DNA from: a virus
IMG/VR virus record: IMGVR_UViG_3300030116_002251
Span: 1-31,078 of that record
Length of the DNA: 31,078 nucleotides
Direction: 5' to 3' (one strand)
Of the stretch, positions 1-31,078 are shown piece by piece. How positions within the stretch are numbered: the first letter of the stretch is position 1; the number at the start of each line of letters is the position of its first letter. Made by a program: the position numbers and the translations under genes. The notes below the pieces were generated by a model. It saw only the letters and a program-made list of their open reading frames with translations, was not told the DNA's origin and did not search any database.

Positions 1-102
1 TGATTCAGTAATTCGCTTCCTAAATGATAAAAAAAAACTGAGCTACTAATTGCAACATCTAGAGGTGCGTACTTCATAAGCTCTTGCATATCCTCATTAA
101 TC
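1..102. repeat. Terminal direct repeat, left copy
   Basis: These 102 bases reappear at the right end of the window (30977-31078) with 101 identities. The mismatch is A at 99 against G at 31075. One reading frame continues through the junction, so this is best read as the overlap of a circular map, not a true terminal repeat of the virion DNA. Confidence 0.95.
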
Positions 103-518
103 TCATAATCTACAATGCTATATTTATCCTGGAAAGTTTCTTTTATAGGTCTATACATTACCGCCATAGCTTTGTGATACGTTTTCCAATTGCTTAAATG
201 CTTTTCCAAGTCAACATACTCTCCAAACGTGATATTTTCTAGGTTTGGAATAAAGCCAAATTCAATATCTTTTATTTTAAATCGTCTTTTTAACAATGGT
301 TTGTTTGAAAATATCTGATTAAAATGTACAATTAATTCATTCAAATCTGTAAGCTTTATTTTCAATACCTCCTTTAATTCTAATCCGCAAAATATTTGTA
401 TCATTTTATTAGCAATAAGTTCCTCATCATTACTTTTTTCTTGCATTTCAACAAATTTCTGATACCTAACTAGTGGTATTTCGCTTAAAGATGTTGGTAT
501 TAATATTTCTAAATCCAT
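1..518 (-). CDS. Tail-assembly-chaperone-like protein, N-terminal part (gene split by map ends)
   Basis: An ATG at 516-518 opens a frame that reaches base 1 and continues in phase at 30976, stopping at 30742. Joined across the circle the protein is 250 residues, of which this part is about the first 172. It begins MDLEILIPTSLSEIPLVRYQ and contains FGFIPNLENITFGEYVDLE and HKAMAVMYRPI. I associate this pattern with conserved phage proteins encoded near tail genes, sometimes labelled tail assembly chaperones. No catalytic motif or membrane segment is visible. It lies 47 bp downstream of the large terminase gene and is followed by a tail-terminator-like gene, which supports a tail morphogenesis role. 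The function is inferred from context and resemblance; the gene itself is secure. Confidence 0.8.
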   Translation of the reverse strand, partial: MDLEILIPTSLSEIPLVRYQKFVEMQEKSNDEELIANKMIQIFCGLELKEVLKIKLTDLNELIVHFNQIFSNKPLLKRRFKIKDIEFGFIPNLENITFGEYVDLEKHLSNWKTYHKAMAVMYRPIKETFQDKYSIVDYEINEDMQELMKYAPLDVAISSSVFFYHLGSELLN

Positions 519-565
519 AGCCGTGTTATTTAATAACTAAAATAGTGCTTTTTTGTTATCTGTAA

Positions 566-1732
566 TCACATTACAGAGTAACTTCCGTAATTTCTATTTA
601 ATCCAATAGTTTCCATTTCATGATACCTAACCGCATCCAAAGCATGATTGTATTCTCCAATAGGTTTATTAAGTTTTTTTCCTGCCTTATCTGTATCCCA
701 GCAATAACTACGCAGCTCTTTGATGAGGTTTGTGCTATCTCTAGTTACTAAATAATCCTGCCTCTGCATTACATCAATGCCATAATTCAATGAGTCTTTT
801 CCTTTGGATGCTCCTTTTATCAATATGCCATTTTTAAACCGTCTGATCTCCTCAATGCTTTTAGGCTCTGCCGAATCTGCAAATACAGGTATGCTTATAG
901 GCAATATTTTGGCAATGTCTGAGTTAAGCATTTCTGTTTGATAGGCAACCTCGTTTAATATTCTTTGATTATTATATTTATATATCTCAATGACTGCCGT
1001 CGGATCTGCGGAATATCCAAAGTCTAAGCCTATGCCTATTAATCTTGCCTCTTGAGGAATGTTATCAATAATTTTATAGTTAGTGAATATAGCACCTTGT
1101 AGTTGACCTATCTGCCCTTCTCCGTAAACACGCCACCAATTAGCCCAATAACTACTTGTTTTTGCTTTTAATCGATTCTTTTCGATTTGTGATACTATGC
1201 CCTCATCAAGACCTTCATTGTCCTTATAAGTCAAAATAATAAAATCTGCATCCGCATCCATTTGCAGTTCAGTATGCACCCAAAACTCATTTGCTGGATT
1301 AAAGTCAAGATACACTTCACGCTTTGTTCTAATTGAAAGCTCGTTATAAGCATCAAAGGTCACATTATTGCATTCGTTAATATACAAAATATCCCTTCTA
1401 GCACCTCGCAATTTGCTTGAATCATCTGCACTAAAAAACTCAATGTAGCTTCCATTGGCAAACGTATATTGTGATCTACTTTTATTGTATCTGTCATCAA
1501 TATAACGATTAGTCCACCGCATAATTTTTAAGAAATCTTTTAAAGCTCCTCTCCTCAAATGCGGATGACTTTCGGCAACAACTGATATTTCAAGATTAGG
1601 TATGCTGCACGCTTTATGGATCAATATGGGTAAAATGCCAAATGTTTTGCCAGCACTTGTACCGCCTTGTATTATTTTAATCCTTTTATTAAGAGCTAGG
1701 ATTTTATTTATTGCCGTTGTCCTCTTTAACAT
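566..1732 (-). CDS. terL: Terminase large subunit (DNA-packaging ATPase/nuclease)
   Basis: The protein pumps phage DNA into the prohead through the portal and cuts the concatemer. The 388 residues carry a Walker A motif GGTSAGKT (23-30) and a Walker B-like ILYINE ending in E120. The RNase-H-like nuclease half has LDFGYSADPTA (D237), VFADSAEP (D286) and NHALDAVRYH (D366), the three acidic positions expected. Length is slightly short for the family (usually 400-600) but no motif is missing. The start overlaps the small-subunit gene by 29 bp, typical of a coupled terS-terL pair. The packaging strategy (cos or headful) cannot be read from the sequence. Confidence 0.96.
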   Translation of the reverse strand: MLKRTTAINKILALNKRIKIIQGGTSAGKTFGILPILIHKACSIPNLEISVVAESHPHLRRGALKDFLKIMRWTNRYIDDRYNKSRSQYTFANGSYIEFFSADDSSKLRGARRDILYINECNNVTFDAYNELSIRTKREVYLDFNPANEFWVHTELQMDADADFIILTYKDNEGLDEGIVSQIEKNRLKAKTSSYWANWWRVYGEGQIGQLQGAIFTNYKIIDNIPQEARLIGIGLDFGYSADPTAVIEIYKYNNQRILNEVAYQTEMLNSDIAKILPISIPVFADSAEPKSIEEIRRFKNGILIKGASKGKDSLNYGIDVMQRQDYLVTRDSTNLIKELRSYCWDTDKAGKKLNKPIGEYNHALDAVRYHEMETIGLNRNYGSYSVM

Positions 1733-2036
1733 CTGGGAATAAAGGTTGCTCTATGTTTGTTTGTTCGATTTGTTGCAATGGTTGACCATAAGCAGAATCC
1801 ATTAATTTTTGATATGCTTGCACGTCTCCATCTCTTGCTTTTTTAATTAATGCTAATGTCATCAAATCCTCTTGCGACATTTTTTCTATTTCGCTTGTTA
1901 AAGGATTCTTTAAGTCTTGCTCTACTCCGAGCCATTTTTTTGCAATAGTACTTCTGTTTTTTGATCCTACAGGTCTGCCTTTTGGATTGCCGCTTTGTCC
2001 TTTTTTATAAGGTATTAAATTTTCTTCGTTAGCCAT
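1704..2036 (-). CDS. terS: Terminase small subunit-like protein (DUF5681-type)
   Basis: A 110-residue protein immediately upstream of and overlapping terL. Near the N-terminus it has YKKGQSGNPKGRPVGSKNRS (10-29), the signature of DUF5681 proteins, often encoded next to large terminases and thought to recognise packaging-site DNA. The middle (about 50-85) is predicted helical and the tail is polar and acidic. The ATG at 2034-2036 is preceded on the minus strand by an A-rich run, as usual in Bacteroidota. The role as small subunit rests on the domain and position; DNA binding is inferred. Confidence 0.8.
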   Translation of the reverse strand: MANEENLIPYKKGQSGNPKGRPVGSKNRSTIAKKWLGVEQDLKNPLTSEIEKMSQEDLMTLALIKKARDGDVQAYQKLMDSAYGQPLQQIEQTNIEQPLFPDVKEDNGNK

Positions 2037-2043
2037 TTTTTAC

Positions 2044-2051
2044 TATATTTG
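2044..2051 (+). promoter_or_regulatory. Candidate Bacteroidota -7 box for the plus-strand tRNA
   Basis: TATATTTG matches the Bacteroidota -7 consensus TAnnTTTG exactly. It ends eight bases before the first base of the tRNA-like gene, so transcription would begin near the mature 5' end. A weak -33 candidate TTTC (2021-2024) sits 19 bases upstream. The box points away from every protein gene in the window. Confidence 0.6.
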
Positions 2052-2058
2052 TTTAAAT

Positions 2059-2129
2059 GCGCAGTTAGTGTAATTGGTAGCACGTTATGCATCCAGCATA
2101 AAAGTAAAGTTCAAGTCTATTACTGCGCT
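2059..2129 (+). tRNA. tRNA-Gly(UCC)-like gene with atypical anticodon loop
   Basis: The 71 bases fold as a cloverleaf. The acceptor stem is a perfect 7 bp (GCGCAGT/ACTGCGC). The D arm is GTGT/GCAC with the conserved A14 and GG. The anticodon stem TTATG/CATAA is perfect, and the T loop TTCAAGT is canonical. The loop CATCCAG places UCC at 34-36, and U73 fits bacterial tRNA-Gly. Oddities: base 33 is A instead of the near-universal U, the variable region is only 3 nt, the T stem has two mismatches, and CCA is not encoded. The 3' end overlaps the end of the mom-like gene by ten bases on the other strand. It may be a working tRNA, a tRNA-like decoy or a decaying copy. Confidence 0.65.
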
Positions 2130-2788
2130 CTATTTCTTTCACTTAAAGTTATTTTTTCGCCTTTATACATTCCAGCACCCATTTCATCTATTTTCTTAAA
2201 TGGAATTTCCGGAACATTAAGCTCCGCTTTTTTATCTATTAATAGAATATATCTATTCTGAAATCCTGCTAATGCCTTTGCTCCTTGAAAATTGTATTTA
2301 GAATCTCCTCTTTTTGCAACTATTTCGCCATTTGCTAATTTATATATAGTGGAATTTTTATTTATCTGAGTTAATTTAAATCCACTTGCTCTATATATTG
2401 TACCGTCTCCGCATTGACTTGCATCTGAATAACTTAAAATCCATTTGATTTGAGGAGCATTTTTTTTTATTAATCTAATGGCAATTGCAATGCATCTGCT
2501 TTCTGAATATTTAGGCAAATAATCATCGAATGCCATTCTGTTTAATTCTAGCATTTCATTCCACTTTTCATTAAATCCATTGTTGCACGTTTTTACTAAA
2601 TTTAAAACGTTTCTTTTATCCATAGGCGGTCCGAAGCTCATCACGCCATGCAATTTTGAATCTAAGAAAGCTCCAAAGTGCAAATTACTTAAATTGACTA
2701 CCTTGCCAGAATAATGATGATTCTTTACAAAATGATTTGCAATTTTAGATGGTATTACTTTTACTATTATTTCTTTTGCTCTGCCCAT
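2120..2788 (-). CDS. Mom-like DNA adenine modification protein
   Basis: This 222-residue protein resembles the phage Mu Mom family, GNAT-fold enzymes that convert adenine in DNA to a methylcarbamoyl derivative and so block host restriction. Visible family-type segments are VKNHHYSGKV (21-30, with HHY), LHGVMSFGPP (46-55), ELNRMAF (81-87), SESRCIAIAIRLI (95-107) and ILSYSDASQCGDGTIYRASG (117-136). The last matches the SYxD...GTIYxAS region around the proposed active site. About 50 C-terminal residues extend past this core. The gene overlaps the ParB-domain gene by 22 bp, suggesting coupled translation. The family call is good; the exact base product and target site are unknown. Confidence 0.75.
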   Translation of the reverse strand: MGRAKEIIVKVIPSKIANHFVKNHHYSGKVVNLSNLHFGAFLDSKLHGVMSFGPPMDKRNVLNLVKTCNNGFNEKWNEMLELNRMAFDDYLPKYSESRCIAIAIRLIKKNAPQIKWILSYSDASQCGDGTIYRASGFKLTQINKNSTIYKLANGEIVAKRGDSKYNFQGAKALAGFQNRYILLIDKKAELNVPEIPFKKIDEMGAGMYKGEKITLSERNRAQ

Positions 2789-3366
2789 TGCATAATTATT
2801 AAATAAAGCGCATTTCCATTGCTATTTTCATTTCCCATTGTCTCGCAATACTTATACTCATTGGTTTTCTTTACGTCTTCAATTGCGTTCCTAATTTGTT
2901 CTGCTTGCTCATCTGCTAAATTAAAAGTCATTTGCTGGAAAGGCTCTTTTTCTCCATTAGGTAAATTAAAGTCAGTTCCAAAATCATCACTGTCCTCTAT
3001 ATAAACGGGCAAATCTAAACCCCAATCCTCTAGCTTATCAACATCCCATTCATTTGCCAAATAATCCCAATCCCATTCACCAAAGCCAACATTGTCTTTT
3101 ATGATAAATTCTCTTTGTTGTTTCTCTGTTAATTGATCTGCTTTAATTATATAAACTTCTTTTAATTTTGCCTCTTGGCAAGCTCTTAATCTCATATTGC
3201 CCCCAAGCACAATATTATCTTTATCTACTACTATTGGACGTATTTCTAGCATCTCGGGAAATTCCTTAATTGACTTAACAAGCTTTTTAAACTTAATGTC
3301 CTTTATTAATCTTGGATTATTAGGATTTGTTTTTACCTGGCTTATCTTTACCTTCTGTGCTTTCAT
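2767..3366 (-). CDS. ParB/Srx-superfamily N-terminal domain protein
   Basis: The first ~95 of 199 residues form a ParB-like domain: VKISQVKTNPNNPRLI (6-21), IRPIVVDKDNIVLGGNMRLR (42-61), then a helical segment. The GGNMRLR motif corresponds to the nucleotide-binding GxxRxxA box. The rest is acidic with several tryptophans and a poorly conserved tail. Stand-alone ParB-domain proteins are common in phages, often beside DNA methyltransferases or other modification genes; some ParB-fold proteins bind CTP, others are nucleases. Overlap with the Mom-like gene suggests they act together, for example in site choice, but this is inference. It is not a plasmid partition protein: no ParA or HTH domain is seen. 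Confidence 0.8.
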   Translation of the reverse strand: MKAQKVKISQVKTNPNNPRLIKDIKFKKLVKSIKEFPEMLEIRPIVVDKDNIVLGGNMRLRACQEAKLKEVYIIKADQLTEKQQREFIIKDNVGFGEWDWDYLANEWDVDKLEDWGLDLPVYIEDSDDFGTDFNLPNGEKEPFQQMTFNLADEQAEQIRNAIEDVKKTNEYKYCETMGNENSNGNALYLIIMQWAEQKK

Positions 3367-3493
3367 TTACTATTAATATATGATTTTGATTTTTATATTC
3401 AACTTCTACATCCTCTCCAGAATCTAAAAACCTTGCTTGTATTTCTTGGATTCTTTTTTTATGTCTTATTGGGTGACCTGTGATCTTAATCAT
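3320..3493 (-). CDS. Small conserved-position protein, 57 aa, unknown
   Basis: An ATG at 3491-3493 opens a 57-codon frame (MIKITGHPIRHKKRIQEIQA...) that fills the gap between the 139-aa gene and the ParB-domain gene. It overlaps the former's stop by 8 bp and the latter's start by 47 bp. The protein is basic at the N-terminus and ends in a Lys-rich tail. No Shine-Dalgarno is present, as elsewhere here. The overlaps and the lack of any other content between the two genes support it; the long overlap with the ParB-domain frame argues for caution. I do not recognise the product. Confidence 0.5.
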   Translation of the reverse strand: MIKITGHPIRHKKRIQEIQARFLDSGEDVEVEYKNQNHILIVNESTEGKDKPGKNKS

Positions 3494-3905
3494 TATACGT
3501 CTGGTAAACTTTTTTAATTTTGTTTACTATGTCTCGGATACAACTCTTGCAATTAGTATCTCCTTGCCTTGCACTAAATACTCTATTGTATATTTCAATA
3601 ATCCTTCGCTTTCCGGAAGGTCTTACTGTGCCTTGTTGTTTAAAGAAATTATCCAGCCATTTGTATTCATCCTCTGTTAAACATTTGGTGTTTCTATACC
3701 TCCAAATAGCATTGAGCTTTTCCTTACGTTCTTCACATCCGCAGTCTTCACCTGCTAGCCACTTAACCATTTTTTTTATACCCGTAGCTTCTGTGATCTT
3801 TTCAATAGTGTCTCCTAAACCTTCACTTGCTTGCTTGGCTTTCCATTCTTTGTACTCCTTAGTTCTTTTATCTAAGCTCTCATAGTATTCTTGATCTTTT
3901 TCCAT
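3486..3905 (-). CDS. Conserved phage protein with cysteine pairs, unknown function
   Basis: A 139-residue soluble protein. After a charged N-terminus there is GLGDTIEKITEATGIKKMVK (29-48) followed by GEDCGCEERK (52-61), a pattern I recall from uncharacterised phage and prophage proteins of Bacteroidota. Cysteines at 55, 57, 75, 119 and 122 (CGC and CKSC) could bind a metal. The start is 2 bp from the end of the sigma-factor gene, so both probably share a transcript. No function can be assigned. Confidence 0.7.
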   Translation of the reverse strand: MEKDQEYYESLDKRTKEYKEWKAKQASEGLGDTIEKITEATGIKKMVKWLAGEDCGCEERKEKLNAIWRYRNTKCLTEDEYKWLDNFFKQQGTVRPSGKRRIIEIYNRVFSARQGDTNCKSCIRDIVNKIKKVYQTYND

Positions 3906-3907
3906 AT

Positions 3908-4441
3908 CTATATTTTTTCAAAATCTCCATTTATAAAATCCTCATAATCCTCTGCACAATTTTCTCTAAGCCTTTCTTTGCAATGTTTTATTGTTCTAAA
4001 TATACTTACATATCCAATATTTGTCTCCTCAGATGCCTTTCGGTAGCTCCATTTAAATTTGCTATAATATTTAAATAGCATTTGGTCATACCAATGCCAT
4101 GATTCAATTTCTTGATCAAATCTAGCTTGTAATATGTATTCTGCTTCTACTGGAGTAATGTAGTCATAATTGACACCAATGTGCTTAATCTCATCTATGT
4201 CAACTTTTTTATGCTTTTGTCTTTCCATGCAGAGCGTTTTAAATATGTTTCTGAGAGTCCAAAATATATATGGTTTATTTACCTCTCCATTTGGCAACAA
4301 GATCTTGCTCTCCTCTCCATATTTATGCAACCTCAAATACATCTCCTGGACAATATCCTCTGCGTAAACCTTTTCGCCATAGCTCCGGACTATTCTTAAG
4401 TAGTCATTGTGGTATTTAGCAACCTTTTCGAGCCATTTCAT
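3908..4441 (-). CDS. Sigma-70 family RNA polymerase sigma factor-like protein
   Basis: In 177 residues the protein shows a region-2-like segment with YAEDIVQEMYLRLHKYGEE (26-44), the DxVQE-xxLR pattern of sigma-70/ECF factors. A C-terminal helix-turn-helix of region-4 type spans FKWSYRKASEETNIGYVSIF (about 129-148). Between them is a linker with several aromatic residues. Such a factor would redirect host RNA polymerase, plausibly to late genes, since it is the first gene after the early terminator and precedes the packaging and structural genes. A TAGATTTG box lies 16 bp upstream of its start. Which promoters it reads is unknown. Confidence 0.72.
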   Translation of the reverse strand: MKWLEKVAKYHNDYLRIVRSYGEKVYAEDIVQEMYLRLHKYGEESKILLPNGEVNKPYIFWTLRNIFKTLCMERQKHKKVDIDEIKHIGVNYDYITPVEAEYILQARFDQEIESWHWYDQMLFKYYSKFKWSYRKASEETNIGYVSIFRTIKHCKERLRENCAEDYEDFINGDFEKI

Positions 4442-4456
4442 GTTTTACAAACTAAG

Positions 4457-4464
4457 CAAATCTA
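4457..4464 (-). promoter_or_regulatory. Candidate -7 box (TAGATTTG) upstream of sigma-like gene
   Basis: On the minus strand TAGATTTG matches TAnnTTTG. It lies in the 156-bp gap after the early terminator and 16 bp before the start of the sigma-factor-like gene, an expected place for a new promoter. I see no convincing -33 TTTG at the usual distance, so the call is moderate. Confidence 0.45.
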
Positions 4465-4514
4465 GTAATTAATTTTGAATAGCTATAAAACGAACTTTTA
4501 AACAAGTGGTTGTT

Positions 4515-4547
4515 AATAATAAAAAACCCCTCATTTCTGAAGGGTTT
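4515..4547 (-). terminator. Rho-independent terminator of the early/recombination operon
   Basis: Read on the minus strand, AAACCC, then TCA, loop, TGA, then GGGTTT form a hairpin with one internal mismatch, followed by TTTTTTATTATT. It is about 50 bp downstream of the stop of the SSB-like gene. Stem, U-tract and position all fit a terminator for the leftward transcript. Confidence 0.85.
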
Positions 4548-4597
4548 CCTGTAGCAATTATTACAAAAAAAGTTATAATGAATGCTAATCTACGCAA

Positions 4598-4852
4598 TTA
4601 AAATGGCAATCCGTCATCTTTTTGCTCCTTTTTTATTTCTTGATCTTTTTGAATCCCACCTTGCTCAACTTCTTTTGTTGAATCTTGGAATTGAGCTTTG
4701 AAATATTGAACATTGTTTTTTGAGGTATTGATCCATAGAGCTACCTCTTTTAATTTGCCATCAATTAAAGCCGTTCCCTTATAATCGGGTTGGCTTTCTT
4801 TTTCTTTGTACTTGTTTCTAAATAGTACTCCTGTGTTTTCTTTATGTTCCAT
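4598..4852 (-). CDS. Small SSB-like protein with acidic C-terminal tip
   Basis: The 84-residue protein starts MEHKENTGVLFRNKYKEKES and continues with YKGTALIDGKLKEVALW (24-40), a short beta-rich core with alternating hydrophobics, then a charged linker ending KKEQKDDGLPF. The final DDGLPF closely copies the acidic tip (DDDIPF) that bacterial SSB proteins use to recruit partner enzymes. The core also resembles small DUF736-type proteins. It ends the recombination operon, adjacent to an RHH-like gene and an exonuclease gene, so a single-stranded DNA-binding role is plausible. The core is half the size of a normal OB-fold SSB, so DNA binding is inferred. Confidence 0.6.
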   Translation of the reverse strand: MEHKENTGVLFRNKYKEKESQPDYKGTALIDGKLKEVALWINTSKNNVQYFKAQFQDSTKEVEQGGIQKDQEIKKEQKDDGLPF

Positions 4853-5065
4853 TTATTTTATTTTTAGAAATTCTTGTATTGCGCTATCTAGTTTATCATT
4901 GTCTTGCATTTCTGCCAACTTTCTCCAATGCAGATGCAATACCATTCTGATGTATGCACCCGTTTTTAATCTTGGATACCAGGTTTCAATAACTGTATCC
5001 ATTAACTTCCTTTCATTTTCAGTTATTCGGATATTTATTTGCTCTGTTAATTTTTCTTTACTCAT
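4853..5065 (-). CDS. Ribbon-helix-helix-like small DNA-binding protein
   Basis: A 70-residue protein with N-terminal strand pattern EQINIRITENERKLMD (8-23), followed by two predicted helices including GAYIRMVLHLHW (36-47). This order (basic strand, helix, turn, helix) fits ribbon-helix-helix proteins of the MobC/Arc type, which dimerise to insert a beta strand into DNA. The start overlaps the exonuclease stop by 4 bp (ATGA) and its stop abuts the SSB-like start, so the three are co-translated. It could be an operon autoregulator or a recombination accessory protein. The fold is suggested by pattern only. Confidence 0.55.
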   Translation of the reverse strand: MSKEKLTEQINIRITENERKLMDTVIETWYPRLKTGAYIRMVLHLHWRKLAEMQDNDKLDSAIQEFLKIK

Positions 5066-5796
5066 TTTTTGTATTTTATAAATTCTCTAGGAACATGATT
5101 ATCAATATGATTTTGAATATCTGCACATACTTCATTATAATACTCTCTACATAAATCAATCCTGTCATATATGTCTCTAATTGCTTCTTTCTCATATTTA
5201 AATAAGTAGCTTACAACTTTAAAATTAGTTGCTAAATCTTCAAACTTATGATTATGCTCCACATGCTTTCTAAGTTCTTCACTTTCATCTATTAATTTTT
5301 CATTCCAATGCGCAGCTCTGACTTCATCCTCTGTAATATCTTGTGGCGTATCTGGAACACAATACACTAAATAAGCTTTTCTTTTTTTGGTTAACGCCAT
5401 GTATCCTTGCATTTGCCAATAATACTCAATGTCAGGATCCATATTTTTATTACATATCAAAGGACTATATGTCCATAAATCCCATTTAGATTTTACATCA
5501 AGCAAGCAATTGCTTGTATTTACATCGGGGGTGCCAGTTAAATAATCATTTTCAAAAGATTCTTCATTTTTATATATAAATCCAAGATCCAAAACTTGAG
5601 AAGCCATGTCTAATGATTGTTGTTCTGATATAATTCCTTTTTTTAAGTATTTACTATGAACTTCTTTTTTCCTGCCAGTTAAGTCTTCCATCACAAGTTG
5701 CTCAATATAACTTTTATTGCCTTTGGTTAAGACATCCTTTTTACCTCTAACGCCATGCATTATTTTTCCTATTTGTGAACATCTAATCTTTAACAT
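5062..5796 (-). CDS. YqaJ-like / lambda-exonuclease-family recombination nuclease
   Basis: A 244-residue PD-(D/E)XK exonuclease that would resect double-stranded ends for annealing. The N-terminus has the substrate-binding pattern CSQIGKIMHG (6-15); KKGIISEQQS (52-61) provides the conserved Glu; YLTGTPDV (85-92) provides D91; and LLDVKSKWD (98-106) is the D-x-K core (D100, K102). YYWQMQGYMAL follows, the usual QxxxYM helix. Length and motif order fit YqaJ viral recombinases. The gene overlaps the annealing-protein gene by 7 bp, the classical two-gene exonuclease/annealase arrangement. Confidence 0.85.
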   Translation of the reverse strand: MLKIRCSQIGKIMHGVRGKKDVLTKGNKSYIEQLVMEDLTGRKKEVHSKYLKKGIISEQQSLDMASQVLDLGFIYKNEESFENDYLTGTPDVNTSNCLLDVKSKWDLWTYSPLICNKNMDPDIEYYWQMQGYMALTKKRKAYLVYCVPDTPQDITEDEVRAAHWNEKLIDESEELRKHVEHNHKFEDLATNFKVVSYLFKYEKEAIRDIYDRIDLCREYYNEVCADIQNHIDNHVPREFIKYKK

Positions 5797-6287
5797 GCCG
5801 CTATTTCTTTTAATTGTTCCTTAGTAAGCTCAAAATCATTACGCAGTCTTTCATGAGTATAATTGCCTTCTGATATTTGCAACAATGCTTCCTCAAATCT
5901 TTCATCGCTTATGGTTGGCTTTGTCTTTTTTAATTTTGGCTTTGATTGCTCAATAGCATTTGCAACCTCATCAAAGCTTGCAACGGATACATCTATGCCA
6001 ATACCTAAATTAGCCAATGCTCTACCCCAAGCAGATGTTTCGCAATTCTCTACATAAGAGGTTTTATTAATAAATGTGCTTCCTTTAATTTCCTCTGCAA
6101 GACCTGTTGCTCGCACTCTGCCCTCATTGTCTTTAATTGTGGCTTTGATTGTAATGCTATTTTCTGTCTTTTGAATAACTTCAGATTCTAAGCTCCAATC
6201 CTTGTAATTTTCTCTAAAATAACGCAACCTTTCGTTGACTTCAACGTATTGCTTTCCCTTAATGTTAATTGATTTTAGTTCCTTCAT
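5790..6287 (-). CDS. Putative single-strand annealing protein (ERF/Rad52-like)
   Basis: In 165 residues the protein has a beta-rich N-terminal part (IKGKQYVEVNERLRYFRENY, 9-28). Then come ENSITIKATIKDNEGRVRAT and CETSAWGRALANLGIGID (about 81-98), the E/TSAxGRALA pattern found in ERF-type annealing proteins. The C-terminal ~50 residues are Lys-rich followed by helices. It would anneal complementary single strands produced by the exonuclease encoded just downstream. A shared promoter element (6298-6335) lies directly upstream, making this the first gene of the recombination operon. The family call rests on the central motif and the gene pair. Confidence 0.65.
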   Translation of the reverse strand: MKELKSINIKGKQYVEVNERLRYFRENYKDWSLESEVIQKTENSITIKATIKDNEGRVRATGLAEEIKGSTFINKTSYVENCETSAWGRALANLGIGIDVSVASFDEVANAIEQSKPKLKKTKPTISDERFEEALLQISEGNYTHERLRNDFELTKEQLKEIAAC

Positions 6288-6297
6288 AACTTAATTT

Positions 6298-6335
6298 TAA
6301 TTAATAATTGTATATCAAAGATACACATTATATAT
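6298..6335 (-). promoter_or_regulatory. Promoter module A, copy of the early promoter
   Basis: This 38-bp segment matches 12341-12378 with three mismatches, including 22 identical bases. On the minus strand it contains TATCTTTG (6316-6323), a perfect TAnnTTTG -7 box, followed by GATATACAATTATTAATTA. No clear -33 element is seen. It overlaps the NinG stop codon and leads into the annealing-protein gene, so it should start an internal transcript for the recombination genes. Confidence 0.75.
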
Positions 6336-6852
6336 TAAATTCTTTTGCCTTTTGCTTATAAATTTCAATGATTTCCCGCAACTCCTCTCTTGTAAATTTT
6401 CGAACATCATGAGCTTTAGAATGCAATTCAAACAATCGGTCTGTTCCGATCCTGGAAGCAATTCCTATTTGATATTGTAATAAATTGCCATGCAAGTCTC
6501 TGTTACAATGCACGCACTGACCATGCACGTTATCCTCATTAAATGTTAATATTTTGTGCCCTCCGGAACTAAAGTAATGCCCAGCATCAAATTTACCTTC
6601 TAATTTTTTGCCACATGAAATGCAGTCTTTTCCCTTGTCTCTAAGTCGAATAAATGCATTAAAATATTTTTGAGCTTTTTTAGTTAAACTTTGAACGGTT
6701 TCTAATTCGTCTTTTATTCGTTTTTTTTCTTTCTTCCAGTTCTTTACCTTTGCCGTTTCTACCCATACCTTAACGCATTCAGATTTGAAACAATACTTTT
6801 GGTTAAAGTGTTTAGCTTCAAACTTTTCTTTGCAGTTTTTACAACGTGGCAT
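6328..6852 (-). CDS. ninG: NinG/Rap-like recombination nuclease
   Basis: The 174-residue protein matches NinG (lambda Rap), which cleaves branched DNA such as D-loops and Holliday junctions. It has an N-terminal zinc knuckle (C4, C7, C21, C26), a Lys-rich helical linker, then C77-x2-C80, AGHYFSSGGH (90-99), and CVHCNRDLHGN (113-123). This is the HNH-like Cys/His core in the standard order. Length is near the lambda protein (~200). The start overlaps the methyltransferase gene by 14 bp. The stop codon lies within promoter module A. Confidence 0.88.
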   Translation of the reverse strand: MPRCKNCKEKFEAKHFNQKYCFKSECVKVWVETAKVKNWKKEKKRIKDELETVQSLTKKAQKYFNAFIRLRDKGKDCISCGKKLEGKFDAGHYFSSGGHKILTFNEDNVHGQCVHCNRDLHGNLLQYQIGIASRIGTDRLFELHSKAHDVRKFTREELREIIEIYKQKAKEFNI

Positions 6853-7930
6853 TTAAATTAAATTCTTTTATAATTAATTCTAAACAACGAACTACAATAC
6901 TATTACCAGCCTGTTTGTAGGCTTGGCTATCTGAGCAGATCCACGTAAAACTATCTGGAAAGTCCATAAGCCTAAAGCATTCTCTTGGTGTCAGTCTCCT
7001 AATCTTATTTCTATAACATAAAAGTAAATCCTGTTGACCTCTTTTTAAATTAAATTCACCTCCTTTTAAATGACTATTCACACAAGGCGAGCAATTATCT
7101 TTCCTTATTCTTAATCCTTCGTCATTTCTATAATCTGCAATTTTTATTGCATTATCTGTGGCACACAAAGCGGCATTTGCTCTTAAGCAATTAGCTGTGT
7201 CACTTTGGTTTTTTGGCTCCCATTTAAATCCATTTTGTTTTGCTATATGTCTTTCCCTATGTTTTAAAAAACCTTTTATTAATTTTTCACTTAAAAAATA
7301 CTTTTGATCAACTTGGTTTTCAAGCACGTCTTTGATCCGTTTAGTCAAGTGTTCTTCTTTTGACCACCTAAAATAATTGTCTTTATCATCACGAATACCT
7401 ACAATAAAAACTCGTTCTCTATTTTGCGGTATTCCGTGTTTTTTTGCATTCATTACTTTGTAATAAACATGATAAGGTACTGAATCTTTATAAGGAAATA
7501 AAACAGGTAAACCATTTACGCTTTTTCCGCCTAACATATTTAACCATTCTTGAAACGTGTTGCCGTTGTTGTCACTTAACAATCCTTTTACATTTTCAAA
7601 TATAAAATATCTTGGTTTGTTTGTTTTAATAAATTCGTGACTATTAAAAAACAATATACCACGTTGATCATCTTTGCCTAATCGTTTACCAGCCAAACTA
7701 AAAGCTTGACAAGGTGGTGAAGTCATATAAATGTCTAAACTTTCTGTAGGTATTTCTCTTTCATATACGTCTTTAGGATAGTATTGAGGTTCTCCGTAAT
7801 TATGTATAAATGTTTGTCGTGCATACTTGTCCATATCACAAGCAAAAACTTCATTATATTTAATACCTAGTCGCATTAAAGCTTGATTAAATGCGCCTAC
7901 TCCAGAAAAATCACTGCCTACATTTATCAC
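6839..7930 (-). CDS. dcm: DNA (cytosine-5) methyltransferase, orphan
   Basis: The 363 residues carry the C5-methyltransferase motifs in order: motif I DFSGVGAF (7-14), motif IV SPPCQAFS (71-78, nucleophile C74), motif VI FENVKG (111-116), motif VIII QNRERVFIVG (169-178), then LTPRECFRLMDFP and QAGNSIVV (IX-X) near the C-terminus. It transfers a methyl group from SAM to cytosine. The start codon is GTG (7928-7930), overlapping the previous stop as GTGA; the nearest ATG is out of frame and meets TAG at once. No restriction endonuclease is adjacent, so it probably protects phage DNA. The variable region (about 190-305) sets specificity, which I cannot predict. Confidence 0.95.
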   Translation of the reverse strand: MINVGSDFSGVGAFNQALMRLGIKYNEVFACDMDKYARQTFIHNYGEPQYYPKDVYEREIPTESLDIYMTSPPCQAFSLAGKRLGKDDQRGILFFNSHEFIKTNKPRYFIFENVKGLLSDNNGNTFQEWLNMLGGKSVNGLPVLFPYKDSVPYHVYYKVMNAKKHGIPQNRERVFIVGIRDDKDNYFRWSKEEHLTKRIKDVLENQVDQKYFLSEKLIKGFLKHRERHIAKQNGFKWEPKNQSDTANCLRANAALCATDNAIKIADYRNDEGLRIRKDNCSPCVNSHLKGGEFNLKRGQQDLLLCYRNKIRRLTPRECFRLMDFPDSFTWICSDSQAYKQAGNSIVVRCLELIIKEFNLNATL

Positions 7931-8220
7931 AATTTTTCCTTATTTATTTTTATTTCCATTTCCAAGTTCTTTATTTTATCTTTTAAATCAGAAATATACA
8001 TCTGATGTCTTAGATTAGTTTTGCACTCTATGTAAAAGCTCTCCTCTAAATGATCAAAAACTTGTTTGTATTTATTAAGATGCTCTAATGATGTTAACAT
8101 TGATTCAATTAAATCTGCTCTTTCCGGATGCTTTTCCTGCAACTCCTCTATGCTACTAACAAATTTTAAAATGGTAGTCTGCAGATTAATCTTAGCCATG
8201 AATATATCTATGCTTTCCAT
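7927..8220 (-). CDS. Small coiled-coil protein, unknown
   Basis: A 97-residue helical protein. The C-terminal stretch from about 75, with DLKDKIKNLEMEIKINKEKL, has the heptad pattern of a coiled coil. An internal ATG at codon 8 (MAKINLQTT) is an alternative start. It sits between the PAPS-reductase-like gene (3 bp away) and the methyltransferase gene (overlapping stop/start), so it belongs to the same operon. I do not recognise a family. Confidence 0.65.
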   Translation of the reverse strand: MESIDIFMAKINLQTTILKFVSSIEELQEKHPERADLIESMLTSLEHLNKYKQVFDHLEESFYIECKTNLRHQMYISDLKDKIKNLEMEIKINKEKL

Positions 8221-8223
8221 ATT

Positions 8224-9099
8224 TTAATATATTTCACATGAATCCTCACATCCATTACTTTTATCCAGATCATCAAATATAGATATTTGCCAATTGTAAA
8301 TATCACTATCGTTTGTTGGTTTTTTAAATTTCATTTTGGAATTTTTAAAAATATCTTGAACATTTTTATTATTTCTGAATATGCGAACTGGTTTTTTCAT
8401 TGATTTACTTTTGGATTCTGGAATATAATTTTGGTAAAGCTTTTCCATTTTTTTTGGAAAGTCAAAATATTCTGGTCTTTCTATTGCTATGGTCATAAGT
8501 TTATTATCTGACTTTTTCCAACACCATTTACAATTGCCCTCATATCCTTTTAATTGTAATCTAAACTTTTGTTGTGACCACCAAAAATTGATCTTTGGTT
8601 TATTCATTGGCATATCTTGTACTAAAGGATAATATAATTTATTTTTTATACGATTAATGCTAATTCGATCTATCTCATCGTATCGAATACCTATTGCAGT
8701 CCAATAGTCTTTCCATTTAAGTACATGCTTAATGTATTGATGTATTGGCGTTAGTTTTAAATCCCTTGTGCACCATGGGTTGTTAATATTAGGTAAACCT
8801 AACTTTTTAATTGCCTGCTCAAATGGTTCTCCATTTCTGGATGCAGTTTCATAATTAACTACATTCCATCTTGTCCCTTTACCATATTGTTGGTTAATTT
8901 TTGCTTCTAACCAAATTAAATTGAGATTGAATTCCTTATCACATTGATCCACAAATTTTAATGTTTCCTCATTTTCTTGACCTGTATTGGCAAAAATGAA
9001 AACCATGTCATATTCATTCTGTTTGTGATTTTTTAAGTATTGTGCCATATATCCGCTTGTCTCTCCACCGCTAAAACTAACACAAAGCTTTTTTTTCAT
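8224..9099 (-). CDS. PAPS-reductase-family PP-loop protein
   Basis: A 291-residue PP-loop ATPase-like protein. It shows SFSGGETSGYM (8-18), FIFANTGQENEETL (35-48), WCTRDLKLTP (109-118) and a Cys pair CKWC (190-193), and ends with CEDSCEIY. These are features of the phage branch of the phosphoadenosine-phosphosulfate reductase superfamily. Relatives reduce PAPS, or activate substrates by adenylation, as in DndC of DNA phosphorothioation. Four to five cysteines could hold an Fe-S cluster. No dndD/E partner is nearby, so phosphorothioation is not supported. It overlaps the helicase gene by 4 bp (ATGA). The true substrate in phages is unknown. Confidence 0.8.
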   Translation of the reverse strand: MKKKLCVSFSGGETSGYMAQYLKNHKQNEYDMVFIFANTGQENEETLKFVDQCDKEFNLNLIWLEAKINQQYGKGTRWNVVNYETASRNGEPFEQAIKKLGLPNINNPWCTRDLKLTPIHQYIKHVLKWKDYWTAIGIRYDEIDRISINRIKNKLYYPLVQDMPMNKPKINFWWSQQKFRLQLKGYEGNCKWCWKKSDNKLMTIAIERPEYFDFPKKMEKLYQNYIPESKSKSMKKPVRIFRNNKNVQDIFKNSKMKFKKPTNDSDIYNWQISIFDDLDKSNGCEDSCEIY

Positions 9100-9950
9100 C
9101 TTACATAATTTAAAGGGTCAACGCCATAAACACTAAATCCAAGACCTCTATTAAAATCACAAAGTATGTAATCATCTAACAAAGTTTGCTTTCCTCCCGA
9201 GCTTGTATCTTTTATTTTATCAACTGAAATTAAAGTTACATATTTCATAGTTTCATGCTTAACCAATCTGTGAATAGTCAAAAATGAATCTGTTCTGTTT
9301 AACCAGGACTTACCGCCTTCAACATGAGCAGACATAGGAGGCTTTAAATGCCCCTCCCACATGTGTCCTTTTGGATATATATTACCTGTTCTGCCACTTT
9401 CTGAGGTTGGATGCGTATTAATATATATACTTTTTCCCGATTGATTAACATACTGTCTGGTCATATTTAGAAATTCATAGTTAGCCTCATATCCAAATTT
9501 TCTATTTAAAGCCGTATATGGATCAATTAAAAAACCATTAGCGTCGCTTTTATCAAATTCATTTATAAGCTCCTCCGGCGTATAAAGTTTTGAGTTATCT
9601 ATAAAATCAAAATATTGCTCTATAAATGGTGCATGATTCATTACGTCCCTATCTGATAATTCATTAAATGGTCTTCCTGCATACATTTGAATCAAGTCTC
9701 TCATTATTTGCCCATATTGATTTTCTGCTGCATATATGCAAAACTTTAAATCATGCTTCAATGCCAGCACCAAAAAATACCAAAATATCCAATAGCTTTT
9801 GCCCACATTGTCATGACCGCAAATTATGGTTAATTCCTTTTGTTTAAATAAATAATACTCATCTAATTTGCAACCGATACCTAAACCTTGCCGAATATTA
9901 CCATGCTTTAAATCCAATAAATATTTGTTGTGAATTCCTTTACTTAACAT
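9096..9950 (-). CDS. RecA-fold ATPase, probable replicative helicase (RepA/DnaB-like)
   Basis: The 284 residues contain Walker A GHDNVGKS (45-52), a following LKFCIYAAENQ segment (68-78) with the expected Glu, Walker B NGFLIDPY (138-145, D143) and IYINTHPTS (175-183) as a motif III/sensor. This is the RecA-type core of RepA/DnaB-like hexameric helicases without an N-terminal primase-binding domain. It would unwind phage DNA, or help load the host helicase. It is overlapped by the DUF6291-like gene on one side and the PP-loop gene on the other, in the early replication operon. A RadA/DnaC-like loader is the main alternative. Confidence 0.78.
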   Translation of the reverse strand: MLSKGIHNKYLLDLKHGNIRQGLGIGCKLDEYYLFKQKELTIICGHDNVGKSYWIFWYFLVLALKHDLKFCIYAAENQYGQIMRDLIQMYAGRPFNELSDRDVMNHAPFIEQYFDFIDNSKLYTPEELINEFDKSDANGFLIDPYTALNRKFGYEANYEFLNMTRQYVNQSGKSIYINTHPTSESGRTGNIYPKGHMWEGHLKPPMSAHVEGGKSWLNRTDSFLTIHRLVKHETMKYVTLISVDKIKDTSSGGKQTLLDDYILCDFNRGLGFSVYGVDPLNYVR

Positions 9951-10509
9951 ATCCTAACTGCTTTGCTTGTTGAACTAATTTATCATTGTTCTCATCCTTT
10001 GGCATTTTCCTTAGCCAATTCTTTGCAGTTAAATATAAGGATTTGTATTTAGTGTTCTGTTTATAGTTTTCAATCTCATCTAAAACAGCATCCGTGTTAT
10101 TTACTCCATACTCTAAACAGAGCTTTTCATATTGCTTTTTTGTAATAGATAAATGAGCGAAGCTTTTATATATATCATTATCATTTACATTAACATTATC
10201 AGTTATACTTGTTATGTTTTGATAACTCTTGTTATTTTTGTTATCCTTTGCCCATCTTTTAGCCATTCCTTTTTTGCCTGCCTCACTTCTATTTTTAAGC
10301 ATCTGCTCATATTTTTTTAAATCTCTTTTTAATTGTTGCTTAATTGGCTCAAATGCTAAATTTACCATTGGATCATTTACTGCTGGATTAAGATCATTAA
10401 CATAAGATAAAATATGCTTAAATAATTTTCCTGCTTGTTCATTGCTTAAAATATTAACGGAGTGAATAATATCCGCATAGAGTATAAAACTTTTTTTGTC
10501 CTTTGCCAT
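9940..10509 (-). CDS. DUF6291-like replication-associated protein
   Basis: A 189-residue protein that starts MAKDKKSFILYADIIHSVNI and continues with LSNEQAGKLFKHILSYVND (21-39) and RSEAGKKGMAKRW (73-85). This is the DUF6291 pattern common in phages and prophages of Bacteroidota, where it sits beside helicase or DnaC-like genes and probably acts in replication initiation. The central part is Asn/Lys-rich and linker-like; a C-terminal helical domain ends the protein. It overlaps the helicase gene by 11 bp and its start touches the DnaA-like stop. Function is inferred from context. Confidence 0.72.
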   Translation of the reverse strand: MAKDKKSFILYADIIHSVNILSNEQAGKLFKHILSYVNDLNPAVNDPMVNLAFEPIKQQLKRDLKKYEQMLKNRSEAGKKGMAKRWAKDNKNNKSYQNITSITDNVNVNDNDIYKSFAHLSITKKQYEKLCLEYGVNNTDAVLDEIENYKQNTKYKSLYLTAKNWLRKMPKDENNDKLVQQAKQLGYVK

Positions 10510-10928
10510 TATAAATTATTTATTGTTTCACGTAGTTTTTTTATTTTGTTTTCAATATCTGATACATTTTTATTAATCTCTTTTATGACTATGTAATATT
10601 TCATGGAACATATATCATTTAAAATGAATTTAGATTGCGAAGGATCAATATTATAGTATTTCTTTTTTATATCAAAATATCTACGATAAATTGCCGTATC
10701 CTTCCGATACAATCTGTCATTTTGAAATATTTTTCTTTGTTTCAATCCATTCAAAACCGTAGCATGATTAACACCAAAATATCTTGCAATATGCAATACT
10801 GGTATTTTATGCGTATGCAATAGATGGTAAATAAACATGCGTCGATGCACTACAATTCTGTATCTGCTTTTTCTTCTTAAATTGTGCTTTTTTATGCACT
10901 TCTCTATATCTTTAATCAAGTCCTCCAT
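10509..10928 (-). CDS. DnaA domain IV-like DNA-binding protein
   Basis: The 139-residue protein has a helix-turn-helix resembling the origin-binding domain IV of DnaA: RRMFIYHLLHTHKIPVLHIA (29-48), then RYFGVNHATVLNGLKQ (49-64). The latter parallels the DnaA signature around DHTTV. No AAA+ domain is present, so it binds DNA without DnaA ATPase. The C-terminal third is helical (coiled-coil-like, KNVSDIENKIKKL). It heads the replication group with the DUF6291 and helicase genes. It may mark the phage origin or block host DnaA; neither is shown. Confidence 0.68.
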   Translation of the reverse strand: MEDLIKDIEKCIKKHNLRRKSRYRIVVHRRMFIYHLLHTHKIPVLHIARYFGVNHATVLNGLKQRKIFQNDRLYRKDTAIYRRYFDIKKKYYNIDPSQSKFILNDICSMKYYIVIKEINKNVSDIENKIKKLRETINNL

Positions 10929-10977
10929 AAATCCAGGTTATTAAAATTGCATAAATATATTCAATCAATCTTTTCAT
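10912..10977 (-). CDS. Candidate 21-aa micropeptide with one hydrophobic helix
   Basis: An ATG at 10975-10977 overlaps the upstream stop as ATGA, and the frame ends at TAA inside the DnaA-like gene start (17 bp overlap). The product MKRLIEYIYAILITWIYGGL plus D is basic then hydrophobic. The coupling to both neighbours and the absence of other content in this 45-bp gap are suggestive. At this length chance is a real possibility. Confidence 0.35.
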   Translation of the reverse strand: MKRLIEYIYAILITWIYGGLD

Positions 10978-11213
10978 AGCTTTTCGACTTTCAAAATTAA
11001 CCCTTTCCACAAATCAAACTTATTTATAGCATCTTTTCGATCATAAGCCGTAATGTATTTTATAGCTTGACAACATTCTGCATTTGTATTATTTCCTTTA
11101 TAATACTTGTAGGTAATTCTATATTTATACATTCCTCTTGCTTTAAGATATCTTAAATATAATTCTTGGTCAAAATTATTCCATTTAAATGATTTTAATC
11201 TATTCATGCTCAT
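10974..11213 (-). CDS. Small unknown early protein, 79 aa
   Basis: I place the start at the ATG at 11211-11213 (MSMNRLKSFKW...), giving a 14-bp overlap with the upstream gene; the longest frame would overlap it by 80 bp. The ATG two codons later (11205-11207) is equally possible. The protein is rich in Lys, Tyr and aromatics (YRITYKYYKGNNTNAECCQA) and has CC at its centre. No family is recognised. It belongs to the cluster of short early genes between the early promoter and the replication genes. Confidence 0.6.
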   Translation of the reverse strand: MSMNRLKSFKWNNFDQELYLRYLKARGMYKYRITYKYYKGNNTNAECCQAIKYITAYDRKDAINKFDLWKGLILKVEKL

Positions 11214-11481
11214 AACTATTAATTCGTAATTCAAGCCATCTGCAAATTTCTCCAGCATCAATGACAGTCTCATTGTCATTTCTTTTCAAAGTTTTTTGAT
11301 CCGGGACTCTATACAAAAATTCATCTACTGCATAAGTTGTTTTTGATGTGATTGTGTTAAAGCTTACTGGATATTCTTGCCTAATTTCATGAATATCATA
11401 AGAGCATTTATAATCAATATCATTTATTCCAAATTCTACCTGGTAGTTATTAGAATCAATTTCATGGATATCTATTTTCAT
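11200..11481 (-). CDS. Small unknown early protein, 93 aa
   Basis: The frame extends up to 11541, but the better start is the ATG at 11479-11481 (MKIDIHEIDSNNYQVEFGIN), which overlaps the stop of an upstream 30-aa membrane microprotein as ATGA. The protein is acidic and probably beta-rich at the N-terminus (alternating hydrophobics, YKCSYDIHEI), with a helical end (GEICRWLELRINSYEHE). The role is unknown. It is co-transcribed with neighbouring early genes. Confidence 0.62.
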   Translation of the reverse strand: MKIDIHEIDSNNYQVEFGINDIDYKCSYDIHEIRQEYPVSFNTITSKTTYAVDEFLYRVPDQKTLKRNDNETVIDAGEICRWLELRINSYEHE

Positions 11482-11570
11482 ACAAATAATTTTACTAATA
11501 CGTAGTACATTACGAATGCACCCCATATAAAGATTATACATTTAATTATTTCCTTTTTTTCCTTTTTCAT
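11478..11570 (-). CDS. 30-aa single-span membrane microprotein
   Basis: ATG at 11568-11570 follows the stop of the previous small frame by 2 bp. The product begins MKKEKKEIIKC, then has a stretch of about 19 hydrophobic residues (CIIFIWGAFVMYYVLVKLF). This is a positively charged N-terminus plus one transmembrane helix, N-in. Its stop overlaps the next start as ATGA. It is too short for ordinary gene calling, but the tight coupling on both sides supports translation. Small membrane proteins in early phage regions often modify the host envelope or exclude other phages; here that is a guess. Confidence 0.5.
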   Translation of the reverse strand: MKKEKKEIIKCIIFIWGAFVMYYVLVKLFV

Positions 11571-11572
11571 AT

Positions 11573-11692
11573 CTATTTATTTAAAAATTTATGTAATTGT
11601 TTAAATTGTTCTACAATATTATCCAATGCTTCTTTTTGTTTTTTAAATTGTTTTACTTTATTAGGATAGTATCTTACTTCTGTTTCTTTCAC
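11573..11692 (-). CDS. Candidate 39-aa helical microprotein (GTG start)
   Basis: A GTG at 11690-11692 opens a frame of 39 codons (VKETEVRYYPNKVKQFKKQK...), Lys/Gln-rich and amphipathic helical near the end (LDNIVEQFKQLHKFLNK). It fills the gap between the 64-aa gene and the membrane microprotein, and both its start and its stop sit in the AAATAAATAGA sequence that recurs before starts here. An overlapping ATG at 11692-11694 meets TGA at once, so GTG is required. Confidence 0.45.
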   Translation of the reverse strand: MKETEVRYYPNKVKQFKKQKEALDNIVEQFKQLHKFLNK

Positions 11693-11702
11693 ATCTATTT
11701 AT

Positions 11703-11897
11703 TTAAAGGTTATTAATATATTTTTTACTCTGCTCTTTCATATATTTAATGTCGAGCCATTCCAACGATTCAATGGTATCCAAAACCACAGTAAAGTCAA
11801 CTCCATTCTCGTCTTTTCCGACTAGGTATGTTTCATTGTCTTTTGTGCTCATAAACGTATGAATGTCGTGCAATCTCTTTGTTATTTCCTCTGGCAT
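11703..11897 (-). CDS. Small unknown early protein, 64 aa
   Basis: The 64-residue product has a helical N-terminus (MPEEITKRLHDIHTFM), a central beta segment (NETYLVGKDENGVDFTVVLD) and a short helical end. No motif is recognised. The start is 2 bp from the upstream stop and is preceded by AATAAATAGAC. It lies in the early cluster downstream of promoter B. Confidence 0.62.
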   Translation of the reverse strand: MPEEITKRLHDIHTFMSTKDNETYLVGKDENGVDFTVVLDTIESLEWLDIKYMKEQSKKYINNL

Positions 11898-11899
11898 GT

Positions 11900-12142
11900 C
11901 TATTTATTTATTCTGTTATACAATGAAAGCACTATTGATTTATAAAGCTCCTCTTGTTCTGTCATTACTTTTGCCAATTTGGATTTTTCCATTAAATAAA
12001 ATTCTCTATTTTCTGCAATACTTCCGCCAATACCTCCTAAACTTTTATCTATTTCTGCAATTAGCTTTACATTAGTTTCTTTTGCCTCGTCTAATTTTAC
12101 GAGCATTTCTGACATTTCTAGTCGTGTTACTTGTTTTTCCAT
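11900..12142 (-). CDS. Small coiled-coil early protein, 80 aa
   Basis: The protein is almost all helix: RLEMSEMLVKLDEAKETN (7-24), a Gly-rich hinge LGGIGGS (35-41), then a second helix (REFYLMEKSKLAKVMTEQEE). A helix-hinge-helix hairpin or a small dimeric coiled coil is likely. Its ATG shares one base with the stop of the preceding gene (TAATG), so translation is coupled. The function is unknown. Confidence 0.65.
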   Translation of the reverse strand: MEKQVTRLEMSEMLVKLDEAKETNVKLIAEIDKSLGGIGGSIAENREFYLMEKSKLAKVMTEQEELYKSIVLSLYNRINK

Positions 12143-12333
12143 TATATTCTATTATTGATTGCGTTATTAATTGTTCCTAAATCATCATCACTTAATAATG
12201 CAAACCAATCATCATCCATTTCATCAATGCTTGTTATATCATTTGCATTTATAATTCTTGTGTTTTTATCAATTGCAACTAATTCACAGGTTTCTGCAAT
12301 TAAATATTTTTTTACCGATTCTAAATAATACAT
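12142..12333 (-). CDS. First early gene product, 63 aa, acidic
   Basis: This is the first gene after the early promoter, with a leader of about 20 nt. The 63-residue product starts MYYLESVKKYLIAETCELVA and then becomes strongly acidic (SIDEMDDDWFALLSDDDLGT). Small acidic proteins made first in infection can be DNA mimics or inhibitors of host enzymes, but no homology supports that here. It ends with a one-base stop/start overlap with the next gene. Confidence 0.62.
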   Translation of the reverse strand: MYYLESVKKYLIAETCELVAIDKNTRIINANDITSIDEMDDDWFALLSDDDLGTINNAINNRI

Positions 12334-12340
12334 ACTTTTT

Positions 12341-12389
12341 TAATTAATAATTGTATATCAAATATATACATTAGATATCAATGCACCAA
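12341..12389 (-). promoter_or_regulatory. Promoter module B, main early promoter
   Basis: On the minus strand TATATTTG (12359-12366) is a perfect TAnnTTTG -7 box, with TTG (12387-12389) exactly 20 bases upstream as the -33 element. The 38 bp at 12341-12378 repeat at 6298-6335. It drives the 63-aa gene and the early operon. The whole 119-bp gap after the phosphoesterase stop holds only this and a GTCAAT direct repeat at 12420-12437. Confidence 0.8.
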
Positions 12390-12452
12390 CAATTTTACCC
12401 AATTTATTAACAAAAAAATGTCAATATCTAGGTCAATCCCTTACTAGTGCTA

Positions 12453-13322
12453 CTAAAATATTCTGTGAGAATCTATGTATTTAAACATCTTATCTTGATT
12501 GTTTTTCCGAGATCTTTCCGTTTTTATAGTTAAAATACGACCACCAATCGGTTTAATCGGGGCGCCACGTTCAACGTGCCATCCTTTGTCTCCTTCTCCA
12601 TATTCTTCTTTGTATGTTCCCGTAATCATCATGTGAACTGCTTTATGCTCTACATAATAACCTTGATGCGCATTGTGATTTAAACTGTCTAGCACGTCAT
12701 TTCTACAACTATTTTCATGGATATGACCCATAGTGAATACATCCATGTTGTGATACTTTTCAAGAGCTCGGGTCAAATTTAAAGCTCCTTTGGTAACAAT
12801 ACCACCGCCTCCACTACCATGATAATATTTTATCTTAGTGCTGCAAACATGATTTCCTACTCCGCTTTTCACAATAATCCATCCTCCATAACCTCCGGTA
12901 TGCACTTGGCTATTGCATTTTAAATTTAAGAGATCAACAAAACGTTGGAGTATGTCAGTTTCCTGCCACTTAATTATACCTGTCTCATGGTTGCCATACC
13001 CGATCACCTTGAGAATATCTGCATAAGGAGACCACCATTCAACCGCAGTTTCAACAATTGAATCTAAATACCTGGAATTGTTATGCTCGGGTCTTATATC
13101 GCTTTTATTACGTCGATTATCACCGCGACCTTGCATAAGACAGAAAAAATCACCGTTAACTAGTATAGGTATATTTTCATCTTTGCAATAATCAAGATGT
13201 TTTTTTAAAAGCTGCCAATCACATTTTGGATTATCCCAATGGATATCACTAAGCATAGCTATACGCACATCATTTCCTTCCAGAAATAATTCATGCACAT
13301 TTTTGCTATGTCTTTTTATCAT
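12453..13322 (-). CDS. Calcineurin-like metallophosphoesterase
   Basis: The 289-residue protein carries the complete two-metal signature: SDIHWD (25-30; D26, H28), LVNGDF (54-59; D58), GYGNHET (108-114; N111, H112), YHGSGG (167-172; H168) and MGHIHE (198-203; H200, H202). These enzymes hydrolyse phosphomono- or diesters, in phages mostly of nucleotides, RNA or DNA ends. It is the last gene before the early promoter and overlaps the spanin-like gene by 4 bp. The substrate is not predictable from sequence. Confidence 0.9.
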   Translation of the reverse strand: MIKRHSKNVHELFLEGNDVRIAMLSDIHWDNPKCDWQLLKKHLDYCKDENIPILVNGDFFCLMQGRGDNRRNKSDIRPEHNNSRYLDSIVETAVEWWSPYADILKVIGYGNHETGIIKWQETDILQRFVDLLNLKCNSQVHTGGYGGWIIVKSGVGNHVCSTKIKYYHGSGGGGIVTKGALNLTRALEKYHNMDVFTMGHIHENSCRNDVLDSLNHNAHQGYYVEHKAVHMMITGTYKEEYGEGDKGWHVERGAPIKPIGGRILTIKTERSRKNNQDKMFKYIDSHRIF

Positions 13323-13741
13323 AAATATTTATTTACTAATCTAGTGGCTAAATACATTACTAATCCAAAGGCGCATATAAAAATTATCCACATCCACATG
13401 TTAGGTTTTTTATTTTTCTGAGCTTCTGCCTTAGCTTTATGCACTTCAACTCTTGTGATCATCCTTATAGTATCCCTTTTTAATTTATATTCAATCCTGG
13501 TTTCTAGCCTTGTTTTAGGCACATAAACATTTTCATACATGATTATAGTATCCTTAGAAGTAAAAAAATGCTCATATACAATTGTGTCATGTTTTATTAC
13601 AGGTATTGAATCCATAGTAGCTATTCTTATGGTATCAGACGATATGAGAGGCTCTAAGCCCTTTTTAAGAGCTTTCTGATAGTGATACTTAGCAGAGCAG
13701 GAAAAAAGCGCTAAAATCAAAAATAAACTACAAATTCGCAT
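13319..13741 (-). CDS. Unimolecular spanin-like lipoprotein with C-terminal TM helix
   Basis: The 140-residue product begins with a lipoprotein signal, MRICSLFLILALFSCSAKYH: hydrophobic core and lipobox LFSC with C15 as lipidation site. A periplasmic segment follows, rich in alternating hydrophobic and Thr residues (beta-like, KHDTIVYEHFFTSKDTIIMY). The end has one transmembrane helix (about 115-133, MWMWIIFICAFGLVMYL) and a basic tail. Outer-membrane lipid anchor plus inner-membrane helix in one chain is the u-spanin architecture (phage T1 gp11), which fuses the two membranes at lysis. It overlaps the amidase gene by 14 bp. No sequence family is recognised, so the call rests on topology and place. 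Confidence 0.72.
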   Translation of the reverse strand: MRICSLFLILALFSCSAKYHYQKALKKGLEPLISSDTIRIATMDSIPVIKHDTIVYEHFFTSKDTIIMYENVYVPKTRLETRIEYKLKRDTIRMITRVEVHKAKAEAQKNKKPNMWMWIIFICAFGLVMYLATRLVNKYL

Positions 13742-14141
13742 ATTCTACTTTTACATTAAAACTTGGGCAGGCTTTATTGGCAAATTCATTGTGTCCGTGA
13801 ATAGTCATATCCTTATTATACTTATAAATTAATTCATGCATTAAATAGATCAATGAATCCTTTTGCTTTTTAGTCCTGGTGTCCTTAGCTTTTTTCATAT
13901 CCTTATCCATTCCTCCCACGTAGCAAATGCCAATTGAATTTCTATTTTGCCCGGAACAATGAGCTCCTTGTTTTTCAATTGGTCTTCCTTTTTCAATTCT
14001 ACCATCAATGTGAATGAGGTAGTGGTAACCAATATCTGAAAACCCTCTCCTTAAATGCCATTGCCTAATTTCTGCTACATCATGGTTTCTGCCCTCTGGA
14101 GTAGCGGAGCAATGCAATATAATTTTATTTATTTTTCTCAT
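13728..14141 (-). CDS. N-acetylmuramoyl-L-alanine amidase endolysin (T7 lysozyme type)
   Basis: This is the lysis enzyme cutting the amide bond between muramic acid and the stem peptide. I start at the ATG at 14139-14141 (MRKINKIILHCSATPEGR), 137 residues; the frame allows 14 more codons, but those overlap the holin gene further. From this start the Amidase_2 zinc ligands are H10 (IILHCSAT), H115 (TIHGHNEF) and C125, with Y39 (IGYHYLIHIDG) and K123 (ANKACPSF) as catalytic partners. These match T7 lysozyme H17, Y46, H122, K128 and C130. No signal peptide is present, so export depends on the holin. Confidence 0.93.
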   Translation of the reverse strand: MRKINKIILHCSATPEGRNHDVAEIRQWHLRRGFSDIGYHYLIHIDGRIEKGRPIEKQGAHCSGQNRNSIGICYVGGMDKDMKKAKDTRTKKQKDSLIYLMHELIYKYNKDMTIHGHNEFANKACPSFNVKVEYANL

Positions 14142-14598
14142 TAATGTTCTTAAAGTCTTGAGTAACCTCTTTAGCTCTAGCAAACATATTTTTTAAACTT
14201 GCCCAAAGGTCAATTCCTTTAACCGCTTTATAGTTTTCATTAATGCTTATAACCTCAATTGAAACAAGAGTTAAAGCAAGCACTTTGGTAGTAAGCATTT
14301 CGATGCTAAAAAAAGATTGTACTATGTCATTAACTAAAAAGTAATCAATCAAATAGAACAATATAACAGTAGCTTCATAAAGTAAAATCTTTGACATGAC
14401 AGAGCTTAATCTGCGACTTGTGATTGGTTGTTTTAATTTTTTAGCCTTCCATATACCCGTGATTGTATCCAGGATCACAGAGCACGCAATAAGAATCAAT
14501 ATGCCTAAAACTGGTAAAAAGAATGATAGAATTATAGCCATTAGTTTGGTTAAGTTTAATTTAATTTTTGTAATTAAGAGTATGACTTGTGTTTGCAT
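14125..14598 (-). CDS. Phage holin
   Basis: A 157-residue membrane protein with three hydrophobic segments: about 20-45 (LMAIILSFFLPVLGILILIA and on), 70-88 (ILLYEATVILFYLIDYFLV) and 101-117 (LTTKVLALTLVSIEVISI). Between the first two is DTITGIWKAKKLKQPITSRR, a pattern typical of phage holin families 4/6 (CD/TcdE-like). The C-terminus is cytoplasmic and Lys-rich. It precedes and overlaps the endolysin gene. M20 is an alternative start, but M1 follows the preceding stop by one base. It would form the membrane lesion that triggers lysis. Confidence 0.85.
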   Translation of the reverse strand: MQTQVILLITKIKLNLTKLMAIILSFFLPVLGILILIACSVILDTITGIWKAKKLKQPITSRRLSSVMSKILLYEATVILFYLIDYFLVNDIVQSFFSIEMLTTKVLALTLVSIEVISINENYKAVKGIDLWASLKNMFARAKEVTQDFKNINEKNK

Positions 14599-14599
14599 G

Positions 14600-14761
14600 T
14601 TATAGTTGTTCTGAAATCATATAGGTGTAGTAAATTCCGAGTAATACACCAAATGATTGTAAGTATAATTCTGTAGTTGTAAATATTAAACAAAACGAAG
14701 TAAAATATCCACAAGCAAAATAGCATATTGCTAAGAAGTTTTGATGTCTTCTAAAATCCAT
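14600..14761 (-). CDS. 53-aa small membrane protein next to holin (possible second holin/antiholin)
   Basis: An ATG at 14759-14761 shares one base with the preceding stop (TAATG). The frame runs 53 codons to TAA, which is followed after one base by the holin ATG. The product starts MDFRRHQNFLAICYFACGYF and has two hydrophobic stretches (about 9-27 and 34-48), suggesting a hairpin of two transmembrane helices. It fills an otherwise empty 162-bp gap exactly. Many lysis cassettes carry a small holin or antiholin here, but no homology is seen. Confidence 0.6.
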   Translation of the reverse strand: MDFRRHQNFLAICYFACGYFTSFCLIFTTTELYLQSFGVLLGIYYTYMISEQL

Positions 14762-15015
14762 TATTCAACAGGTATTTCTTCAGACCATTCTGCCGTTGCC
14801 ATAACTACCAAAGCTTCTTTGTGTGTTAATTCAGAAACAGGTACAACGCTACCGTCAGCTATAAAGCTGGGTGTTGTATTCCACTTAATTACAAATTCAG
14901 TTCCAGCTAAATTATAGCGTAAAGTGTTTGCACTTGTTTCTCCTATTTGTGAAAAGTCTATGTTTGACAAATCACTTGTTTGTATTATTGCGTATGTACT
15001 AAAGGTTTTTAACAT
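14761..15015 (-). CDS. Small unknown protein after LamG genes, 84 aa
   Basis: The 84-residue product has a beta-rich N-terminal half (FSTYAIIQTSDLSNIDFS, TEFVIKWNTTPSFIADG), a short helix (LTHKEALVVMATAEW) and ends SEEIPVE. It resembles small proteins encoded beside tail fibre genes that act as fibre chaperones or stay with the virion, but no family is identified. It lies between the second LamG protein gene and the lysis cassette. Confidence 0.6.
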   Translation of the reverse strand: MLKTFSTYAIIQTSDLSNIDFSQIGETSANTLRYNLAGTEFVIKWNTTPSFIADGSVVPVSELTHKEALVVMATAEWSEEIPVE

Positions 15016-15037
15016 TGTTTTTATTTTTTATTCGTTT

Positions 15038-15871
15038 TTATGTAGGTACGTCTGTTTCAAAGGTTACTGAATTTTGAATTGTAGCGTTATTTGTAGAACT
15101 ACCACTATCTGCTATAGTAGTACCACTACCTTCTTCAAAGCGATACCAAGATGTTGGCGCAGTCAATCCATTATCATTTAAATTGTTAGGCACACCGCTA
15201 TTGTAGATAGTAGCCACATCATTACGTAAGTCTGTACCACTCCATATTGCAAACTCGTCTATGTTGCCTAAGAATGGGTGATATTGACCTGTTCCCATTT
15301 CACCAATTAATAAACTTTCTGTTGCAGTTGAAAAAGATGTTCTTGAACCTAAATTATCCAAAGTTGTTGCATCAGAACCATTTACATAACATTTAAATTC
15401 ATCTGTGCTATCTAAATCTATTGCAATAAGTATGTGATTCCAACTTCCGTAATTTATAGAATTTATATCTGCTCTACCAAAATAACTACCTGTGTCTATA
15501 CTAAAATCTATTCTGTTACCTTGACGTATCCATAATTGACAAACACCGCTAACTCCGCTTGTAGCACCATTACCTATATGAAATATGTTTCTATTTACTG
15601 CACTTGTTGTAGGTTTTATCCAACACGAAAAAGTAGCCTTTGTTTGTCCGTCTAATTCTGAATAAGTAGAATCCGTTGAGACATACGCATCTATGCCGTC
15701 ATAGTCTGTACTATATGTATTAGAAAAAGACGAACCACCTACTAAATTAGTTTCTGGCGAATAACTATCTGCACACACTTCTCCAAAATCTATTGTGTTA
15801 TTTGTAGCTGATTTTCCCCAACCATTTGAATTATTAACTGCCCCTTGTCCGTATCCTATTGTGTTTGCCAT
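15038..15871 (-). CDS. LamG/concanavalin-A-like domain protein, copy 2
   Basis: A 277-residue protein with one LamG_3-type jelly-roll domain from about residue 60: DGIDAYVSTDSTYSELDGQT at its start, FSCWIKPTT, NHILIAIDL, then NIDEFAIWSGTDLRNDVATI near 205-224. The end has WYRFEEGSGTTIADSGSS. It is clearly related to the neighbouring LamG protein in domain plan and motif order. Such domains bind carbohydrates or form virion surface decorations, so it is probably a host-recognition or adhesin protein. There is no signal peptide. The N-terminal ~50 residues are Asn/Gly-rich and probably attach to the virion. Confidence 0.8.
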   Translation of the reverse strand: MANTIGYGQGAVNNSNGWGKSATNNTIDFGEVCADSYSPETNLVGGSSFSNTYSTDYDGIDAYVSTDSTYSELDGQTKATFSCWIKPTTSAVNRNIFHIGNGATSGVSGVCQLWIRQGNRIDFSIDTGSYFGRADINSINYGSWNHILIAIDLDSTDEFKCYVNGSDATTLDNLGSRTSFSTATESLLIGEMGTGQYHPFLGNIDEFAIWSGTDLRNDVATIYNSGVPNNLNDNGLTAPTSWYRFEEGSGTTIADSGSSTNNATIQNSVTFETDVPT

Positions 15872-15883
15872 TTTATTTTATTT

Positions 15884-16627
15884 TTAAGGTACATCAGTTG
15901 AGAATGTACTAAAGTTCGTCATTGTTCCGTTATTGCCTCCAGATCCGTTATCTGTCAATGCAGGTGCAGTATCATTGTCGCCACACCGCCACCAACTTAC
16001 AGGGGATAAACTTGTAAGACTTGAAGGCGTACCCGTGCCGTATATTGTACTGACATCACTTGCAGAAAGTTCTGAATTAAATACTGATACCTCGTCTATA
16101 ATGCCATTTAAATATCCTATTGAACTATCTCCACCAATACCTAAATTTTCGTTTGTTTGACCTGTGCCACTTGAAAAATTACCACTTTTAGTAACATTAG
16201 TTAGTAATGTTCCGTTTTTATATAGGTTTAAACCACCGCCATTACTTGTCCTTGAGCCGTCATAAGTCACTACATAATGCACCCAAGTATTTAATGGGTG
16301 TGTATTATTATCAATAATTTGATGAAAATGAGAACCGTTTTTTCTTATTCTAAAATGTACTTTATCATCTAACACATACATATTATAACCACTAAATGCA
16401 CCACTCGGTTCTTGTTTTCTTAATAAACTACCTCCAAAACCTGTTTGAGTACCTTTTTTAAACCATATAGAAAAACTGAATGCATCATCTGCACTAAAGT
16501 TTAAATTACTTTGATTGCCACAATCTACATAATCGTCAATGCCGTCAAGCTCAATACTTTTGGTATTGCTAAAACTTGCTGCTGCACTTGCACTTGCTGC
16601 TAATATTCCGTGTGTCGCTATTTGCAT
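15884..16627 (-). CDS. LamG/concanavalin-A-like domain protein, copy 1
   Basis: I start at the ATG at 16625-16627 (MQIATHGILAASASAAASFS), which shares one base with the preceding stop (TAATG), giving 247 residues; a longer frame adds ten codons. The jelly-roll signature follows: IELDGIDDYVDCGNQSNLNF, FSFSIWFKKG, WVHYVVTYDG, GIIDEVSVFNSELSASDVST and PVSWWRCGDN at the end. This is a Laminin_G_3-type carbohydrate-binding fold, likely part of the receptor-binding apparatus. It and the next gene are tandem paralogues, which suggests duplication followed by divergence of the recognition surfaces. Confidence 0.8.
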   Translation of the reverse strand: MQIATHGILAASASAAASFSNTKSIELDGIDDYVDCGNQSNLNFSADDAFSFSIWFKKGTQTGFGGSLLRKQEPSGAFSGYNMYVLDDKVHFRIRKNGSHFHQIIDNNTHPLNTWVHYVVTYDGSRTSNGGGLNLYKNGTLLTNVTKSGNFSSGTGQTNENLGIGGDSSIGYLNGIIDEVSVFNSELSASDVSTIYGTGTPSSLTSLSPVSWWRCGDNDTAPALTDNGSGGNNGTMTNFSTFSTDVP

Positions 16628-17082
16628 TATGTTGTTAAATCTCCTGTTATATACCACTCATCAGTAGCTATCTTAATTAAGCTACCCATACTATACTGTG
16701 CCGTTGTTTTTAATTTACCTCCAGCTGAGTTTACCGTAACACCACCAGCACCAGCAAACGTTACTTGACCAGCACCGTGCTGACTAAACAATATTTGTGT
16801 TCCTGTAGAAAAAGCAACCGATGCGTTTGTAGGTATAGTAACTGATATTGCACTTGCATTATCAAACTGAATAAACTTATTAACATCTGCAAGCGCTAAA
16901 GTGTGAGATGTGCTAGATATTGTACGAGGCGTTATTAAATTAACAGGCGTTGTAATCTCCTCACCAGTAATATACTTAGAATTGTAACCACCTGCCCCGT
17001 CACTTTCAGATATAATTAATAAATCTGTACTATCTAAATTAGATCCTTTTGCCGTTAGGTCGCTTATCTTTATCTCTGCCAT
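16627..17082 (-). CDS. Putative tail fibre / virion surface protein
   Basis: The 151-residue protein starts MAEIKISDLTAKGSNLDSTD and has long Thr/Ser/Gly/Ala stretches with short hydrophobic strands (LALADVNKFIQFDNASAISV, QVTFAGAGGVTVNSAGGKLK). This pattern is common in phage tail fibre and appendage proteins, where KISDL...DxL is often the N-terminal segment. It is directly upstream of two LamG-domain genes and downstream of portal and connector genes, consistent with an adsorption structure. Predicted from composition and context. Confidence 0.65.
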   Translation of the reverse strand: MAEIKISDLTAKGSNLDSTDLLIISESDGAGGYNSKYITGEEITTPVNLITPRTISSTSHTLALADVNKFIQFDNASAISVTIPTNASVAFSTGTQILFSQHGAGQVTFAGAGGVTVNSAGGKLKTTAQYSMGSLIKIATDEWYITGDLTT

Positions 17083-17149
17083 TTTCTAATTTTTGAATAA
17101 ACTTTTCAAGCTTTCTAATATTCTCTGCTTTTACCTTATACTTTTTCAT
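17039..17149 (-). CDS. Small basic protein, 36 aa, translationally coupled
   Basis: The ATG at 17147-17149 overlaps the connector-like gene stop as ATGA. The frame has 36 codons (MKKYKVKAENIRKLEKFIQK...) and overlaps the fibre gene start by 44 bp. The product is highly basic and helical with a Lys/Arg tail (NGRDKDKRPNGKRI). It accounts for the otherwise unused 63 bp between the two genes. No function is recognised. Confidence 0.5.
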   Translation of the reverse strand: MKKYKVKAENIRKLEKFIQKLENGRDKDKRPNGKRI

Positions 17150-17646
17150 ATTACCCATCCTGTCATGTTAGTGTTTTGATCCGGAAATACATCAGGCGAT
17201 TGATTCTGATAGTACTCAGGAAAGCTACTGGAATTATTAATAACATAGTCAACAAATCTTTCTTTGTAATTCATAGCCGTCTGCCTATATTTTTCCATTA
17301 AAAAGTCCAATTCCTCTTTGCTTACACTTTCGCTATTTTCAGAGCTATGTTTATAAACTCCTTTGTTAGCGATTGTATATGCCGCTTGAGGTAAATATTC
17401 TACTATTGCGAAATCAATTAAACAGGGTTTAATATAATCCTCCAGGAGAGTGATATATGGCTCTGCTAAAGTATCCGCAATAATATCTGCCTGAATCTTT
17501 TCTAATAATCTTGTTCCTAACATTGCTTGTATGTGAATATCCTGCGCCTTCTTAACAAAGCCAATAAACTTGTCAGTATCCACATTTCCGTCAAGTACAC
17601 TGTACCTAACTAAATCTTGTCTTGTTATGAGTAATGCTGTTGCCAT
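17146..17646 (-). CDS. Putative head-tail connector / neck protein
   Basis: The 166-residue protein is mostly helical: ITRQDLVRYSVLDGNVDTDK (8-27), FVKKAQDIHIQAMLGTRLLE (30-49), then DYIKPCLIDFAIVEYLPQAA (69-88). The spacing of DxLxxY...DxxK..I..AQ..HI...LGT.L resembles connector-like proteins placed after the portal in Bacteroidota phages. It follows the portal gene by one base. Its role as a head-tail adaptor is inferred from position and the helical pattern. Confidence 0.6.
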   Translation of the reverse strand: MATALLITRQDLVRYSVLDGNVDTDKFIGFVKKAQDIHIQAMLGTRLLEKIQADIIADTLAEPYITLLEDYIKPCLIDFAIVEYLPQAAYTIANKGVYKHSSENSESVSKEELDFLMEKYRQTAMNYKERFVDYVINNSSSFPEYYQNQSPDVFPDQNTNMTGWVI

Positions 17647-17647
17647 A

Positions 17648-19444
17648 TTATTTTTGCCAATATTTGCGAGTATTTGGGTTATTAGGGCTAAATCCTTGAG
17701 TCTCTGTTTTTATTGGCTCAATACTTGCATCTGCCCAAGTAGGATCGTTAACAACGTAACCATATCTTTTTGCTACCGCTTCTGTTATTTCATTTGTATT
17801 AGGTCCTCCTATGCTCTCAATCCTTTTTGCACTTATATAAGTTCTGCGCTTCCATTTGTGTTTGCATCTAGCACCGCCCTTGTGTAACCATATACTATAC
17901 GTGTCTGTGCCAAACTCACCAAAGCCTGGATTTGCAGGTTGACTTGTTAAAGCAAGAATGTCTTCTTTGCGGTATACTTTTTGCGCTCGCATCATAGCTC
18001 TGCAAAATTTACGTTCGGGTGCAGGATTACCAGTGTATTGATATCTGACTTTAAAAAAAGAACCATTTATTTCCTCATCTTGATCACTTGCTTTGCTTCC
18101 TCCTGCTCTACCTGTTCGCAATAAATTAACAACTTTAGACAAAGTGCTTGGTTTTGGCTTAATCTCCTCCTCTAATTCTTTAAGCTTTGCGTCTAGATTA
18201 TCCTCAAAATCGTAATGCACTTCTCTTTCATCAATGCATACATAATCATCTTGCTCAATATCTTCTCCTTTATTAAAAAAGTCCTGTAATTCATTACTTA
18301 ATGCACTTAGCTCCAGACCTGTCTCCTCCTGGATTTGTTCGTCATTTTGAGCGTTTTCCAAGTCCACAAACTCTAAAGGTTTTAATGTTCTAAAGAATAA
18401 ATCCAAAGAAATATCATTATAGCTTAATATCTGCTCAAAAGCATCTGTTAGCAACTCTCTATATGGTTTTATTACCATATTTTCAAAAAGAATAAATGAG
18501 TCTTTTAATTCATCGGCGTTGGAGCTAAAGCCATTAGCGGAAGCAATACCAAATAAAAGTGGTGACGTAACTTGATGCCCAAGCATAATCTTTCTCAAAC
18601 AGGTTTCTGTTAAGGTATTATACAAGTCTGGAGCGTCATTAACGGGCATACTGTCAACACTGGTCTTGCTTTCTGCATTGTTATTAAATGAAATGATTAC
18701 CTTCTCACCTTGAGTGCCTGTTAATTGATTTAAAACTTTTGCTTTGATCATCATTTGTTCTTCCTGCGACGGTTGACCATTGTTAAAATTAATAACTGCA
18801 CGTCCAGAAAATCCATTGTTCACCTCGTTTATCAAGTATTCACTTATTGATTCTTCCAAAGTACAATAAGGGGTGCAGCCAACGTAATCGGGCAAAGCAT
18901 AGTATTTTAAACCTACCGAATAAGGTTTAACAAAGAATACCTCAAGCTCATCATTTGAGCATCCGAAAGCACTCAATCTTTTAGGAGGGTATTTCTTTAC
19001 ATCCTCCCAATTGTCTGAATAGTAATAGGCTTCTATTTTTCCTTCTGCATTGCACTTTTCTGCCCTTAACAGTTGAACTGGAATATGATGAACTCCGGCA
19101 ATTTTTTTGCGATCCTTAGTATATATAACCTGCATAGCACATTGACCAAGCATTTTTAAATCCATGCACAAATGTCTAACACAATCTTTATTAAACATCG
19201 CCATCATTGATGCATAATCATTTGGCTTTTTATTCGAATTAGTTGCGCTTAATCCTCTGCCATAAATCAAACGAGCTACATTGTTTATAATAGCGTTATT
19301 AGTTGTTGAATTAGTATAACAGTTGATAAGAAAGTTATAATAATCATTATCCTCACCAAATTCAACCCAATTTTCTCGCTTTGCTTCCTGGATTACCGGA
19401 GCTTCATATTTAGCTAATTGTAATATGTGTACGTTATCACTCAT
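17648..19444 (-). CDS. Portal protein with C-terminal extension
   Basis: At 598 residues this is the size of siphophage portals plus an added domain. The first ~400 residues show portal-type features: NNAIINNVARLIYGRG (49-64), HLCMDLKMLGQCAMQV (91-106), HHIPVQLLRAEK and LFGIASANGFSSNADELKDS, the last being the segment before the long helix. An acidic linker follows (LKELEEEIKPK). The end domain has YQYTGNPAPERKFCRAMM, NPGFGEFGTDTYSIWLHKGG and CKHKWKRRTYI; its conserved Cys/His could bind a metal, and I recall similar tails on phage proteins of Bacteroidota. The portal forms the DNA gateway of the capsid. It overlaps the preceding gene by 8 bp. Confidence 0.82.
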   Translation of the reverse strand: MSDNVHILQLAKYEAPVIQEAKRENWVEFGEDNDYYNFLINCYTNSTTNNAIINNVARLIYGRGLSATNSNKKPNDYASMMAMFNKDCVRHLCMDLKMLGQCAMQVIYTKDRKKIAGVHHIPVQLLRAEKCNAEGKIEAYYYSDNWEDVKKYPPKRLSAFGCSNDELEVFFVKPYSVGLKYYALPDYVGCTPYCTLEESISEYLINEVNNGFSGRAVINFNNGQPSQEEQMMIKAKVLNQLTGTQGEKVIISFNNNAESKTSVDSMPVNDAPDLYNTLTETCLRKIMLGHQVTSPLLFGIASANGFSSNADELKDSFILFENMVIKPYRELLTDAFEQILSYNDISLDLFFRTLKPLEFVDLENAQNDEQIQEETGLELSALSNELQDFFNKGEDIEQDDYVCIDEREVHYDFEDNLDAKLKELEEEIKPKPSTLSKVVNLLRTGRAGGSKASDQDEEINGSFFKVRYQYTGNPAPERKFCRAMMRAQKVYRKEDILALTSQPANPGFGEFGTDTYSIWLHKGGARCKHKWKRRTYISAKRIESIGGPNTNEITEAVAKRYGYVVNDPTWADASIEPIKTETQGFSPNNPNTRKYWQK

Positions 19445-19769
19445 ATATTATATATTCATTGTTTGATGCTCTGCTAGTAAATTCGCCATTATTAACAGAA
19501 TAAGTAGCCACCGCTTGATTAGTGCAAAAGATTCGATCCTTGTGAACTATTGTTGTACCGTTTTTAATTACCAAGTTATAAAAATGGTTTTCCGTTAGAT
19601 CAAAAATAGCAGTAATGGTGTCATAGTAATCTCCTTGTGTGCTAGAATCAATAGTAACCTCAACTTCAGTATTTGTTTGGTCATCAGTAATAAAAAGACT
19701 GTCATACGCTTGGCTTCTTGGTATAAAACTAAATGTTTGACTTGTTGCTATGTCTTGTAATATTATCAT
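19437..19769 (-). CDS. Unknown virion-associated protein upstream of portal, 110 aa
   Basis: A beta-rich 110-residue protein (FSFIPRSQAYDSLFITDDQT, TITAIFDLTENHFYNLVIKN). The strand pattern is compatible with an Ig- or jelly-roll-like fold. It is the first full gene after the terminator at 19979-20005 and overlaps the portal start by 8 bp, so it is co-expressed with the portal. No family is recognised; a neck or head-decoration part is possible. Confidence 0.6.
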   Translation of the reverse strand: MIILQDIATSQTFSFIPRSQAYDSLFITDDQTNTEVEVTIDSSTQGDYYDTITAIFDLTENHFYNLVIKNGTTIVHKDRIFCTNQAVATYSVNNGEFTSRASNNEYIIYE

Positions 19770-19837
19770 CTTATCCTAATAACTAAATTATGCTTTTTTT
19801 GTTTCTCTTTCATTTTTGTGTAATAATTTTTTTCCAT
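19766..19837 (-). CDS. Candidate 23-aa leader peptide
   Basis: An ATG at 19835-19837 opens a 23-codon basic frame (MEKNYYTKMKEKQKKHNLVI...) whose stop overlaps the next ATG as ATGA. It sits in the 273-bp gap between the terminator and the portal operon. Overlap geometry is the only support, so it may be chance. Apart from this and the terminator I see nothing else firm in the gap, and no consensus promoter. Confidence 0.28.
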   Translation of the reverse strand: MEKNYYTKMKEKQKKHNLVIRIR

Positions 19838-19978
19838 ATTTGCAAATCACCTATACGCTCAATAACTTCATTCTAAGCGCATTTTATATCAATCAATGAA
19901 TGCATATATTAAAAACTCGAGTTCTGCCATTAGGATTAAATTCCATTATACTAATCATAATTGTTGATTAGTTACTAA

Positions 19979-20005
19979 ATAAAAAAAGCACCCCGAAAGG
20001 TGCTT
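19979..20005 (-). terminator. Rho-independent terminator after the candidate tail tube gene
   Basis: On the minus strand AAGCACC and GGTGCTT form a perfect 7-bp stem with a short loop, followed by TTTTTTTATTT. It lies about 40 bp downstream of the 194-aa structural gene and separates the head/tail unit from the portal unit. Confidence 0.9.
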
Positions 20006-20042
20006 AATCTATGTATAAAGGAACAAAGGAAAAGCCTTTTTT

Positions 20043-20627
20043 TTAGTTTGATACTATGTTAGCATCATCCGTACCATTATTAAAAACTGCCTCAAGAGTA
20101 GCTTCGCTTGAGCAATCAATAAATAGTGGAGGTAGTTCTTCTTCCGCCGTAAACGTTAACTGGTAGCCGTTAAAATCACCGAGTGCAGCACCACTTCCAA
20201 TAGTACCTGCGGATACATCGCAACCTTGAGCAAACCCAAGTAAAAAGAATTGATCTGTCATAGATCTTGCAACGATTCTTGGTCTTCCATAGGCAAGTAG
20301 TTTAACTTGCTTGTGGGTTACAACGTCTTGTCTTTTTAGATTTACAACAAGCTCTTGAGAAAAAAATGTTGTACCATTATCTCTGGAAGCATTGATAGTA
20401 GTATTTAATGCGTTAGCAGTTGACTTTAATTCATACTTATACAAATTTAATGCAGATGCGGTATCTACAGGTGTCCAAGTATCAAGTTGATCCTCTTGGT
20501 CTGTTGTAGTATCAAAAACTGCAGAATCCTCATTTAAGTCATCATAGTTAATTATGTAAATGGCTTTCAGACCAGATACACTGTCTTTGCACTCCTCAAC
20601 TCGTCCGTGACTAATTTCACATGCCAT
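20043..20627 (-). CDS. Structural protein, candidate major tail tube protein
   Basis: The 194-residue protein is beta-rich with one central helix-poor core: GLKAIYIINYDDLN (19-32), LYKYELKSTANALNTTINAS (62-81), FFSQELVVNLKRQDVV, then YQLTFTAEEELPPLFIDCSS near the end. Tube proteins of long-tailed phages are of this size and composition, and this gene follows the major capsid gene and ends at a strong terminator, implying high expression. Other structural roles cannot be excluded. A stable hairpin lies in the 67-bp gap between the capsid gene and this one. Confidence 0.6.
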   Translation of the reverse strand: MACEISHGRVEECKDSVSGLKAIYIINYDDLNEDSAVFDTTTDQEDQLDTWTPVDTASALNLYKYELKSTANALNTTINASRDNGTTFFSQELVVNLKRQDVVTHKQVKLLAYGRPRIVARSMTDQFFLLGFAQGCDVSAGTIGSGAALGDFNGYQLTFTAEEELPPLFIDCSSEATLEAVFNNGTDDANIVSN

Positions 20628-20656
20628 GTTTAAAAAGTTTAATATTGTTTATACTA

Positions 20657-20678
20657 GAGAGGGCTTTTAAACCCTCTC
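20657..20678 (-). other. Stable intergenic hairpin between capsid and tube genes
   Basis: GAGAGGG and CCCTCTC form a perfect 7-bp stem around an 8-base loop (CTTTTAAA). It is not followed by a T-run on either strand, so it is not a standard terminator. Placed directly after the capsid gene, it could stabilise mRNA 3' ends, mark a processing site or partly attenuate downstream transcription. Confidence 0.7.
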
Positions 20679-20694
20679 GTTAATTAATCATCTA

Positions 20695-21657
20695 TTAGTT
20701 AGCAGAGTTAGTGATTCCGTAGGTAACGATATCATCAACAATTGCATACTGAGCTCCACATGCCATTCTCATAATAATACGAGCGTTGTTTGAGCCATCT
20801 AGGTCACTCATGTCTAAAAGTTTTACTTCTTGTAAATCACTATTCAGTGAACAACCAAAGAACAAGTTAGATTTAGTAGTCGCCAATGCAGTATTATCCG
20901 CCAATCCATTTGCCATGAATATTTTAACTCCGTCAAAAGTTAATGACCCATTGTCATACCATTGAGTACCTAAAGCATTTGTACCATTAGCACCCAATCC
21001 AGAAGCTCCAAAACCACCTAAAGCTCTAACGTAAGCACGAGCAATATTTTGTGAAACGTAAATGTGAAGGTCTTCTGCTCCATAAACCGCACTTGGTATA
21101 GCGTCTACAATTTTACCTAACTCGTCAATTACGTTTGCTGCAGTAACCGTAGTTCCTGCAATTTCTTGAGCCGCAGGTAATCCGGCATCAACAGCAACTT
21201 GAGTTGTGATTCCGTCATACTCTCCAGATGTGCCCGTAGCACCTCTCCAAAAGCTAACTTCATTTCTTGCCGCTACTTTAGAAGCAACATAACCAAGAAT
21301 ATAATCCTCAAATGATTTAGGTAAAGTGTCAAAGCTTGAATAACCTTGCTCAATTCCTTGCCATGTGTTATGGAAGTCTAATTTGCAAATTTCAAGGTTT
21401 ACTTGTAAGTCTTTAACTTCTAAAACTCTTTCTGACAAAGTAATAGCGTCATCAGTTCTTGTGAAATCACACGAAGCATCTGCTAATACGTCTGTTAATG
21501 CAACCTTTTGCATTACTTGTTTAAACTTGACGTTTGGAAGTATCTCAACTCCTCCACGTTCAATAGTTGGAGCACTTAAAAGCGCTGCTGCAACGTATTT
21601 ACCTGCGAACTCACCCGCATACGTTGTTGTAATTGATGTAATTGATTTTTCTGCCAT
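20695..21657 (-). CDS. Major capsid protein
   Basis: The 320-residue protein is the likely shell subunit. It begins MAEKSITSITTTYAGEFAGK and contains a mid-protein helix (SFEDYILGYVASKVAARNEV). Its Ala/Gly-rich tail domain with LHIYVSQNIARAYVRALGGF and LTFDGVKIFMANGL matches strand/helix patterns of HK97-fold proteins. It lacks a long N-terminal delta domain; an acidic protein encoded just upstream would fill the scaffold role. It follows that gene by 2 bp and has an A-rich AAATAAATAAAAATG start context typical of strongly translated Bacteroidota genes. The fold is inferred from size and gene order. Confidence 0.82.
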   Translation of the reverse strand: MAEKSITSITTTYAGEFAGKYVAAALLSAPTIERGGVEILPNVKFKQVMQKVALTDVLADASCDFTRTDDAITLSERVLEVKDLQVNLEICKLDFHNTWQGIEQGYSSFDTLPKSFEDYILGYVASKVAARNEVSFWRGATGTSGEYDGITTQVAVDAGLPAAQEIAGTTVTAANVIDELGKIVDAIPSAVYGAEDLHIYVSQNIARAYVRALGGFGASGLGANGTNALGTQWYDNGSLTFDGVKIFMANGLADNTALATTKSNLFFGCSLNSDLQEVKLLDMSDLDGSNNARIIMRMACGAQYAIVDDIVTYGITNSAN

Positions 21658-21659
21658 TT

Positions 21660-22295
21660 TTATTTATTTAATTTTTCAAATATGTTATCTAATAAGGTTT
21701 TAGGTCTCTTGGCATTGAACTTAAATACCTCTTTTTCTTCTTTATTTTCTGGATTGTGAGTGATTGGATCAGTAGCCGGAGTTAAATCTTCCTGGACTTC
21801 CTTAACCTCCTCAGAAAGCTCAACTGCTTCTTCAGTTTTAGGTTTACTGAGCAATTCTATTTCTGCTTTCAATTCCTCATTTTCTTTTTTCAAAGCTTCG
21901 ATCTCATTAAAGAAAGTTTCTTTGACAATTGATTCAACTGTTTTTTTAACAGGTTTATCCTCTGTCATTTCTTCCTCTTTTTTATCATATCCTGCTTCTT
22001 CTTTTTCTTTTTCCTCCATTTCTTTTTCTTCTTCTTCTGCTTCCTCTTTCTCTTTCATTTCCGCTATCTTGCCTTCCTCTTTTACTATAAGCATCATGTC
22101 TTCTTCCATTTTGTATTCACCTACAGGCAAAGCAATCTTTTGCTCATCCTCTGTAACAATAAATACATCTGCACCTGCTTCAAATGCGTCTGCTTCAATA
22201 ACGGTTGTTCCGTCTTCTAATTTTTTTTGTTCGAGTTCAATTTCAATTCCAAGTAATTCACGAACTTTGTTTAGTATGGTGTTTTCTTTCATCAT
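21660..22295 (-). CDS. Acidic coiled-coil protein, probable capsid scaffold
   Basis: A 211-residue, very Glu/Lys-rich protein. The N-terminal ~75 residues form a small beta domain (TTVIEADAFEAGADVFIVTE, LPVGEYKMEEDMMLIVKEEG). A charged EK stretch and a leucine-heptad coiled coil follow (FNEIEALKKENEELKAEIEL), ending in a basic helix (FNAKRPKTLLDNIFEKLNK). Scaffolds are typically acidic, coiled-coil, encoded directly before the capsid protein, and bind it by a basic C-terminal helix; all four apply here. It is not a protease: no catalytic motif is present. Confidence 0.75.
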   Translation of the reverse strand: MMKENTILNKVRELLGIEIELEQKKLEDGTTVIEADAFEAGADVFIVTEDEQKIALPVGEYKMEEDMMLIVKEEGKIAEMKEKEEAEEEEKEMEEKEKEEAGYDKKEEEMTEDKPVKKTVESIVKETFFNEIEALKKENEELKAEIELLSKPKTEEAVELSEEVKEVQEDLTPATDPITHNPENKEEKEVFKFNAKRPKTLLDNIFEKLNK

Positions 22296-22361
22296 TTTAA
22301 TTTATCTATATTACTAACTAATTAAGGTTTTTTTTGTTTCATTTTTGTTCTGAATCCTTTG

Positions 22362-22718
22362 TTAATTCTGTGATTCACAATCTGTGCAATCTGTATATAA
22401 TTCAAAAGATTTTATCTGATTTCCTCCGGATGAATTAGTCGAGCTAACTGTATAGCAACCATCAATATTGTTATTCTGAAATCTAAAGAAATAAACAGAA
22501 TTAATACTTAGAGTATTATTGCTAATATGAGCCTGCACTTGTGTCGAATCTGAACATTTAGTCAAAACATATTTATTTGATCCAGAGGGGACTTCTGCAT
22601 TTACATTTCCAATACCTTGTGCCCATAGATCACCATCGCAACATTTTTTAGAATATGTTCCGTCTTTACATAAACAAGCTCTGTTACCGCCTAAGCGTCC
22701 TGTTCTGCTTTTTTTCAT
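22362..22718 (-). CDS. Cysteine-rich small structural-region protein
   Basis: The 118-residue protein starts MKKSRTGRLGGNRACLCKDG and continues TYSKKCCDGDLWAQGIGN. Cysteines at 15, 17, 26 and 27 form a compact N-terminal cluster. A beta-rich C-terminal half follows (NSVYFFRFQNNNIDGCYTVS) and a last CTDC pair. I recall this N-terminal pattern from small unknown proteins near capsid genes in Bacteroidota phages. It overlaps the protease gene by 4 bp. It might be a zinc-stabilised decoration or head-fibre protein; this is unproven. Confidence 0.62.
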   Translation of the reverse strand: MKKSRTGRLGGNRACLCKDGTYSKKCCDGDLWAQGIGNVNAEVPSGSNKYVLTKCSDSTQVQAHISNNTLSINSVYFFRFQNNNIDGCYTVSSTNSSGGNQIKSFELYTDCTDCESQN

Positions 22719-24019
22719 TTATTGCTTTTTGGATGTTTAGCAGGAAGCAAATCATAATCGCCTGTATATTTAGGATTCTGTGGTCTTCCATTTTTTAAAA
22801 GATATAAAAATGCGTTAACTCTTGCCATAGCCCATTGCTTTGCGCTTTTAACCTTTGGACTATGACTTGTGTTAAATGCTCCTAAACCTCTTTGAAATAC
22901 AGTTTTTAAACTACCGACATTTGCTCCATATCCTAATTTGTCCTTGTATCTTTCATTAAACTCTGTGCTCTTTTTTTTGAGGCTTTCCTCATCCGCTTTG
23001 GATACTACCGCACCTCTACTTGTGCTAGCATCTCCTTTAGCAGAACCTTTACCCTTTGGGTTTTTATTAGGCGTATCACTCTTTGGTGCTTTTTTACTTC
23101 TTTTTACACCACCTCTCGGTCCAACTTCTGCAAGTTTTTCAATCTGTTTTAATTTAGATTCTGCCCATCGTTTACCTGCTTTACCACCCCATAATAAATA
23201 GCTTATGTATCCGCAATCATTGGTATCGCCTTTTTCATAATAGGTTTCTGCTCTACTTAAATAAGAAAACATTCGCTTAATTGTGGCTTCTGAAATAGGC
23301 TCTTTATTTGCCAATTGACGAGCTCTCACTTTTCCCACTTGCGTAGCGCACTTGTTATTGTTTTTTTTGTTTAACTCTATGCCTCTTTTGGCATTGTTAC
23401 TGACTGCATCCGGGTAATCTGAATATGATGCTGCTTTGACTTCCAATAAGTCTCTTAAAGCTTCTACAATTTCCTCTTTTGCATCATTACTTTTACTCAT
23501 TTCGTAGCGGTCTGCAAAGTAACCTTCAATTGAAAACCCTTTTACCTCACCTGCTTTGGCTTTCTTGTAAAGTTCTTCATCATCTATTTTTGCAGATACC
23601 ATCCAAGTGCCAACAGGAACATCCATTCCGTATAGAGCAGTCTTATCTTTGTCCTTATTTTCTACAATCCAAGATTCAACAAATGTTACTCCGTTAATTC
23701 TGTCCTTGTGTTCAAAGGTTGCATTTCTGTGATTTGACTTTTTAAAGAATAATTCAGACGCCTTTCTAACAGTATTTTGTGAAAAGTATATATAGTATTC
23801 ATCTCCTTGATCATTCCGTCTATATATGCTTTTATCCGGAATTAGTGCTGGTCCCATCAAGATGCGTTTGTCGGTATCTATTTCTTTAAGTAATATTTCA
23901 TGCTTATTTAAGGCAACAAAGTTACTTTCAATTGCAGGTTGCTCCACTAAACTTATAGCTTCAATACCCGATTGTTCGTCAGTCTCGTCAATGATTAATT
24001 CAATTATTTTCATGCTCAT
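22715..24019 (-). CDS. XkdF-like prohead protease fused to additional domains
   Basis: The 434 residues split into three parts. Residues 1-175 resemble the XkdF-type putative phage serine protease: GIEAISLVEQPAIESNF (18-34), MGPALIPDKSIYR (55-67), HRNATFEH (97-104), VPVGTWMVSAKI (135-146) and VKGFSIEGYF (159-168), with S163 as likely nucleophile and H97 or H104 as partner. Residues 195-295 hold a helical domain with ATQVGKVRARQLANKEPISE and YLLWGGKAGKRWAE. Residues 340-434 resemble DUF5824 (FNTSHSPKVKSAKQWAMARV, then LKNGRPQNPKYTGDYDLLP). The protease would mature the prohead. It precedes the scaffold and capsid genes, as in HK97-type head modules. Confidence 0.8.
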   Translation of the reverse strand: MSMKIIELIIDETDEQSGIEAISLVEQPAIESNFVALNKHEILLKEIDTDKRILMGPALIPDKSIYRRNDQGDEYYIYFSQNTVRKASELFFKKSNHRNATFEHKDRINGVTFVESWIVENKDKDKTALYGMDVPVGTWMVSAKIDDEELYKKAKAGEVKGFSIEGYFADRYEMSKSNDAKEEIVEALRDLLEVKAASYSDYPDAVSNNAKRGIELNKKNNNKCATQVGKVRARQLANKEPISEATIKRMFSYLSRAETYYEKGDTNDCGYISYLLWGGKAGKRWAESKLKQIEKLAEVGPRGGVKRSKKAPKSDTPNKNPKGKGSAKGDASTSRGAVVSKADEESLKKKSTEFNERYKDKLGYGANVGSLKTVFQRGLGAFNTSHSPKVKSAKQWAMARVNAFLYLLKNGRPQNPKYTGDYDLLPAKHPKSNK

Positions 24020-24040
24020 ATCCTATTAACTAAAAATGGT

Positions 24041-26059
24041 TTATAATGTTGCATTTTCCACTCTGTTCCTATCTAGAGCTTGTGATGTGGTTACTTCTCC
24101 GGATACAACGTATGCCTGTAATGGTTGCTGTTGCAATTGAGCAAGTTGATTGATCCCAGAATCACCGACTACATTAAATTGAGGTGCAACCGCTTCTTCT
24201 CCACTTGGCGCATCTGATCCTAAGCTTCCTGCTCCTTCTCCACCTTGAAATTGTTGCTTTGCAATATTTGCTATTTGCAATGCTGCAAAACTTCCTGCAA
24301 TACCTGCTGCAATTCCTTTAATGACTGGACCTCCAGGAGTTTGTGCATAAGTGCTTAAAACTGCTCTGTATCCATCGACTGTTGCCGAGGCTATATCTGC
24401 AACCTTTTTAATTTTGAATGCTCTCTTTTGTCTTTTTACATCGTCACCTGCAAATGTCTCGGCTATATTTGCAATCAATTGCAATCCCTGAACAGATAGA
24501 TCCACTTTTGCATTGTTTAAGGCAATTGCATCCTCCTTGGCTTTTTTATCAAGTTCTTTTTGTTTTTCATAGGCTACTTTGTTGGCTTCCAATATTGCTA
24601 GGTTTTTAGCTTTATTGTCCTCAATCTCTTTTAATCTTAATTGCTCATTAAAATCAATTAGCTCCTGGGCTTGCGCTTTTTCCTGGTCATAAAATTTTTG
24701 CCGTATCTCTAATTCAGATTGCTTTTCTTGTTGAGTAAATAAATCAATTAATGTTTTGCGTTCCTGTGCGGTTAACTTAATGTTGCGTTCTGCATCCTCT
24801 CTGAGCCTTCTGAATTTATCTGCATTTATTTCAATTTCTTTTTCAATACCGTCTTCAAGAAGTTGGTTTTCAAGGTCTTCTATTTGCCTAGCTATTTGCA
24901 GTCTAAAATCTCTATATTCACGATAACGGTCTTGCTTATCTTTTAAAATTTGTGCTTCTTCTTCGTCTAACTCAATTAATTGTATGCGTATTTTATCTTG
25001 TGTTTCACTATCAAAATTAAAAATTGCTTCGTTTAATTCTTTATTTAGCCTTTCTCTTTTTCTTAATCTTGCTTCCTCACCTTTACCTTGTTTTTCTAAA
25101 AGTTGCTCTAAACTGATATTTGCGTTTCTTGCTGCATCTGCATTTTGTCTTGCTTGTTTGGCTCTTGCTAATTGCAATTCAAGTAGTTTTTGTTCTCTTG
25201 CTATCTGCGCTTCTTGTCTGGCTTTACGTGCCTTTTCTTCTTCACTTTCTAAAACACCAATAGCTTGTAAACCTTTTTGAACTAATTTAAAGCCTTCAAT
25301 AATTGCAGTAATCGGCAATAGAATAATTTTCATGACACCACCTAACTTGTCAAAACTTTCTACTGCATCACCTACAAATTTGCTAACCTTTTCAAAGTTT
25401 GCAATCAACAAACCTATACCTACTACTATTGCACCAATTCCTGTGCTTATCAATGCTAATCTAAATACTTTTAGTGCTCCAGATGTTGTACCTACTGCTA
25501 ATGAGTATGCTTTTTGTGAAACAGAAGCGATTCTAGTCCCAATTGAAAGTTCTTTGTAAGCTTCAGTTAGTCCTTGGACTCCTTGTTGAATAGCTAAAGC
25601 ACTTTGAACTTTTAAAAGTGATTCTTCAAGTGCTTCGTTCTCTTTTCCAAACAAAGCCATAGCACCTTGCGTGACCGCAAATCCACTAGTTACGCCATTC
25701 AATGCTGGAGCTAATTTTTGTGCAAATGTTTTAGATGCTCCATCTACGGCAAGATCAGTTTCAATTTGTACTTTCCTAAGCCTTCCAACTTCTGCAATTA
25801 ATTCTTGATATTCTTTTGATGTTGTATCACCTGCTAGAGCTAATTCGTATAGTCGATCCTCTGCCTCTCCCATACGAGTTGTCAATGGTTGAAGCTCCTC
25901 ACCATATCTTTCCGCAAATGTAGCCCCTTTATCAAAGCTTTTATTTACATTCTCATTGGCTTTTGCAGTATCATCCAATGTATCGTTAAGCCCTTGAAAA
26001 TCTTTTTCCGTTTCAGAAGCATTGTTTTTAAATAGGAGTTTAATTGTTTTAATAATCAT
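24041..26059 (-). CDS. Tail tape measure protein
   Basis: A 672-residue, mostly helical protein. It has an N-terminal coiled region (KDFQGLNDTLDDTAKANENV), a hydrophobic stretch around 200-225 (VFRLALISTGIGAIVVGIGL), and long Glu/Lys/Gln coiled coils between about 270 and 530. An Ala/Gly-rich end has AGIAGSFAALQIANIAKQQF, and the final VVSGEVTTSQALDRNRVENA is typical of tape measure C-termini. It sets tail length; at about 1.5 A per residue the tail would be near 100 nm, fitting a siphovirus. It overlaps the preceding 61-aa gene by 4 bp. Confidence 0.92.
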   Translation of the reverse strand: MIIKTIKLLFKNNASETEKDFQGLNDTLDDTAKANENVNKSFDKGATFAERYGEELQPLTTRMGEAEDRLYELALAGDTTSKEYQELIAEVGRLRKVQIETDLAVDGASKTFAQKLAPALNGVTSGFAVTQGAMALFGKENEALEESLLKVQSALAIQQGVQGLTEAYKELSIGTRIASVSQKAYSLAVGTTSGALKVFRLALISTGIGAIVVGIGLLIANFEKVSKFVGDAVESFDKLGGVMKIILLPITAIIEGFKLVQKGLQAIGVLESEEEKARKARQEAQIAREQKLLELQLARAKQARQNADAARNANISLEQLLEKQGKGEEARLRKRERLNKELNEAIFNFDSETQDKIRIQLIELDEEEAQILKDKQDRYREYRDFRLQIARQIEDLENQLLEDGIEKEIEINADKFRRLREDAERNIKLTAQERKTLIDLFTQQEKQSELEIRQKFYDQEKAQAQELIDFNEQLRLKEIEDNKAKNLAILEANKVAYEKQKELDKKAKEDAIALNNAKVDLSVQGLQLIANIAETFAGDDVKRQKRAFKIKKVADIASATVDGYRAVLSTYAQTPGGPVIKGIAAGIAGSFAALQIANIAKQQFQGGEGAGSLGSDAPSGEEAVAPQFNVVGDSGINQLAQLQQQPLQAYVVSGEVTTSQALDRNRVENATL

Positions 26060-26241
26060 AGCTCTTTGACTTTTTGGATTGCCTCTTTGTTTTTATTTCG
26101 AAGCAATTGCATTCTTTTTTTCTGTTTATAAATCTCCTTAGCTCCTTTTTCTAAACTATATAATCCTTTAGCCACTTGCACATTGTACCCTGCCTCAAAA
26201 TAGTCCTGCAACTTTAATAATTCAACTATGTTTTTAATCAT
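26056..26241 (-). CDS. Small helical protein before tape measure gene, 61 aa
   Basis: The 61-residue protein is basic and helical (LEKGAKEIYKQKKRMQLLRN). Its stop overlaps the tape measure start (ATGA) and its start overlaps the stop of the large tail gene (4 bp). The position is where tail-assembly chaperones often sit, but no frameshift product into a second frame is apparent. The function is unknown. Confidence 0.68.
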   Translation of the reverse strand: MIKNIVELLKLQDYFEAGYNVQVAKGLYSLEKGAKEIYKQKKRMQLLRNKNKEAIQKVKEL

Positions 26242-28649
26242 GGGTTTTGAGTAATAAATATTTGTGTACTTGTAGTTGTACCATTCTGGAATGTATATAA
26301 AACATCTAATGTGTAAACAACATACGAGTTTTGTTCTGTTTTGATCCTATCTGCAAGGTCTTCCGTATTTACATAGTCCGCATCATCCTCAGTCTTTAAA
26401 ACTTGCGTTTCAGTATTAGCAGGTACGCATACCTCAACAAATCCATCGCTAGTTAATGTGCTTGGTGTAATGGTTATTCCTGCATCTGAGGAGGTTACAT
26501 CTGCTTGAACACAATTTAATGGCAATAGTATTTTGACATTAACACAGTTTGCAGTATCGGGAACGGGTATTGGTTTTTCCTGTGGTGTTCCAGGATCCGC
26601 CAAGACAGGTCTAAAGTCACTAATCAAAACAAACTTAACCTCTCCTGTTGTAAGGTTGGAGTTCATGGTTTCAATGATGTATCTTTTGTCCCTTATTATT
26701 AGCCTGTCATTTAATCTGAGATTGGTTAATAAACTTACAGGCAACTGAGTTTTAACACTAAGCTTTCTGTTCTTTAAATTAAACAGGTTTAACAAATAAG
26801 ATGAGTAGTAAACCTTAAATAAAGTATTTTGTTCTGTTTGATTTGTTAACGTACTAATTTCTGCGTTAAAATTAAGTGTAAAATTCTCTCCATTAACGTT
26901 TAAGTCTTGTCCGAAAGGTACATATTCAGTTAAGGTATTAATTGTGGTGCCGTCATCAAATCTATAGTCAACCGATAATTCATCGTATTGATACAAGATC
27001 ATTGGTTTAGGTACATATTTATTGCCGTCTGTTTTTATGGTTTCTCCTATCTGGAGGTTAGTACCTTGAAATCTTTGCATCTGCATATTTTCAAAAGGTA
27101 CATCAATAACGAATTCGCCTCCGTCATAATCAAATTGCTCTTTGGTACTTCCATATTCTCTGCCTGTTAAATCTCTAAATATGGTGTTGGTAGCTGATTC
27201 ACTTTGTTGATAGTTGAATGCTATTGTTTTAAACAATTTAACCCTATCTACGTTAATAGACTGAATGTCAGTATATTCTGTAATATCTACAATTCCCCCC
27301 TTTGCGTACCAGTCATCAATAGGCTCTAATTGAAATACATTTTCTGAAATACCATAGCAAGTCAGATTAAATAGGTTTAAAATACCTTTAAAGAAATCTG
27401 CTACTTTCAAATCTGGCATATAGCTTAACACATTAAAATCGTTGCTAAGTGTCATGTTAGCATAAGCATAGTACTTATTCTCAACAAAATTAGTGCTGAT
27501 TCCAGACGTGTAAACTGCATTCTGCCAATACTCACAAGTAATGTTTATAGCAATACCCTCATCTGCTCTAACTTGAAATTGTATTAATTTGTTTAAACTG
27601 GATTCATTGGCATTTTCAAAAATAAAAGGAAAGTTTTGTACTCCTAATCCGTCAATAGTTTGTGTTATTTGTCCGTTAACTATGACATCAATATAATATG
27701 GCACTGCAGTATTACTAACTGATGTTACATTTAACGAAACACTATGGTTGAAAAAACTAATATAATCGACATTACTTGCTCCGGGAAATGCTGTGCTAAA
27801 TTCTACATAAGTATACGATAATGTTTCTGTACTTAAATCAAAATAATCTGTATAGTCCGCTGTCTGATTATCATTAGCAGGTGCATTACCCCCTGTGGTA
27901 AAATCTACAATTTCCGTGCTTGTGTAAAATTGGAAGTCTTCCGTGTTTTTACAATACAAATATGCTTCCGAGAATTTAGGATCAAGAAAAAAAGTAGTGT
28001 TAAAGGTTATTCCATATTTAATTTGAATAGCGGAAAATATAGAAATCAATTTAATAGCTGGAAATAGTTCATTATAAGCAACTGCACCTGTTCCTGTTGG
28101 ACTTATGTCTGTGCTACCACCTGTTCCGTAAGTAATATCTCTATTAAATATTAAAGGAAATCTAATAGCATAAGTAAATGATCCGTCTGTAATTCTATTC
28201 TCAATAGCACTAGCCGTGTAATTAAAATTGTTTACATTCAATTCAGATATATCTGCAAGTTTGTCCTCTTTGAATTTATCCTTTAAAGCCAAAATATCTC
28301 CGTAAAACGTAATTTGATAGCTATATGCTTTATTGTTTTTTACCTCTGCTTTTTCTAATTGTATTGTACCTCTCCTAAACGTAGTGTAATCTATTTCAAT
28401 AAAAGCATTTCTGCGGAGGTTTGGATCAAACCATGTTGATGGTTCTGTGATATCGCCAATATCACTATTGTAGAAATAACTAAATATTGAATCGTTGTTT
28501 GGAGTACTAGGTACAGAAAAACTTTGCGAAAAGTCTGTAAATACTTTATTGATGTTATTTACATCTTGTTGTTTACTCGTTACGTTAATCTGTTCGTCCT
28601 GGAATAGATCAAGCTTGTTGCCCTCTATGTAAACCTGTACCTGCCTCAT
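26238..28649 (-). CDS. Large tail protein, probable tail tip/baseplate hub component
   Basis: An 803-residue protein, beta-rich and Asn/Thr-rich. The N-terminus has VQVYIEGNKLDLFQDEQINV (4-23) and KVFTDFSQSFSVPSTPNND, a pattern I associate with tail proteins of Bacteroidota phages. A middle region contains ADFFKGILNLFNLTCYGISE and RLNDRLIIRDKRYIIETMNS, a hub-like strand pair resembling baseplate hub folds. The C-terminus has a Cys-containing Ig-like section (PDTANCVNVKILLPLNCVQA). Size and position beside the tape measure gene favour a tail-tip or hub role. It abuts the 360-aa tail gene. Confidence 0.7.
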   Translation of the reverse strand: MRQVQVYIEGNKLDLFQDEQINVTSKQQDVNNINKVFTDFSQSFSVPSTPNNDSIFSYFYNSDIGDITEPSTWFDPNLRRNAFIEIDYTTFRRGTIQLEKAEVKNNKAYSYQITFYGDILALKDKFKEDKLADISELNVNNFNYTASAIENRITDGSFTYAIRFPLIFNRDITYGTGGSTDISPTGTGAVAYNELFPAIKLISIFSAIQIKYGITFNTTFFLDPKFSEAYLYCKNTEDFQFYTSTEIVDFTTGGNAPANDNQTADYTDYFDLSTETLSYTYVEFSTAFPGASNVDYISFFNHSVSLNVTSVSNTAVPYYIDVIVNGQITQTIDGLGVQNFPFIFENANESSLNKLIQFQVRADEGIAINITCEYWQNAVYTSGISTNFVENKYYAYANMTLSNDFNVLSYMPDLKVADFFKGILNLFNLTCYGISENVFQLEPIDDWYAKGGIVDITEYTDIQSINVDRVKLFKTIAFNYQQSESATNTIFRDLTGREYGSTKEQFDYDGGEFVIDVPFENMQMQRFQGTNLQIGETIKTDGNKYVPKPMILYQYDELSVDYRFDDGTTINTLTEYVPFGQDLNVNGENFTLNFNAEISTLTNQTEQNTLFKVYYSSYLLNLFNLKNRKLSVKTQLPVSLLTNLRLNDRLIIRDKRYIIETMNSNLTTGEVKFVLISDFRPVLADPGTPQEKPIPVPDTANCVNVKILLPLNCVQADVTSSDAGITITPSTLTSDGFVEVCVPANTETQVLKTEDDADYVNTEDLADRIKTEQNSYVVYTLDVLYTFQNGTTTSTQIFITQNP

Positions 28650-29731
28650 TACATTACGTTATTAATCATATCATAAGCAAATTCAAATTCTAGCGTATAA
28701 TTCATCATACCATTATTTAAACCTGTCTGTTTCTCTAATCTTTTGGTTTTAAGTTTTACAGGTGCATAATCTGTATTATTCTCATAATCACAAATTAGGA
28801 TTTTTTCACTAAACATTAATTGTTGTAAATATTCCGCATAGTCATCATTTACCCAACCTGTATTTAATCTTATGCTTTCCTTTCCATTAATATTAAATTC
28901 CTGCGTCTGTCTAATATCTTGAGAAATATATGGTAGCTCCTTAGGATTAAATTTATATTCATTTGCTTTTACTTCAATAGAACGCCTTTTAGCTTTTTGA
29001 AAAAAGATTCTTGCCCATGATCCATATCGATTAATAAAATCAATAGTAACGGGTTGATATTTAGGCTCACATTGAGGTTTAAAATATCCTGTCCAACGAG
29101 TTGTGCCTCCTACTATAAACTCAACTTTGTTGCCATTTGGCGCATAGGTTAAATATACTCGTGCAAAGCTCTTTACTCCATCAGATGCGGCAACATAAGT
29201 AATAGTGCTTCCATCGCTTAAATCTGTATATTTAATACTGTTACCTGTATCCATTTGCACATCAAAGCTACCCCAAACGCCATTGTTTTGTCCTGTTGAT
29301 ATATCTGCGTCATAGTTATAGAAATAAGTCCCCTCATCTAATAATACACTTGGTGCGCTAGGGTTATATCCTTCCTCATAATATCCAAATCCGTCTGAGA
29401 ATGTGCCTGTTAAAGTATCAATCAAAGTATATACTCCAGAAACCGCTTTGTATCTTTTGACTGCATATTGCACAATATAATTATCACTTGTATCTATATT
29501 ATATGTCAATCCTGTTGCATTTTGCCATTTAGTGAATGTAAAAAATTCCCGGACATAAGGCGAAATATTATAATAGGTTTCGGGTTTATTACTTGCAGGA
29601 ATTAACTTGCTTAAAGTATATTCTGGATCGGCAGGTTGCGTGCCTGTATTCCATAAAAAAAGCTCAATTTTGCTTCCTGTCTGTCCAGATTCATTTACTT
29701 CTATAATATAAGGCGATCGTGCTAAATTCAT
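28649..29731 (-). CDS. Tail protein, possible distal tail/adsorption component
   Basis: The 360-residue protein is beta-rich: ARSPYIIEVNESGQTGSKIE (4-23), YNISPYVREFFTFTKWQNAT, and a C-terminal segment KLKTKRLEKQTGLNNGMMNY then TLEFEFAYDMINNVM. The RSPY...E start and the closing TLEFEFA strand recur in tail-associated proteins of Bacteroidota phages. It has no membrane segment or enzyme motif. It lies between the gp10-like gene (4-bp overlap) and the large tail protein gene, so a distal tail role is plausible. Family assignment is weak. Confidence 0.65.
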   Translation of the reverse strand: MNLARSPYIIEVNESGQTGSKIELFLWNTGTQPADPEYTLSKLIPASNKPETYYNISPYVREFFTFTKWQNATGLTYNIDTSDNYIVQYAVKRYKAVSGVYTLIDTLTGTFSDGFGYYEEGYNPSAPSVLLDEGTYFYNYDADISTGQNNGVWGSFDVQMDTGNSIKYTDLSDGSTITYVAASDGVKSFARVYLTYAPNGNKVEFIVGGTTRWTGYFKPQCEPKYQPVTIDFINRYGSWARIFFQKAKRRSIEVKANEYKFNPKELPYISQDIRQTQEFNINGKESIRLNTGWVNDDYAEYLQQLMFSEKILICDYENNTDYAPVKLKTKRLEKQTGLNNGMMNYTLEFEFAYDMINNVM

Positions 29732-30291
29732 TTATTTAAGTTTTTTAAGCTCTCCTCCGTAATTTGATCAAATAGGTTAAGCATATCAAGCCCATATTTT
29801 TCGATCATTTCTTGAGGTAATGTTTTGAAATATTGGTTAAACGGTCTAGTAAAAAACAAGCTTGGTTGAATCCCTTCAAAGAATATTTTTCTTGCTATTA
29901 AGAATGTTAGGCTTTTTCTGCTCATAAATCTACCTTGCTTGTCTCTTGGAGCTAATCCCTTTTTAACAGTCCATTTATCAAATGCTTTTGGCGGTGGCAT
30001 TCCTTTCAATCCTTTTTTACCTCCTTTTTTTTTGTATGAATAATCTCTTAAGCTCCTGCCTTTTTTTATTCCCTTTACTCCGACATCTTGAAAAACTCCA
30101 TACCCTTCCATTCCAAAAGTTAATTCAATACTATTTTTAGATTCTTTAACATTTGCCTGTATGCTTTTGCTTAATTTACCAGTTGCATCAATAGGATATT
30201 TTCGATTTAAGCCACTTTTAAGATTGTTCCGGGCATCTCGAATGACATTAAATTTAAATTGGTTTAATATTTCTTGGACATTCTCTAGCAT
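29728..30291 (-). CDS. HK97 gp10-like tail completion protein
   Basis: The 187-residue, basic protein resembles HK97 gp10-family head-tail/tail completion proteins. It has a helical N-terminus (ILNQFKFNVIRDARNNLKSG), GKLSKSIQANVKESKNSIEL with strand pattern, MEGYGVFQDVGVKGIKKGRS (the YGxFxDxGVKG loop of this family), then a Lys/Gly-rich insertion and FFTRPFNQYF near the end. It overlaps the tail-terminator-like gene by 7 bp. The gp10-like loop is the main evidence. Confidence 0.72.
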   Translation of the reverse strand: MLENVQEILNQFKFNVIRDARNNLKSGLNRKYPIDATGKLSKSIQANVKESKNSIELTFGMEGYGVFQDVGVKGIKKGRSLRDYSYKKKGGKKGLKGMPPPKAFDKWTVKKGLAPRDKQGRFMSRKSLTFLIARKIFFEGIQPSLFFTRPFNQYFKTLPQEMIEKYGLDMLNLFDQITEESLKNLNK

Positions 30292-30737
30292 ATTGTCATG
30301 TCATTAGGAATTAAAATATCAACAGTCATAGTCCAACCGCTTAGATTGTTTTCCATTCTTTCCGTAAATGGCTCACATGACGGATTTCCATCAACTTGAA
30401 ATTTGTCTATATATAATGTGCCTCTCCTTAACAACTCATAACATCTGTTAAGAACTGCTAACATTGTATTAAGTACATATAGCTCGTTATCGTTTCCTGT
30501 GAATCTATCCGTTGTTTCCTGCTTTGAAATATCCACTATGTCCATAGCCAACAAACTAATGTTATAACGTATTACATTTTCCTCAAATGTTGCGGTGTTA
30601 ACAATAATATGGAGCAGAGGAAATATAGTTTGTTTATTTAGGTCAATATCAAATATATCTCCTTGTGATACAGTTGTTATTAATTGATCATTTTCAAAAT
30701 GCTCTTTAAGCTTATCTATAATATCAAAGTAATTCAT
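30285..30737 (-). CDS. Tail-terminator-like protein
   Basis: The 150-residue product begins MNYFDIIDKLKEHFENDQLI, then has FPLLHIIVNTATFEENVIRY and NISLLAMDIVDIS, continuing with a helical part (LNTMLAVLNRCYELLRRG) and a final strand (GWTMTVDILIPND). Helix, strands, helix and strand in this order resemble tail terminator (gpU-type) folds, and the order with a gp10-like gene is standard. It follows the chaperone-like gene by 4 bp. No sequence signature is decisive. Confidence 0.62.
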   Translation of the reverse strand: MNYFDIIDKLKEHFENDQLITTVSQGDIFDIDLNKQTIFPLLHIIVNTATFEENVIRYNISLLAMDIVDISKQETTDRFTGNDNELYVLNTMLAVLNRCYELLRRGTLYIDKFQVDGNPSCEPFTERMENNLSGWTMTVDILIPNDMTIC

Positions 30738-30741
30738 TTTT

Positions 30742-31078
30742 TCATTTGGCGTTTAATTTCTCTGTTTTCAATTTCTGTTTTTTGCTTTTCGAAGGTGAGA
30801 TAGGTGAGACATTGAGTAAGTGGTAATCTTGTAACCTCGTTAAATCTACAGACATCTCCTCCAGCACACTTATAGATGCTTTGATACCATCCCCACTGCT
30901 TTGCGAATTGTGTCCTTTCTGAGAATTCTGAGAAATCATTAGTTTCTTCGTCTCTTGTTGTAAATAAGTCATTGTATGATTCAGTAATTCGCTTCCTAAA
31001 TGATAAAAAAAAACTGAGCTACTAATTGCAACATCTAGAGGTGCGTACTTCATAAGCTCTTGCATATCCTCATTGATC
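30742..31078 (-). CDS. Tail-assembly-chaperone-like protein, C-terminal part (continues at window start)
   Basis: The frame is open to the right edge; its apparent ATG at 31063-31065 is internal, because the same codons lie inside the frame at 1-518. Joined across the circle the gene is 753 bp. This part adds about 78 residues beyond the overlap and ends in a Ser/Lys-rich tail (SPISPSKSKKQKLKTEKLNA), with helical SISVLEEMSVDLTRLQDYHL before it. The next gene starts 4 bp further on. Confidence 0.8.
   Translation of the reverse strand, partial: INEDMQELMKYAPLDVAISSSVFFYHLGSELLNHTMTYLQQETKKLMISQNSQKGHNSQSSGDGIKASISVLEEMSVDLTRLQDYHLLNVSPISPSKSKKQKLKTEKLNAK
30977..31078. repeat. Terminal direct repeat, right copy
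   Basis: Repeats bases 1-102 with one mismatch (G at 31075 against A at 99). In the gene on the minus strand this changes ATT to ATC, both isoleucine. The copy ends in GATC. Confidence 0.95.

Follow-up and report, generated by a model that had tools for sequence, protein, structure and literature searches.

A small tRNA-like gene in a virus genome fragment most probably encodes a dedicated, non-decoding glycine tRNA that serves as the amino-acid donor of the DNA modification enzyme Mom, whose gene lies beside it. The fragment, referred to here as the window, is the 31-kb IMG/VR virus record IMGVR_UViG_3300030116_002251, positions 1–31,078. A previous sequence-only reading described the RNA gene but left out the adjacent mom gene, from which the function of the RNA becomes understandable. 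Hundreds of viral contigs carry the Mom and RNA pair, as do prophage-like regions in bacteria of many phyla, and this recurring pairing suggests that the tRNA hands glycine to Mom to mark and protect viral DNA. We consider it likely that the pair represents a tRNA-dependent DNA modification system, in which a phage-borne enzyme has a translation-blind glycine tRNA of its own (D-armless bacterial mini forms included) and the charged tRNA is the donor for hypermodification of a DNA base. The features of the locus are collected in Table 1.

Table 1. Coordinates of the tRNA-like gene, its parts and the neighbouring genes in the window
Feature	Position	Strand	Details
Probable terminase small subunit (DUF5681)	1704..2036	-	Conserved on the far side of the RNA
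TATATTTG, -7 box of a Bacteroidetes-type promoter (TAnnTTTG) for the RNA	2044..2051	+	
tRNA-Gly-like RNA	2059..2129	+	71 nt without CCA, U73 at 2129; ARAGORN and covariance model
Acceptor stem, 5' side, GCGCAGT	2059..2065	+	Partner strand 2122-2128
Remodelled anticodon loop C-AUCCA-G	2090..2096	+	A33, U34, C35, C36, A37; 32-38 closes a pentaloop
T arm TAAAG-TTCAAGT-CTATT	2105..2121	+	Mismatches 49.65 (U.U) and 51.63 (A.A)
Mom-family DNA modification gene, 222 aa	2120..2788	-	PF25680 E 6e-43; PHROG 1384
ParB-like protein gene	2767..3366	-	Directly upstream of mom

ARAGORN predicts a single tRNA in the window, tRNA-Gly(tcc) at 2059–2130(+), and a covariance model (R1), built from an alignment of 33 distinct RNAs (A1), scores the window RNA at 81.9 bits (E 8e-22). 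The Rfam tRNA models gave no match at the gathering threshold, and none at E values up to 1 over positions 1900–2300; a search with the exact-loop pattern of the window RNA also returned no matches. The ARAGORN prediction, the R1 score and the covariation described below establish that the tRNA-Gly-like gene recognized earlier on the plus strand is real, and all sizeable genes near it are on the minus strand. The promoter box reported before its 5' end is likewise present, with 8 nt between the end of TATATTTG and G1. All 7 bp of the acceptor stem are paired, the discriminator is U, and G1-C72, C2-G71 and G3-C70 are identity pairs of GlyRS. The D loop keeps GG at G18 G19; several relatives have AAAAG or are D-armless. 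Because C32 always pairs with G38, the anticodon stem has 6 bp and the loop CATCCAG, which has A33, closes down to the pentaloop AUCCA. The variable region has 3 nt and the T stem is paired at three of its five positions. The perfect acceptor stem, the discriminator, the altered loop and the short variable region thus agree with the initial description.

Likeness to bacterial tRNA-Gly(UCC), combined with departures from its consensus, could mean that the RNA is a decayed host tRNA-Gly or is left over from integration at a tRNA gene. Its relatives argue strongly against this reading. All pairs of the acceptor, D and anticodon stems form (100%) in the window and in A1, where double changes occur in 17 of the 22 pairs of the cloverleaf and double-changed pair cells number 176 compared with 45 in shuffles, a signal that is lost when the structure is slid along the alignment. 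RNAs of a second Mom family gave 391 double-changed cells (104 shuffled) in an alignment that was fitted to the model. The T stem had been called weak; three of its pairs covary, and weakness does not describe the fixed pattern in which 49.65 and 51.63 are unpaired in 33/33 A1 RNAs. Strong covariation in all stems, departures maintained across two Mom families and numerous bacterial phyla, and a whole-length RNA with its own promoter leave practically no probability for decay. The earlier suggestion of a decaying host-derived tRNA is accordingly rejected, as the stems covary and the departures are conserved across hundreds of copies. The RNA is conserved far beyond chance and is neither decayed nor a lone oddity, and the covariation and conserved departures support the view that a well-kept body with an altered loop reflects a role other than decoding.

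The conserved positions fall into those expected of a glycine tRNA and those that depart from a decoding one. Across all classes, the 204 distinct RNAs without exception have G1-C72 and C2-G71, and 202 of them have U73; C35 and C36 are invariant in A1. The GlyRS identity set (G1-C72, C2-G71, C35, C36 and U73) is essentially fixed, whereas position 34 takes all four bases across copies. Positions 32 and 38 form a Watson–Crick pair in 33/33 (A1) and 64/65 (alignment A4) distinct RNAs, which makes the loop a pentaloop or hexaloop across copies. A63 is found in 203/204 distinct RNAs of all classes, opposite G or A (an R·A mismatch at 51-63) wherever the T stem could be assigned. An ordinary phage tRNA that decodes glycine codons and lies near mom by chance, as the ARAGORN label tRNA-Gly(tcc) might imply, is extremely unlikely. 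Decoding calls for an open 7-nt loop with U33 and unpaired 32 and 38, whereas the window RNA has A33 (U33 is retained in some relatives) and the 32-38 pair; it also calls for the EF-Tu contact pairs 49-65 and 51-63, and 0/33 RNAs pair at either position. The EF-Tu sites are disrupted in essentially all copies, and the D-armless forms and the Mom linkage statistics argue further against decoding. The host tRNA-Gly(UCC) genes in mom-carrying Larkinella, Limnohabitans and Bradyrhizobium genomes have a fully paired T stem and U33. Compared with canonical bacterial tRNA-Gly, the Mom-linked RNA shares the cloverleaf, the GlyRS identity elements and U73, but differs in the T stem, the anticodon loop and, in the minis, the D arm.

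A tRNA that keeps its synthetase identity but loses decoding features has a parallel in Staphylococcus, where tRNA-Gly isoacceptors with weakened EF-Tu-tuning pairs 49-65 and 51-63 have been proposed to escape translation and to feed peptidoglycan bridges (PMC4052509). The Mom-linked RNA is weakened at the same two pairs. The proposed recipients of the glycine differ, being the non-ribosomal transferases FemX/A/B for the non-proteinogenic tRNA-Gly of S. aureus (PMC4052509) and Mom here. Unlike the S. aureus tRNAs, the RNAs described here have outright mismatches, a closed anticodon loop and D-armless forms, and in both phages and prophage-like regions they lie beside the gene of a single enzyme, with DNA as the proposed acceptor.

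The proteobacterial copies are D-armless mini-tRNAs of ~66 nt with an encoded CCA (70 of 72 distinct minis), in which the G.A mismatch again occupies the third position from the acceptor. D-armless tRNAs exist in mitochondria; the minis share the lack of the D arm with them but are found in bacterial and phage genomes, carry an encoded CCA and are tied to a DNA modification gene. CCA is also encoded in the copies of Psychrobacter phage Y8A. In this phage (vB_PmaS_Y8A, L161), two mini tRNA-Gly-like RNAs stand in tandem right after mom, at 2662–2729 and 2734–2802, both with encoded CCA and both missed by ARAGORN. As an isolated, culturable phage, Y8A offers an experimental entry point.

The protein encoded next to the window RNA belongs to the Mom family by profile, fold and essential serine. 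It matches phage Mu Mom (PDB 8bv8) with an E value of 3e-18 (phmmer), and its predicted structure (pLDDT 87.5) aligns to Mu Mom with a Z score of 20.4 over 187 residues. S97, the counterpart of Mu S124, is invariant in an alignment of 41 Mom sequences; the S124A mutant of Mu Mom is termed inactive in the title of PDB 8bv8. Window Mom and Mu Mom thus have the same family (PF25680), fold and active-site serine, and window Mom would be expected to make the Mu-type modification, N6-carbamoylmethyl-adenine. Phage Mu differs from the window in having no RNA next to mom, and the donor of its Mom is not established in the literature searched. Besides Mu Mom, the fold search returned ordinary GNAT acetyltransferases, with no aminoacyl-tRNA transferase among the matches listed, a result still compatible with kinship to such enzymes. 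The last codons and stop of the window mom overlap the 3' end of the RNA by 10 nt. The order ParB–Mom–RNA–TerS–TerL is common to the window and phage Y8A, whose mom region was the sole blastn match among isolate phages.

The linkage was assessed in two sets of loci from IMG/VR, one gathered via the terminase and one via Mom. In most of the Mom loci, a simple cloverleaf scan picked up a single tRNA-Gly-like element following mom, and R1 detected exactly one RNA copy in 80/80 close Mom loci (the window and 79 others). Among the terminase loci, 2/80 carried the RNA (L002 and L022), precisely those with a close Mom, and R1 detected none in the 78 terminase relatives without one. In the second, divergent Mom family, which shows 18–27% identity to window Mom in the alignment (PF25680 E ~1e-32 to 1e-38), R1 found the RNA in 75/80 loci. 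Named bacterial genomes gave an adjoining R1 match at 20 of 39 mom genes, spanning Bacteroidetes, Acidobacteria, Planctomycetes, Chloroflexi, Verrucomicrobia, Proteobacteria and others. A further 15 bacterial-genome loci, including those of Bradyrhizobium, Gallibacterium, Rodentibacter and Limnohabitans, had a shorter D-armless copy that overlaps or follows the mom stop, with CCA encoded in nearly all. Because the generic D-armless scanner yields ~1 false hit per 100 kb, the count was restricted to those in register with mom; one or the other form of the RNA thus accompanies about 35/39 bacterial-genome Mom loci. The scan found no such RNA beside mom in Mu and 15 other isolate phages with a more distant Mom, nor next to mom in three closer genome loci (L255, L256 and L264), which indicates that the RNA is not essential for all Mom enzymes. 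Mom enzymes without a linked RNA might draw on host Gly-tRNA or on a different donor.

The linkage to Mom is near-obligate from the side of the RNA as well, as judged by reverse searches in which RNA signatures alone, and not Mom, formed the query. The T-arm signature GGCGTTCGAATCGACC occurred in 76 contigs, of which 67 had a tRNA-like context, and a Mom homologue was found within 200 nt of all 67 tRNA-like sites; the remaining nine contigs were plain coding matches without Mom. Complete D-armless sites, sought with a 16-base signature, had Mom nearby in 103/107 cases, and contigs with the window-type T arm in 12/13. The RNAs without Mom nearby include L423, L429, L474 and L499; one of the exceptions is at a contig edge and one lies between terminase genes near a contig start. 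These figures bear on the idea, offered in the sequence-only reading, of a decoy or sink that would titrate anticodon nucleases, GlyRS or the enzymes of tRNA processing in infected cells. An altered anticodon loop in a short RNA with a strong stem would suit such a role, but a decoy would not need the Mom gene to which almost every copy is linked. Furthermore, position 34 is free and the D arm dispensable, varying or vanishing among copies, while the T-stem mismatch, the acceptor identity, C35/C36, U73 and a CCA that is either encoded or can be added are kept. The decoy is therefore unsupported and, in our assessment, very unlikely.

Expression and orientation also constrain the function. Among 85 distinct opposite-strand copies, 49 have the motif TANNTTTG in the 30 nt upstream (shuffle expectation 4.0), compared with only five of 70 same-strand copies (expectation 0.2). 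This enrichment indicates that opposite-strand copies have their own promoter, in line with what had been proposed for the window RNA, and same-strand copies appear to be transcribed behind mom. Parsimony on a tree of 155 Mom proteins gives 23 changes in how the RNA is oriented relative to mom, at least 14 of them on strongly supported (starred) branches. A linkage that is kept through so many strand flips fits a product that would act in trans rather than a cis element.

Regulation of mom is a natural rival, as Mu mom is heavily regulated. The RNA might be a non-catalytic partner or regulator, either a bound cofactor or, in charged or uncharged form, a control on Mom activity or mom expression, and the tight linkage, the co-duplication with mom and the copies that overlap the mom 3' end in antisense are compatible with this. 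However, both orientations occur and have switched many times, which rules out cis or antisense regulation as a general explanation, and a pure scaffold would not need the conserved glycylation identity, U73 and encoded CCA. We regard a partner or regulator as unlikely.

In the proposed mechanism, opposite-strand copies of the donor RNA would be transcribed from a promoter of their own and same-strand copies behind mom. We infer that the RNA would then mature, with CCA added by the host or already encoded in proteobacterial copies, and that host GlyRS would recognize the conserved acceptor pairs together with C35/C36 and U73 and charge it with glycine. With its 49-65 and 51-63 pairs broken and its anticodon loop closed, the charged RNA would evade EF-Tu and the ribosome; the role of the G.A element of the T stem may lie in avoiding EF-Tu, in recognition by Mom, or in both. 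Mom, a GNAT-fold enzyme, would move the glycyl group to N6 of adenine in phage DNA, its use of a charged tRNA being suggested by the genomic linkage. Mu Mom makes N6-carbamoylmethyl-adenine, in which N6 of the base bears a glycinamide unit. Because this product is an isomer of N6-glycyl-adenine (+C2H3NO in each case), the glycyl form could be turned into it by a Smiles-type rearrangement, and no further nitrogen donor would be required to complete the reaction. Phage DNA modified in this way would resist host restriction.

Acyl-CoA is the usual ligand of GNAT folds. It has also been proposed as the Mom donor in the review literature (PMC7824862). The CoA pyrophosphate motif [QR]xxGx[GA] is absent at the expected place in 36/41 Mom proteins and present in 5/41, so that its absence counts as weak evidence only. 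Precedents for the alternative donor are FemX and L/F-transferase, which take the amino acid from a charged tRNA in competition with EF-Tu (PMC4052509, PMC4810233). The analogy concerns how the enzymes work, as the acceptors of these two are peptidoglycan precursors or proteins and not DNA. We know of no dedicated linked tRNA gene for FemX or L/F-transferase, and in the open-licence literature we found no paper that ties Mom or any DNA modification to tRNA. If the proposal is correct, it would explain the glycine in the Mom modification and name the donor of Mom, and it would establish aminoacyl-tRNA as a donor for DNA chemistry. It would also define a class of bacterial tRNAs that have kept charging and lost decoding, down to D-armless minis of ~66 nt, and a two-part cassette that modifies DNA against restriction. 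The RNA family further offers a natural test of which features GlyRS requires and which EF-Tu rejects.

Several individual loci depart from the common arrangement. A Mom-linked tRNA-like RNA of a Saccharibacteria MAG (L258:3347-3418) has A73 instead of U73 and an encoded CCA; this base may suit a host GlyRS of a type with a preference for A73. In a Tenericutes MAG (L254:3226-3300), mom is followed by a different CCA-ended RNA-like sequence, which seemingly has no anticodon arm and does not begin with GCG. A D-armless mini tRNA-Gly stands beside a thymidylate synthase gene in L429 and L474, with no mom on the contig part examined. The order ParB–RNA–TerS occurs at L499:8704 with no mom detected nearby; this RNA is possibly a relic after loss of mom, or mom may be located elsewhere. 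In L097, L098, L109 and L154, mom is present twice in succession and the RNA follows the second gene, and in L402 (2191-2920) the unit of mom and mini-tRNA is duplicated head to tail.
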